From an uncultured Pelagibacteraceae bacterium (lineage in GTDB: Bacteria > Pseudomonadota > Alphaproteobacteria > Pelagibacterales > Pelagibacteraceae), in the NCBI GenBank assembly GCA_902569055.1, contig CACFSU010000004.1, positions 1 through 64,000 of the forward strand: a DNA stretch of 64,000 nt, in the 5' to 3' direction. Under the pieces are notes generated by a model. It worked only from the letters and a program-made list of their open reading frames with translations, was not told the origin of the DNA and ran no database searches. The position numbers and the translations under genes are program-made. Positions 1-64,000 of this stretch are shown piece by piece; the stretch's first letter is position 1; each line of letters opens with the position of its first letter.

Positions 1-2
1 AT

Positions 3-764
3 ATTGTTCAGATGCATGAAGAGGCTGTTACAGCGGGTAAAATTGTTGAGCTAGGAGTTAACACTCCTTCATCTACTCAGGGTTTCTATGTAGATAAACC
101 TACAGCAGATAAGTATGGTTTAGTAAGTGTAGAAGATATGATGAAGCCTGAAATTGCAAAACTTTTTGCTGATCCAGAGTCACCAGGAAAAGGAAGAATG
201 ACAAGCTGTATTTCAGGTTGGACTTGTTACACTATTAACCTAGTGAAACACAAAGTTTATGGTTTAGATAAATACTACACTAACTTTGATCCAGGTTCTG
301 GGGGTGCTTTAGATGCGGCTATTGCTGGAGCATTTAAAAAAGGTAAACCAGTATTTTCATATTATTGGACGCCGACAGGATTAATGGGGAAAGTTGACTT
401 AGTTCAACTTAAAGAGCCAGCTTATGACAATGCTTGTTGGACTAAGATGATGAAAGTTGTTGAAAAAATTAAAGCTGACGGACCTGATGCTTACACAGAA
501 ACTTGTGCTAGTGCATATGTTGACATGGCTTTAACAAAATCTGCTTCGACTACTTTTGCTAACAAAGCAGAAAACAAGCCAATTATTGACTTTGTAAAAG
601 CTTATACTTTGCCTACTGCTGAAGTAAATAAATCTCTAGCTTTTTACATGGACGAATCCGGTGGAGATATGGAGGCAACTGCTAAAAACTTTTTAAAAGG
701 TTCTAGTACATGGACTAAATGGGTTCCAGCAGATGTTGCTAAAAAAGTTAAAGCTTCGCTTTAA
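3..764 (+). CDS. Glycine betaine/proline/carnitine-type ABC transporter substrate-binding protein (5' truncated by window edge)
   Basis: Open frame runs to window start; OpuAC/ProX-like aromatic-rich protein (GWTCYTINLVKHKVYGLDKYYTNFDPGSGGALDAAIAGAFKKGKPVFSYYWTP); followed by permease and ATPase of the same family. Confidence 0.85.
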   Translation: MVQMHEEAVTAGKIVELGVNTPSSTQGFYVDKPTADKYGLVSVEDMMKPEIAKLFADPESPGKGRMTSCISGWTCYTINLVKHKVYGLDKYYTNFDPGSGGALDAAIAGAFKKGKPVFSYYWTPTGLMGKVDLVQLKEPAYDNACWTKMMKVVEKIKADGPDAYTETCASAYVDMALTKSASTTFANKAENKPIIDFVKAYTLPTAEVNKSLAFYMDESGGDMEATAKNFLKGSSTWTKWVPADVAKKVKASL

Positions 765-782
765 TTTTTTAATATAATTATT

Positions 783-816
783 AAAACTAAGAGCCCTCAC
801 GGGCTCTTAGTTTTTT
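783..816 (+). terminator. Intrinsic terminator-like hairpin between substrate-binding protein and permease genes
   Basis: aaaactaagagccc-tcac-gggctcttagtttttt: perfect 14-bp stem, 4-nt loop, T tract. Confidence 0.85.
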
Positions 817-830
817 ATAAGAAAGTATGA

Positions 831-1850
831 ATGGGAAAATATAAAAAATACATATTATATTCGTTGTATTTGATTACTTTTGTAACAATGGTTGTTGTTG
901 CTTACACAACTTCAAAATACAGACCTGAAAGTGTTTTAGTTTTATTTACAGATTTATCTTGGTTAGGAAACTGGCCTAAATGGCTAGACTTACCATTAAT
1001 GCCATTTTTAAATGAAGGATTTGACAAACTTATAAAAGAATATGGAATGTTTTTTGAAGGAATCAATAATTTTCTTCTTGGTCTTTATACAGATATGAAA
1101 AATTTCATGGTTGGATTACCTTGGCCAATATTAATGATATCGGTGATTGTTCTTTGTTATTTCGTAAGTGGAAGAAATATAGGAACAACAATTATGGTTG
1201 CATTCTGTGTTTTTTTCCTCGGTTTCCTAAGTCCTAGGTATTGGGATAAATGTATTATGACAACTTGTATAGTGGTCATAGGAATGTTGCTTTGTTTAGT
1301 CATAGGAATTCCTGTAGGAATTTTGATGGCTAGAAATAAAAAAGTAAGAAATGCTATATTGCCAATTTTAGATTTAATGCAAACTATTCCTAGTTTTTGT
1401 TATTTAATACCAGGAATATTATTATTTGGTTTAGGTGCTGTCCCAGCAATATTTGCAATATTTGTTTATGCTGTTCCACCTTTAATAAGATTAACAGACC
1501 TAGGAATTAGGTTGGTTGATAAAGAAGTTGTTGAGGCAGCTGAAGCTTTTGGTGCAAATAAAAAACAGAAATTGTGGGGAGTTCAATTACCATTGGCATT
1601 ACCTAATATAATGCAAGGCATAAACCAATGTACTATGATGGCATTAGCAATGGTAGTAATAGCATCTATGATAGGCACTAGAGGAATTGGCGATGAAGTT
1701 TTACTGGGATTACAACAATTAAATGTTGGTATGGCTACAGAAGCAGGTATAGCAATTGTATTGCTAGCAATTATATTCGATAGAATTACGCAATCTTATG
1801 GAGAAAAAATTCAAGCGAGAACACACATCAAAAAAAATATAAAATTATAA
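831..1850 (+). CDS. ABC transporter permease, glycine betaine/proline type (ProW-like)
   Basis: Multi-TM protein with EAAEAFGANKKQKLWGVQLPLALPNIMQGINQ (EAA loop). Confidence 0.9.
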   Translation: MGKYKKYILYSLYLITFVTMVVVAYTTSKYRPESVLVLFTDLSWLGNWPKWLDLPLMPFLNEGFDKLIKEYGMFFEGINNFLLGLYTDMKNFMVGLPWPILMISVIVLCYFVSGRNIGTTIMVAFCVFFLGFLSPRYWDKCIMTTCIVVIGMLLCLVIGIPVGILMARNKKVRNAILPILDLMQTIPSFCYLIPGILLFGLGAVPAIFAIFVYAVPPLIRLTDLGIRLVDKEVVEAAEAFGANKKQKLWGVQLPLALPNIMQGINQCTMMALAMVVIASMIGTRGIGDEVLLGLQQLNVGMATEAGIAIVLLAIIFDRITQSYGEKIQARTHIKKNIKL

Positions 1851-1859
1851 AAACAAAAC

Positions 1860-2885
1860 ATGAGTAAAATAGAAATAAAAAATGTTTACAAAATTTTTGG
1901 TGATCAACCATCTAAAGTTCTTCCAATGGTTAAAGATGGAGCAACAAAAGAAGAAATCTTAGAAAAAACAGGGCATACTGTTGGTCTTGACGATGTATCT
2001 CTATCTATAGAAGAAGGTGAAACTTTTGTTTGTATGGGATTATCAGGTTCAGGTAAATCCACGCTTATACGTCATATCAACAGATTAATAGATCCAACGT
2101 CTGGAGAAGTTTCTGTGGAAGGAACAAATGTAATGGATCTAGACCAAAAACAATTAATAGAGTTTAGAAGGCATAAAATGAGCATGGTTTTTCAGAGATT
2201 TGGTTTATTTCCTCACAAAACAGTTTTGGAAAATGTTGGATACGGTCTTGAAATTCAAGGCCAAAAACCTGAAGAAAGAAACAAAACTGCAATGGAAAAA
2301 ATAGAGTCTGTGGGACTGAATGGATTTGAACATCAATATCCAAATCAGTTATCTGGTGGAATGCAACAAAGAGTTGGTTTGGCAAGAGCCTTGGCTACTA
2401 ATACAGATATAATGTTAATGGATGAAGCATTTTCTGCATTAGATCCTTTAATTAGAAGTGATATGCAAAAACAATTAATAGATTTACAAAGTGAATTAAA
2501 AAAAACAATAGTTTTCATTACTCATGATCTAGATGAATCATTAAGATTAGGTGATCATATAGGAATATTAAACGGTGGTAGATTAGTGCAAGTTGGAACG
2601 CCTGTTGAAATTATAATGAACCCAGCTGATGATTATGTTAAAGCTTTTGTTAAAGATGTTAATAGAGCCAAAGTACTTAAGGCTAAAGTAATAATGAGTT
2701 CAGTAAATGAAGCTAATGGTGTCGATAAAAGCAATTTAATTAAAATTAATGAAGATCAATTTATAGATGAATTTTTACCAAAAGTAGTTTGTACAAATGC
2801 TAATTGTGAAGTGGTTGATAAAAATGGAAATATTAAAGGATATATAACAAATAAAGAGTTACAATCATCATTAACAAAATCATAA
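1860..2885 (+). CDS. ABC transporter ATP-binding protein, glycine betaine/proline type (ProV-like)
   Basis: Walker A GLSGSGKST, signature LSGGMQQRVGLARAL, Walker B IMLMDEAFSALDP. Confidence 0.93.
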   Translation: MSKIEIKNVYKIFGDQPSKVLPMVKDGATKEEILEKTGHTVGLDDVSLSIEEGETFVCMGLSGSGKSTLIRHINRLIDPTSGEVSVEGTNVMDLDQKQLIEFRRHKMSMVFQRFGLFPHKTVLENVGYGLEIQGQKPEERNKTAMEKIESVGLNGFEHQYPNQLSGGMQQRVGLARALATNTDIMLMDEAFSALDPLIRSDMQKQLIDLQSELKKTIVFITHDLDESLRLGDHIGILNGGRLVQVGTPVEIIMNPADDYVKAFVKDVNRAKVLKAKVIMSSVNEANGVDKSNLIKINEDQFIDEFLPKVVCTNANCEVVDKNGNIKGYITNKELQSSLTKS

Positions 2886-2888
2886 TTA

Positions 2889-3677
2889 ATGGTTAACCAA
2901 TCATTAAAAAATAAAAAAGTTATCATTTCAGCTGGAGCATCTGGAATTGGTTTAGCAACAACAAAAATATGTCTTGCTAGAGGAGCTTATGTTTACCTTT
3001 GTGATATCAATAATAAATCTTTAAATAAGCTGAATAAACATCCGTTAAAAGATAAAAGACTATTTTCTTATTTTTGTGACGCTTCAGATGAAAAACAAGT
3101 TTTAGATTTTTTTGAAGAAGTTAAAAAAAAAACAAAAAAAATTGATGCTTTAATTAACAATGTTGGAATTGCTGGTCCAACAGGATCTCTTGAAAAAATA
3201 AAATCTAAAGATTGGGAAAAAACTTTACACATAGATATTAATAGTCATTTTTATTTCACAAAAAAATCTATACCTCTTATTAAAAAATCTAAAAATGGCT
3301 CAATAATTAATATTTCATCAACAGCTGGTATACTTGGATTTCCACTACGTTCTCCATATGCTGCAAGCAAATGGGCAATTATTGGAGTTACTAAAACATT
3401 GGCTATGGAGCTTGGAAAATTCAATATAAGGGTTAATGCTGTATGCCCTGGTACAATTAAAGGCAATAGAATGAAAAGAGTTATAAGAGATAAAGCTAAA
3501 TTTACTAAAAAATCAGCTAAAACTATAGAAAAAGATTTTGTTTCAATGAGTTCAATGAAGCAGTGGATATTAGAGGATGATATTGGTAAAATGTGTTCTT
3601 TTCTAATCTCGGATGACTCAAGTAAAGTATCTGGACAAGTGATTTCTGTAGATGGTCATACAGAAAGAAATGACTAA
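2889..3677 (+). CDS. Short-chain dehydrogenase/reductase (SDR) family oxidoreductase
   Basis: ASGIGLA, NNVG, ISSTAG, YAASKWA motifs. Confidence 0.9.
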   Translation: MVNQSLKNKKVIISAGASGIGLATTKICLARGAYVYLCDINNKSLNKLNKHPLKDKRLFSYFCDASDEKQVLDFFEEVKKKTKKIDALINNVGIAGPTGSLEKIKSKDWEKTLHIDINSHFYFTKKSIPLIKKSKNGSIINISSTAGILGFPLRSPYAASKWAIIGVTKTLAMELGKFNIRVNAVCPGTIKGNRMKRVIRDKAKFTKKSAKTIEKDFVSMSSMKQWILEDDIGKMCSFLISDDSSKVSGQVISVDGHTERND

Positions 3678-3706
3678 AGACTTCTGTAGACCATCAAATT
3701 TTTTAT
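3651..3706 (+). terminator. Intrinsic terminator overlapping the 3' end of the SDR gene
   Basis: gatggtc-a-tacagaa ... ttctgta-gaccatc (14 paired bases, one bulged A) followed by aaatttttt; stop codon lies in the loop. Confidence 0.65.
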
Positions 3707-4152
3707 AAAGAATCAATCAATTCTGAAGCAATTTTTTTGGATTTACCCACAAATTTAATTGATTTTATAGCATCAATATTAGATTTATCATCTCCTACTA
3801 CAACAAATCCTATCATGCCCATAGACTTATGAGGCGTGCACCAATAAGCGTAAATGCCAGGAATTTCAAATGTATATTCTACATCTTGATTATATTTAGA
3901 CTTAAACTTCTCAACACCTTCTGGAACTCCATTCTTGATGAACTCTACATTATGTCCTTTATCTGTTGCTTTCCAAAAAACTTTCTCTCCCAAATTTACT
4001 CTTACAATTTTTTCTGAAAAAACCATAATTTCTTTATCTTTTTTGTTTAACATTTCTACCGTTGCGTCTGCTGCATACGAAATTGATGTAAAAATAATTG
4101 CTGTAAAAATACTAAAAATTAAAATATTTGTTGTTTTTATTGTATTTGTCAT
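3703..4152 (-). CDS. Pseudoazurin-like type 1 blue copper protein
   Basis: Signal peptide; cupredoxin ligands GHNVEF...YAYWCTPHKSMGMIG (His, Cys, His, Met). Confidence 0.85.
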   Translation of the reverse strand: MTNTIKTTNILIFSIFTAIIFTSISYAADATVEMLNKKDKEIMVFSEKIVRVNLGEKVFWKATDKGHNVEFIKNGVPEGVEKFKSKYNQDVEYTFEIPGIYAYWCTPHKSMGMIGFVVVGDDKSNIDAIKSIKFVGKSKKIASELIDSL

Positions 4153-4255
4153 ACTTCATACTTTCTTTATTAATTTGAGTTATTAATTTTTGACATGATT
4201 AACATATAATTCTAATTTAAAAATTAAATAGTGTTACAACTTGCCACATTAAATA

Positions 4256-5197
4256 TTACCTTAATTTTTTTTCATATCTTTTTCTCATTAAAAGTAAATC
4301 TACCAAATATCTATCTCTTAAATTTGAAATTTTTTTTATTGATTTATTTTTTGATTGTTTTTTAGTCCCTTCAATTAATCTATTGATCAATTTCTTTGAT
4401 AATTTTGGTGCTTTTAGTTTAGTCCAAGGAAATTTTAAAGCTGGTCCAAATTGTTCCAACATATGTTTCATTCCTAACTTCCCTCCTGCTAAGTGAAATG
4501 TTAAAAAAGTACCCATTAATGACCATCGTAAACCAGGTCCATCTTCTATTGCTCTATCTAAGTCTTTCGTATTTGCATGACCCTCATTTATAATATGTAA
4601 CCCTTCCCTCCACAAAGCTTCTTGTAATCTATCTGATAAATAACCTGGCAGTTCGTGCTTAAGAACAATAGTGTTCATAGAAATTGATTTATAAAATTTT
4701 TTAGCTTTGTTTAAAAATTTTTTAGATGTTTTTTTTCCAGGTATAATTTCGATGCCGGGAAGTAAATAAACTGGATTAAATGGATGGCCTATAATTGTTC
4801 TTTCTGGATTTTTACATTTTGAATAAATTCTTGTTGGCAATAAACCTGAAGAACTAGATGAAATTATTGTATTAGATTTTGTATACTTTCCAATAATACT
4901 CATTAATTTAGTTTTTAATGTATAATTTTCAGTGACACATTCTTGTACAAAATCTGCATGTTTTACAGCATCCTCAATAGAGGTGAAATATTTGAAATTT
5001 TTAAGATTAAGATTTTTTTTATTAAAAAGTTTTTTTACATACGGCCATGATCTTTTTATTTCAGCTACTAAATTTTTTTTTAACTTTATGTCTCTATCAA
5101 AAGCATAAACTATTTTGTTATGTGCTAAAAAACGAATAATCCAACCAGTTCCAATAACACCAGTTCCAATAACTGCAATATTTTTAATTTGAGACAT
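4256..5197 (-). CDS. 3-hydroxyacyl-CoA dehydrogenase family protein, probable L-carnitine dehydrogenase (CdhA-like)
   Basis: Rossmann IGTGVIGTGWI; SSSSGLLPTRI, GHPFNPVYLLPGIEI; adjacent to a BKACE gene and a betaine-type transporter. Confidence 0.8.
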   Translation of the reverse strand: MSQIKNIAVIGTGVIGTGWIIRFLAHNKIVYAFDRDIKLKKNLVAEIKRSWPYVKKLFNKKNLNLKNFKYFTSIEDAVKHADFVQECVTENYTLKTKLMSIIGKYTKSNTIISSSSSGLLPTRIYSKCKNPERTIIGHPFNPVYLLPGIEIIPGKKTSKKFLNKAKKFYKSISMNTIVLKHELPGYLSDRLQEALWREGLHIINEGHANTKDLDRAIEDGPGLRWSLMGTFLTFHLAGGKLGMKHMLEQFGPALKFPWTKLKAPKLSKKLINRLIEGTKKQSKNKSIKKISNLRDRYLVDLLLMRKRYEKKLR

Positions 5198-6081
5198 TAC
5201 TTGTGTTTAACAAGTTTTAATTTTTCTCTGGTTTCAGCTGGTGTCATAGGTGAATAACCAAGTTCATCAATAATTCTTATGGCTTTTTCAACTAATTGTG
5301 AATTAGTAGCTAACTTACCTTTAGATAAATATAAGTTATCTTCTAATCCAACTCTTGGATTTCCTCCCATTAAAACAGTTTGAGCAACAAATGGCATTTC
5401 ATTTTTTGATATTGCAAACCCTGACCAGATACCTTCTTTAGGCATAATATCTTTCATAGCTTGCATTGCTAAAGTAGTTGCTGGTGCTCCCCAGGGTATT
5501 CCTAAACACATTTGAAACATTGGTGGATCGCTTAATAATCCTTCCTTATAAAGTTGTGCCCCAAACCACATGTTACCTAAATCAAAAGCTTCTATTTCTG
5601 GTTTTACTTTTATTTCTTGTAATCTTTTTGCAGCTTTTCTTAAATCTCTTGGAGTATTTATAGTTATCACAGATCCATCTCCAAAATTTAATGTTCCACA
5701 ATCTAAAGTACAAATTTCAGGTAAAAATTGTTCTGCATTTGCTATTCTTTCCATTACATTTGCCATATCTGTCATAGGACCAAATTGTAGTGGGCTATTT
5801 TCTCCGATATCGAGATCTCCACCCATTCCAGTCGTTAAATTAATTATAACGTCTGTATCACTTGATCTTATTCTATCTACTACCTCTTTATATAATTCTA
5901 GTCTTCTGCTAGGAGTTCCGTCTTCTTCTCTTACGTGAATATGAGCTATTGCTGCACCAGCTTTTGCTGCCTCAATAGAAGCTTTGGCTATTTGTTCTGG
6001 AGTTTTTGGTAAGTTTGGATGTTTGCTAGCAGTATCTCCAGATCCAGTCACAGCACATGATATGAATACCTTATTGATCAT
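5197..6081 (-). CDS. Beta-keto acid cleavage enzyme (BKACE/DUF849), probable dehydrocarnitine cleavage enzyme (CdhC-like)
   Basis: VFISCAVTGSGDTASKHPNLPKTPEQIA, IAHIHVREEDGTPSR, GGNPRVGLEDNLYLSKG motifs; paired with carnitine dehydrogenase-like gene. Confidence 0.83.
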   Translation of the reverse strand: MINKVFISCAVTGSGDTASKHPNLPKTPEQIAKASIEAAKAGAAIAHIHVREEDGTPSRRLELYKEVVDRIRSSDTDVIINLTTGMGGDLDIGENSPLQFGPMTDMANVMERIANAEQFLPEICTLDCGTLNFGDGSVITINTPRDLRKAAKRLQEIKVKPEIEAFDLGNMWFGAQLYKEGLLSDPPMFQMCLGIPWGAPATTLAMQAMKDIMPKEGIWSGFAISKNEMPFVAQTVLMGGNPRVGLEDNLYLSKGKLATNSQLVEKAIRIIDELGYSPMTPAETREKLKLVKHK

Positions 6082-6131
6082 CTAAGTCTAAATTTATAAT
6101 ATAATAAAAAGATATAAGAAATAAAAAAATA

Positions 6132-6965
6132 ATGAAAATAAAATTATTATCAGGTGCTTTAGGTGCTGAAATTGAAGGAATTGATTTAACTGACACTTCA
6201 GATACAAACTTTAAAAATATCAATGATTTATTATTAGAACATAAAGTAATTTTTTTTAGAAACCAGCCTATTACTAAAAATCAACAAATTGCCCTTGCTG
6301 AAAAATTTGGTCCTTTGGAAACGCATGCATATGTCAAAGGTTTAGATGATTATCCTGAAATAATTAGGATAGTAAAAGGCAAAGAGGAAAAAAACCAGTG
6401 GGGAGAAAACTGGCATAGTGACGTAAGTTATAATACTAAACCAACTAAAGCTGTTATTTTAAGATCAATTAAAATACCGCCTGTAGGTGGAGACACATGT
6501 TTTTCAAATATGGAATTAGCTTGGGAAACTTTAGATCCTATAATTCAAAATAAGATAAAAGATAAAAAAGCAATTCACAGTTCACTAGGTGCAGAGTTTT
6601 TTATAGAAAATTATAAATATATGGAAGGAAATGAAAAAAAAAATTACGACTCTTATTCTAATGAACATCCGGTAGTTAGAACTCATCCAGAAACCAATAA
6701 GAAAATTTTATTTGTTAATTGGACTTACACTAAGCAAATTATTGGTTTAGATAAAAAAGAAAGCGAACAAATACTAAAGAAAATATTTGAACATCAGGCT
6801 AGACTAGATCTTACTTGTAGATTTAGATGGACAGAAAATACCGTTGCCATTTGGGATAATAGAAGTGTCATCCATTATGCTATAGCAGACTTTTTTCCTG
6901 GTAGAGGCCTAGGACATGAAAGAATAATGGATCGTATTGCAATTGAAGGTGATCATCCTCAATAA
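6132..6965 (+). CDS. TauD/TfdA family Fe(II)/2-oxoglutarate-dependent dioxygenase
   Basis: WHSDVSY (HxD), GGDTCFSNM, distal WDNRSVIHYAIADFFPGRGLGHERIMDR. Confidence 0.9.
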   Translation: MKIKLLSGALGAEIEGIDLTDTSDTNFKNINDLLLEHKVIFFRNQPITKNQQIALAEKFGPLETHAYVKGLDDYPEIIRIVKGKEEKNQWGENWHSDVSYNTKPTKAVILRSIKIPPVGGDTCFSNMELAWETLDPIIQNKIKDKKAIHSSLGAEFFIENYKYMEGNEKKNYDSYSNEHPVVRTHPETNKKILFVNWTYTKQIIGLDKKESEQILKKIFEHQARLDLTCRFRWTENTVAIWDNRSVIHYAIADFFPGRGLGHERIMDRIAIEGDHPQ

Positions 6966-6970
6966 TTTAA

Positions 6971-7507
6971 ATGCAAATTATTGATAAAATAATATCAAAT
7001 TTTACAAACAATAAGTCACTATACATTGGTGAAAAAGTCACTATGTCTGAACATATGATACAAACTGCAATGCTTGCTGAAAAAGCAAAATGTAATGATG
7101 ATTTAATTTGTTCATGTTTATTACACGATTACGGTCATTTCATTTTAGAAAACCCTGATGATTTAATTAAACTAAATGTAGATGGACATCATGAAAATAT
7201 TGGTCACGAATACTTAAAAAGCTTTTTTAAAAAAAATATAGTAGAACCAATAAAATACCATGTCTTAGCAAAACGATATCTTGCTAAAGATAAAAAATAT
7301 TATGATCATCTATCAGAGGCCTCCAAAACAAGCTTAAATCTACAAGGAGGGGTACTAAGTAATGATGAATGTAGTAAGTTTGAAAATCAGAAATATTTTA
7401 AGCCTTCAATACTTTTAAGAAAATTTGATGAAGCAGCAAAAAAAACTAATATTAAAATGAAATCAATCTATGATTATAAAAGACTGTTAGTTTCCAAACT
7501 AAAATGA
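6971..7507 (+). CDS. HD-domain oxygenase-like protein of the PhnZ/TmpB type
   Basis: YIGE (Y-x-x-E lid motif), SEHMIQTA, LLHDYGH, HHENIGHEYL, YHVLAKRYL, LSEASKTSLNLQGG; resembles remembered PhnZ sequence. Confidence 0.78.
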   Translation: MQIIDKIISNFTNNKSLYIGEKVTMSEHMIQTAMLAEKAKCNDDLICSCLLHDYGHFILENPDDLIKLNVDGHHENIGHEYLKSFFKKNIVEPIKYHVLAKRYLAKDKKYYDHLSEASKTSLNLQGGVLSNDECSKFENQKYFKPSILLRKFDEAAKKTNIKMKSIYDYKRLLVSKLK

Positions 7508-9087
7508 AATTTGATTATTTAATTATTGGAGCAGGTTCAGCTGGTTGTGTTCTTGCTAATCGACTTTCAAAAAATAATCAAAATAATGTAGCTATTTTTG
7601 AAGCAGGGAAAACAAGTGATATTTGGAAAGTTAATATGCCTCTTGCAATTTTGTACACAATGCATGATCCCAAATATAATTTTAAATACTACTCAGAACC
7701 AGAACCTTATTTAAAAAATAGAAAACTTTTTTGTCCTAGAGGAAAAATGATTGGTGGCTGTTCTGCTCACAATGGAATGGTGTATGTAAGAGGAAACTCT
7801 AATGATTATCAAAGATGGGCCTCTTTCGGCTTAAAGGATTGGTCATATGAAAAAGTTTTGCCGTATTTCAAAAAAATAGAAACTTGGTCTGAAGGCGAAA
7901 ATGACTATAGAGGTGGAAGTGGAATTTTGCCAGTAAACCAATCAAAAAATAAAAACCCTTTATTTAAAGCCTTTATCGATTCAGCAGGAGAAGCCGGCTA
8001 TAAAATTAATAAAGATATGAATGGCAAAGAACAAGAGGGATTTGGAATGTATGATGTTACTATTCACAAAGGTGAAAGAGCAAGTGTTTCAAAATATTAT
8101 TTAAATCCAGCAAAAAAAAGAGAAAATCTTAAAATTTTCTCAGAAGCATTTGTTGAAAAAGTTATTTTTGAAGGAAAAAAAGCAATAGGTATTGAAGTTA
8201 AAATAAAAAACAAAGTTGAAAAAATTTATGCAAATAAAGAGGTTATACTAAGTGGAGGAGCAATAAATTCTCCACAATTATTAATGCTTTCAGGTGTAGG
8301 ACCTGGAAAACATCTGAAAGAAAAAGGAATTGAAGTTATACACAATCTTGAAGGTGTAGGTAAAAATTTGCAAGATCATTTAGAAACTTATGTTCAACAA
8401 GAATGTAAGACTTCTGACACTTTATATTCATATGTAAATAAATTGAATATGCTAAGAATTGGCATTCAATGGTTTATTAATCGAAGTGGACCTTGTTCAA
8501 CATCATTTTTAGAAGCTGGTGGATTTTGTAAATCTTCATCTGAAAGAGAATATCCCAATATTCAATTTCATTTTTTTCCTTCATTTGTAATTGATCATGG
8601 ATTAATTAATCCTAATCGACATGGATACCAGCTCCATGCAAGTCCAAATCATCCAAAAAGTAGAGGACTTATAACTTTAAAAACTTCTAACCCATATGAT
8701 TACCCTAAAATTCAGTTTAATTACTTAGAAAATGAAGATGATCTAAAACAAACTATAGAATGTATTCATGTAGCAAGGAAAATACTTGGGCAAAATTCCC
8801 TAAAACCTTTCGCTGGAAAAGAAATTGGGCCAGGAGAAAATGTTAATTCAGATGAATTGTTTGAAGAATATATCAGATCTAAAGCTGAAACAGCTTATCA
8901 CCCGTCTTGTACTTTAAAAATGGGTACAGATAACATGGCTGTAGTAGATGAAAAACTTAAAGTTCATGGGCTAAAAAATATTAGAGTTATTGATGCCTCA
9001 GTGATGCCTGAAATTACAAGCGGAAACTTAAATGCACCAACATTAATGATAGCAGAAAGAGCATCTGAATTTATTCTTAATTCATGA
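7504..9087 (+). CDS. GMC family oxidoreductase (choline dehydrogenase-like, FAD)
   Basis: DYLIIGAGSAGCVLANRLS, SGGAINSPQLLMLSGVGP, YHPSCTLKMG, SGNLNAPTLMIAERAS; ATGA overlap with preceding gene. Confidence 0.92.
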   Translation: MKFDYLIIGAGSAGCVLANRLSKNNQNNVAIFEAGKTSDIWKVNMPLAILYTMHDPKYNFKYYSEPEPYLKNRKLFCPRGKMIGGCSAHNGMVYVRGNSNDYQRWASFGLKDWSYEKVLPYFKKIETWSEGENDYRGGSGILPVNQSKNKNPLFKAFIDSAGEAGYKINKDMNGKEQEGFGMYDVTIHKGERASVSKYYLNPAKKRENLKIFSEAFVEKVIFEGKKAIGIEVKIKNKVEKIYANKEVILSGGAINSPQLLMLSGVGPGKHLKEKGIEVIHNLEGVGKNLQDHLETYVQQECKTSDTLYSYVNKLNMLRIGIQWFINRSGPCSTSFLEAGGFCKSSSEREYPNIQFHFFPSFVIDHGLINPNRHGYQLHASPNHPKSRGLITLKTSNPYDYPKIQFNYLENEDDLKQTIECIHVARKILGQNSLKPFAGKEIGPGENVNSDELFEEYIRSKAETAYHPSCTLKMGTDNMAVVDEKLKVHGLKNIRVIDASVMPEITSGNLNAPTLMIAERASEFILNS

Positions 9088-10034
9088 CAAAAGTACAAAA
9101 TAATCCTAAAGGTATTCTATTTATTCTGCTTGGAATGGCAGTGTTCTCTATTCAAGATGCTTTAATTAAATTCATTTATGAAGATGCTGCATTATACGAA
9201 TTATATTTTGGGCGAACCATTGTTGCTCTAACATTATTAGTTGGATATCTTAAATTTTCTAAACAAAAAATAATTTTAAAAACCTACTACCCTTTTTTAA
9301 CAATCTTAAGAGTTATATGTTTCTTTTTTGGATTTAGTTTTTTTTACATTTCTTTAACTTATATGTCTCTTGCAATGGCAAATGCATTATTTTTCTCTAG
9401 TCCTTTTTTTGTTTCAATTTTGGCTACTATATTTTTAAAAGAAAAAGTTGGTATTAGAAGATGGACTGCAATTTTTATTGGATTTATAGGAGTGTTTATT
9501 ATTTTAAATCCAGACTTTAATAATTTTGATTATATGAAATTAGCTCCAGTAGCTTGTGCGTTATGTTATGCTATCTCTATGACTATAACTAAAATAACTT
9601 CTTATAAAGATAATGTTTACACTCAAATGCTACATTTATATTTTGGTGCAATTTTAATTAGTATCATATTTTATTTTTTTACAGGTAAGGGACAATTAAA
9701 TACTTTTAATGATCCTACTTTTCAATTCATTTTTAGAGAATGGCTTACCAATCCCTCTTACGCTTGGCCATTTATTATAATTATGGGGTTTACGGGTGTT
9801 TTTGCATTTTATTTTGTTTTTAATGCCTATAGTATTGCATCTCCTTCTGTAGTTTCTCTTTATGAGTATTCTCTGATAATCTGGTCAATATTAACTGGTT
9901 ATATTGTATTCAATAATATCCCTACAATTAGAACTTTAGTTGGAGTTATAATAATAATAAGTGCAGGTATATATATTTATCTTAGAGAAAAAGCCAAAGA
10001 TCAAATGATTATTACAGACACTCCAAATAGATAA
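9084..10034 (+). CDS. EamA/DMT superfamily transporter
   Basis: ~10 TM segments, drug/metabolite transporter pattern; ATGA overlap with preceding gene. Confidence 0.85.
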   Translation: MTKVQNNPKGILFILLGMAVFSIQDALIKFIYEDAALYELYFGRTIVALTLLVGYLKFSKQKIILKTYYPFLTILRVICFFFGFSFFYISLTYMSLAMANALFFSSPFFVSILATIFLKEKVGIRRWTAIFIGFIGVFIILNPDFNNFDYMKLAPVACALCYAISMTITKITSYKDNVYTQMLHLYFGAILISIIFYFFTGKGQLNTFNDPTFQFIFREWLTNPSYAWPFIIIMGFTGVFAFYFVFNAYSIASPSVVSLYEYSLIIWSILTGYIVFNNIPTIRTLVGVIIIISAGIYIYLREKAKDQMIITDTPNR

Positions 10035-10170
10035 TAAAAAATTTTATTGAATATCATCGTTAAGATTAATAATATTATTCAATTAAAGCGATACATAACT
10101 CATCGTTATATCCAATACGAAAGTGGGATCGATCGTCTTTTTTTAAATTAGAAAGTTTAAAGGAGGAAGC

Positions 10171-11340
10171 ATGAAATTTGGATACTTTTGTAATACTACT
10201 AATTGGACTCACAAGCCCTACCACGAACTATTAGACGAAACTAGAGAGATCACAGAATATTGTGATCAAAACAAATGGAATTCTATTTGGTATACAGAGC
10301 ATCATTTTAATCATGAAGGAATGGAGTCTTGTACAAATCCTTTAATGATGGGTGTTGATGCTGCCGCAAGAACTAATCAAATCAGAATTGGTCAAGCTTG
10401 CAATGTAATTACTTTCCATAATCCTATACAAATGGCAGAAGATGTTGCTCTTTTAGATCAATTATCGAAAGGTAGAGTAGAAGTTGGTATTGGTAGAGGA
10501 ATTTACGGAAGAGAAGCTGTTAATCTAAATATTGAAGCTGATATGAAAGATCAAGCTAAAAACTTTAGACTATTTGAAGAAACTTTAACTATATTAAAAA
10601 AAGCATGGAAAGAAAAATTTTTTGATCATAAAGGTGAATTTTATACTTATCCTTCACCTGATTATGTATGGAAACATGACATGAGTAAACCAAGTGAAGA
10701 ATTTATAGATATTAAAACTAATGTAATGAAAAAAATTAGTGTTTTACCTCAACCTTATCAAAAACCTTATCCCCCAATTCATCAAGTTGTAGATGGTATA
10801 CGATCTATCGAATGGGCTGCCCAACAAGGTTTAAACATCATTATGTGGATACCAACAGTTAAAGCGTTAAAAATTAAATTTGAAGCTTTCAAAAATGCAA
10901 AATCTGAGTCTGAAAAAAGAAATGTGCCAATGGGTGAAGGAATTTCACTTGTAAGAGATATGTTTGTAGCTGACACGATGGAAGAAGCTAAAGAAAAAGC
11001 TGGCGAACATATGGTCAATTACATGAGATGGGTTTGTCATTGGCGAGGCCTTGGGAATCATATGGATCCAGGTGAAGAACTGCCTGAGACAAAAGGTAAG
11101 TTAGATTTATTAAATTATGAATTTTTACATAAAAGAAATATGTTATTTGGAACTCCAGAATTTGTTATTGATAAAATTAATGAATTGAAATCTGAACTAA
11201 ACTTACAAAACTTACAAGTTTGGTCTAACTTTCCCGGTGTAAAACATAAAGACTGTATGAAAAGTATTAAACTTTTTACTGAAAAGGTAATGCCTCATTT
11301 TCAGGATAATGTTGATACTGAAGTCAAAAAAGTTTCGTGA
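10171..11340 (+). CDS. LLM class (luciferase-like) flavin-dependent monooxygenase
   Basis: WYTEHHF, AARTNQIRIGQACNVITFHNPIQMAEDVALLDQLSKGRVEVGIGRG; strong SD aaaggagga. Confidence 0.9.
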   Translation: MKFGYFCNTTNWTHKPYHELLDETREITEYCDQNKWNSIWYTEHHFNHEGMESCTNPLMMGVDAAARTNQIRIGQACNVITFHNPIQMAEDVALLDQLSKGRVEVGIGRGIYGREAVNLNIEADMKDQAKNFRLFEETLTILKKAWKEKFFDHKGEFYTYPSPDYVWKHDMSKPSEEFIDIKTNVMKKISVLPQPYQKPYPPIHQVVDGIRSIEWAAQQGLNIIMWIPTVKALKIKFEAFKNAKSESEKRNVPMGEGISLVRDMFVADTMEEAKEKAGEHMVNYMRWVCHWRGLGNHMDPGEELPETKGKLDLLNYEFLHKRNMLFGTPEFVIDKINELKSELNLQNLQVWSNFPGVKHKDCMKSIKLFTEKVMPHFQDNVDTEVKKVS

Positions 11341-13037
11341 TCAAATCATGTAAGAAAATTACTGGTGGTCAAGCCACAGTTCAATCTTTAAAAAAAGAAA
11401 ATGTGAATAATGTTTTTGGTCTTATAGGATCAGCTACAATGGAAATTTTTGATGCTCTTTATCATGAAAAAAAAATCAAATTTATTGGTGTAAGAGATGA
11501 AAGAACAGGGGCACACATGGCAGATGGTTATGCAAGGGCGTCTAATAAACCTGGTGTAATTATAGCTGGACAAAATGGGCCAGGAGCTACCAACTTAGTA
11601 ACTGGAGTAGCTCAAGCAAAAGCAGCTTTTTCTCCTGTAATAGCTATTGCGGGATCTCACTCAACAAAAGATAAAATGGAGGATGCATTTCAAGGTCTTG
11701 ATCAACAATCTTTATTTACTCCAATTACAAAAAAAACGTGGACAGTTAAAAATTCAAAAATTATTCCAAACGTAATTAGTAATGCTTTTAGTTTAGCAAT
11801 GAAACCTAGAAGAGGACCCGTATGTGTTAATCTACCTAGAAACACTCTAGCAGAAACAAATAGTTACAATATAGATATAAATAAATCTTCTTTTTCTTTC
11901 GAAAGTAATCTCAAAGGAGATTTTAAAAAAATCAGAAAAACAACTAAAATTATAAATCAAGCGAAACAACTTGTAATAATTGCTGGAGGCGGAATTAAAT
12001 ACGCTGCTAAATATAAAGAAGTAATTAAACTTGCTGAATTTTTAAATATACCAATAGTTACTGCTGCAGGTCATGGAGATGCTATTCCATTTAATCATAA
12101 ATTGAATGCAGGTCAAATGGGGCCAAGAGGAAATCCAGTTGCATCAAAACTTGTTAAAAAAGCAGATGTCATATTAGCAATTGGTACTAGATTGGGCTTT
12201 AACTCTACGTTTTATTCTTATGATAATATAAATAAAAAGGCGAAAATTATTCAAATTGAAATTGAAAAAAAAATGCTCGGAAAATACTTTCCAATAACTA
12301 TTGGAATTAACGCTGATGCAGCTACGGCCACCAATCAAATATATAACGAGATAAAAAAACAGAGAATTAAATTAAATCTCAAAAATTGGACTAACTCATA
12401 TCTAAAGGAAAGAAAAAATTATTTGAAAAATAGAGACAAATATAATCTTGGAAAAAATTTCCCCATTCAACCAAAAGGATTATTCAAACAACTAAGAAAA
12501 GCTCTACCAAAAGATACTGCTATAACTTTAGATGCTGGAACACTTTGTTTGCAAGCTACAGATGCTTTAGAATATTATAATCCACCATCTTTATTTACAC
12601 CTTTGGACTTTGGTTTAGTTGGTTTTTCATTCGCTTGTGGTCTTGGAGTTAAAATTGCAAAACCAAAAAAAACTGTTGTTAGTCTAATGGGAGATGGAGG
12701 ATTTGGTATGACTATATCTGAGTTAAGTACAGCAGTCGAATATGGAATAAATACTACAACCATAGTAATGAATAATCAAAGTTGGGGAGCTGAGAAAGCT
12801 TATCAAAAAGATTTTTTTGGAAAAAGATATCTAGGTGCGGATATTACTAGTCCTTCTTTTGATAAAGTTGCTGAATTATATGGTGCAAAAGGTTTCAAAG
12901 TTAAAAAAATTTCTCAAGTAAGTGAGGCTGTTAGAGCAGCTATAAAATGTAATAAGCCTGCAGTAGTTGATATAGATGTAGATCCTAGCGCATTATATAG
13001 TTTTAGAAAAGATAGTTTTAAACATAGGCAAAAATAG
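11337..13037 (+). CDS. ThDP-dependent enzyme, sulfoacetaldehyde acetyltransferase (Xsc)-like / acetolactate synthase superfamily
   Basis: RDERTGAHMADGYARA, GQNGPGATN, GDGGFGMTISEL...MNN (ThDP motif), NNQSWGAEKAYQKDF resembling Xsc; GTGA overlap with LLM gene. Confidence 0.75.
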   Translation: MIKSCKKITGGQATVQSLKKENVNNVFGLIGSATMEIFDALYHEKKIKFIGVRDERTGAHMADGYARASNKPGVIIAGQNGPGATNLVTGVAQAKAAFSPVIAIAGSHSTKDKMEDAFQGLDQQSLFTPITKKTWTVKNSKIIPNVISNAFSLAMKPRRGPVCVNLPRNTLAETNSYNIDINKSSFSFESNLKGDFKKIRKTTKIINQAKQLVIIAGGGIKYAAKYKEVIKLAEFLNIPIVTAAGHGDAIPFNHKLNAGQMGPRGNPVASKLVKKADVILAIGTRLGFNSTFYSYDNINKKAKIIQIEIEKKMLGKYFPITIGINADAATATNQIYNEIKKQRIKLNLKNWTNSYLKERKNYLKNRDKYNLGKNFPIQPKGLFKQLRKALPKDTAITLDAGTLCLQATDALEYYNPPSLFTPLDFGLVGFSFACGLGVKIAKPKKTVVSLMGDGGFGMTISELSTAVEYGINTTTIVMNNQSWGAEKAYQKDFFGKRYLGADITSPSFDKVAELYGAKGFKVKKISQVSEAVRAAIKCNKPAVVDIDVDPSALYSFRKDSFKHRQK

Positions 13038-13667
13038 ATGTCACAAAAAGATATTGGTAATAAAATTCCAATTTATAAATTAAAAGCGGGTAAAGAAGTT
13101 GAAGAATATTACGATGAATGGACTGTGGAAAATAAATACGACAAAGACATGGTTGATTGGAAATATTCTGGACCACAAGAAACTGTAAATCTCTTTGAAA
13201 AACATATTTCTCAAAAAAATATCAAAATATTAGATGCTGGTTGTGGAACTGGTTTAGTAGGCGTTGAGCTTAAAAAAAAAGGTTTTACAAATATTGATGG
13301 AGCAGATTTTTCTCAAAAAATGCTGGATTTAGTTCCACAAAAAATCTATAAAAATTTATTTAAAATTAACCTTAATCAAAAAGTTAATATTAATGATAAT
13401 ACTTACGAAGGAATAACATGTGTTGGCACTTTTACATTTGGTCATGTTTACCCTCAAGCTCTAGATGAGATGGTAAGAATTTGCAAAATTAAGTCTTTAA
13501 TTTGTTTTACAATTAATATCGGAATTTATGAAGAATATGGGTTTGACAAAAAGATCAAAGAATTAGAGGATAATAATTCTTGGAAAATAATTAAATTTTT
13601 TAAATCAAATTATATTGCAAGCAAAGGGGTTAACGCTTGGTTAGTTTTAGCTCAGGTAATTAAATAA
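13038..13667 (+). CDS. Class I SAM-dependent methyltransferase
   Basis: ILDAGCGTGLVGVEL, GADFSQKML. Confidence 0.85.
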   Translation: MSQKDIGNKIPIYKLKAGKEVEEYYDEWTVENKYDKDMVDWKYSGPQETVNLFEKHISQKNIKILDAGCGTGLVGVELKKKGFTNIDGADFSQKMLDLVPQKIYKNLFKINLNQKVNINDNTYEGITCVGTFTFGHVYPQALDEMVRICKIKSLICFTINIGIYEEYGFDKKIKELEDNNSWKIIKFFKSNYIASKGVNAWLVLAQVIK

Positions 13668-13673
13668 AAAATT

Positions 13674-14261
13674 ATGGATATTAATTTAAGAAAATTTACA
13701 AAATTTGTTGATAAAACTTTCATAGAAGGTGGCAAAAAAGCTAAAGAGCCTGTTTTATTAGTTTCAGTTGCTGCAGTTTTTAAAAATCCTTGGCATGGAC
13801 AAGGTTTTGTTGAAAACTTAAGACCTGCAATTTTAGAATTAGCTCCAAGGTTAGGGGATTTACTTGTTCCTGAATTAATTAAAGAAATAGGATCTCCTGA
13901 AAAAATATTAGCATATGGTAAAGCTGGTATAGTTGGATTAAATGGAGAAATAGAACATGCTTCAGCTTTTATTCATACATTAAGGTTTGGTAACAAATTT
14001 AGAGATGCTGTTGGAGGAACTTCGTACTTAAGCTTTACTAATACTAGAGGTCCAGCAGGGTCAAAAGTTTCTATTCCTATGATGCATAAAACAGACTCTG
14101 GTCTCAGACCTTATTATTTAACTCATGAATTTACAATACATGATGCTCCATTTGAAAATGAGATAGTAATTGCTATAGGTGGTGCTTCAAGTGGAAGAGC
14201 TCATGCAAGAACAGGTGATAGATACCAAGATATGAAAGAAATGGGTATTGAGCCTAAATAA
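13674..14261 (+). CDS. PF06684 (DUF1185, 'amino acid synthesis') family protein
   Basis: VAAVFKNPWHGQGFVENLRPAI, YGKAGIVGLNGEIEHASAFIHT, IAIGGASSGRAHARTGDRYQDM. Confidence 0.8.
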   Translation: MDINLRKFTKFVDKTFIEGGKKAKEPVLLVSVAAVFKNPWHGQGFVENLRPAILELAPRLGDLLVPELIKEIGSPEKILAYGKAGIVGLNGEIEHASAFIHTLRFGNKFRDAVGGTSYLSFTNTRGPAGSKVSIPMMHKTDSGLRPYYLTHEFTIHDAPFENEIVIAIGGASSGRAHARTGDRYQDMKEMGIEPK

Positions 14262-14267
14262 AACTTG

Positions 14268-15050
14268 ATGATATCTGGAACTACTTCTTCTGGGACATTT
14301 TATATTTTTAATAAAAAAGAAAAATTAATACCTATAGTATTTATTCATGGAGTGGGATTAACATATGAAATTTGGCAGCCACAAATAAATTATTTTAAAA
14401 ATTATTCTACTCTTTCATATGATATTTTAGGACATGGAAAGTCATTACTAAAAAAACATGATATCAATTTTGATGATTTTTCAAATCAACTTATAGAATT
14501 AATTGATGAACTTAAAATTAATAGAATCCATTTAATTGGTTTTTCAATCGGTTCCTTAATTGCTAGAAATTTTGCAATAAAATTTAATAATAGATTACAA
14601 TCATTAATTCTTTTAGGATCTATATATAAGAGATCAGAGGAACAACAAAAAATTGTTAATACAAGATTTAATCAAGCTAAGAAAGAACTAAAGCTCTCTA
14701 AAAAAGCCTTAAAGAGATGGTTTACAGATAAATATTTGGAAAACAATCCAAATATATATAAAAACATTAATTCTATTTTATCATCTAATAATATGAAAAA
14801 CTTTTTAAAAGTTTATGAGCTTTTTGTTAATCATAAAAATGAAGAAGATTTCAAAAAAATAAAAGTTAATACTTTGATAATGACTGGAGAATTTGATTTA
14901 GGTTCAACAATTGAGATGTCAAAAAAATTGAATAAAATAATCAAAAATAGTCAACTTAAGATCATTAAAAATGGCAAACATCTTTGTGGTATTGAATGTG
15001 CAGATGAGGTAAATTCAGCGATTAAAACATTTATAGAAAAAAATGACTAA
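14268..15050 (+). CDS. Alpha/beta hydrolase (3-oxoadipate enol-lactonase-like)
   Basis: FIHGVGLTYEIWQPQ, YDILGHGKS, LIGFSIGSLIA nucleophile elbow; ATG at 14268 preferred over upstream TTG. Confidence 0.85.
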   Translation: MISGTTSSGTFYIFNKKEKLIPIVFIHGVGLTYEIWQPQINYFKNYSTLSYDILGHGKSLLKKHDINFDDFSNQLIELIDELKINRIHLIGFSIGSLIARNFAIKFNNRLQSLILLGSIYKRSEEQQKIVNTRFNQAKKELKLSKKALKRWFTDKYLENNPNIYKNINSILSSNNMKNFLKVYELFVNHKNEEDFKKIKVNTLIMTGEFDLGSTIEMSKKLNKIIKNSQLKIIKNGKHLCGIECADEVNSAIKTFIEKND

Positions 15051-16524
15051 ATTAAAACATTATCAAATGTTCATTAATGGTGAATGGGTAGAGGCTGAAA
15101 ATAAAAAAACTTTCGAAACTTTAAATCCCGAAAATAACAAACCATGGGCAACTGTGCCAGAAGCTAGTTCTAAGGATGTAGACAAAGCAGTAAAAGCAGC
15201 TCAAAAAGCGTTTGATGGTGAATGGCCTAAATTACTTCCAAGAGAAAGAGCAAAATTTTTAAGAGCTATAGGAGAACAATTAAGAGAAAATGCTGAATTA
15301 CTTGGTAAAATAGAAACTATAGATACAGGAAAAATTTTTAGGGAAACAAAAAAACAGGCTAACTATATTGCAGAATATTATGATTATTATGCAGGATTAG
15401 CAGATAAAGTTGAGGGTACAGTCTTACCAATTGATAAACCAAATGTTCAAGCACTTACAACTAGAATTCCCATAGGAGTTATAGCCGCAATAGTCCCATG
15501 GAATTCCCAAATGTTTTTAACTGCAACTAAACTTGCACCCGCTTTAGCAATGGGAAATACAATTGTGCTTAAATCTTCAGAGTTAGCTCCAGCTGTGATA
15601 TTTGAATTTGCTAAACTAGTAGAAAAAATTGATCTTCCAAAAGGAGTTCTAAATGTTATTACTGGTTTTGGAGATCCTTGTGGAAAAGCTCTAACCTCTC
15701 ACGATCTTGTTGAAAAAGTTGCATTTACAGGGGGACCAGAAACTGCAAGACATATAATTAGAAATTCTGCAGAAAATTTATCTGAAGTTAGTTTAGAACT
15801 TGGGGGAAAAAGTCCAGTTGCAGTATTTAATGACGCTAATCAAGAAAATGCAATTAATGGTATAGTTGCAGGAATATTTGGTGCAACAGGTCAAAGCTGT
15901 ATTGCAGGGTCAAGACTTTATATCCAAGAAGAAATTTATAATGATTTTTTGAAAAAACTAACTGAACGTGCAGAAAAAATAAAAATTGGTACACCATTGA
16001 ATACAGAAACAGAAATGGGTCCATTGAATAATTTCAAACAATTAGAAATTATTGAGAATAATATTAAAAAAACTATTGAACAGGGAGGAAAAATTAAAAC
16101 TGGAGGTAAAAGACATTCTTTTTCAAATGAAGGATATTATTTTCCGCCAACTATAATTGAATGTGATAATCACAATCTACCGGCTGCTGAAAATGAACTA
16201 TTTGGACCAATATTATCAGTAATGAAATTCAAAACTGAGGAAGAGATTATAAAAAAAATGAACGACAATAAATATGGTCTATCTTCAGGTGTCTATACAA
16301 GTGATCTTGCGAGAGGGATGAGGGTTTCTAAAGCAATTCGAGCAGGTATAACATTTGTAAATACCTATAGATTAATTTCACCTTCTGCACCATTTGGAGG
16401 AATTAAAGATAGTGGCTACGGAAAAGAAGCAGGAATCGAATCAATTAAAGATTACACAAGAATAAAAACAACATGGTTTTATACTTCAGATAAGCCAATA
16501 CCAGATCCTTTTACAATAGGTTAA
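15043..16524 (+). CDS. Aldehyde dehydrogenase (NAD(P)+)
   Basis: IVPWNSQMF, VSLELGGKSP, GATGQSCIAGSR catalytic Cys; 8-nt overlap with preceding gene. Confidence 0.93.
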   Translation: MTKLKHYQMFINGEWVEAENKKTFETLNPENNKPWATVPEASSKDVDKAVKAAQKAFDGEWPKLLPRERAKFLRAIGEQLRENAELLGKIETIDTGKIFRETKKQANYIAEYYDYYAGLADKVEGTVLPIDKPNVQALTTRIPIGVIAAIVPWNSQMFLTATKLAPALAMGNTIVLKSSELAPAVIFEFAKLVEKIDLPKGVLNVITGFGDPCGKALTSHDLVEKVAFTGGPETARHIIRNSAENLSEVSLELGGKSPVAVFNDANQENAINGIVAGIFGATGQSCIAGSRLYIQEEIYNDFLKKLTERAEKIKIGTPLNTETEMGPLNNFKQLEIIENNIKKTIEQGGKIKTGGKRHSFSNEGYYFPPTIIECDNHNLPAAENELFGPILSVMKFKTEEEIIKKMNDNKYGLSSGVYTSDLARGMRVSKAIRAGITFVNTYRLISPSAPFGGIKDSGYGKEAGIESIKDYTRIKTTWFYTSDKPIPDPFTIG

Positions 16525-16550
16525 TTACTTAATTTTCTAAAATACTAAAA

Positions 16551-17324
16551 TTAAAAAGAGTGTTTTGCTTTTGGAAATTGTTTATTTAAAACATCAGATC
16601 TATATCTTTTAATTGCACCTTCAATAATTTTATTTAAATCAAGATATTTTTTAACAAACTTAAGTTTAGTCTTACCTAAGCCAAGCAAATCATCAATTAC
16701 TAATACTTGACCATCACAATTAACTGAAGAACCTATGCCAATTGTTGGTATATTTATCATTTCAGTTATTTTTTTTGATAGTTTTGTTTCAACACATTCT
16801 AATACTATTGAAAAAATTCCAGCTGCTTCTAATAATTTGGCATCTTTTATTATTCTATTTCTTTCAGACTGTTTCTTTCCTTTAAAAGTAAATTTTTTAT
16901 CAGTTTGAGGTAAAATACCTAGGTGGCCCATAACAGGAATTTTATTTTTAACTAAACTCTTAACTATAGAAATAATTTTTTTTCCACCTTCTAGTTTAAT
17001 AGCATCACATTTGGTTTTTTTTATTACTAATTTAGCGTTTTTCAAAGCTTCATGAGAGTTACGATACGTATTGTAGGGCATATCAACTACCATCAATGAT
17101 TTCTTAACACCAAGCCTTACACTTTTTGAATGATTAATCATTGTTTTTAAAGTCACTTCTTTAGTAGATTTATAATTATAAAGAACTGAACCTAATGAAT
17201 CTCCAACTAATATTAAATCACAATATCTATCTAAAATAGAAGCAATATTTTTTGAATAAGCAGTTAAGCAAATAATTTTTGATTTATTTTTTTTACTAAG
17301 AATCTTTTTTATTTTTTTATTCAT
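16551..17324 (-). CDS. panB: 3-methyl-2-oxobutanoate hydroxymethyltransferase
   Basis: CLTAYSKNIASILDRYCDLILVGDSLGSVLYNY, VMGHLGILPQ, IGIGSSVNCDGQVLVIDDLLG. Confidence 0.93.
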   Translation of the reverse strand: MNKKIKKILSKKNKSKIICLTAYSKNIASILDRYCDLILVGDSLGSVLYNYKSTKEVTLKTMINHSKSVRLGVKKSLMVVDMPYNTYRNSHEALKNAKLVIKKTKCDAIKLEGGKKIISIVKSLVKNKIPVMGHLGILPQTDKKFTFKGKKQSERNRIIKDAKLLEAAGIFSIVLECVETKLSKKITEMINIPTIGIGSSVNCDGQVLVIDDLLGLGKTKLKFVKKYLDLNKIIEGAIKRYRSDVLNKQFPKAKHSF

Positions 17325-17325
17325 A

Positions 17326-18888
17326 TTATTCTAGCTCAATTGTGCTAGGTGGTTTTGAGGTAATATCATAAACTACTCTATTAATTCCTCTTATACTATT
17401 CACAATTTTATTTGAAATATCTTGAATAAATGATTTTTTAAACTCATAAAAATCTGCAGTCATACCGTCTTCAGAAGTTATGGCTCTTAGTAAACATAAA
17501 TATTCATAAGTTCGATTGTCTCCCATTACACCAACCGTTTTAACAGGAAGTAAGGCGGCATAAGCTTGCCAAATTTTATTATATAAACCATGTTCTTTCA
17601 AAGCTTGAATGAAATAATTATCTGCAGCTTTTAAAATATTTATTTTTTCTTTTGTAATTGATCCTGGCATTCTTATAGCTAATCCAGGTCCAGGAAATGG
17701 ATGACGTGAAATAATATCTCTATTAAGATTCAACTCGAGTCCTAATTTTCTTACTTCATCTTTAAACAAAAATTTAAGTGGTTCTATTAATTCTAATTTC
17801 ATTCTCTTAGGTAATCCACCTACGTTATGATGGGATTTTATTTTTGAAGTTTGGCTGCCTGTTACAGATTTGCTTTCTATTAGATCAGGATAAAGAGTGC
17901 CTTGTGCTAAAAATTTAACATTGTTAATTTTTTTTGCATACCTTTCAAAAATTCTTATAAACAAGTTTCCAATAATTTTTCTTTTCTTTTCAGGATCTGA
18001 AACATTTTTTAATTTCTTTAAAAATTCTTTTTCAGCGTTTACATAAATTAAATTAATCTTTAATCTTTTTTTAAAAGTTTTTATAACTTGGATTTCTTCA
18101 TTTTTTCTAAGTAATCCCGTATTAACAAAAATACAATAAAGTTTTTTTCCTATAGCCTTGTTAAAGAGTTGTGCTACAACACTGCTATCTACTCCTCCAG
18201 AAAGTGCACAAATTACTTTGTCTGATCCAACCTTTTCTCTTATATCTTTTATTAACTGAACTTTTTGATCTTTAGAAGACCAATTTCTTTCAATTTTGCA
18301 TATAAAAAAAATAAAATTACTTATAATTTTTTTTCCATTTTCAGTATGTGTAACTTCAGGGTGAAACTGAACTCCAAAAAAATTTTCTTGTTTATTTTCT
18401 ACTATTGCAAATCTAGAATTTTCAGTCGAAGCAATAATCTTAAAATTTTTTGGTAATTTAGTGACCTGATCTGCATGACTCATCCATACTTGATTCAATT
18501 TTTTTTTATCAAAAAAATTTTTTACTAATAAACTATTTCTTTTTTTAAAAATTTTTGCTAATCCAAATTCTCTGTGTTTTGATTGTTTTACCTTTCCACC
18601 TTTAAATTTAGACAAAATTTGATGTCCAAAACATATTCCTAATATAGGTATTCCAAGATTTAATATTTTGTTATCAAAAGTACTTTTGTTGAGCTGATAC
18701 ACATTTAACGGACCTCCAGAGAGAATTATTCCTTTAATATTGTTATTAATATGAAAACTTTTAATTTTTTTGTGACTTACTAGCTCAGAAAAAACTCCAA
18801 GCTCTCTTATTCTTCTAGCAATTAATTGAGTAAATTGTGAACCAAAATCTATAATTAAGATCTTGTCTAAATTTAAATCAAGACTCAT
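17326..18888 (-). CDS. guaA: GMP synthase (glutamine-hydrolysing)
   Basis: [49 protein letters not shown]. Confidence 0.97.
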
Positions 18889-19318
18889 TATTTTTTGGTT
18901 CTAAATTTTCAAGTTCTTTCAAAATCTTTTTGTTTTCATTACATAATTCTTCGCAAACTTTAGTAAATCTTTCTGATAACTCCTTTACTTTTGAATAATT
19001 TGTTTTTTCTAAACCAATTTCCATTAACATTAAAATTGCCTCTTCTTTTGCTGGATCAATTAATAATGTGGCTTCTAAATTTTTCTCTTCACTTATTTGA
19101 TCTTCTTTATTTTTATATATTTTTGCTAAGTATAAATATGAATTTGAGTCTTTTGGATTAAATACTATGCTTCTTTCAAACAAAAATTTAGCTTCATCAT
19201 ATTTTTTTTTTTCAAAGAGCTTAACTCCTTTGCTGAAAAAATCTTCTTTACTAAAAGAAATACTTAAAAAATTCATAAAGAAAATTGTAAAAAAAAATAT
19301 TTTTAATAATTTAAGCAT
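18878..19318 (-). CDS. TPR-repeat secreted/periplasmic protein
   Basis: Signal peptide and TPR-like helices ([31 protein letters not shown]). Confidence 0.65.
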
Positions 19319-20400
19319 TAGTATTTTGAATCACTTTTAACTATGTCTACATTATGTACCATACTTTCATAAAAACCAGCTTTAGTAATTTTTACAAATT
19401 TAGGTTTGTTTCTTAAGTATTTTATCTGCTTAGAGCCTAAATAGCCCATTGAAGATTTTAATCCTCCTATTAATTTATAAATAATATTTCCCACACTCCC
19501 TTTATATTTTGCAAAACCATCTACTCCTTCTGGAACATACTTTGATATATCTTTTTGCTTAAGTTGAAAATATCTATCGGCTGAGCCTTTATTCATTGCT
19601 CCTATAGAACCCATACCTCTAAAGCTTTTAAAAAGTTTTCCATTTTTTTTTATTATTTTTCCTGGTGCTTCTTCAGTACCAGCAAATAAAGATCCTATCA
19701 TCACAGCATCTGCACCTGCTGCAAATGCTTTTGCTAGATCTCCAGAGTATTTAATTCCACCATCTGAAATGATTTTTACATTTTTATTTTTAATACCTTT
19801 TCTAACTGAAAGTATTGCACTTAATTGAGGGACACCTATCCCCGCTACCAATCGAGTAGTACATATTGAGCCTGGCCCAATTCCGACTTTTATAATATCA
19901 ACACCTAATTTTAATAAAAATTTAGCTGCTTCTGGTGTAGCAATATTTCCCGCACATAAAGCAGTTTTTTTATTTTTAATTTTTTTGATAAACTTAACTA
20001 TTTCAGATACTTTTTTAGTATGTCCATGTGCAGTATCTACTACAATTAAATCTACACCTTCTCTTAACACTTCCTTTGCCCTTTGAAGTTCTTTAAAACC
20101 TGCTCCAACTGCAGCACCTACTAATAGTTTTTGTTTTTTAACTTTTTTAATCTCAATTATCTGTTTTTTTATATCTAAATTTCTATGAATAACTCCTATT
20201 CCACCCGTTTTAGCTATTGCAATTGCCATTTTACTTTCCGTTACTGTATCCATGGCTGAAGCAAGAAGAGGAATTTTAAGCTTTAAATTGTTAGTTAATT
20301 TAATACTTGTATCAACTTCTGAGGGTAAAATAGCTGAGTACTTAGGTGCCAAAGTTACGTCATCAAAGGTAAGTGCTTCTTTAATAGGAACCATAATCAT
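19318..20400 (-). CDS. guaB: IMP dehydrogenase catalytic core, apparently lacking CBS domains
   Basis: [25 protein letters not shown]-like [37 protein letters not shown]; only 360 aa. Confidence 0.93.
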
Positions 20401-20431
20401 TTATATACGATTCCTTTTAAATTTAAAGAGA

Positions 20432-21043
20432 CTATCTGAGATTTTTACAAATTATAAAACTTTCTTTAGAATCTTTTCGACTAGATTTTGGTTTAAAAAC
20501 CTTAACTTCTTTAAAAATTTTTTTTCCAAGTGCGACAATTTCATTGAATGTGCTGCCCATAAATATTTTTGAAATAAAAAAACCTTTTTTGGAAATCACT
20601 TCTTTTGAAAAAATCATAGCTTCTTTACATAATTCCCCTGTTTGAATTGAGTCTATATCTTTAATACCTGTAGTGTTTACAGCCATGTCTGACATTATTA
20701 TATTAGCTTCTTCATTCAGATAACTTTTAATTTTATTTTTAATATCTTTTTCTGTAAAATCACCTATAATTTGAAAAGTGTTTTTAATTTTCTCCATTTT
20801 TTTTAAATCAATTGAAATTATTTTTCCTTGTTTCACTACTTTAGAGGCATATTGAGACCAACTACCAGGAGCAGATCCAATATCTATTACACAGATGCCA
20901 CTTTTAAAAATTTTAAACTTCTCATCAATTTCAATTAATTTATATGCTGATCTAGCCCTATATCCGTCAACCTTAGATTTTCTTACATAAATATCTTTTC
21001 TTTGCTTGTTAACCCAGTTTTTTGAAATTCTATTTTTTTTCAA
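20432..21043 (-). CDS. rlmE: 23S rRNA (uridine-2'-O-)-methyltransferase (RrmJ/FtsJ family)
   Basis: RSAYKLIEIDEKFKI, VIDIGSAPGSWSQYA, SDMAVNTTG. Confidence 0.9.
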   Translation of the reverse strand: MKKNRISKNWVNKQRKDIYVRKSKVDGYRARSAYKLIEIDEKFKIFKSGICVIDIGSAPGSWSQYASKVVKQGKIISIDLKKMEKIKNTFQIIGDFTEKDIKNKIKSYLNEEANIIMSDMAVNTTGIKDIDSIQTGELCKEAMIFSKEVISKKGFFISKIFMGSTFNEIVALGKKIFKEVKVFKPKSSRKDSKESFIICKNLR

Positions 21044-21957
21044 TTATTGCTAAATCTTAGACTTTTATTTATTTTTTTATTTTCTAAATTTTCTATTTCA
21101 ATTTCCACACTTTTATCTGTCCTCATATCTTTACCATTTTTCCAAATTCCTGCGGCTAGATGTATTATGCCTATTTTATAATTAGGTAAATATGGTTCGA
21201 CAAAAGTTTTTTGTTTTTCATCAAATTTTGGAAGTAAATTGCTCGTAATCCAATTACAATTTAAAGGTAAAAATTCTGTTTCTAAACTATCAACATAGAC
21301 TGCCATATTAATTGCCAGCCCTTCTGAACCAAAAATATTTCCAGCTTTTAAAGTTTTTGATAAATTATTTTGCCAAACTTTCCATCCTCTAGAATTTTTC
21401 TCTAAAGAAAAAACTCCAATGTTAATATGTGGAGCAAAGGCTAATTTTCTAGCTTTGTCATACCCAATTTTTGACTTCACTGCATGTTTAAAATTCTGAG
21501 ATTTTATGATTGCTAATTTTCCAAATAGCCAATTAACTTTTGAAGTTATTTTGTATCCTGGACCAATTGTTTGTGTAATACCTAATTTTCCATTTTCACA
21601 AGCTTTAAAATATAATTCTATACTATTCCAATCGTTCACCCAAGCATCACAATCTATCCATAAATATTTGTCATAGTTTGGAAAATATTTCGGTAAAAAA
21701 GCTCTTGAGACCTGACTTTTAAGCCACTCTTTTCCTTTAACTTTGTGATCTGAAACTTCTATATCCCATTCTGCAGATTTAATTTCATCTACTTTAATTA
21801 ATAATTTTTCTTTTTGTTCTTGTGTTATTCCTGCATCTAAAATGCAAATAGCAACTTTTTCACTCTCCTTAAATCTTTTAATAGAATCTATTAACTCTTC
21901 TAATAAAGGAAAATAATTAGCATCTGCTAATGAAACAATTACATTCTTTTTCATCAA
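21040..21957 (-). CDS. Glycosyltransferase-like protein (GT8-like)
   Basis: KYLWIDCDAWVNDW (DxD-like), FLPLNCNWIT, IIHLAAGIWKN. Confidence 0.6.
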   Translation of the reverse strand: MMKKNVIVSLADANYFPLLEELIDSIKRFKESEKVAICILDAGITQEQKEKLLIKVDEIKSAEWDIEVSDHKVKGKEWLKSQVSRAFLPKYFPNYDKYLWIDCDAWVNDWNSIELYFKACENGKLGITQTIGPGYKITSKVNWLFGKLAIIKSQNFKHAVKSKIGYDKARKLAFAPHINIGVFSLEKNSRGWKVWQNNLSKTLKAGNIFGSEGLAINMAVYVDSLETEFLPLNCNWITSNLLPKFDEKQKTFVEPYLPNYKIGIIHLAAGIWKNGKDMRTDKSVEIEIENLENKKINKSLRFSNN

Positions 21958-22757
21958 AGTTCGTCTTCAAGATCATCATCTTCTTGAATTTTGTCATTTT
22001 CATGTCGTTTTTTTATATTTTGAAAATGAAAATAACTCATTGGCAATAAAAGCACATAAATAATTATACTAATCGCAATAACATTAAATGTATAAATTAA
22101 CAGTAGACCAAAAAACAAAACTATTCCAAATAACAAAAATATTGTTGTTCTTCTCGGTATAACAATTTTTTTGAAAGAATAGGTTGGAAATTTACTAATT
22201 AATAGAAATGAAGTTATTATAAAGAATATAGGTACAATTATATTATAATTTAATTGAATATAGTCAAATCCACTTAAACTTATAATTAAGGGAGTCAATA
22301 CTAATATACCTCCCGCTGGTGAAGGAACGCCTTCAAAAAAATTATCTCTCCAGGAAGATTCATTATTCGAATTTATATTAAATCTTGCTAATCTTAATGC
22401 TACACAAATTACATATACTAAACACAATAACCAACCAAATCTCTCTAATGTATTAAGTTTCCAGAAATACATAATAAATGCTGGAGCTACTCCAAAGCTA
22501 ATCATATCTGTAAGTGAGTCTAATTCTTTGCCAACTTTAGATGTCCCCTTTATCAATCTTGCTATTCTTCCATCAAGACCATCTATTAAAGCTGCAAAAA
22601 TTATTGCTATAATAGCAAATTCATATCTCCCATCTAATGCAAATCTAATTGAAGTTAATCCAATGCAAACTCCAATTAATGTTAACATATTTGGTAAAAT
22701 CATCCTGGCACTTTTTTTATCAGCTACAATTTTTAAATTATTTTTTTTGTGTTCCAT
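21954..22757 (-). CDS. pssA: CDP-diacylglycerol--serine O-phosphatidyltransferase
   Basis: DGLDGRIARL...GKELDSLTDMISFGVAPA CDP-alcohol phosphatidyltransferase motif. Confidence 0.93.
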   Translation of the reverse strand: MEHKKNNLKIVADKKSARMILPNMLTLIGVCIGLTSIRFALDGRYEFAIIAIIFAALIDGLDGRIARLIKGTSKVGKELDSLTDMISFGVAPAFIMYFWKLNTLERFGWLLCLVYVICVALRLARFNINSNNESSWRDNFFEGVPSPAGGILVLTPLIISLSGFDYIQLNYNIIVPIFFIITSFLLISKFPTYSFKKIVIPRRTTIFLLFGIVLFFGLLLIYTFNVIAISIIIYVLLLPMSYFHFQNIKKRHENDKIQEDDDLEDEL

Positions 22758-22758
22758 T

Positions 22759-23406
22759 TTATTTTTTAGCTAAAAGTGTTTCTCCTGAAACTGTTATTTG
22801 ACCAACTTTGACTAAAGGCTCATAATTTTCATAGTAAATATCAACTCTACTTCCAAATCTTATCATTCCAATTCTGTCCCCTTGTTTTAATTCCTGATTT
22901 TTATTTGTTTCACAAACTATTCTTCTAGCAACGAGGCCAGCTATTTGAACTAAAATAATTTCATTTCCATGATTATCTTTAATTTTATAATAATTTCTCT
23001 CATTATCTTCACTAGCTTTATCTAGGGAAGCATTCAAAAATTTTCCTGGTTTATATAAAATTTCATCAACTTGACCTGAACATGGAGTTCTATTTACATG
23101 ACAATCAAAAATATTCATGAAAATACTAATTTTCTTAAATTTTTTATTTTCTAACCCAAATTCTTTTGGTCCAATAACTTCTTCAACTTTAACTACTTCT
23201 CCATCAGCTGGACTTACTAGATAATTGTCATCGTTAATAATGACTCTGTTAGGATCTCTAAAAAAATAATAAACCCAAATAGAAAGAACTAAACTGATTA
23301 TTCCTAAAAAGGTACTTAGACTATATAAAACAATTGTTATAATTATGGCTATAACAATAAATTTATATCCCTCTGAGTGTAATTTTGGAAAAATTTTACT
23401 AAACAT
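22759..23406 (-). CDS. psd: Phosphatidylserine decarboxylase (short type)
   Basis: FFRDPNR, SPADGEV, NIFDCHVNR, MIRFGSRVD. Confidence 0.93.
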   Translation of the reverse strand: MFSKIFPKLHSEGYKFIVIAIIITIVLYSLSTFLGIISLVLSIWVYYFFRDPNRVIINDDNYLVSPADGEVVKVEEVIGPKEFGLENKKFKKISIFMNIFDCHVNRTPCSGQVDEILYKPGKFLNASLDKASEDNERNYYKIKDNHGNEIILVQIAGLVARRIVCETNKNQELKQGDRIGMIRFGSRVDIYYENYEPLVKVGQITVSGETLLAKK

Positions 23407-23482
23407 ATCTTCTAATTGATAATTTTCGATTAATATGTATATAAAATGCCAAAATTCAATTAATAAGATATACTTTCAATAA

Positions 23483-24697
23483 ATGAGTAAAATCAACGTA
23501 AAAAATCCTATTGTAGAGTTAGACGGTGATGAAATGACCAGAATAATATGGAAATTCATAAAAAATAAATTGATACTTCCATATCTAGATCTCGAAATTA
23601 AATATTACGATTTAGGAATGGAAAGTAGAGATAATACGGATGATCAAATTACAATAGACTCTGCTAAAGCTATTGAAAAAATAGGTGTCGGTATCAAATG
23701 CGCAACCATTACTCCTGATGAAGATAGAGTAAAAGAATTTAATTTAAAGAAAATGTGGAGATCTCCTAATGGAACTATAAGAAATATTATTGGAGGAACA
23801 GTATTTAGAGAACCTATAATTTGTTCTAATATTCCAAAATTAGTTCCTTCTTGGTCAGACCCTGTTGTAATAGGACGACATGCTTTTGGTGATCAATATA
23901 GGGCTACTGATTTTAAAGTTCCTGGCAAAGGTAAAATGGAAATTAAATGGACTTCTGAAGATGGCAAAAATGAAATTAAATATGAAGTGTTTAATTTCAC
24001 AGGTCCTGGCGTAGCGCTATCTATGTATAATTTAGACAAATCAATCGAAGACTTTGCAAGATCTTGTTTTAGTTATGGTCTTATAAAAAAATGGCCGGTT
24101 TATCTATCTACTAAAAATACTATTCTAAAAAAATATGATGGAAGATTTAAAGATATATTTGAAGAAATTTTTAATAAAGAATTTAAAGAAAAATTTAGTA
24201 AAGCTAAGATTACTTATGAACATAGACTTATTGACGACATGGTTGCTTGCGCAATGAAATGGAGTGGAAAATATATATGGGCTTGTAAAAATTATGATGG
24301 AGATGTCCAATCTGATACTATGGCACAAGGTTATGGATCTTTAGGTTTAATGACCAGTACATTGTTAACTCCTGATGGAAAAATAATGGAAGCAGAAGCT
24401 GCCCACGGTACAGTAACCAGACACTATCGAATGCACCAAGAAGGTAAAGAAACATCTACTAATCCAATAGCATCGATATTTGCGTGGACAAGAGGATTGG
24501 CTCACAGAGGTAAATTAGATGAAAACAAGGAACTTATAAAATTTTCTAAAAGTATTGAAAAAGTTTGTATAGAAAGTGTCGAGAGTGGATCGATGACTAA
24601 AGACCTTGCAATATTAATAGGACCATCAAGCAAATATCTAACAACTAACCAGTTTTTAAATGTAATAGATGGAAATTTAAAAAAGAAATTAAATTAA
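23483..24697 (+). CDS. icd: NADP-dependent isocitrate dehydrogenase
   Basis: [47 protein letters not shown]. Confidence 0.96.
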
Positions 24698-27355
24698 AGA
24701 CTTAATTTTTTCAAAAGCTTCATTAATTTTATTCTGGTCTTGACCTCCAGCCTGAGCAAAATCTTTTCTTCCACCTCCTCCCTTACCACCAATAGTTTCT
24801 GACCCTATTTTAGCAAATTTGACAGCATCATATTTATCAATTAAATTTTCAGTAATACCAACTGCAAGTCCAACTTTACCTTCACCACTTGCAAAAACGA
24901 TCACAATTCCATTTCCCAATTCTTTTTTTCCATTATCAACAAGTTTTCTAAGATCTTTGGGTGGTAAATCTTTTACCTTTTGAAATCTAACTTTTATATT
25001 ATTAATTTTTTGATCATTAATAATATTTTTTGTTTTATCTTTAAGGACTGAATTCACATTCACTTGTTCAAGTTGTTTTGTTAGATCTTTAATAAGTTCC
25101 TTGAGATCTTTGTTTTGAATATTTGGTTTGCCACCTAATTTAATAATCTGAAAAGAAAGCTCCTTTATAGTCTCCTCATCTTTTTGCATCGATAAATTTG
25201 AGAGCTTTTCTTTATTTTTTATGTAATCTTCTAATTGTTTATCTCTTAAAGCCTCAACTCTTCTTACTCCTGCAGCAATCGATGATTGGCTTACAGTTTT
25301 AAATTTTCCTATATCGCCAGTATTTTTAACGTGTGTGCCTCCACATAATTCTGTTGAAAAATAAGCTTCTTTTTCTTTACCCATTGAAACTACTCGAACT
25401 TCTTCTCCGTATTTTTCTCCAAAAAAAGCCAGTGCTCCTTTTTCTATTGCTGCTTTTGGTGTCATAATTCTTGTAGTAACCTCAGAGCTATTTTTAACAT
25501 AATCGTTTACTAATTTATCAATTTTATCTAACTCTTCATTTGTTATTGGTTTCATATGGCTAAAATCGAACCTTAGGCGGTCAGGTGCAACAAGTGAACC
25601 TTTTTGCATCACATGCTTTCCAAGTATCCGCCTTAGAGACTCGTGTAATAAATGTGTAGCAGAATGATAAGCTTTTAGATTTTCTCTTCTCTTTACATCA
25701 ATTTTCATTTCTACTGCATCGCCTACTTTTATTGCACCAGTCTTCAATGATCCATAATGAACAAATAAATCACCAAGTTTTTTTTGAGTGTCTTCAACTT
25801 CAAAAACTGAATTTCTAGAAATTATTGTACCTTTATCTCCAAGCTGTCCTCCTGACTCACCATAAAAAGGGGTTTGATTTATTATAATCATTCCCTCTTC
25901 TCCACTAGATAAATCTTTAACTTCTTTATTACCTTTAATTAAATTAAGAACAACTCCCTCAGATTGATTTGACTCGTAGCCTAAAAATTCTGTAGGTCCA
26001 ATTTTATCTTTAATAGAAAACCAAATTGCTTCCTCAGAACTATCGCCTGAACCTTTCCAATTTTTTTTCGCAAGTTCTTTACTTCTTTTCATTAACTCAT
26101 CAAATTTTTTATGATCAACCTTTAATGATTTACCCTTTAAAATATCTTCTGTTAGATCTAATGGAAAACCATAAGTATCATAAAGTTTAAATGCAGCTTC
26201 ACCAGGTAAAACTTTATCGATTTTTAAAATTTCATCATTTAAGATTTTTATTCCCCTATCGAGTAAAACTAAAAATTTTTCCTCTTCCATTTTTAAAGTT
26301 TCTTTTACTAAAGACTCTGATCTTTCAAGCTCAGGATAATTTCCTGACATTTCTTTTTTTAAAGACTCAAAAATTTTATAAAAGATTGGTTCCTTTGATC
26401 CTAATAGATGAGAATGTCTCATCCCTCTTCTCATTATTCTTCTTAAGACATATCCTCTTCCTTCATTTGACGGTAGAACACCTTCTGCTAGAAGAAATGA
26501 GCTAGCTCTTAAATGATCTGCAATAACTCTAAAACTTGAAATATTTTTATCTACTTGATTAACTTTCGTTACATCTGAGATAGAATCTATCAATTTTTTG
26601 AAATGATCAGTTTGATAATTATCATGAGTCCCTTGTAATAAAGCGGCTATTCTCTCCAAACCCATTCCAGTATCTACAGATGGCTTTGGAAGATCTATCC
26701 TTTTGTTTTTTGAAATTTGCTCATATTGCATAAAAACTAAATTCCAAATTTCAATAAACCTGTCCCCGTCTTGATCTTTAGTCCCAGGTAAACCACCCTT
26801 TAAATGATCACCATGATCATAAAATATTTCTGAGCAAGGACCGCATGGTCCTGTTTCGCCCATTGACCAAAAATTATCTAAAGTAGAAATTTTTATTATT
26901 TTATCATCACTAAAACCCGCTATTTTCTTCCAAAAATTGAAAGCTTCCTCATCTTCGTTAAAAACAGTTACATAAAGTCTATTTTTATCTAAACCAAAGT
27001 CCTTTGTAATTAAGTTCCATGCAAGCTCTATACCTCTTTCTTTAAAATAATCTCCAAAAGAAAAATTTCCTAACATTTCAAAAAATGTGTGATGTCTAGG
27101 CGTATACCCTACATTTTCTAAATCATTATGTTTTCCTCCAGCTCTTACACATTTTTGTGAAGTGGTTGCTCTTTTATAATCTCTTTTTTCTAAACCTGTG
27201 AATACATTTTTGAATTGAACCATTCCTGAATTAGCAAACATCAGAGTTGGATCATTATTTGGAACTAAATTACTAGAATCAACAATTTTATGATCATTTT
27301 TCTCAAAATATTTTAAGAATGTTTCTCTTATTTGATTTAATGATTTCTGAGCCAT
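24689..27355 (-). CDS. alaS: Alanyl-tRNA synthetase
   Basis: [49 protein letters not shown]. Confidence 0.98.
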
Positions 27356-27405
27356 GTTTTTAAAATACAGTTTTTTTATTCGATGTCTAGATAGCGATAA
27401 TGGGG

Positions 27406-27432
27406 AAAAGGCGCTTATATTAAGCGCCTTTT
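27406..27432. terminator. Intrinsic terminator between recA and alaS
   Basis: aaaaggcgctta-tat-taagcgcctttt: perfect 12-bp stem, T/A-flanked. Confidence 0.85.
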
Positions 27433-27456
27433 ATAATTTAAAGATGACCTTTAATT

Positions 27457-28605
27457 TTAGTTCTTTTTAGAAGGAGTAGCTTCTTTATCTGCTTCTTCTT
27501 TTTCAGCCACTTTCTTCTCTTTTTCAATTTTTTCAGGACTTAATGGATTTCCTTCAATTTTTTTTGAAATCACACCAGCTTTTTCTCTAATTGCCATTTC
27601 TATTTCTGCAGCAACTTTTGGGTTTTGAGCAAGATAAACCTTGGCATTCTCTCTACCTTGGCCAATTTTTTCTCCTTTATAGGCATACCATGCGCCTGAT
27701 TTTTCAATAATTTCAGCTTTAGCACCCAAGTCTACTAACTCACCCATTTTACTAATCCCTTTTCCATACATTAAGTCAAACTCAACAACTTTAAATGGAG
27801 GTGCAACTTTATTTTTAACTACTTTAACTCTTGTAGAGTTTCCAATAATTTCATCTTTATCTTTAATAGCACCAATCCTTCTAATATCCATTCTTACAGA
27901 TGAATAAAACTTAAGTGCATTTCCACCTGATGTTGTTTCAGGACTTCCAAACATAACTCCAATTTTCATTCTAATTTGATTGATGAAAATCATCATTGTA
28001 TTTGTATTTGAAATTGAACTTGTTAATTTTCTTAAAGCCTGACTCATTAATCTGGATTGAAGGCCAACATGATGATCTCCCATTTCACCATCAATTTCAG
28101 CTTTTGGTGTCAAAGCTGCAACAGAATCAATTACAATTACTGAAATAGAGCCTGATTTTACTAATGTATCTGCTATCTCTAAAGCTTGCTCACCTGCATC
28201 TGGTTGTGAGATTAAAAGCTCTTCAGTATTTACACCTATTTTTTTAGCATAAACTGGGTCTAAAGCATGCTCGGCATCAACAAATGCACAAATTCCTCCT
28301 GCTTTTTGAGCCTCAGCTACTACTTGTAAAGCCAATGTTGTTTTTCCGGATGACTCTGGTCCATAAACCTCAATAATTCTTCCTTTAGGTAATCCTCCTA
28401 TCCCTAAGGCTAAGTCTAAACTCAAAGATCCTGTGGATACTGACTCAATATCCATAGCTCTTTTTTGGCCTAGTTTCATTACCGAACCTTTTCCAAAATT
28501 ATCTGTGATTTGATTTATTGCTGCTTCTAAAGCTTTATTTTTCTCTTTATTTTCTAACTCTTGATCTTTTGTAGATTTAACTACTTTCAGGTTATTTTTC
28601 GTCAT
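27457..28605 (-). CDS. recA: Recombinase A
   Basis: [23 protein letters not shown], canonical RecA core. Confidence 0.98.
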
Positions 28606-28654
28606 TTTTTGCCTTTTTTTTTACTTTTTTAAACACTCGAATCATAAAATAAAT

Positions 28655-28669
28655 GTACACATTTTGTTC
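28655..28669 (-). promoter_or_regulatory. Near-consensus alphaproteobacterial SOS (LexA) box upstream of recA
   Basis: GTAC-acatttt-GTTC, one mismatch to GTTCN7GTTC, 50 nt upstream of recA start. Confidence 0.6.
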
Positions 28670-28711
28670 TCATTTGCAAGATTAATTTTTTAAGGTCAAA
28701 ATTACTAATTT

Positions 28712-30007
28712 TTACTCAATTCCTAAATATTCACTATTTAAAAATCCAACAGATTTTAAAAGGTTAAATTGTGAAAGTATGAAATTTCTCTCTGAGTTTG
28801 CCAGTGATATCTGAGCGTTAAGTAGTAAAGAGTTTGACTGTATCACTTCTAATGTGGTTCTTCCTGCTCCACTATTATACTCAGCTGTAATTCCCTCATT
28901 AGCTATTTCTGAAGCTCTTACTTGAACTTGTACTGAATTTAACAAGCTTTTATTTGATTGATAATTAGACCATGCGCTAGCTACATTTGACTGATTTTGT
29001 TTAACAATGCTATCTAAAATTAACCTCGATCTTGTCTCTAAACTTGAACTTTTATTTAATTGAGCTCTATTTTTACCTCCTGAATAAAATGGCCATGATA
29101 CTGTTGCTTTAATTGTATCTTTTTCTCTTTCATCATAAGTTGAGCTGAGATCATCGGTGTATGATCTTTCAATAGTTAAATTCGCAGTTGGTGCTAAATC
29201 AGATTTAGCAATAATCTTATTTTTTTGAGCCAGTTCATATTCTAATTGAGCAATAATTAGATCAGGATTATTCTTTTTTGAAAGTTTAATAGCTGAGTTT
29301 AAACTTTCTGGTAATGGATATTCATTAATTGATTTTTTATCTAAAGATTTCGGATCATTTAAAGAACCAATAATATTCTCATAATTGAGTTTACTTGTTA
29401 ATAATTCATTTTGAGCTTGTATTAATTTAGCTTGAGCTTCAGCGAAAGAAGACTCTGATTGGGAAACATCAGTTAAAGTTATTTGACCTCTTTCTAATCT
29501 TATTCTGTCAGTTTCGACTTGTCTATTTAAGAGTTCAACATTATCTCTATTAATTTTTAATTTTTCATTAGCTAATACTAGTCCAGTGTAAGCTTCTGTG
29601 GTTTTATATAAAATATCTTGTTCTTTTTTTAAAAGTTTTGCTTTTGCAAGATTTAAGCCAATTTCACTTTTTGATAATTCCGCACCTCTCCCAAAATCAA
29701 TTAAAGTTTGTGAAACTGAAATTGAATTAGTTAAAGGATCTACATCGTTTATTGTTGCGTTACTACCAGATTGAGTTGTTAATTTATTAGTATCTTCTTT
29801 GCTTTTAGAACTAGATAAAGTTAAAGTGGGTAAATAGTTTCCTTTAGAAATTTTTAATTCTTGTTCTGATATATTTATATTTTCTCTTTCAGCATTTAAT
29901 TCAGAGTTATTTTTATAGGCTTTTGATAAAGCATTAGAAAATGTGTCAGCATTTAGGTCTGAAAAAATAAATAAGGTCCCAAAAAATATTACAAAAAAAA
30001 TTTTCAT
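28712..30007 (-). CDS. TolC family outer membrane protein
   Basis: TolC/OEP heptad repeats (SQTLIDFGRGAELSKSEIGLNLAKAKL..., VSWPFYSGGKNRAQLNKS). Confidence 0.9.
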   Translation of the reverse strand: MKIFFVIFFGTLFIFSDLNADTFSNALSKAYKNNSELNAERENINISEQELKISKGNYLPTLTLSSSKSKEDTNKLTTQSGSNATINDVDPLTNSISVSQTLIDFGRGAELSKSEIGLNLAKAKLLKKEQDILYKTTEAYTGLVLANEKLKINRDNVELLNRQVETDRIRLERGQITLTDVSQSESSFAEAQAKLIQAQNELLTSKLNYENIIGSLNDPKSLDKKSINEYPLPESLNSAIKLSKKNNPDLIIAQLEYELAQKNKIIAKSDLAPTANLTIERSYTDDLSSTYDEREKDTIKATVSWPFYSGGKNRAQLNKSSSLETRSRLILDSIVKQNQSNVASAWSNYQSNKSLLNSVQVQVRASEIANEGITAEYNSGAGRTTLEVIQSNSLLLNAQISLANSERNFILSQFNLLKSVGFLNSEYLGIE

Positions 30008-30933
30008 TTCTGCCTGTATACTGCAGTTTTAATTTGATGGTTAGTATTTAAATTAAGTATAATTGAAGCATATTTAGGCATGTATTTAAACATATTTTGT
30101 GTAATTCTTTGATACGTTTGCATGAAATTTATTACATCTCCTTTACTCATTATTTTTAAATTTGATTTTAATTTACTTTTAATCCAAAGTTTTCTCTCTT
30201 GCTTTAATCTCCATTTTTGTAGCAAACTAAAATTTTTTGCTCTTAAATAGATCAAACAATGTAATTGAGAATATAAGTTTTTATACTTTGATTTCAATTG
30301 TTGGTTTACATATTTTCTCCAAATTTGTTTTTGATCTTTTGATTTTTCCATTGAATTAATTGTTTTCTTTAAAGTGGTATTTTTTTCTGATTTTGCACCA
30401 ACACACCAACCTTCAAAGATGATGACATCTGGTCTCTTTTTTAAATCATACCATTTTTTTTTGTTAAACCTGTCATCGATAGCTTTATTAAATGTTGGTA
30501 ATTTTAATCTTTTGAATTTTTTACTTTTTGACTTTCTAAAGAAATTTAACATCATATTTATATCATGTGTTCCAGGAACCCCCCTTGTTAAAAGAATAGG
30601 ATGAATTCTTTTTGATAAATTTATTCGCTCTTTTCTTGTTTTATAAAAGTCATCTATTGAAATCCTAAAAACATTTAACTTAAAGTATTTAGTTAAGATA
30701 ATTCTGATTAAAGAACTAATTGTAGTTTTTCCTGTACCTTGACCACCTGCTAAACCTACAAAATAAGGTCTTTTTTTATAAGCCTTTTTATTAATCCAAA
30801 AACATAATGGAATTAAGAAAGACTTTATCATTCTTTCTTTATTTTTAAATTTATCAGCTTTTGTTTCTTGAGATTTAATAAACTTTAAACAATCCTTTTT
30901 TACCTTACCAAAGCATAAGCTAAATTGTTTCAT
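30004..30933 (-). CDS. P-loop kinase, D-glycerate 3-kinase-like
   Basis: VGLAGGQGTGKTTIS, ISIDDFYKTRKER, RGVPGTHDI, IFEGWCVGA. Confidence 0.75.
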   Translation of the reverse strand: MKQFSLCFGKVKKDCLKFIKSQETKADKFKNKERMIKSFLIPLCFWINKKAYKKRPYFVGLAGGQGTGKTTISSLIRIILTKYFKLNVFRISIDDFYKTRKERINLSKRIHPILLTRGVPGTHDINMMLNFFRKSKSKKFKRLKLPTFNKAIDDRFNKKKWYDLKKRPDVIIFEGWCVGAKSEKNTTLKKTINSMEKSKDQKQIWRKYVNQQLKSKYKNLYSQLHCLIYLRAKNFSLLQKWRLKQERKLWIKSKLKSNLKIMSKGDVINFMQTYQRITQNMFKYMPKYASIILNLNTNHQIKTAVYRQK

Positions 30934-30938
30934 GAGAA

Positions 30939-31301
30939 TTATTTTTTATCTAAAGGATGATTTTGACCATCATTAACAGACACATCTTTTAAGTCAAAAA
31001 TATTTATTTCATCAATACATCCTATATTAAATCCCGTCATGGCAGGATTAATCCTTGGATTATGATGAGTATAAATTCCACAATCAGAGCAAAAATAATG
31101 TTTAGCAACCTTTGAATGGAATTGATAAAGTTTTAATTTATCTTTTCCTTTAACAATTTTAAAATCTTCATTTTTAACCATTGACATAATTGCTCCTTTT
31201 CTTTTACAAATAGAACAATTGCACCTAATTACTTTTGCTAAATCTCCGTCTAAATTAATTTCTGCCTCTACAGCTCCACAATGACATATTAACTTTTTCA
31301 T
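30939..31301 (-). CDS. GFA (glutathione-dependent formaldehyde-activating)-like family protein
   Basis: CHCGAVEAEI...CNCSICKRKGA...YFCSDCGIYTHH zinc-binding cysteines. Confidence 0.85.
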   Translation of the reverse strand: MKKLICHCGAVEAEINLDGDLAKVIRCNCSICKRKGAIMSMVKNEDFKIVKGKDKLKLYQFHSKVAKHYFCSDCGIYTHHNPRINPAMTGFNIGCIDEINIFDLKDVSVNDGQNHPLDKK

Positions 31302-32098
31302 TCTATTCCCAAATGATCAAAATTCAATTTTTGTTTTCTTTTAGCTTTCATTTTTTTTTCAAATTCTTTATGAAAGTTTACTTTTTGTTTAGTCCATTCA
31401 GAAAAAAATTTCAGCTTTTTTGGATAATCTTTAATATTTTCTCTATGGTATTCACTTTTTGTTTCTATTGCGAAAAGAGTTTTTGGTGCCCCATAAAATT
31501 CAGGATTTATTGCGTGGGATATTTCTATACCTTTGTCTCTTATGCTGGGAGAAAAGAAAAGATGTAATGATCCTAAAGCTGTTTTAGGAAGAGTAATTTG
31601 ATATTCATTGATATATCTTATGAGATTAGCATACGATCCACGTGCATATGGATCATCTGGATTATATATCTCTTTATAAACATCAAAATGTCTAGTTCTA
31701 AAACAATTCATTGTTATTCCTTTGGTATATAGCTCCGCGTAAAAATATTCTGGTCTTAAAGTACAGTTATCATGCTTATCATTTTTCAAATAACTTGTAA
31801 GCCATGCTCCCAAAAGTTGAGCATGCTTTCCACCATTTTTTATTTGACATATATTATAAGATGCTTTCCAAATATTATTTTCGGTTTGCATAAAGTTTAT
31901 ACAATCAATTGAAATAGTACTTACACTCCAATAAGATTTTTCAACTAGTTTCCACTCACCTTCTGGTAGATTAAATTCTAAAAATTTCCATTTGATATTA
32001 TTGCTATAAGAATTGTCTTTAATTAATTTTGTATTCTTCGAATAAACATTTCCACAAAGTAGAAAAATAAGACCAGCAATCCATAAAATTTTTTTCAT
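31298..32098 (-). CDS. Hypothetical secreted protein
   Basis: N-terminal signal peptide (ILWIAGLIFLLCGNVYS); no recognised domain. Confidence 0.6.
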   Translation of the reverse strand: MKKILWIAGLIFLLCGNVYSKNTKLIKDNSYSNNIKWKFLEFNLPEGEWKLVEKSYWSVSTISIDCINFMQTENNIWKASYNICQIKNGGKHAQLLGAWLTSYLKNDKHDNCTLRPEYFYAELYTKGITMNCFRTRHFDVYKEIYNPDDPYARGSYANLIRYINEYQITLPKTALGSLHLFFSPSIRDKGIEISHAINPEFYGAPKTLFAIETKSEYHRENIKDYPKKLKFFSEWTKQKVNFHKEFEKKMKAKRKQKLNFDHLGIE

Positions 32099-32245
32099 TT
32101 TAAATTATTTAAACTATCCTTGGTTGAAGTTGTCCACAAGCATACAAAATGTGGTTTTAATGTTCACGTTTTGATTCACTTTTGATTCAATTACGGACTC
32201 AAAATACAACCTCTTGCGTGCATTGTATAAATAGTCTATAAATTA

Positions 32246-32260
32246 GAACAAAACAAGAAC
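32246..32260 (+). promoter_or_regulatory. Exact alphaproteobacterial SOS box directly abutting umuD start codon
   Basis: GAAC-aaaacaa-GAAC (GAACN7GAAC) immediately before ATG 32261. Confidence 0.85.
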
Positions 32261-32656
32261 ATGAAATTAACTATTCCCTATTATCTACATAAAGCTGGCG
32301 CTGGTTTTCCCTCACCTGCAACTGATTATATTGAAGAAGATATCGATCTGAACATGCATTTAATCAGAAATGTTCCAGCCACTTTCATTATCAGGGTACA
32401 GGGGAAATCCATGGTGGATGTTGGAATTAATGATGGAGACTTATTAGTTGCCGATAAAAGTTTAAAACCAAAAAATTTTTCAACAGTTATTGCAAATGTT
32501 CATGATGAACTTGTGGTTAAAACTTTAGTTCAAGAAAGAGACAAAAAATTTCTAACATCTGGATCTAAAGATTTTTCTAACAGAATTTTAATTAATGAAG
32601 ATGAAGATATTTTTATTTGGGGAGTTGTAACTTATGTTATCCATTCAACGTACTAA
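32261..32656 (+). CDS. umuD: UmuD-like S24 self-cleaving peptidase, translesion polymerase V subunit
   Basis: AGFPSPATDYIEEDIDLN (Ala-Gly cleavage site), GKSMVDVGINDGD (Ser), ELVVKTL (Lys). Confidence 0.93.
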   Translation: MKLTIPYYLHKAGAGFPSPATDYIEEDIDLNMHLIRNVPATFIIRVQGKSMVDVGINDGDLLVADKSLKPKNFSTVIANVHDELVVKTLVQERDKKFLTSGSKDFSNRILINEDEDIFIWGVVTYVIHSTY

Positions 32657-33911
32657 AAAATTAGCTCTAGTTGACTGTAATTCTTTCTATGTTTCCTGTG
32701 AAAGATTATTCAATCCTAGAATAAGAAAAAAACCTGTTGTGGTTTTATCCAATAATGATGGTTGTATTATCTCAAGATCCAATGAGGCAAAAGCTTTAGG
32801 GATTAAAATGGGTGAACCTTATTTTAAAGCAAAAAATATTATCATTAAAAATAAAGTTGAAGTTTTTTCATCAAATTATTCTTTATATGGAGATTTATCT
32901 AGAAGGGTAATGAGAACTCTTAAAAGATTTAATGCAGAAACAGAGGTTTATTCTATTGATGAAGCATTTATAGATTTATCAAACTTTCCAGATACAGAAA
33001 TTGAAAAAGTTGGAAAAGAAATTAGAGAAACAGTTTTACAATGGACCGGCATTCCAACAAGCATCGGTATAGCCAAAACTAAAACTTTAAGTAAAGTAGC
33101 AAATCATATCGCAAAGAAAAAACAATCTGGTGTTACTAGTTTAATTGGAATAGAAAATTTAGATCCTATCTTAGAAAAAGTTGAAATTAATGATGTATGG
33201 GGTGTTGGTAGACAGCTTACAAAGTTTTATCAAAAGAATGGAATTTATAATGCAAAACAACTTAAGAATAAATCTAATACTTGGATAAAAAAATGTTCTA
33301 ATGTTTTAAGTTCAAGAACGGCAATGGAGCTTAGAGGAGTGCCTTGTATTGATTTAGAGACAACTCAAACAAAAAGAAAAAGCTGTGTTGTCTCAAGATC
33401 ATTTGGAAAAAGAATTGAAAAATTCCAAGAATTGAAAGAAGCAGTTACAAATTATTGTTTAAATGCATCTGAAAAAATTAGATCAGAGTTATTAGTTGCA
33501 AAAGCAATTACAGTATTTATCAGAACTAGTCCATTTCAAAGAGATTATGGTTATTATTCAAATACAAAGACAGTTGATTTTCCAGTTGCAACAAACAATA
33601 GCATTGAAACCGTTAAAACTGCAGTTTCAATTTTAGAAAGTATTTTTAAGAATAATTACCGTTATCAAAAAGCAGGAGTCATACTTACAGGATTACGTAA
33701 TGATGATGGAAGAAAAAGTTTATTTTCGTCAGAAAAAGATGAAAAAATAAAAAGTTTAATGCGATCAATTGATAATACTAATTATAAATATGGAAGATAT
33801 ACTTTAAGTCTTGCTAGTGCAGGTGTTCATAAAAAATGGAATATGAAAAGACAATATTCTTCTAAAATAGACACGGCTGATTTTTATTGTTTACCAACAA
33901 TTAAAGCTTGA
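32634..33911 (+). CDS. umuC: Y-family DNA polymerase V catalytic subunit
   Basis: LVDCNSFYVSCERLFNP, VVLSNNDGCIISRSNEAK, YSIDEAFIDL. Confidence 0.96.
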   Translation: MLSIQRTKKLALVDCNSFYVSCERLFNPRIRKKPVVVLSNNDGCIISRSNEAKALGIKMGEPYFKAKNIIIKNKVEVFSSNYSLYGDLSRRVMRTLKRFNAETEVYSIDEAFIDLSNFPDTEIEKVGKEIRETVLQWTGIPTSIGIAKTKTLSKVANHIAKKKQSGVTSLIGIENLDPILEKVEINDVWGVGRQLTKFYQKNGIYNAKQLKNKSNTWIKKCSNVLSSRTAMELRGVPCIDLETTQTKRKSCVVSRSFGKRIEKFQELKEAVTNYCLNASEKIRSELLVAKAITVFIRTSPFQRDYGYYSNTKTVDFPVATNNSIETVKTAVSILESIFKNNYRYQKAGVILTGLRNDDGRKSLFSSEKDEKIKSLMRSIDNTNYKYGRYTLSLASAGVHKKWNMKRQYSSKIDTADFYCLPTIKA

Positions 33912-33940
33912 TTTATTGACCAAAAGCTACAAAATTTTTT

Positions 33941-34786
33941 TCATTTTTGATTTTTAAATTTTTCATCTTTTTTAGGTTTTCTAAGAACTATACTATCTAA
34001 ATAAACTCTTTGATCTGGTAAACTTTCCCAATCTGAATTCCAATAACCAATAGTACGATGCCTATAAATTCCAAATTTCATATAACCGCCTGTACAAGTA
34101 TCTGCTAAAGTTTTTATATTTTTAAGATCAGCTAAGACTTCATTATTTTTAAAAATTTTAAATCTTCCAGTTTCATCAAGCTTCCAGAGAACATGAAATT
34201 TTAAATGAGTCCACTTTCCCTTTAAGTCTTCAATTTTTCCAATTATAACAGGCTCTGATGCATAGGCTGCTTTACTTGCCCAACTATAATAATGCTCACC
34301 TTTATATTTAAAATCCTGAGCCCAAAAATGACAACAACTATGACATCCTTTAGCTTTGTTATCTGTGTGCATTTGACCAATTATAACTACTGCACCCTTT
34401 TCTAAGGGTTCGTAACTTTCATCGAAGTAAACTGCATACTCAAAGATGTGTTCTCTATTTTTCAATTTCATATCACCAAGGTGTATCTCTTGTCTGCTTC
34501 TATTACCTTTACCATCACATTGAATTTGAGTTGTTTTTGCTTTTCCTTTTCCGCAACCTGCATCTTCTCTATTCACTGTAACTTGAATACTTGTTTTTCC
34601 TTCATAAACAGGAAAACCATCTGAAGCTTTTACTTCTTTTATTCTATTTACCTTTTTCTCTGACATAGAAAGAAATTGCTCCTTGTACCCTTTTATATCT
34701 TTGAAATTCCTTCTATGGTTGTCTGAAAATACATTTCCTAAAAATAAAAAATATATAAAGATCGCTAGTAAAATTTTTTTTATCAT
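33941..34786 (-). CDS. Secreted polysaccharide lyase-like protein (heparin lyase I-like jelly roll)
   Basis: Signal peptide; IFEYAVYFDESYEP, VVIIGQMHTDN, WTHLKFHVLW, MKFGIYRHRT pattern. Confidence 0.6.
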   Translation of the reverse strand: MIKKILLAIFIYFLFLGNVFSDNHRRNFKDIKGYKEQFLSMSEKKVNRIKEVKASDGFPVYEGKTSIQVTVNREDAGCGKGKAKTTQIQCDGKGNRSRQEIHLGDMKLKNREHIFEYAVYFDESYEPLEKGAVVIIGQMHTDNKAKGCHSCCHFWAQDFKYKGEHYYSWASKAAYASEPVIIGKIEDLKGKWTHLKFHVLWKLDETGRFKIFKNNEVLADLKNIKTLADTCTGGYMKFGIYRHRTIGYWNSDWESLPDQRVYLDSIVLRKPKKDEKFKNQK

Positions 34787-35652
34787 TTAATTTCCTCAAT
34801 ATCATTTATGTTTGACAAGGCTTTGTCAAATTCTTCCATATTTTCTCTCAAAGCCAAATTTGAAATTGAATAAACAGCTATTAATAAAAAAATCAATGGT
34901 ATTACAGTTACTATTGAGGCGTTACTCTTAATCAATAAAATATATAAAATTATAAATAAAGCTGAACGAATTAAAAATACTTTTCGAAAAACACTAATAA
35001 TAGAAAGTGAATGTTTTATTAGATTATAAAAACTCATTTTAGAGGGACCAAAATATCTGTTTCCTCTAGTAGACGGTATTGGAATTAAATTTTTTTCTAT
35101 TTTTCTTAATGAGCCCGAAAAACTATTCCAAGTAGCTTTTTCAACAATCATTTTTTCAACTACACTTTTGGATAAACATGTAAAATTTCCAAATTTAATA
35201 GACTTACCAGTAAAAGTTAAAGTTATTAATTTGTGTATTTGATAACAAATTTTAAATAGTAAATTCTCAGATCTTTTAACTCTTTCTCCAACCATAGTTT
35301 TTTCATAAGAATTATTAATTTGATTTAAAAATTCCTTTATTTCCTCTGGTCTATCCTCTCCATCTCCATCCATTGGTATAACATAGTCAAAATCTTCTTT
35401 CTCAATGATATATTTTAATCCCGTTGCTATACACCTTGCATGACCTTGATTTTTTTTCATGTTTAAAATTTTTATAGATTGAATATTTTCAAAAGTTTTT
35501 TCTTCATCTTGACGATCATGATTTGATGCATCATTGACAATTATAATAGAAATTTGGAATTCTGTATCAATTGATAATTTATTAATTTCATCTATAAGTT
35601 TAGAAACAGATTGCCAATCGTTATATACCGGGATTAAAACTTTAATTTTCAT
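34783..35652 (-). CDS. Glycosyltransferase family 2 with C-terminal TM segments
   Basis: VLIPVYNDWQSVSKLIDEI, VIPMDGDGEDRPEEI. Confidence 0.88.
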   Translation of the reverse strand: MKIKVLIPVYNDWQSVSKLIDEINKLSIDTEFQISIIIVNDASNHDRQDEEKTFENIQSIKILNMKKNQGHARCIATGLKYIIEKEDFDYVIPMDGDGEDRPEEIKEFLNQINNSYEKTMVGERVKRSENLLFKICYQIHKLITLTFTGKSIKFGNFTCLSKSVVEKMIVEKATWNSFSGSLRKIEKNLIPIPSTRGNRYFGPSKMSFYNLIKHSLSIISVFRKVFLIRSALFIILYILLIKSNASIVTVIPLIFLLIAVYSISNLALRENMEEFDKALSNINDIEEIK

Positions 35653-37044
35653 TTATTTTTTTAATCCAATCATACAAAAACCTTGTTTATTAATTTTTCC
35701 AAAATCTCCTGGGCATACTTCCTTTAAAACATCAGAATTTCCCGTGTATATAATACCACCGTTGGGGTCTAATTTTTCTATCTTCCCTTTTATACTTTTA
35801 AACCAGATTGGCCTAGAGCTTAAGTGATAAGATAAATTTCCAGCGTGCCATTCATCACCCACAACGTACATAATCTTATTTGAAAAATTTTTACTCCACC
35901 TTCTTTCAATCAAAGTAGCAATTTCTTTACCTGAATAATCTGTCCGTTTATTGGTTTGAGAAATTGAAATGTAAGAATAAAGAATAGGGGATAAAAAAAA
36001 TAAAAATAAAAAACCATATAAAAAATAATTAAGTTTTTTAATATTGATTTGAGATTTAAATAAATAAACAAATAACACTCCAAAAAATAAATAAAAAGGT
36101 GTCATCCACATCGTTCTAATTTTAGAGCCAGTAATAATCGAAGTAACTAACATTAGAAATATAGGTAAGAAATTAATAAAAATTAGAAAAATTAATTTCT
36201 TATCTTTAAAATTTATTTTAAATTTAATCTTTTTTACAAGTAATAAAATAAGAACAAAAAATGGAATTAATAATCCAATTTGTTTAAGCAAGAAAATTAT
36301 AGGATATTTTACATGATCAATAAAGTTCGAGCCTTCTAAACCAGTTCTCATTAATCCATAAGTTATTGTTGTATAATTATTTTCATGGAGCCATATTAAA
36401 TGAGGAATTAACAAAATAATAAAAATTTCAAAAATAATCAGATATTTAAAGTCAAGTTTAATCATTTTTTTAAAAAAAATGTAATATATAAAAAAAAGAT
36501 CAATTGAAATTAGCAAATAAATAAACAAATATTTAGATAAAAATCCTAGAGCAGCAAATAATCCGACTAATAAACAATCTATAAATTTAATTTCTTTTTT
36601 ATCAAAAATTTTCCAAGAATAATAAACAACTAATGACCAAAAAGGTAGTTGAGATACATTCACATTAAACTCTGGAGTAGTAAAATTGTAAAAAAATATA
36701 GATACTAATAAAAAAACTGAGATTAGACTTAATATATAGTTATTTAAAATTTCATTTGCAAATTTAAACACATAAAAAAATGAAATAACTACAAATATTT
36801 GGCTAAGTAAATAATAAGCCCAATCTTGAGAACCAAAAATTTGGTAAAATACTTCTACAAAAAAAGCACTTCCTGGTGGGTGTTTATTAAACCCCCAATC
36901 CAAATTGCTTCCCCAAGCTAAAGCCTCTATAACATCTAAAGGTAAATTTTGATTGGTCAATGCTGGAACCAAGGTCCATATAGACAAATGGAAAAAAATA
37001 AAAATAAAGAAAATATTGATTATATTTCTTTTAAAAACATTCAT
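35653..37044 (-). CDS. GT39/ArnT-like membrane glycosyltransferase
   Basis: Multi-TM; N-terminal DVIEALAWGSNLDWGFNKHPPGSAFFVEVFYQIFG typical of PMT/ArnT proteins. Confidence 0.8.
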   Translation of the reverse strand: MNVFKRNIINIFFIFIFFHLSIWTLVPALTNQNLPLDVIEALAWGSNLDWGFNKHPPGSAFFVEVFYQIFGSQDWAYYLLSQIFVVISFFYVFKFANEILNNYILSLISVFLLVSIFFYNFTTPEFNVNVSQLPFWSLVVYYSWKIFDKKEIKFIDCLLVGLFAALGFLSKYLFIYLLISIDLFFIYYIFFKKMIKLDFKYLIIFEIFIILLIPHLIWLHENNYTTITYGLMRTGLEGSNFIDHVKYPIIFLLKQIGLLIPFFVLILLLVKKIKFKINFKDKKLIFLIFINFLPIFLMLVTSIITGSKIRTMWMTPFYLFFGVLFVYLFKSQINIKKLNYFLYGFLFLFFLSPILYSYISISQTNKRTDYSGKEIATLIERRWSKNFSNKIMYVVGDEWHAGNLSYHLSSRPIWFKSIKGKIEKLDPNGGIIYTGNSDVLKEVCPGDFGKINKQGFCMIGLKK

Positions 37045-37073
37045 AATCTAACATTTACATTAATTAACCCTAG

Positions 37074-37101
37074 TTGACACCCTAATTTTGATGAATATAC
37101 T
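37074..37101 (+). promoter_or_regulatory. Near-consensus sigma-70 promoter for dksA-like gene
   Basis: TTGACA (37074-37079) - 16 nt - TATACT (37096-37101). Confidence 0.65.
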
Positions 37102-37123
37102 GCGCCGCTATCAAATTACAGCA

Positions 37124-37648
37124 ATGCCTAAAACTACAAAAGTAAAAAAAAAAATTACCAAATCAAAATCAAAAAAGATTGTTAAACAAAAACCGAAAAA
37201 GATTTCAAAATCAAAACAAGCCCCAAAAGGTCCTATAAAAATTTCTACAACTTATGTGCCAAAAGAAACTGAAAAATATATGTGTGAAAAACACAAAGTT
37301 TATTTCAGAATAAAATTACAAGATTGGAAGAAAGAATTAATAAAAGCTAACAATGAAGCTTTATACAATGGAAGTATGGATGATAATGTTATTTCAGCTG
37401 ATATAGTTGATCAAGCAAGTTCATATACAGACAAAAACGTGGAAATGAAAGCTATTAATAGACAGATAAAATTAATTTCTGAAATTGATAAGGCCTTAAT
37501 CAGAATAAAAGATGATACTTACGGATACTGTTTAGATACAGCAGAACCAATTGGTCTTAAAAGATTGATGGCTAGACCTGTTGCAAAATATACTATTGCA
37601 GCACAAGAAAATCATGAAAAAAATGAAAAGGTTCATGCTGATGACTAA
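37124..37648 (+). CDS. dksA: DksA/TraR-family regulator with Lys-rich N-terminus and largely lost zinc-finger cysteines
   Basis: IDKALIRIKDDTYGYCLDTAEPIGLKRLMARPVAKYTIAAQENHEKNEK; start at 37124 chosen because 37088 lies inside the predicted promoter. Confidence 0.85.
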   Translation: MPKTTKVKKKITKSKSKKIVKQKPKKISKSKQAPKGPIKISTTYVPKETEKYMCEKHKVYFRIKLQDWKKELIKANNEALYNGSMDDNVISADIVDQASSYTDKNVEMKAINRQIKLISEIDKALIRIKDDTYGYCLDTAEPIGLKRLMARPVAKYTIAAQENHEKNEKVHADD

Positions 37649-37769
37649 GAAAAGAAAAAAAAATACTAGAGTAAAAAATCCTATTACTTACAATTTTACT
37701 AAAAAATATATCTACTACTATTATATTTTTTTTTGGATATTATTGTTAATATTTGTTTTCAGTAAATGA
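37641..37769 (+). CDS. Candidate 42-aa single-TM small protein (MTKKRKKNTRVKNPITYNFTKKYIYYYYIFFWILLLIFVFSK)
   Basis: 8-nt ATGACTAA overlap with dksA stop; basic N-terminus then hydrophobic segment. Confidence 0.4.
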   Translation: MTKKRKKNTRVKNPITYNFTKKYIYYYYIFFWILLLIFVFSK

Positions 37770-37870
37770 ACAAAAAGATAATACTTATTGTTATTATAGT
37801 GTTAGCTATAGAATTATCAGGTCATGGAATCATAGTTTCATTAATAAGATTATTAAATTCTATGAATTAA
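37766..37870 (+). CDS. Candidate 34-aa hydrophobic small protein (MNKKIILIVIIVLAIELSGHGIIVSLIRLLNSMN)
   Basis: ATGA overlap with preceding micro-ORF; stop codon overlaps that of the convergent gene in TTAA. Confidence 0.4.
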   Translation: MNKKIILIVIIVLAIELSGHGIIVSLIRLLNSMN

Positions 37871-38658
37871 TTTGCATCTAGAACAGCATGCAAAAATTGT
37901 TTTGTTCTTTCATTTTGAGGATTTCCAAATAGTTTTTCTGGTGGTCCTTGTTCAAATATTTTTCCTTCATTAAAAAAACATACTCTATCAGAAATTTCTC
38001 TAGCAAAACCCATTTGATGAGTGACCATGATCATCGTTAAGTTATGTTCTTTATTTAAAGATCTAATTACATTTAAAACTTCTCCAACAACCTCTGGATC
38101 TAATGCTGATGTTATTTCATCTAAAAGCATCACTTTTGGCCTCATAGCAAGCGCTCTCGCGATAGCAACTCTTTGTTGTTGTCCTCCTGATAGCCTACTT
38201 GGATGTTGATCTTTTTTATCAGTTAAACCAACAAGTTCTAATAATTCCAAAGCTCTTTTCTCTGCCTGTTCTTTTTTCATTCCTAATACTTCTACTGGTG
38301 CCTCTATACAATTTTGTAATGCTGTCATGTGTGGAAATAAATTAAATTGTTGAAACACCATTCCTATTTTTGACCTTCTCTCTCTTAAGTATCTCTCATT
38401 GGCTTCGACAAAACTTCCATTTATATTTGTATGCGTTAAAGGTTCGCCATCTAAATGAATTACTCCTCCATTTATCTTCTCTAAAGTCATTAAAACTCTC
38501 AATACTGTTGTTTTTCCGGATCCAGATGGGCCTATGATTGAAACCATTTCATTTTTTTTAATTTCCAGATTAAGTTTATCTAAAACAACTAAATCGCCAT
38601 ATTGTTTAGTTACATTTTCAAACTTGACTATGACTTCATCTGAGTTGTTATTTTTCAT
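37867..38658 (-). CDS. Polar amino acid/ectoine-type ABC transporter ATP-binding protein
   Basis: GPSGSGKTT, LSGGQQQRVAIARALAMRPKVMLLDEITSALDPE. Confidence 0.93.
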   Translation of the reverse strand: MKNNNSDEVIVKFENVTKQYGDLVVLDKLNLEIKKNEMVSIIGPSGSGKTTVLRVLMTLEKINGGVIHLDGEPLTHTNINGSFVEANERYLRERRSKIGMVFQQFNLFPHMTALQNCIEAPVEVLGMKKEQAEKRALELLELVGLTDKKDQHPSRLSGGQQQRVAIARALAMRPKVMLLDEITSALDPEVVGEVLNVIRSLNKEHNLTMIMVTHQMGFAREISDRVCFFNEGKIFEQGPPEKLFGNPQNERTKQFLHAVLDAN

Positions 38659-38660
38659 AA

Positions 38661-39338
38661 TTATTTTTTAATTTTACCTTGCGCTATATTAACATCTCTT
38701 TCAAGTTTTCTAACCCACATTGCAGCAGGTATTGATAATGTTAAAAAGATAATACCAACTAAAGTATAAGGCTCTAAATATCTATAGTTATAACCACCAA
38801 CTGCAGTAGCAGCATGGAATAGTTCCGCAACACCAATCGTTGATAAAAGAGGTGTATCTTTAAATATTCCAACTAAGTAATTTCCCATTCCTGGAATAGC
38901 TATAGGAAATGCTTGAGGAAGAACTATTCTTCTGTAAGTGTAAATTGTAGAAAAATTTAAAGCTCTGCAAGCTTCCCATTGTGTTTTTGATACTCCCTCA
39001 AGTGCCCCACGATATACTTCTGACATATATGTTCCAAAGTGAAGACCAATAGTAATCATTCCACACACCCAGGCAGATAAAGTAATGCCAAATTGTGGTA
39101 GTACGAAATAAACGAAAAATAATTGTATTAGTAATGGTGTCGATCTAATAAACTCAACTATTTCTCTATTAACCCAATTGAAAATTTTTGAAGGTGTTCT
39201 TTGTGCTAATAAAAAAAATAATCCAACAATCAAAGCAATCGCATAACCTACTCCAGCTGCTAAAATAGTATTAAGTGTTGCGATTGCCATTTGAGGCAAT
39301 ATTTCATAGGTAAAATCCCACCTCCAACCCATTTCCAT
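38661..39338 (-). CDS. Amino acid/ectoine-type ABC transporter permease
   Basis: His/Glu/Gln permease pattern: FIRSTPLLIQLFFVYFVLP, GALEGVSKTQWEACRALNFS. Confidence 0.9.
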   Translation of the reverse strand: MEMGWRWDFTYEILPQMAIATLNTILAAGVGYAIALIVGLFFLLAQRTPSKIFNWVNREIVEFIRSTPLLIQLFFVYFVLPQFGITLSAWVCGMITIGLHFGTYMSEVYRGALEGVSKTQWEACRALNFSTIYTYRRIVLPQAFPIAIPGMGNYLVGIFKDTPLLSTIGVAELFHAATAVGGYNYRYLEPYTLVGIIFLTLSIPAAMWVRKLERDVNIAQGKIKK

Positions 39339-39340
39339 AT

Positions 39341-40012
39341 TTAAATTTTCTCCTTTCCAACTTTTCTAGCTGCTAAAACTTCTAACCATCTTAAAAATGG
39401 AACCAATGCAAATCTAGCCATTATGTAGTAAATAAGTAATGCTGTTCCAAAACATTGTGCTGATAACCACGTAATAGAGTTAATTTGTTTTGCTTCAAAA
39501 GTTAAATCAACCACAGTAACTAATGCTACCAATGCAGTAGCTTTTAATAATTCTACAGTTAAATTTGCAGCAGGTGGTAATATTATTGGAAATATTTGTG
39601 GTATTATAATTCTTTTAATTTTTTTTGCAGGCGTAAAATTTAATGAATGAGCAGCTTCCCATTGTCCTTTAGGTACTGCAAGGATCCCTGCTCTAACTAT
39701 TTCAGCACCGTATGCTCCAAAATTCAAACCTAAAGCTACTACTCCTGCTGTAAAAGCTTCTAAAGAAATTCCAAAAAATGGTAATACATAATAAGCCCAG
39801 AATAATTGCACTAGAAGTGACGTTCCTCTAAAAAATTCTATATATACAGTAGCTATACCTTGTATTACAGGATTTTTAGAAAGTCTCATTAAACCAAATA
39901 TCATAGAAATGATTACATAAAGAATCATTGAGCAAACAAGAACTTTCATTGTCGTTACTGTTCCAAGTAAAAGAGTAATTCCGTGTTCGTTTAAAAATTC
40001 AAAATATGTCAA
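39341..40012 (-). CDS. Amino acid/ectoine-type ABC transporter permease
   Basis: FFRGTSLLVQLFWAYYVLPFFG, AGILAVPKGQWEAAHSLNFT; TTG start at 40012 with upstream AAAGGA preferred; the longer ORF starts inside a hairpin. Confidence 0.85.
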   Translation of the reverse strand: MTYFEFLNEHGITLLLGTVTTMKVLVCSMILYVIISMIFGLMRLSKNPVIQGIATVYIEFFRGTSLLVQLFWAYYVLPFFGISLEAFTAGVVALGLNFGAYGAEIVRAGILAVPKGQWEAAHSLNFTPAKKIKRIIIPQIFPIILPPAANLTVELLKATALVALVTVVDLTFEAKQINSITWLSAQCFGTALLIYYIMARFALVPFLRWLEVLAARKVGKEKI

Positions 40013-40034
40013 AGTAATTCCTTTAGATTTATAA

Positions 40035-40064
40035 AAACCAGGCAACAATTTAGTTGCCTGGTTT
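40035..40064 (-). terminator. Hairpin between substrate-binding protein and permease genes
   Basis: aaaccaggcaac-aattta-gttgcctggttt: perfect 12-bp stem. Confidence 0.75.
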
Positions 40065-40085
40065 ATCTTTTAATAGCTTATTAAA

Positions 40086-40928
40086 TTATTTAGTTGAGCA
40101 AGCCCACTCAGTACTCATGTCAGGCGGAGGTAGTTGAGCTTTATCATACCCATACTCTCCAGCTCTTTTCAACATAGTTGCTGGGTTAGCCATAACTTTA
40201 GCTAGAGCAGCATTAAATGCTTCTCTAAATTTGTCATCACCTTTTCTAAATCCAATACCTACTACGTTTAAAGTTTCCTTAGGCATTAATTTTGGATCAG
40301 TAACTTCAAATTTTCCATTAGTTTTTTTCTCATGTTCTTTAGCACCAAAGAATGTTTGCACTGCAACGTCAGCTCTTCCAGCTTTCATTGCTGCTAAAAT
40401 TCCAACTTCACCTTCAACTAAAAGCATTTGACTATCTGGCACACCGTATTTTTTAGCCGCTTCTACAGTATTAAATCCAGTTCCTGTTACTAATTTAGCT
40501 CCAGTTGAAATAACATCAGCATAATTGTTAATATTTTTTGGATTTCCTTTTGGTACTAGCATTGCATCACCAAAAACACCTATAGGATCTGAAAAGTCCA
40601 TGTTTGCACATCTACTTTTTAAGATATACATACCACCAGTAATCATATCTGCACGGTCTGCATTTAATCCTGGGATTAATCCTGACCATTCAAAAACTTT
40701 TGTTTCATGTTCAGTGATACCCATCTCTTCTAGAACTGTTAATGCTATCATGTTAACAAATCCTAAAGCTTCACCACCATCTCCAGCATAAGCCCATGGC
40801 ACCGCTGTTCCAAAACCTAATCTTAATTTGTGCCCATCTGCAAGTCTCTCTGTAAGTGTTTTTGCATTTACAGTAGAAATTGAAAAAAGAAGCACTAATA
40901 AGATTGTTAATGATTTAAATAATCTCAT
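40086..40928 (-). CDS. ABC transporter substrate-binding protein, ectoine/hydroxyectoine (EhuB)-like
   Basis: Signal peptide; LRLGFGTAVPWAYAGDGGEALGFVNMI, FEWSGLIPGLNADRADMITGGMYILKSRC. Confidence 0.78.
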   Translation of the reverse strand: MRLFKSLTILLVLLFSISTVNAKTLTERLADGHKLRLGFGTAVPWAYAGDGGEALGFVNMIALTVLEEMGITEHETKVFEWSGLIPGLNADRADMITGGMYILKSRCANMDFSDPIGVFGDAMLVPKGNPKNINNYADVISTGAKLVTGTGFNTVEAAKKYGVPDSQMLLVEGEVGILAAMKAGRADVAVQTFFGAKEHEKKTNGKFEVTDPKLMPKETLNVVGIGFRKGDDKFREAFNAALAKVMANPATMLKRAGEYGYDKAQLPPPDMSTEWACSTK

Positions 40929-41023
40929 TATTTGTTCCCTCTCTAATTTAGTTTAAAAATAATTAAACCAAAAATAAAGTTGAAAGTATAGTTGAAAAAT
41001 TTCAATCAGAAGTTGATAAAAAA

Positions 41024-41812
41024 TTATTGAATTAAAATATTGTTTCCAATTTTTATTTTACCATCATTTAAGGCTGTTAAATAAATACCCATATCGAAAT
41101 GATTATAAGTTTTTTTTAATAATGAAAGTAAATTTAAACTATCGTCATTAGTATTTGGTCTTAAATTAATTGCTACACATCTTGGAATGTTTTTTTCAAC
41201 TTTAAAAGAAATATTATTAATCTTAATAGTTTTGCCTATCCATTCTCGTTCGATCCAAGGTTTAATCCCATCTATATAAATATTTCCTCTAAATCTCGGT
41301 ATTTCAATTTTTATACCTATTTTTTTTTGGAAATCATTGATGCTTTGTATGTTTATAAGTGAAACTGAATTAATAAAATCAACTTTATTTGAAATTGTTG
41401 TATCAAAAAAAGGATATTCTTCATTTTTCATTAACATTATTGGTTCCTTAATAAAACTTTCTAATTCTATAATCTTTTTTGAAAGCAATTGACGTTCTTT
41501 AAAATTATTTACATCTATATTTAAAATTTCCTTATCTTTAAAAATTAGTGTTAATTTATTTTCATTGAATAAGAAATTATACTTATTCAACACCGGAGTG
41601 TTTTTAAGTGTTAAAATTTTATTCCACTTTCCTTTTCTATCTTTAGGATTTTTTTCAAATAATTTAACTGCTTCCAAGTCTAAATTTTTTGCAAATGCAA
41701 AGATTCTATCTCCGACAATTCCAATATTTTTCTTTATTTCGCACTCATTAATACTTTGAAATGACACAGATTTAACAGGACAGTAATTTATTGAAGAAAT
41801 AGATAAGCTCAT
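41024..41812 (-). CDS. MOSC-domain protein (YcbX-like)
   Basis: ISSINYCPVKSVSFQSINE, ...IPRFRGNIYIDGIKPWIEREWIGKTIKI...IPRCVAINLRPNT. Confidence 0.82.
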   Translation of the reverse strand: MSLSISSINYCPVKSVSFQSINECEIKKNIGIVGDRIFAFAKNLDLEAVKLFEKNPKDRKGKWNKILTLKNTPVLNKYNFLFNENKLTLIFKDKEILNIDVNNFKERQLLSKKIIELESFIKEPIMLMKNEEYPFFDTTISNKVDFINSVSLINIQSINDFQKKIGIKIEIPRFRGNIYIDGIKPWIEREWIGKTIKINNISFKVEKNIPRCVAINLRPNTNDDSLNLLSLLKKTYNHFDMGIYLTALNDGKIKIGNNILIQ

Positions 41813-41831
41813 ATAATGTTTTTAAAATAAT

Positions 41832-42659
41832 ATGACTTATCTTTCATCAAATCAACTTAAACAGTACAAAGATAAAGGATTTGTTTCTCCAATAAATATT
41901 TTTTCAAAAGAGAAAGCAAACGAAATACGAAATGAAATTGAGTTAATCGAAAATAAAATGCCTGGAGAATTAGAAAAATCAGGTAGATACAATGCGCATT
42001 TGATTTCACCCTTATTAGATGATGTTACTCATAATTCAAAAATTTTAGATGCAGTTCAAAGTTTAATTGGAGAAAATATTCTTGTTTGTGGAACTACTTT
42101 ATTTATAAAAAATCCAAATGAAAAAGGATTTGTTAGTTATCACCAAGATGCAAAATACATAGGATTAAAACCATATAATTGGGTAACCGCTTGGGTTGCT
42201 ATCACTAATTCAAATGAAAAAAATGGATGTATGAGAATGTGGTCTGGTTCTCACAAAGATAATCTTAAAAAACATGATCAAAAATTCAATGCGGGAAATT
42301 TATTAACTAGAGGTCAAACTGTTCAAAATGTACCAAAAGAAGAAACAACACCTTTAATCTTAAAAGCAGGACAAATGTCCTTGCATCATCCAACTGTGGT
42401 TCATGGTTCAGATCTAAATAAAAGCAATGACCGAAGAATAGGATTTGTAATACAAAGTTATATTGGCACTGATGTTAAACAAGTGCTAGGTAAAAATGGT
42501 GTTCAGCTAGCAAGAGGAATAGATAAATTTAATTACCATGAAAAAATTAGAAGACCACAAAAATTAATGGATGAAAATGATATAAAATTAAAAAAACAAG
42601 AAAATAATAATCTTCAAGAAATTTTTTATAAAGGTTCTGATAAGAAAGGTAAATTTTGA
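41832..42659 (+). CDS. Phytanoyl-CoA dioxygenase (PhyH) family protein
   Basis: YHQDAKYIGL (HxD), NGCMRMWSGSHK, LHHPTVVHGSDLNKSNDRRIGF. Confidence 0.9.
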   Translation: MTYLSSNQLKQYKDKGFVSPINIFSKEKANEIRNEIELIENKMPGELEKSGRYNAHLISPLLDDVTHNSKILDAVQSLIGENILVCGTTLFIKNPNEKGFVSYHQDAKYIGLKPYNWVTAWVAITNSNEKNGCMRMWSGSHKDNLKKHDQKFNAGNLLTRGQTVQNVPKEETTPLILKAGQMSLHHPTVVHGSDLNKSNDRRIGFVIQSYIGTDVKQVLGKNGVQLARGIDKFNYHEKIRRPQKLMDENDIKLKKQENNNLQEIFYKGSDKKGKF

Positions 42660-43298
42660 CTAAGGTTTTGGTATAATAGCGCCATTATTGAATTGATCAT
42701 ATCCTTTAATTACCGCCTCACGTTCAGATATTTCTAAATACCACCTTAATAAATTTTTATAATTTTTAAGACCAATATCGTGCCAATCATGTCTAGCTAT
42801 CCATGGCCATGTTGCAATGTCTGCAATAGTATAATCCTCACCAGCCATAAATTTAGTATTTGATAACCTTTCATCTAATTCATTGTATATCCTCTCAGAG
42901 ATTTTAAAATATCTGTTTTCACCAAATTTACTTTTACCTGGGTTATAATGATGAAATTGATGATGTTGACCCAACATTGGTCCAACATATCCCATTTGTG
43001 CCATAAGCCATTGATTTATTTCTAATCGATTTTTTTTATCATAAAACTTTCCACTTTGTTCTGCCAAATAAATTAAAATTGCACCTGACTCAAAAACTGT
43101 TTTATCATTTTTATGATCTACTATTACTGGAATTTTACTAAAAGGACTTATTTTTTTAAAATTTGAATTAAACTGCTCTTTTTTATCTAAATCAACTTTA
43201 GTAACTTGGTAATCATAACCAATCTCCTCAAGCATAATACTAATTTTTTTTCCATTAGGAGTATCTGCTGAAAATAACTCAATCACCTTTAATGCCAA
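42660..43298 (-). CDS. Glutathione S-transferase family protein
   Basis: FKKISPFSKIPVIVD, VFESGAILIYLAE, YTIADIATWPWI. Confidence 0.92.
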   Translation of the reverse strand: MALKVIELFSADTPNGKKISIMLEEIGYDYQVTKVDLDKKEQFNSNFKKISPFSKIPVIVDHKNDKTVFESGAILIYLAEQSGKFYDKKNRLEINQWLMAQMGYVGPMLGQHHQFHHYNPGKSKFGENRYFKISERIYNELDERLSNTKFMAGEDYTIADIATWPWIARHDWHDIGLKNYKNLLRWYLEISEREAVIKGYDQFNNGAIIPKP

Positions 43299-44298
43299 GT
43301 CGATCTTTTATTGTCTTAGAAGAAGTTGTAAATTCAAATCTATATTTTTCATTTGGTCGAGCTAATTTAAAACAAGCTCTAGCCGCTAAAGCCCCCTCAT
43401 GAAAGCCTGATAAAATTAACTTTAATTTTCCTGGATAATTACAAATATCCCCTACAGCATAAATACCTTTCTGGTTTGTTTCAAATTTTTCAGTATCAAC
43501 TTCGATTTTTTTTTTATCAATATTTAGCCCCCAGCTTGCAATAGGGCCTAACTGCATAATCAAACCAAAGAAACCTAAAACATAATTTGTTTTGAGATTT
43601 TTAATTTCTTCGTTGTCGTGCTTAATATCTATACTTTCTAATTTTTCTAAACCACTTACTGCAGTCATTTGGTATTTCGTATAAAGATTTATTTTACCCT
43701 CTTTTGCTAATTCGTGAACTTTATCTACAGTTGTTTTAGCACCTCTAAATTCATCTCTTCTGTGAATCAAATTTACCTTACAATCTTTAGATAATTCAAC
43801 TGCCCAATCTAATGCACTATCTCCTCCCCCAAAAATTGAAACTATTTTTCCTTTAAATATTTTTTTGTCTGTAATCGAATAAAATAACGATTTATTCTCA
43901 AATTTTTCACATTCTTTTATTGAAAATTTTCTTGGTTCGAATGAGCCTACACCACCAGCAATAATAACATTGGGTGTCAAAAAGGAATTACCTTTATTAG
44001 TTTTGACTAACCAATTATCTTTTTCTTTTTTAACTTCTTCAACTCTTTCACCTAAATAGAACTTTATATTAAAAGGTTTTAATTGATTTATTAAATTATT
44101 TGTTAATTCCTCACCTGTGCATTCAGGAATAGCAGGGATATCATAAATTGGTTTATCTGGATAAAGTTCTATACATTGACCACCAATTTTTTCTAGATTG
44201 TCTACTATTTCACAATTAAGACCAATTAGTTTTAATTGATGGGCAGTAAACAAACCTGTTGGACCTGCTCCAATTATTAATGCATCTATTTTATTCAT
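43279..44298 (-). CDS. Thioredoxin reductase-like ferredoxin/flavodoxin-NADP+ reductase
   Basis: ALIIGAGPTGLFTAHQLK, IFGGGDSALDWAVEL, GIYAVGDICNYPGKLKLILSGFHEGALAA; lacks CxxC at the TrxR position. Confidence 0.85.
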   Translation of the reverse strand: MNKIDALIIGAGPTGLFTAHQLKLIGLNCEIVDNLEKIGGQCIELYPDKPIYDIPAIPECTGEELTNNLINQLKPFNIKFYLGERVEEVKKEKDNWLVKTNKGNSFLTPNVIIAGGVGSFEPRKFSIKECEKFENKSLFYSITDKKIFKGKIVSIFGGGDSALDWAVELSKDCKVNLIHRRDEFRGAKTTVDKVHELAKEGKINLYTKYQMTAVSGLEKLESIDIKHDNEEIKNLKTNYVLGFFGLIMQLGPIASWGLNIDKKKIEVDTEKFETNQKGIYAVGDICNYPGKLKLILSGFHEGALAARACFKLARPNEKYRFEFTTSSKTIKDRLGIKGD

Positions 44299-44619
44299 TT
44301 AACCTTGTTTTGATGGAATACTAACTATAAGACCGTCAAGCTCATTTGAAACTAAAAGCTGACAACTTAGTCTACTATTTTTTTTAGGCTCAAATGCCAT
44401 GTCTAACATATCTTCCTCACCATCTTCTTTTTTTGGAAGTTTATTTAACCAATCTTCTTTGACATAAACATGGCAAGTAGCACAAGCCATTCCGCCCCCA
44501 CAATCGGCATCAATACCAGGAATATCATTTTGGACAGCACCCTCCATTACGGTCAAACCATTCTGAACTTCTATTGTATGACTCTGGTTGTCATTAGTAA
44601 TGTAGGTTATTTTTGGCAT
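44299..44619 (-). CDS. 2Fe-2S ferredoxin
   Basis: [15 protein letters not shown]...SRLSCQLLV; start at MPKITYI (44619) because the longer ORF begins in the upstream terminator. Confidence 0.9.
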
Positions 44620-44641
44620 TCGAGATTTATATATTAAGTAG

Positions 44642-44682
44642 AAAAAAAAATAGGGCAAGTATGTAAAACATACTCGCCCTAT
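44642..44682 (-). terminator. Intrinsic terminator downstream of proteorhodopsin
   Basis: On minus strand tagggcgagtatgt-ttt-acatacttgcccta followed by nine T residues; one internal mismatch. Confidence 0.9.
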
Positions 44683-44702
44683 AAATTTAATTTAAACAGT
44701 AA

Positions 44703-45473
44703 TTATCTGCTTCTTGCACCAGCTGAACTTACTGCAGCAGCCCAGATTACTAGACCAAATGCAATTTTGTTTATAAAGTCAGCTAAGTTGTAAACTACGT
44801 TTAGTGAATTAGCATCTACACCACCTGTTAGGTAACCAAATACATAACCTAATGGGTAAATTGCCCAACCTACAGTTACAATCATTCTCATTGCACTGAA
44901 TGCAGTTACAAGAGATTTGTTTCCACTCTTAGCAGCAGCTTTTCCAGCTTCACCTGAGAATACTTCATAAAGAATGTATACCCAACCTGCCATACCAATT
45001 ATAAAACCAAGCGTAGCGTTGATGTATCCAGCTTCTCCTAAGTATCCACCGATTAACATTACTAATGAACCAATTAACAATCTCCAGAAAATTCCAGAGT
45101 TTGCTTTTCTTACAGCTACTAGAATTAAATAGAATTCTACCATCTGTAATGGCACAGTAATTAACCAATCAATATATCTATATACTGTTGGTGAATCACC
45201 TGTAGTCACCCAAACATCTCTCATGTACATGTAGTGAATGAATGCAATACCAGTTACAAGACCTGCAACAGTTACTGACGTTTTCCAGCCAGGTGCGACA
45301 GTACTTCTTTCCATGAAGAAAAACGCTGTAGCAGCTAACATACCCATTGAAATTACCCAAAAGGAAATTCCAACAAAGTCATCAGAAGCTAACATAGCGG
45401 TCGCAGCGTTTGCAACACCTGTAACACCCAATAGGGCAACAGCTGTAAGAGCAAACAATTTAAGTTTTTTCAT
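44703..45473 (-). CDS. Proteorhodopsin (light-driven proton pump, blue-tuned residue)
   Basis: RYIDWLITVPLQMVEFYLIL (D97, T101, Q105, E108 equivalents) and ADFINKIAFG Schiff-base Lys; signal peptide. Confidence 0.96.
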   Translation of the reverse strand: MKKLKLFALTAVALLGVTGVANAATAMLASDDFVGISFWVISMGMLAATAFFFMERSTVAPGWKTSVTVAGLVTGIAFIHYMYMRDVWVTTGDSPTVYRYIDWLITVPLQMVEFYLILVAVRKANSGIFWRLLIGSLVMLIGGYLGEAGYINATLGFIIGMAGWVYILYEVFSGEAGKAAAKSGNKSLVTAFSAMRMIVTVGWAIYPLGYVFGYLTGGVDANSLNVVYNLADFINKIAFGLVIWAAAVSSAGARSR

Positions 45474-45506
45474 AAAAAACTCCCTCTTTAGTTAGTTTTT
45501 ATTTAT

Positions 45507-45542
45507 TAGTTTATATAAACTAGGCTTAAGCTTCCTTAAGCC
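45507..45542 (-). promoter_or_regulatory. Two tandem inverted repeats in proteorhodopsin 5' leader
   Basis: 16-nt palindrome TAGTTTATATAAACTA and GGCTTAAG-cttc-CTTAAGCC hairpin, ~35-70 nt upstream of the start codon. Confidence 0.6.
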
Positions 45543-45686
45543 AAAGTTGTGGTTAAATACCAAATTAAAAGAGTTAATTGAAGACAAAATTGTGATTAAT
45601 AAGCATTGATTTTACTAACTTTTTAAAATTAAATACAATTTATACTTTAAAAATCAAATAAATGTCTAAGCACGAATCAAACTCTA

Positions 45687-47588
45687 ATGTCAGATAAATT
45701 TAGAAAAATTTACGAGCAATCGATTAAAAATCCAGAAAGTTTTTGGCAGGAAGCCTCAAATGATATCTTTTGGTTTAAAAAACCTACAAAAATTTTAAAT
45801 AAATCAAATCCACCTTTCTACAAATGGTTTGAAGATGGAGTGACAAATACATGTTATAATGCTTTAGATATTCATATTGATCAAGGTAAAGGAAATAAAA
45901 TAGCTTTAATTTATGACAGTCCTATTACTGGTAACAAAAATAAATTTACTTACGAAGAGTTAAGATCAAAAGTTTCTAAATTTGCGGGGGGTCTTAAAGA
46001 TAAAGGTGTAAATAAGGGTGATAGAGTTATCATTTATATGCCAATGATACCAGAAGCTGTGATTGCTATGCTAGGATGTGCAAGAATTGGAGCAATTCAC
46101 TCTGTTGTGTTCGGAGGCTTTGCTTCAAACGAACTTGCTAGCAGGATAGATGATAGTAAAGCAAAAGTATTGGTAACTGCCTCCTGTGGATTTGAACCTG
46201 GAAGAACAGTTGAATACAAACCATTGGTAGATGAAGCTATCAAACTAGCTAAACATAAAATTGATAAAATGATTTTATTTCAAAGACCAGGTCACGAAGT
46301 AAAATTAAATACCCCAAATGAAATAAGTTGGGAAGAAACTATTTCTAAATCGGAGGAAACTGAATGTGTTGAGATGAATTCTAATGAATTTGCTTATATC
46401 TTATATACATCAGGAACAACCGGAACACCTAAAGGTATAGTAAGAGACATTGGAGGTCATATTGTAGCTCTTAAATGGACCATGAAGAATATCTACAATA
46501 TAGATGCAGACAATATTTGGTGGTCTGCAAGTGATATTGGTTGGATAGTTGGGCACTCTTATATTGTTTATGCTCCACTTTTTAAGGGATGTACTACAAT
46601 TTTATTTGAAGGAAAACCAGTAGGTACTCCTGATGCTGGAGCTTTTTGGAAAGTTATTTCTGATTATAAAGTAAAATCATTATTTACAGCACCTACAGCT
46701 TTTAGAGCTATCAAGAAGGAAGATCCTGATGGTAAATTTTTTTCCAAATACAACTTAAGTAATTTTGAAAGTTTATTTTTAGCAGGAGAAAGAGCAGATC
46801 CAGATACTATTAAATGGGCAGAAAACTTACTTAAAGTTCCAGTAATAGATCATTGGTGGCAAACTGAAACAAGCTGGGCTATTAGCTCTAATTGTACTGG
46901 AATTGAAATGATGGAAACAAAATATGGTTCAGCCTGTAAAGCTGTTCCTGGATATGATGTTAAAATAATTAAACCGGACCAAACCTTAGCAAAACCAAAT
47001 GAGATGGGAGATATAGTAGTTAAACTTCCTTTGCCTCCTGGAACATTCCCAACTTTATGGAATGCTGACCAAAGGTATAAGGAAAACTATATGTTAAATT
47101 ATGAAGGTTATTATCAGACATATGACGCAGGTCACATAGACGAAGATGGTTACATATGGATTATGTCTAGAACAGACGATATTATAAATGTTGCTGGTCA
47201 CAGATTATCTACAGGTGCTATCGAGGAAGTATTATCAGAACATCAGTCTGTTGCTGAATGTGCGGTTCTTGGTATAGCCGATAAATTAAAAGGCCAATTG
47301 CCTATAGGTTTAGTAGTCCTAAAATCAGGTGTTGATAAAGATAATGAAACAATATCAAAAGAATGTGTTCAAATGGTTAGAGAAAAAATCGGGCCTGTAG
47401 CAGCATTTAAAGTGGCTATAGTAATTAAAAGATTACCTAAAACAAGGTCTGGTAAAATTTTAAGAGGAACTATAAGAAAAATTGCTGATAATGTTGAATA
47501 TAAAATACCGCCTACAATTGATGATCCTTTAATTTTGACAGAAATAAAAGAAGATTTGATAAAATACAAAATTATAAATAATGCTTAA
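45687..47588 (+). CDS. prpE: Propionyl-CoA synthetase/acetyl-CoA synthetase family (PrpE-like)
   Basis: YTSGTTGTPKGIVRDIGGH, WWSASDIGWIVGHSYIVYAPL, DHWWQTETSWAI, TRSGKILRGTIRKI. Confidence 0.9.
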   Translation: MSDKFRKIYEQSIKNPESFWQEASNDIFWFKKPTKILNKSNPPFYKWFEDGVTNTCYNALDIHIDQGKGNKIALIYDSPITGNKNKFTYEELRSKVSKFAGGLKDKGVNKGDRVIIYMPMIPEAVIAMLGCARIGAIHSVVFGGFASNELASRIDDSKAKVLVTASCGFEPGRTVEYKPLVDEAIKLAKHKIDKMILFQRPGHEVKLNTPNEISWEETISKSEETECVEMNSNEFAYILYTSGTTGTPKGIVRDIGGHIVALKWTMKNIYNIDADNIWWSASDIGWIVGHSYIVYAPLFKGCTTILFEGKPVGTPDAGAFWKVISDYKVKSLFTAPTAFRAIKKEDPDGKFFSKYNLSNFESLFLAGERADPDTIKWAENLLKVPVIDHWWQTETSWAISSNCTGIEMMETKYGSACKAVPGYDVKIIKPDQTLAKPNEMGDIVVKLPLPPGTFPTLWNADQRYKENYMLNYEGYYQTYDAGHIDEDGYIWIMSRTDDIINVAGHRLSTGAIEEVLSEHQSVAECAVLGIADKLKGQLPIGLVVLKSGVDKDNETISKECVQMVREKIGPVAAFKVAIVIKRLPKTRSGKILRGTIRKIADNVEYKIPPTIDDPLILTEIKEDLIKYKIINNA

Positions 47589-47913
47589 GACTTATATTTT
47601 TTTAATTGGAGCTATATTCTTTGAAGTAGCTGGAACAATGTTATTGCCTGTATCTCAAAACTTTACAAAACTTATCCCTACAGTTGCTTTAGCTATATTT
47701 TATTTATCTGCATTTTATCTTTTAACTTTTGTAGTTAATAAACTTCCTATAGCAATTGTTTATGCTACTTGGAGTGGTCTTGGGATTTTTACAATTGCAA
47801 TATTAGGATATATATTTTTTAAACAAACTCTTGCTTGGCAGGCTATTGTTGGATTATTTTTAATAGTTATTGGTGTTATTTTAGTTAACAGCTATAGTTT
47901 GAATAAATTCTAA
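47581..47913 (+). CDS. Small multidrug resistance (SMR/EmrE-like) transporter
   Basis: 4 TM, GAIFFEVAGT (membrane Glu), IAIVYATWSGLGI. Confidence 0.9.
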   Translation: MLKTYIFLIGAIFFEVAGTMLLPVSQNFTKLIPTVALAIFYLSAFYLLTFVVNKLPIAIVYATWSGLGIFTIAILGYIFFKQTLAWQAIVGLFLIVIGVILVNSYSLNKF

Positions 47914-47921
47914 AAGTCAAA

Positions 47922-48692
47922 ATGAAAGCATCAGTTATCATCGCAAATTTTAATAGCGGTAGATTTATTAAAGAGTGCATAGAGTCTTTAAGATCACAAA
48001 CTTACAACAAAATTGAAATTATTTTTTTTGATGATAATTCTAAGGATAACTCTTTGGAAATAATCAAAGATTACAATAATGTTAAAATTATTAAAAATAA
48101 AATCCAAACTAATTTTGGATCATTAAATCAAATCAATGCTTTTAAAAAATGCATAGAAATTAGTTCGGGAGAAGTGATTTTTTTTTTAGATAGTGATGAT
48201 TATTTTGCTATAAATAAAATAGAAAAAGTAATTAGTACTTTTCAAAAAAATAACGACAAAATGATCATTTTTGACTTCCCAATTGTAATTAAAAAAAACA
48301 ATAAATTATTTATTAAAAGAAAAAATAATTTTCTAAAAACTTACTGGGGCTATATTCATCCTACAAGCTGTATTTCAATAAGAAAAAAATACATAAAAAA
48401 AGTTTTTGACACAGTATTAGATAATGAATTTACAGACATATGGTTAGATTTGAGAATTTTGATATTTGCGAAATATTTTTACAAATATGAAACTTTAAAT
48501 GAAAACTTAACTTTTTATAGGCAAACTGAAGATAATATTTCGTCTAAATTTAAAAAATTTTCTAGAAATTGGTGGTTTAGAAGAAAAGAAGCTCACGATT
48601 ATTTTTTTAACTTGATGAAAAAAAATGATTATAAAATTTCTAAAAATTTAGATTATTATTTTACTAAATTTATTACCAAATTAATTAAATGA
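47922..48692 (+). CDS. Glycosyltransferase family 2
   Basis: VIIANFNSGRFIKECIESLRSQTYNKIEIIFFDDNSKDNS, FLDSDDYF. Confidence 0.9.
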   Translation: MKASVIIANFNSGRFIKECIESLRSQTYNKIEIIFFDDNSKDNSLEIIKDYNNVKIIKNKIQTNFGSLNQINAFKKCIEISSGEVIFFLDSDDYFAINKIEKVISTFQKNNDKMIIFDFPIVIKKNNKLFIKRKNNFLKTYWGYIHPTSCISIRKKYIKKVFDTVLDNEFTDIWLDLRILIFAKYFYKYETLNENLTFYRQTEDNISSKFKKFSRNWWFRRKEAHDYFFNLMKKNDYKISKNLDYYFTKFITKLIK

Positions 48693-49492
48693 ATAATATT
48701 TTAATAGTAGGTAAAAGAGGATTTATTGGTAATAATTTATCAAAGTATCTTAAAAAATATTATATAGTAAAACATATAGCTTTTAAAAATTTAAAAAAAT
48801 ATAAGTCAAAAATTAATAAATTTGACTATGTTATAAATACATCAATCAATAAAAATTATATTGAAAATAAATACAATATTAAATTCGATAATGATCTTAC
48901 AATCTCAAATTTGATTAAAAATGATAAAACTACATACATTTTTTTAAGTTCTAGAAAAGTTTATAAATCTAAAGCAAATATTAAAGAAAATAGCAAACTT
49001 CTACCAAAATCAAATTATTCCAAAAATAAATTAATTACTGAAAAAAAATTAAAAAAAAAATTAAAAAATAATATTCTAATTTTAAGAGTCTCTAATGTGA
49101 TAGGAAATAAAGGTTCAATTAAAAAGATTCATAAAACCTTTATAGATATCTTCTTTATTAACTTAAAAAAAGGTTTCATTTTAGATAATGGGAGAAACTA
49201 TAAAGATTTTATAGGAATTGATAAATTATGTGAAATTATAAAAAAAATTATTCAAAAAAAACTTCTAGGAGTTTTCAATGTATCTATAGGTAAAAAAATA
49301 TATCTTAACAATATAATTAAATGGTTAAATAAATTTAATAAACAAAAAACTATAAAAGTATTAAAAAATAATAATAAAATTGATTCATTTTATCTAAATA
49401 ATGAAAAATTAATGTCCAAAATTAAAATTAAAAATTCAATATCTGAATTAAAAAAGTTTTGTTATAAAACAAGTAAAAAAAATTTCACTTAA
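48689..49492 (+). CDS. NAD-dependent epimerase/dehydratase-like SDR
   Basis: ILIVGKRGFIGNNLSKYL Rossmann N-terminus; YSKNKLITEK (YxxxK). Confidence 0.72.
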   Translation: MNNILIVGKRGFIGNNLSKYLKKYYIVKHIAFKNLKKYKSKINKFDYVINTSINKNYIENKYNIKFDNDLTISNLIKNDKTTYIFLSSRKVYKSKANIKENSKLLPKSNYSKNKLITEKKLKKKLKNNILILRVSNVIGNKGSIKKIHKTFIDIFFINLKKGFILDNGRNYKDFIGIDKLCEIIKKIIQKKLLGVFNVSIGKKIYLNNIIKWLNKFNKQKTIKVLKNNNKIDSFYLNNEKLMSKIKIKNSISELKKFCYKTSKKNFT

Positions 49493-50799
49493 ATCGAAAA
49501 AAGTAACGGAACACCCTCTGGATCTCCAAGAATCTTTCCATCTTTCATTTTAATTTTTCCACCAACTATTGTTGCAATTGGAGTGCCTTTAAATTCAAAA
49601 CCATTAAAAGGAGACCAACTACATTTGCTCTCAATATCTTCATTTTTGATAATAGTCTTTTTATTCATATCAACAATTGTAAAGTCAGCATCAAAACCTT
49701 TTTTTATAAAACCTTTGTTTTTAATTCCAAAAATTTTTACTGGATTTTCACATACTAAATTTATTAATTGTTTAAGAGATAGTTTTCCATCATTTACATG
49801 ATTTAACATAACTGGCATCAAAGTTTGAACTCCTGGCATCCCTGAAGGTGAATTAGGATATTCCTTATCTTTGTTTACCTTTAAATGCGGAGCATGGTCT
49901 GATCCAATAGTATCGTTATAATTATTTTTCACTGCATACCATAATCTATCATAATGTGATTTGTCTCTTAACGGGGGATTCATTTGAGCATATGTGCCTA
50001 GTTTGTCATAACATTCTGGTGCATAAATCGTCAAATGCTGTGGGGTGATTTCAAATGTGATATTACCTTTATGTTGAGACAAGAAATCTATTTCTTGCTT
50101 TGTGGTGATATGAAGCACATGAGCTTTTTTATTATAACGTTCTGCAATTCTTACTATTCTTCTAGTAGAAGAGATTGCGCACTCTTCGCTTCTCCAAACA
50201 GGATGTGAATGTACGTCACCTTTTTTAATTAATTTTTTATTGTTATTCAAAATTTCTTCATCCTCTGAGTGGACTGCAACAACTTTTGAGCTATTTTTGA
50301 ATACTGTTTCAATATCTTTTTCATCAGCAACTAAAAGATTCCCAGTTGAAGAACCTGCAAAAAGTTTAATTCCACAACAACCCTCTAAATTTTTTAAATC
50401 TGCTAATTCTTTTGCATTATCGGCAGTAGCACCAAAATAAAAAGCATAATTGCAATACATTCTATTTTTAGCGAGATCTAATTTTTTTTGAAATTCTTTT
50501 TTAGTTGATGTTGGTGGATTAGTATTAGGCATTTCAAATACTGCAGTAATTCCTCCAGCAACTGCAGCTCTGCTACCGGAATGAAGATCTTCAGTATCTG
50601 TAGACCCAGGTTCTCTAAAATGAGTTTGAGTATCTATACATCCTGGTAAAACCGTTAAACCTTTGGCTTCAATAATATCTTTTGCTTTATCAGAAATTTG
50701 ACCTATCTCTTCTATTTTTCCATTTTTAATAGCAACATCTACATCTTTTAATTCACCTTCGGTATAACATTGCCCATTTTTAATTATTAAATCTAACAT
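49489..50799 (-). CDS. pyrC: Dihydroorotase (amidohydrolase type I)
   Basis: GCIDTQTHFREPGSTDTEDLHSGSRAAVAGGIT, SEDEE, HVLHITTK, GSDHAPH. Confidence 0.85.
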   Translation of the reverse strand: MLDLIIKNGQCYTEGELKDVDVAIKNGKIEEIGQISDKAKDIIEAKGLTVLPGCIDTQTHFREPGSTDTEDLHSGSRAAVAGGITAVFEMPNTNPPTSTKKEFQKKLDLAKNRMYCNYAFYFGATADNAKELADLKNLEGCCGIKLFAGSSTGNLLVADEKDIETVFKNSSKVVAVHSEDEEILNNNKKLIKKGDVHSHPVWRSEECAISSTRRIVRIAERYNKKAHVLHITTKQEIDFLSQHKGNITFEITPQHLTIYAPECYDKLGTYAQMNPPLRDKSHYDRLWYAVKNNYNDTIGSDHAPHLKVNKDKEYPNSPSGMPGVQTLMPVMLNHVNDGKLSLKQLINLVCENPVKIFGIKNKGFIKKGFDADFTIVDMNKKTIIKNEDIESKCSWSPFNGFEFKGTPIATIVGGKIKMKDGKILGDPEGVPLLFSI

Positions 50800-50845
50800 T
50801 TTTGATAAAAGTAATTATATTAAATAAATAAGATATCAAGTAATT

Positions 50846-51733
50846 ATGAAAAACAATGTTTACATATTGGAAGACAGAGCAATACTTTATATTAATGGTA
50901 TAGATTCTAAAGATTTTCTTCAAAATCTAATTAGTAACAACATAAATAAAGTAAGAGATAACTCTAGTTGTTTCGCATCTCTATTAACTCCTCAAGGAAA
51001 GTTTCTTTATGAATTTATAATTATTAAACATAAATCAGGCTATTTTATTGACTGCGAAAAATCTCAATCTGAAGAAATATTTAAACAATTAAATACTTAT
51101 AAAATTAGATCAAAAGTTGAAATTTTAAATTTAAGTAATGAGTTTGTTGTTGCAAGTTTTGGATATGAAAAATATTCATCCATTAAAGGTTCAAAAAATA
51201 TTTTAGGTTATACTTTCAAATACCGAGAGGATCCAATTATTTTAGATCCAAGAAATAAAAATTTGGGTGCTAGATTAATCATCAATTTAGAGAAACTATA
51301 TTTATCATTAAAAAAATTAGACTTAAAAGATGATAAAATTGAAAAATATTATAATGAAAGCCATAAACTTGGAATAGTTCCCAAAAATTTAAATCAATTA
51401 CAAAATAAAATATTTGGAATCGAATGTAATTATGAAGAGCTTAATGGAATAGATTTTAAAAAAGGATGTTATGTTGGTCAAGAAAACACTGCCAGAATAA
51501 AATTAAATAATAAGCTTTCAAAAAGATTGCTGCCTATTGAAATTATCGATGGAAAGCTATCTGAAGATGAAAAAATTTATAATAATGACGTCGAAATTGG
51601 AAAAGTTTTAATAAATGAGGAATACCCCTTTGCGGTAATTAAATATTTAGATAAAAATTTTAATAAAGATCAAACATTTCAAAGCAAGAATGGAACTTTC
51701 AAAATTTTTATACCCGAATGGCTAAAAATTTAA
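50846..51733 (+). CDS. ygfZ: Folate-binding YgfZ/GcvT-like protein
   Basis: K-GCYVGQE motif (KKGCYVGQENTARIKLNNKLSKRLLPI). Confidence 0.88.
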   Translation: MKNNVYILEDRAILYINGIDSKDFLQNLISNNINKVRDNSSCFASLLTPQGKFLYEFIIIKHKSGYFIDCEKSQSEEIFKQLNTYKIRSKVEILNLSNEFVVASFGYEKYSSIKGSKNILGYTFKYREDPIILDPRNKNLGARLIINLEKLYLSLKKLDLKDDKIEKYYNESHKLGIVPKNLNQLQNKIFGIECNYEELNGIDFKKGCYVGQENTARIKLNNKLSKRLLPIEIIDGKLSEDEKIYNNDVEIGKVLINEEYPFAVIKYLDKNFNKDQTFQSKNGTFKIFIPEWLKI

Positions 51734-51738
51734 TTTTT

Positions 51739-51824
51739 TGGTGCGGCCAGAGAGATTCGAACTCTCATGAACTAAGTTCACACGGCCCTCAACCGTGCCT
51801 GTCTACCAATTTCAGCATGGCCGC
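51739..51824 (-). tRNA. tRNA-Leu (anticodon GAG), long variable arm, encoded CCA
   Basis: Minus strand GCGGCCATGCTGAAATTGGTAGACAGGCACGGTTGAGGGCCGTGTGAACTTAGTTCATGAGAGTTCGAATCTCTCTGGCCGCACCA; acceptor, D, anticodon loop TTGAGGG, T arm. Confidence 0.95.
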
Positions 51825-51885
51825 ATTGTAAAATGCCTCACATTAAATCAATGACAAGTAGGTTTCAAATTGATAAATTTTCATT

Positions 51886-52875
51886 ATGGAATATACTCAA
51901 GAAGTAAAAAAAACTACTGACCCAATATATCAAAAGATATCTAAGGTTATGCCTGAGATAGAGTGGTCAGTGCATGCACCTTACATACACAAGATTAATA
52001 AGTTAAAAAAAGATAAGAATGCAGTTATTCTTGCTCACAACTACCAAACCCCAGAAATTTATCATGGAATTGCAGATTTTTCAGCAGATTCTTTAGCCCT
52101 CGCTGTAGAGGCATCAAAAACATCTGCTGATATTATTGTAATGGCTGGAGTTCATTTTATGGCTGAAACTGCTAAACTAATGAGTCCTAATAAAAAAGTT
52201 TTACTTCCAGATATGAAAGCAGGATGTTCGCTATCCTCATCAATAACAGGAAAAGATGTTAGATTATTGAAGGAAAAATATCCTGGAGTTCCTGTAGTTT
52301 CATATGTCAATACTTCTGCAGATGTAAAAGCAGAAACAGATGTGTGTTGTACATCGGCTAATGCAGTTAAAATTGTAAAATCATTAGACGTTAAAAAAGT
52401 AATTTTTTTACCAGATGATTATCTTGCAAAATATGTTGCTTCTCAAACTGATGTAGAGATAATTTCTTGGAAAGGAATTTGTATAGTTCATGATCAATTT
52501 AATGAAAATGAAATAAATAATATTAGAAAAACTAACCCTGGAATTAAAATTATTGCACACCCTGAATGTCCGCCAGAGGTAATTAAAGCAAGTGACTTTG
52601 CTGGTTCAACCTCAGGAATGATAAATTATGTTAGAGATAACCAGCCGAAAAAAGTTATGATGGTAACTGAGTGTTCAATGAGTGATAACATACAAGTAGA
52701 AAACCCAAACGTAGAATTTATTAGACCATGTAATATGTGTCCACACATGAAAAAAATTACATTGCCGAAAATTCTGAACTGTTTAGAAAATGAAACTGGT
52801 GAAATAATTATGGACAAGAAAACAATTAACAAAGCTAGATTATCAGTAGAAAAAATGGTTGCTATCGGCAGATAA
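51886..52875 (+). CDS. nadA: Quinolinate synthase
   Basis: AVILAHNYQTPEIYHGIADFSADSLALA, AHPECPPEVI, TECSMSDN, CNMCPHMKKITL. Confidence 0.96.
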   Translation: MEYTQEVKKTTDPIYQKISKVMPEIEWSVHAPYIHKINKLKKDKNAVILAHNYQTPEIYHGIADFSADSLALAVEASKTSADIIVMAGVHFMAETAKLMSPNKKVLLPDMKAGCSLSSSITGKDVRLLKEKYPGVPVVSYVNTSADVKAETDVCCTSANAVKIVKSLDVKKVIFLPDDYLAKYVASQTDVEIISWKGICIVHDQFNENEINNIRKTNPGIKIIAHPECPPEVIKASDFAGSTSGMINYVRDNQPKKVMMVTECSMSDNIQVENPNVEFIRPCNMCPHMKKITLPKILNCLENETGEIIMDKKTINKARLSVEKMVAIGR

Positions 52876-52881
52876 CTCTCA

Positions 52882-53715
52882 GTGTCAAAAATTAAACTTA
52901 GCGAAAATTTTATAAAAAATACTGTTAAGCTTGCCCTTAATGAAGACCTTTATCCGTCTGGAGACATAACTTCGAACCTTGTTGAAAATAATAAAATAAT
53001 TAAGTTTAAATTAATATCTAATCATAACGCAGTAATTGGTGGTTTGTTGTTTGCAAAACATGCTTTTTCATTAATTGATAATAAGATTAAATTCATAATC
53101 AAAAATAAAGATGGGTCTCAAATAAAAAAAGGATCTTTAATAGCTACAATAGAAGGTAGAGCAAAGAATATACTCATAGCTGAAAGAGTGGCTCTAAATT
53201 TTTTGTCTCATATCTCGGGAATTGCAACAAAAACAAATCAATTCGTAAAAAAAGTAAGTAAAAAATGTAAAATTTGTTGTACTCGTAAAACAATTCCCAA
53301 TTTAAGAGTAATTCAAAAATATGCAGTTAAATTAGGAGGAGGTACTAATCATAGATTCAATCTTAGTGATGAATTTTTAGTAAAAGATAACCATATTGCT
53401 AGTTCAGATATAAAAAGATTAATTTTGTTAGCTATTAAAAATAAAAAAGGAAGAAAAGTTACTGTAGAAGTTGATAATTTAAATCAACTTAAAAGTATTA
53501 TGGGTTTGAAATTTAATACTGTCTTGTTTGATAATATGAATATCAAAAATTTAAAAATAGGCGTTAAAATTGCAAAAAAATATTATGAAACTGAAGCTTC
53601 AGGAAATATTAGTCTTAAAACAGTAAAGTCTGTTGCTGCAACAGGAGTTGATAGAATTTCAGTTGGTAGCATTACACATAGTGTTCCAGCTATAGATTTT
53701 AAGCTTGAAGTTTAA
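52882..53715 (+). CDS. nadC: Nicotinate-nucleotide diphosphorylase (carboxylating); GTG start
   Basis: LNEDLYPSGDITSN, ERVALNFLSHISGIAT, CTRKTIPNLRVIQKYAVKLGGGTNHRFNLSDEFLVKDNH. Confidence 0.95.
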   Translation: MSKIKLSENFIKNTVKLALNEDLYPSGDITSNLVENNKIIKFKLISNHNAVIGGLLFAKHAFSLIDNKIKFIIKNKDGSQIKKGSLIATIEGRAKNILIAERVALNFLSHISGIATKTNQFVKKVSKKCKICCTRKTIPNLRVIQKYAVKLGGGTNHRFNLSDEFLVKDNHIASSDIKRLILLAIKNKKGRKVTVEVDNLNQLKSIMGLKFNTVLFDNMNIKNLKIGVKIAKKYYETEASGNISLKTVKSVAATGVDRISVGSITHSVPAIDFKLEV

Positions 53716-54083
53716 TTAACAAATTTTGAAAGATCTGGTTTAAAGTAATTTGGCCCTTTCATTACTTTACCTAATTCATTATAAATTGGTTTGCCGTTCT
53801 CATCTAATTTACTCATATTTGAATTTTGAACTTCTTCAAAACATTTATCTAAATCAATTCCAAATGCGTGTCCGGCTCCATATGTAACATAAAGAATATC
53901 AGTAAGTGCATCTGCGACCTCCAATAAATCTTTATTTTTCATAGCCTCTATGAGTTCCTCAAGCTCTTCTCTAATTAAACTAATCCTAAGTTTATTGATT
54001 TTATCTGAGCTAAATGAAGGCTTATATTTAACATCTTGACCAAAAGTTTTCATGAAAATTCCAACCTTACTAAAATTTGACAT
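53712..54083 (-). CDS. MazG/PRA-PH-like nucleotide pyrophosphohydrolase
   Basis: LIREELEELIEAMKNKDLLEVADALTDILYVTYG (EExxE...ExxDxxxD). Confidence 0.85.
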   Translation of the reverse strand: MSNFSKVGIFMKTFGQDVKYKPSFSSDKINKLRISLIREELEELIEAMKNKDLLEVADALTDILYVTYGAGHAFGIDLDKCFEEVQNSNMSKLDENGKPIYNELGKVMKGPNYFKPDLSKFVN

Positions 54084-54149
54084 AATGCTCCTGTAAGTTT
54101 TAAAAAATTAATGTATATTTATAATAATTTAATTATTACTTATTAATCA

Positions 54150-55538
54150 ATGAAATTAAGAAAAGAATTTGATAGTATAGGATCCATAAATGTTCCAAAT
54201 GATAAATATTGGGGAGCCTCAACACAAAGATCTAGAAAATATTTTGATATTGGTGAGTTTTTAGTAAGACCAATCTTAATTAAATCTATTGCGATAATCA
54301 AAAAAGCAGCTGCAATAGTTCACAAAAAAGAAAAGCAAATTTCACCAAATATTTCTAAAGCAATAATCAAAGCATCTAATGAAGTAATATCTGGTAAATT
54401 AAAAGAACATTTTCCTTTAAAAGTTTGGCAAACAGGATCTGGAACTCAAACAAATATGAATGTAAATGAAGTTATAGCTAATAGAGCTATAGAAATTTTA
54501 GGAGGAAAAAAAGGTACAAAAAAACCTGTTCATCCTAATGACCATGTTAATAAATCTCAATCTACTAATGATGTTTTTCCAACTTCAATGCATATTGCTA
54601 TTGCCTTGGAAACTAAAAACAAGCTTTTACCTTCGCTAGAATTATTAAATAAAGAATTAAAAAAAAAAGTTTCAAAATTTAAAAATATAGTTAAGGTTGG
54701 AAGAACTCATTTGCAAGATGCTACCCCTCTATCTTTAGGACAGGAATTTTCAGGATATCAATCTCAACTAGAGGATTGCATTCTGAGAATTAAAAATGCT
54801 TTAAATGAAATTTATTTTTTAGCTCAAGGAGGGACTGCGGTAGGAACAGGAATAAATAGTAGAAAAGGTTTTGATAAAAAAATTATTAAAGAAATAAAAA
54901 AAATAACAAGGCTACCATTTAGACCAACAAAAAATAAATTTGCTGCCTTGGCAGCTCATGATCAAATAGTAAACTTTTCTGGTACTTTAAATACAACAGC
55001 TGTCTGTTTAATGAAAATAGCAAATGATATTAGATTTTTAGGATCAGGTCCAAGAGCAGGATATGGTGAAATTATTTTGCCTGCAAATGAACCTGGTTCA
55101 TCAATTATGCCAGGCAAAATAAATCCAACTCAGTCTGAAGCTGTGACAATGGTTTGTGTAAAAGTAATAGGAAATCATAATGGAATTACAATGGCTGGTT
55201 CACATGGTCATTTTGAATTAAATGTTTTTAAACCTTTAATTGCACATAATATTTTGCAGTCCATAGATTTACTTTCTGATAGTACCAAAAATTTTTCTCT
55301 TTACTGTATTAAAGGAATAAAAGCAGATAAAATTAAAATAAAAAAATATTTAGATAATTCCTTAATGTTAGTAACTGCATTAGCTCCAAAAATTGGATAT
55401 GATAATGCTGCAAAAATAGCTAAAGCTGCCTTAAAAAATAATACAACATTAAAAATTGAAGCTTTAAAAACTGGTTTAATCAAAGAAAAAGATTATGATA
55501 AAATAGTTGACCCAAGAAAAATGATTTATCCTAACTAA
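54150..55538 (+). CDS. fumC: Class II fumarate hydratase
   Basis: WQTGSGTQTNMNVNEVIANRA, VGRTHLQDATPLSLGQEFSGY, GSSIMPGKINPTQSEA. Confidence 0.97.
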   Translation: MKLRKEFDSIGSINVPNDKYWGASTQRSRKYFDIGEFLVRPILIKSIAIIKKAAAIVHKKEKQISPNISKAIIKASNEVISGKLKEHFPLKVWQTGSGTQTNMNVNEVIANRAIEILGGKKGTKKPVHPNDHVNKSQSTNDVFPTSMHIAIALETKNKLLPSLELLNKELKKKVSKFKNIVKVGRTHLQDATPLSLGQEFSGYQSQLEDCILRIKNALNEIYFLAQGGTAVGTGINSRKGFDKKIIKEIKKITRLPFRPTKNKFAALAAHDQIVNFSGTLNTTAVCLMKIANDIRFLGSGPRAGYGEIILPANEPGSSIMPGKINPTQSEAVTMVCVKVIGNHNGITMAGSHGHFELNVFKPLIAHNILQSIDLLSDSTKNFSLYCIKGIKADKIKIKKYLDNSLMLVTALAPKIGYDNAAKIAKAALKNNTTLKIEALKTGLIKEKDYDKIVDPRKMIYPN

Positions 55539-57019
55539 AAATATTCAAAAAAATTCTTAACAAAATTTCTAAATATTACTTTATTAAAAAAATTATTGTT
55601 TTGAGAATTAAAATTATTTATAAAATTATTAATTTTGTTATTTGAATGATTATTAATTTTAGTATTAATAAATTTAATCTTTCTTTCATTAAAGTTTATA
55701 ATAAATTCAAATTTTATCTTTTTGATTTCATATCTATATTCATTTTTAATTTGATAATAATTATAAAATTTGCCTAAATTTATAAAATCAAAAACAATAG
55801 AACCAATTAATTTAATATTATTATCTTCATTTAATAATTGTGTATCAACAATTTTGATTAAAACAGAGTCATTCCAGGTAGCACTCGAGTTATTTATATA
55901 AACATTTCCCTCTTCAAAAATAGTTTTTAGATGAATTTTTTCTAAATAGTTAATACTTTTAATTTTTTCTAAATTTATATTTATATCGGCATTTATATTT
56001 TGATTACTATATATTTCTGAATTAATTAAATTCATAAAAATAGAATTTTCTTTTATCAATTTTTTAATATCTAATTCGTTAAGATTAAAATCAAATGAAA
56101 AATAAAAAGGCTTTATATCTATATCACCTTTAAAGTTATCATCTTCAGATTTAATTAAAAAAGAATTTTTATTCTTATTGTATTTAAAACTATTAATATT
56201 ATTTATAACTTGAATATTAAATAATCCTTCAAAATCTTTATTTTTATATTGTAAAAAATTTTTAATTTCAAATCTCATATCTTTTGACTTTAAATTAAAT
56301 AATAAAAATTTTTTCTCAGGATTGTTGCTTAAATAAAAATTAAATGGTAAATTAAAAATTTTATAATTTGCATTTAATTGATGTTTGTCTTCTAAATCAT
56401 AAAAAAAATTTAATCTATTTAGATCAACTAAAAAAATAACATCATCAGAAATGTCTTTATAAAAAATAATACTATCTTTAAAAATAATATTATGGTCACT
56501 TATATTTGAATTTAAAATATTAGTAAAAAAAGTTAAATTATTTTTTTTTAAATTAAATTCATTATTTTTAAAAAGTATATCTTTGACTTTTAATTCATCA
56601 AATTTAAAAAAATTTTTTGCTGAAATATAAATTTTTGTATTTTTTGAGCTAATTAACAAATTCTCATCTTGAAAAATACTTAGATTATTTGCATAAAAAT
56701 GTGGCCTTGGGAAAAGTGCGTAGGAAATTTTATCTGTAAAATTAACTTTTAAATTGTATTTATTTATTATTTGATTTTCTAATTTAAGTTTAACAGAATT
56801 TTTATCATAAAAAGTAGGTATTAAAAAATAGCTTGAAAATGAAATAACTAATAAGCCAAAACATAAAAAAACTAAGTTATTAATCTTTTTTAATCTTGAG
56901 TTTTTCTTTTTATACTCCTTTATAAGATTGCTTATATTATTAAAAAAACTTTCTATTAATTTATTTATTGATAATAGTAATTTGTTAAATCTTTTTTTTG
57001 TAATATTTATATTTAACAT
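55535..57019 (-). CDS. AsmA-like large hypothetical membrane-anchored protein
   Basis: N-terminal TM followed by AsmA-like pattern (KVNFTDKISYALFPRPHFYANNLSI); very Asn/Lys/Ile/Phe rich. Confidence 0.55.
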   Translation of the reverse strand: MLNINITKKRFNKLLLSINKLIESFFNNISNLIKEYKKKNSRLKKINNLVFLCFGLLVISFSSYFLIPTFYDKNSVKLKLENQIINKYNLKVNFTDKISYALFPRPHFYANNLSIFQDENLLISSKNTKIYISAKNFFKFDELKVKDILFKNNEFNLKKNNLTFFTNILNSNISDHNIIFKDSIIFYKDISDDVIFLVDLNRLNFFYDLEDKHQLNANYKIFNLPFNFYLSNNPEKKFLLFNLKSKDMRFEIKNFLQYKNKDFEGLFNIQVINNINSFKYNKNKNSFLIKSEDDNFKGDIDIKPFYFSFDFNLNELDIKKLIKENSIFMNLINSEIYSNQNINADININLEKIKSINYLEKIHLKTIFEEGNVYINNSSATWNDSVLIKIVDTQLLNEDNNIKLIGSIVFDFINLGKFYNYYQIKNEYRYEIKKIKFEFIINFNERKIKFINTKINNHSNNKINNFINNFNSQNNNFFNKVIFRNFVKNFFEYF

Positions 57020-57048
57020 TTGTGCAAATTTATAAATTAATAATTTAA

Positions 57049-59078
57049 ATGGTAAACTCTGATTATCTAAAAAATTTAAATAAAGCTCAAAAAGAAGCTG
57101 TAATGTATCTAGATGGCCCTCTTTTAATAGTTGCTGGCGCTGGTTCTGGAAAAACTAAAGTTTTAACCAGTCGGATCGCTCATATAATTGCAGAGAAAAA
57201 AGCATATCCTAATCAAATATTATCAGTAACTTTCACTAATAAGGCTGCTAAAGAAATGCAATCAAGGGTAAGTAAAATTCTTGGTGCAAGTGCCACTGGG
57301 TTATCTTGGTTAGGAACTTTTCATTCAATTTGTGCAAAGCTACTGAGAAAACATTCAACTGCCGTAAATTTAAATTCAAATTTTACAATTATAGATACAG
57401 ATGATCAGATAAGATTAGTTAAAGATATTTGCAAAGCAGAAAATATAGATGTTAAACAGCTAGCTCCTAGATACGTTCTAGCAATTATTGATAAATGGAA
57501 GAACAAAGGGCAATATCCAAATGAAGTAGTCATTAATAATAAAGATATTTATGAAAAAACTATTCTGCCAGTTTATAAGATTTATCAACAAAAACTTACT
57601 GACTTAAATGTATGTGATTTTGGAGATTTAATTTTACATGTAGTAAAAATTTTTGAAAAAAATGATGATATTAGAGAAATATATTCTAGAAACTTTAAAT
57701 ATATTTTAGTCGACGAATATCAAGATACTAATTATATTCAAAGCCGGTGGCTTAACTTGTTAGCTCAAAAAAATAAAAATCTTTGTTGTGTTGGTGATGA
57801 TGATCAATCTATTTATAGTTGGCGTGGTGCAGAAATTAAAAACTTCTTAGAATTTGATAAAATTTATGAAAATACAAAAGTCATTAGACTAGAACAAAAC
57901 TATAGATCTACTCAGAATATTTTATCTGTTGCATCTGAGTTAATTTCTAATAATCAAAATAGAGTCGGTAAAACTCTAAAAACTACTATGGAAGAAGGAG
58001 AGTTGGTAAAACTTAATTGCTATAAAAATGGAAAAGATGAAGCAGTTGGTGTTTCAGATGAAATAGAAGAAATAAAGAAAAAATTTTCTTTAAATAATGT
58101 AGCCATTTTAGTGAGAGCAATTTTTCAAACAAGAGAATTTGAAGAGAGATTTTTAAAGATTGGTCTACCTTACAGAATTTTGGGAGGTACAAAATTTTAT
58201 GAAAGAGCAGAAATCAAAGATTGTGTTGCATATTTAAGAATAGTTCATCAAGACAAAGATGATTTAGCTTTTGAAAGAATAATTAATAATCCAAAACGTT
58301 CAATTGGGGATAGTTCACTTAAACTAGTTCATGAACTTGCAAAAAAAGAAACAGTGAGTTTGGAATTTGCTTCTAGAAAAATAATAGAACAAAATTTGAT
58401 AAAACCTAAGACTAAACAAGGATTATCTATTTTTTTGAATCTTCTCTCTAAATGGAGAGATGATTTAAATAATAAAAAAATCAATCACATTAAATTATTA
58501 CAAATTATTTTAGATGAGTCTGGTTACTCTGCAATGCTTAAAAACAAAAAAGATATTGAAAATGAAAACAGACTTGAAAACATTAAAGAATTATTAAGTG
58601 CAATGAAAGAATTTGATAACCTCGAGACTTTTTTAGAACATGTTTCCTTGGCAACATCAATTGATCAAGATTGGGATGGACAAAAAATAAATATGATGAC
58701 AATGCATGCAGCCAAAGGTTTAGAATTTGATGTTGTCTTTTTACCTGGTTGGGAAGAAGGACTTTTTCCTCATCAAAAATCAATTGAAGAAAAGGGTCAA
58801 AAAGGCTTGGAGGAAGAAAGAAGATTAGCTTATGTTGGAATTACTAGGGCTAAAAAAAAAGCTACTATTTCTTTTTCAATGAATAGATTTTATCAAGGAG
58901 ACTGGATTGATAGCATGGCATCTAGATTTATTGATGAACTTCCTGTTAATTATATAGAAAAAAATTCTTTTTTTGAAGATGATAAAAATGAAATGGAAGA
59001 TTTTGAATTTAATCAAGATTTTGAAGTGGAGGACGGAAATAGAAGTCCTGGATGGATAAGATATCAGAAGAGAATAAA

Positions 59079-59082
<4 letters not shown>
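57049..59082 (+). CDS. uvrD: UvrD/PcrA superfamily I DNA helicase
   Basis: LIVAGAGSGKTKVL, VDEYQDTN, VGDDDQSIYSWRGA, MTMHAAKGLEFDVVFLPGWEEGLFPH, RRLAYVGITRA. Confidence 0.96.
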
Positions 59083-63621
<4,539 letters not shown>

Positions 63622-63662
63622 AACTTTTAAAAAATTTAATTAATTATAAAGATAAAAAAATA

Positions 63663-64000
63663 TTATGCTATAGATCTTAATAAACTTCTATTTATCAATG
63701 TATGAGGTAGATTTCTCTCTTGTATTTCGATTATTGAAAAGTTTTTATTATTACTAAATACTTTTTTTAATATTTGATTTGTTAAATAATGACCTCCTTG
63801 TGAACACTTTATACTTCCAATTATTCTATATCCACTAGTAAAAAGATCTCCTATACAATCTAAAATTTTATGATTAACAAATTCTTTTTTATTTCTAAGT
63901 CCACCTTTATTTAAAATTTTTTTATTATTTACAACTATAGCATTATCTAAACTTCCACCTTTAGCCAACCCAGTTTTCTTAATGAGCTCTATATCTTCAT
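63663..64000 (-). CDS. lpxC: UDP-3-O-acyl-N-acetylglucosamine deacetylase, C-terminal part (5' end beyond window)
   Basis: EDIELIKKTGLAKGGSLDNAIVV...KEFVNHKILDCIGDL...QGGHYLTNQIL; frame open to window end. Confidence 0.93.
   Translation of the reverse strand, partial: EDIELIKKTGLAKGGSLDNAIVVNNKKILNKGGLRNKKEFVNHKILDCIGDLFTSGYRIIGSIKCSQGGHYLTNQILKKVFSNNKNFSIIEIQERNLPHTLINRSLLRSIA

Follow-up and report, generated by a model that had tools for sequence, protein, structure and literature searches.

Marine bacteria of the SAR11 group are among the most abundant in the ocean, and in one of their genomes a gene for a TauD-family dioxygenase lies immediately upstream of a gene for an HD-domain protein resembling the oxygenases that split carbon-phosphorus bonds. 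Do these two genes encode a pathway, and if so, for which substrate? We addressed this question in a stretch of 64,000 nucleotides (hereafter the window) from a 957-kb genome of SAR11 type that is 75% complete and whose named relatives are Pelagibacteraceae. The precedent closest at hand is TmpA/TmpB, which converts trimethyl-2-aminoethylphosphonate (trimethyl-AEP) into glycine betaine with release of phosphate (PMC10574752).

The locus and its betaine neighbourhood

The genes at and around the pair are as follows.

12-2885 (12-764, 831-1850, 1860-2885), + strand: ProX/ProW/ProV-like glycine betaine-type ABC transporter (OpuAC, PF04069, 3e-31)
4256-5197, - strand: L-carnitine dehydrogenase-like protein (PRK07066, 338 bits, below the cut-off of 414)
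5197-6081, - strand: BKACE (beta-keto acid cleavage enzyme; PF05853, 3e-93), adjoining the carnitine dehydrogenase-like gene
6132-6965, + strand: TauD-family Fe(II)/2-oxoglutarate dioxygenase, 277 aa (PF02668, E=9e-58); putative C1 hydroxylase
6971-7507, + strand: PhnZ/TmpB-family HD-domain diiron oxygenase, 178 aa (TIGR03276, 3e-50); putative C-P bond cleavage
7504-9087, + strand: GMC oxidoreductase of the choline dehydrogenase (BetA) type (PRK02106, 733 bits, above the cut-off of 605)
9084-10034, + strand: EamA-family transporter (PF00892, 3e-27), usually 3' of the GMC gene in neighbourhood maps

The first-pass annotation of this DNA had described the TauD and HD ORFs as separated by 5 nt, and both were indeed found there, intact and with that gap. 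The motifs it listed were present as well, namely WHSDVSY and HYAIADFFPGRG in the dioxygenase and YIGE, LLHDYGH, HHENIGHEYL, YHVLAKRYL and LSEASKTSLNLQGG in the HD protein. Absent from it was a third gene of the operon, that of the BetA-like GMC, which begins 4 nt before the end of the HD gene, so that start and stop codon share the sequence ATGA, and whose product scored 665 bits with TIGR01810, below the cut-off of 732. In the ProXWV-like transporter the PF04069 match is to the binding protein, and the permease and ATPase were read as ORFs. Neighbourhood maps again placed this transporter beside the cluster in relatives, in which a thioesterase gene is a further member of the neighbourhood. 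BKACE would probably cleave dehydrocarnitine to a betainyl product, as judged from its family and from the carnitine dehydrogenase-like gene beside it. The carnitine dehydrogenase-like protein, BKACE, the BetA-like GMC, ProXWV and the thioesterase of the relatives all concern glycine betaine. The TauD-HD locus has no phosphonate transporter, nor was any sign of regulation by P noticed.

Several other genes of the window were recorded. A second catabolic operon lies 3' of the pair (10171-16524, + strand), encoding a luciferase-like monooxygenase, an Xsc-like TPP enzyme (402.8 bits against a cut-off of 676.4), a methyltransferase, an AA_synth-domain protein, an alpha/beta hydrolase and a betaine-aldehyde-dehydrogenase-like ALDH; this gene set was found again in many relatives. 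An ectoine/hydroxyectoine-type ABC transporter is encoded at 37867-40928 (- strand; EhuA model 404 bits, above the cut-off of 345; EhuB 158, below 191), and a gene at 44703-45473 (- strand) looks by eye like that of a proteorhodopsin.

The HD protein and its relatives

Profile searches matched the HD protein to TIGR03276 (Phn-HD, 3e-50), the TmpB model (6e-46) and the PhnZ1 model (1e-40), and among PDB sequences to TmpB (6npa, 1.7e-30) and PhnZ (4mlm, 9e-25). Its scores lie below the curated cut-offs (156.6 of 300 bits for the TmpB equivalog, 170 of 214.6 bits for TIGR03276), which are strict, since the HD protein of a betaproteobacterial TmpA-HD pair (L219) also misses them, with a Phn-HD score of 209. 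The metal ligands H28, H52/D53, H74, H97 and D153 are invariant in 93 SAR11-clade sequences, one ambiguous residue excepted, and K101, S118 and R150 hardly vary among these relatives. The YxxE motif (Y18-IG-E21) occurs in all 92 readable sequences of the clade; it forms a substrate-gated lid that is a mark of PhnZ and TmpB (PMC8177086). When the AlphaFold model (pLDDT 95.3) was compared with the PDB, all 10 matches with E<0.001 were PhnZ or TmpB (TM 0.82-0.91), and myo-inositol oxygenase (MIOX) and hydrolases had E>0.1. On these structure matches to PhnZ and TmpB only, together with the HMMs, an ordinary HD phosphohydrolase was rejected. Ligands, lid, predicted fold and sequence thus agree in supporting the assignment as a PhnZ/TmpB-type diiron oxygenase, which had been proposed from the motifs alone.

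Which of the two enzymes the HD protein resembles more closely bears on its substrate. The SAR11 HD proteins, TauD-linked and TmpA-linked together, form a single clade (support 100/100) on a long branch, and the tree does not fix where this clade stands with respect to that of Leisingera TmpB; assigning the protein to the TmpB or the PhnZ clade was dropped on account of these long branches. The model fits PhnZ as well as it fits TmpB. Both the fold match and the tree, which does not put the SAR11 clade within that of TmpB, would suit an enzyme acting on another phosphonate, 2-AEP or its mono- or dimethyl derivative, and releasing glycine, sarcosine or dimethylglycine with phosphate; glycine would be a useful product given the unusual glycine auxotrophy reported for SAR11 (PMC12478193). 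We hold such a substrate to be quite improbable, as the TmpA-linked sister HD proteins described below and the glycine betaine neighbourhood favour a trimethyl compound.

The TauD-type dioxygenase and the place of TmpA

The partner of the HD protein belongs to PF02668 and not to PF05721, so it is not a PhyH-type PhnY or PhnY*, and it gave no match to the TmpA model NF049936 at E<=0.01. The earlier reading of the partner as TauD-type, rather than PhyH-type or butyrobetaine-hydroxylase-type, was therefore upheld. Its AlphaFold model (pLDDT 92.3) has AAD-1, RdpA, PlaO1 and TauD as best PDB matches. We aligned it to E. coli TauD, whose sequence was checked against 1gqw, and found the two alike in fold and in the Fe ligands (H95, D97, H248) and 2-oxoglutarate arginine (R264), which are invariant. 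The anion-binding residues H65 and R268 (own numbering) are also kept; they stand for H70 and R270 of the E. coli enzyme, which bind the sulfonate and are retained by every SAR11 TauD sequence. The differences lie around the amine: D94, N95 and S158, which position the taurine amine in TauD (PMC9304159), are replaced by W, G and E in the window and by W, G and E/G/A among the SAR11 proteins, and Y73, also near the amine, is replaced too. Given the loss of D94, N95 and S158, the protein is unlikely to be a standard taurine dioxygenase; its score with the taurine dioxygenase equivalog (229.8 of 313 bits) is below the cut-off. Little can be concluded about a trimethylammonium substrate from the aromatic residue at position 94, because it also occurs in most other alphaproteobacterial TauD relatives checked. 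A role as gamma-butyrobetaine hydroxylase was rejected, since relatives carry a separate GBBH-like gene (c9) near the ProXWV and carnitine genes.

Orthologues of the HD protein are found next to a different hydroxylase. In one locus (L145) the HD gene divergently adjoins TmpA (542 bits against a cut-off of 400), and in another (L088) it stands divergently beside a relative 76% identical to that TmpA. These HD orthologues of the same family are 54-57% identical, and at least 2 genomes of a sister subclade thus carry TmpA beside HD. Among 385 alphaproteobacterial genomes, TmpA was present at 17 of the 29 loci of the best HD relatives and TauD at none of the 29, and none of the closest non-SAR11 TauD relatives (<=45%) adjoins an HD gene. 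The sister HD proteins and these class-wide counts indicate that SAR11 replaced TmpA at this locus, or never had it there, and uses a TauD-type gene instead. A literature search for PhnZ paired with a taurine dioxygenase returned nothing relevant.

Two other genes of the genome to which the window belongs were considered as hidden partners and rejected. A TmpA-like protein encoded on contig C12 is 57% identical to one (that of L090) scoring below the TmpA cut-off, and its gene is present in most SAR11 genomes tested, with or without HD, showing no association. The PhyH gene at 41832-42659 reached 25 bits against the PhnY cut-off of 500, and its presence does not track that of HD.

Linkage of the genes and the proposed pathway

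TauD lies directly upstream, and GMC directly downstream, in the same 67 of 83 distinct SAR11-clade HD genes. The TauD-HD gap in these loci ranges from -1 to 9 nt. Tighter still than this linkage is the HD-GMC overlap, which is exactly 4 nt in 67/67 loci and likewise in 17/17 loci without an intact adjacent TauD, a set that includes duplicates, contig ends and broken TauD genes. Of 297 genomes of the family, 37 have HD and 39 have TauD; 26 have the two together, where about 5 would be expected. The pairing is real, conserved and above chance. All three genes are under strong purifying selection (median dN/dS 0.04-0.05).

The linkage is nevertheless incomplete in both directions, so that the two genes are not an obligate pair, a point that the earlier proposal had not foreseen. 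TauD occurs without an HD gene in 12-13 genomes, 12 of them >=92% complete and the thirteenth incomplete, and in nearly all HD-less loci read TauD is followed directly by GMC. Conversely, 8 distinct loci carry HD-GMC without TauD, with HD directly after a thioesterase gene. Since both arrangements exist, TauD-GMC and HD-GMC are separable modules. Three genomes with an HD-less TauD (G020, G117, G189) have an HD gene of the TmpA-linked clade elsewhere, and four (G095, G224, G342, G344) a more distant HD, which in G095 is near PhnX and a phosphonate-binding protein.

Some loci merit separate mention. A distant SAR11 HD in L091, about 44% identical to that of the window, lies near PhnX (277 bits, above the cut-off of 220) and a PhnD-type binding protein in a separate phosphonate cluster of the same genus; L243 and L244 show a similar order of genes. 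TauD is split into two ORFs beside an intact HD in L085 and L202 (same contig) and in L189, through decay or single-cell sequencing error. On contig C13 of genome G000 a second GMC homologue (42%, 14851-16447) reads in two frames, possibly owing to a frameshift. The CitE-like gene c24 of L032 and L080-082 was discarded as a replacement hydroxylase, as its product is an HpcH/HpaI aldolase-type protein.

That HD-GMC loci lacking TauD persist alongside TauD-GMC loci lacking HD, and that a TmpA-like gene exists on contig C12, would accord with two independent genes sharing a betaine operon by chance, the HD enzyme then using a hydroxylase encoded elsewhere or imported 1-hydroxyphosphonates. Such independence is very improbable in view of the immediate linkage of 67/83 HD genes to TauD at gaps of a few nucleotides; the TmpA-like gene, moreover, is widespread even in genomes lacking both HD and TauD, and the PhyH gene is neither PhnY nor a companion of HD.

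On balance, we favour by a little the reading in which TauD and HD constitute a two-step oxidative phosphonate pathway like TmpA/TmpB, with a TauD-type hydroxylase and most likely trimethyl-AEP as the compound converted to phosphate and glycine betaine. In the first step TauD, with Fe(II), 2-oxoglutarate and O2, would introduce a hydroxyl group at C1 of an N-methylated 2-aminoethylphosphonate; the likeliest candidate is N,N,N-trimethyl-AEP, which is to phosphonates what phosphocholine is to phosphate esters. In the second step, for which homology argues strongly, the 1-hydroxyphosphonate would be split at its C-P bond by the mixed-valent diiron HD enzyme, with phosphate and glycine betaine as products. 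Choline, by way of the co-translated BetA-like GMC, and carnitine, by way of the divergent carnitine genes, would contribute to that pool of glycine betaine as well. The first-pass annotation had suggested a new, N-methylated substrate: the N-methylated theme fits the betaine neighbourhood, whereas novelty is less well supported, because that neighbourhood and the TmpA-adjacent HD relatives make the known TmpA/TmpB substrate (N-trimethyl-2-aminoethylphosphonate) likelier. Glycine betaine is oxidised for energy by SAR11 (PMC12478193), and M3AEP is reported to be frequent in nature, with a single degradation pathway described as of 2023 (PMC10590968).

The pathway reading is weakened by the TauD genes without HD and the HD-GMC loci without TauD, and because the two modules are separable, a broader role of TauD deserves weight. 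Analogues with a sulfonate or sulfate group may be among its substrates too. As a full alternative, it would be a broad enzyme for quaternary-ammonium anions (e.g. trimethyltaurine or choline-O-sulfate), whose 1-hydroxy sulfur products would collapse spontaneously to betaine aldehyde and be oxidised to glycine betaine by GMC, with HD an optional addition for stable 1-hydroxyphosphonates, so that the operon would serve both sulfur and phosphorus analogues. The GMC gene directly after TauD in HD-less loci is consistent with this, as is the retained H70/R270 anion clamp combined with the loss of the taurine-amine residues; among TauD relatives whose structures are known are taurine dioxygenases and the alkylsulfatase AtsK. 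The pocket points the same way: SAR11 TauD proteins have either W204/Y206 or S204/M205/Y206 (E. coli numbering), one change on the tree separates the two types, and the S-type accounts for 11/17 HD-less TauDs vs 14/65 with HD. Both pocket types occur with HD, however, and most loci that have an HD gene have TauD adjoining it; among the neighbours of the pair, no gene for handling sulfite or sulfate was identified. We regard this alternative as unlikely. Rather unlikely, too, in our estimation is a wider evolutionary scenario, in which TauD independently evolved C1 hydroxylation of quaternary-ammonium phosphonates, displaced TmpA in Pelagibacteraceae and also serves sulfur analogues, HD being an optional rescue for 1-hydroxyphosphonates and the whole tied to glycine betaine supply and not to phosphate starvation.

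Compared with known systems, the favoured TauD-HD pathway shares with TmpA/TmpB of Leisingera caerulea the HD ligands, lid and fold, a 2OG hydroxylase encoded alongside and the likely product glycine betaine. It differs in its short TauD-type hydroxylase, in the co-translated GMC and in an HD protein that belongs to its own SAR11 clade and scores below the TmpB cut-off. PhnY*/PhnZ (2-AEP) and the Gimesia PhnY/PhnZ1 (methylphosphonate) have the same HD oxygenase family and two-step logic, but their hydroxylases are of the PhyH type and that of the window is TauD-type. In the fungal PhoF, hydroxylase and HD activities are likewise genetically linked; PhoF, however, is a fused PhnY-PhnZ protein (PMC10574752), unlike the separate genes and TauD-type hydroxylase found here.

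In one survey Pelagibacterales contributed 45% of marine phnZ sequences, phnZ being taken there as 2-AEP catabolism yielding glycine (PMC9381506). If the pathway proposed here is correct, surveys of phosphonate use would mis-assign the substrate of this phnZ subset and overlook its hydroxylase, which annotation would name taurine dioxygenase. TauD would then be a second enzyme family that starts trimethyl-AEP degradation, and SAR11 probably has, to go by its genes, a second route from a choline-like phosphonate to phosphate and glycine betaine.
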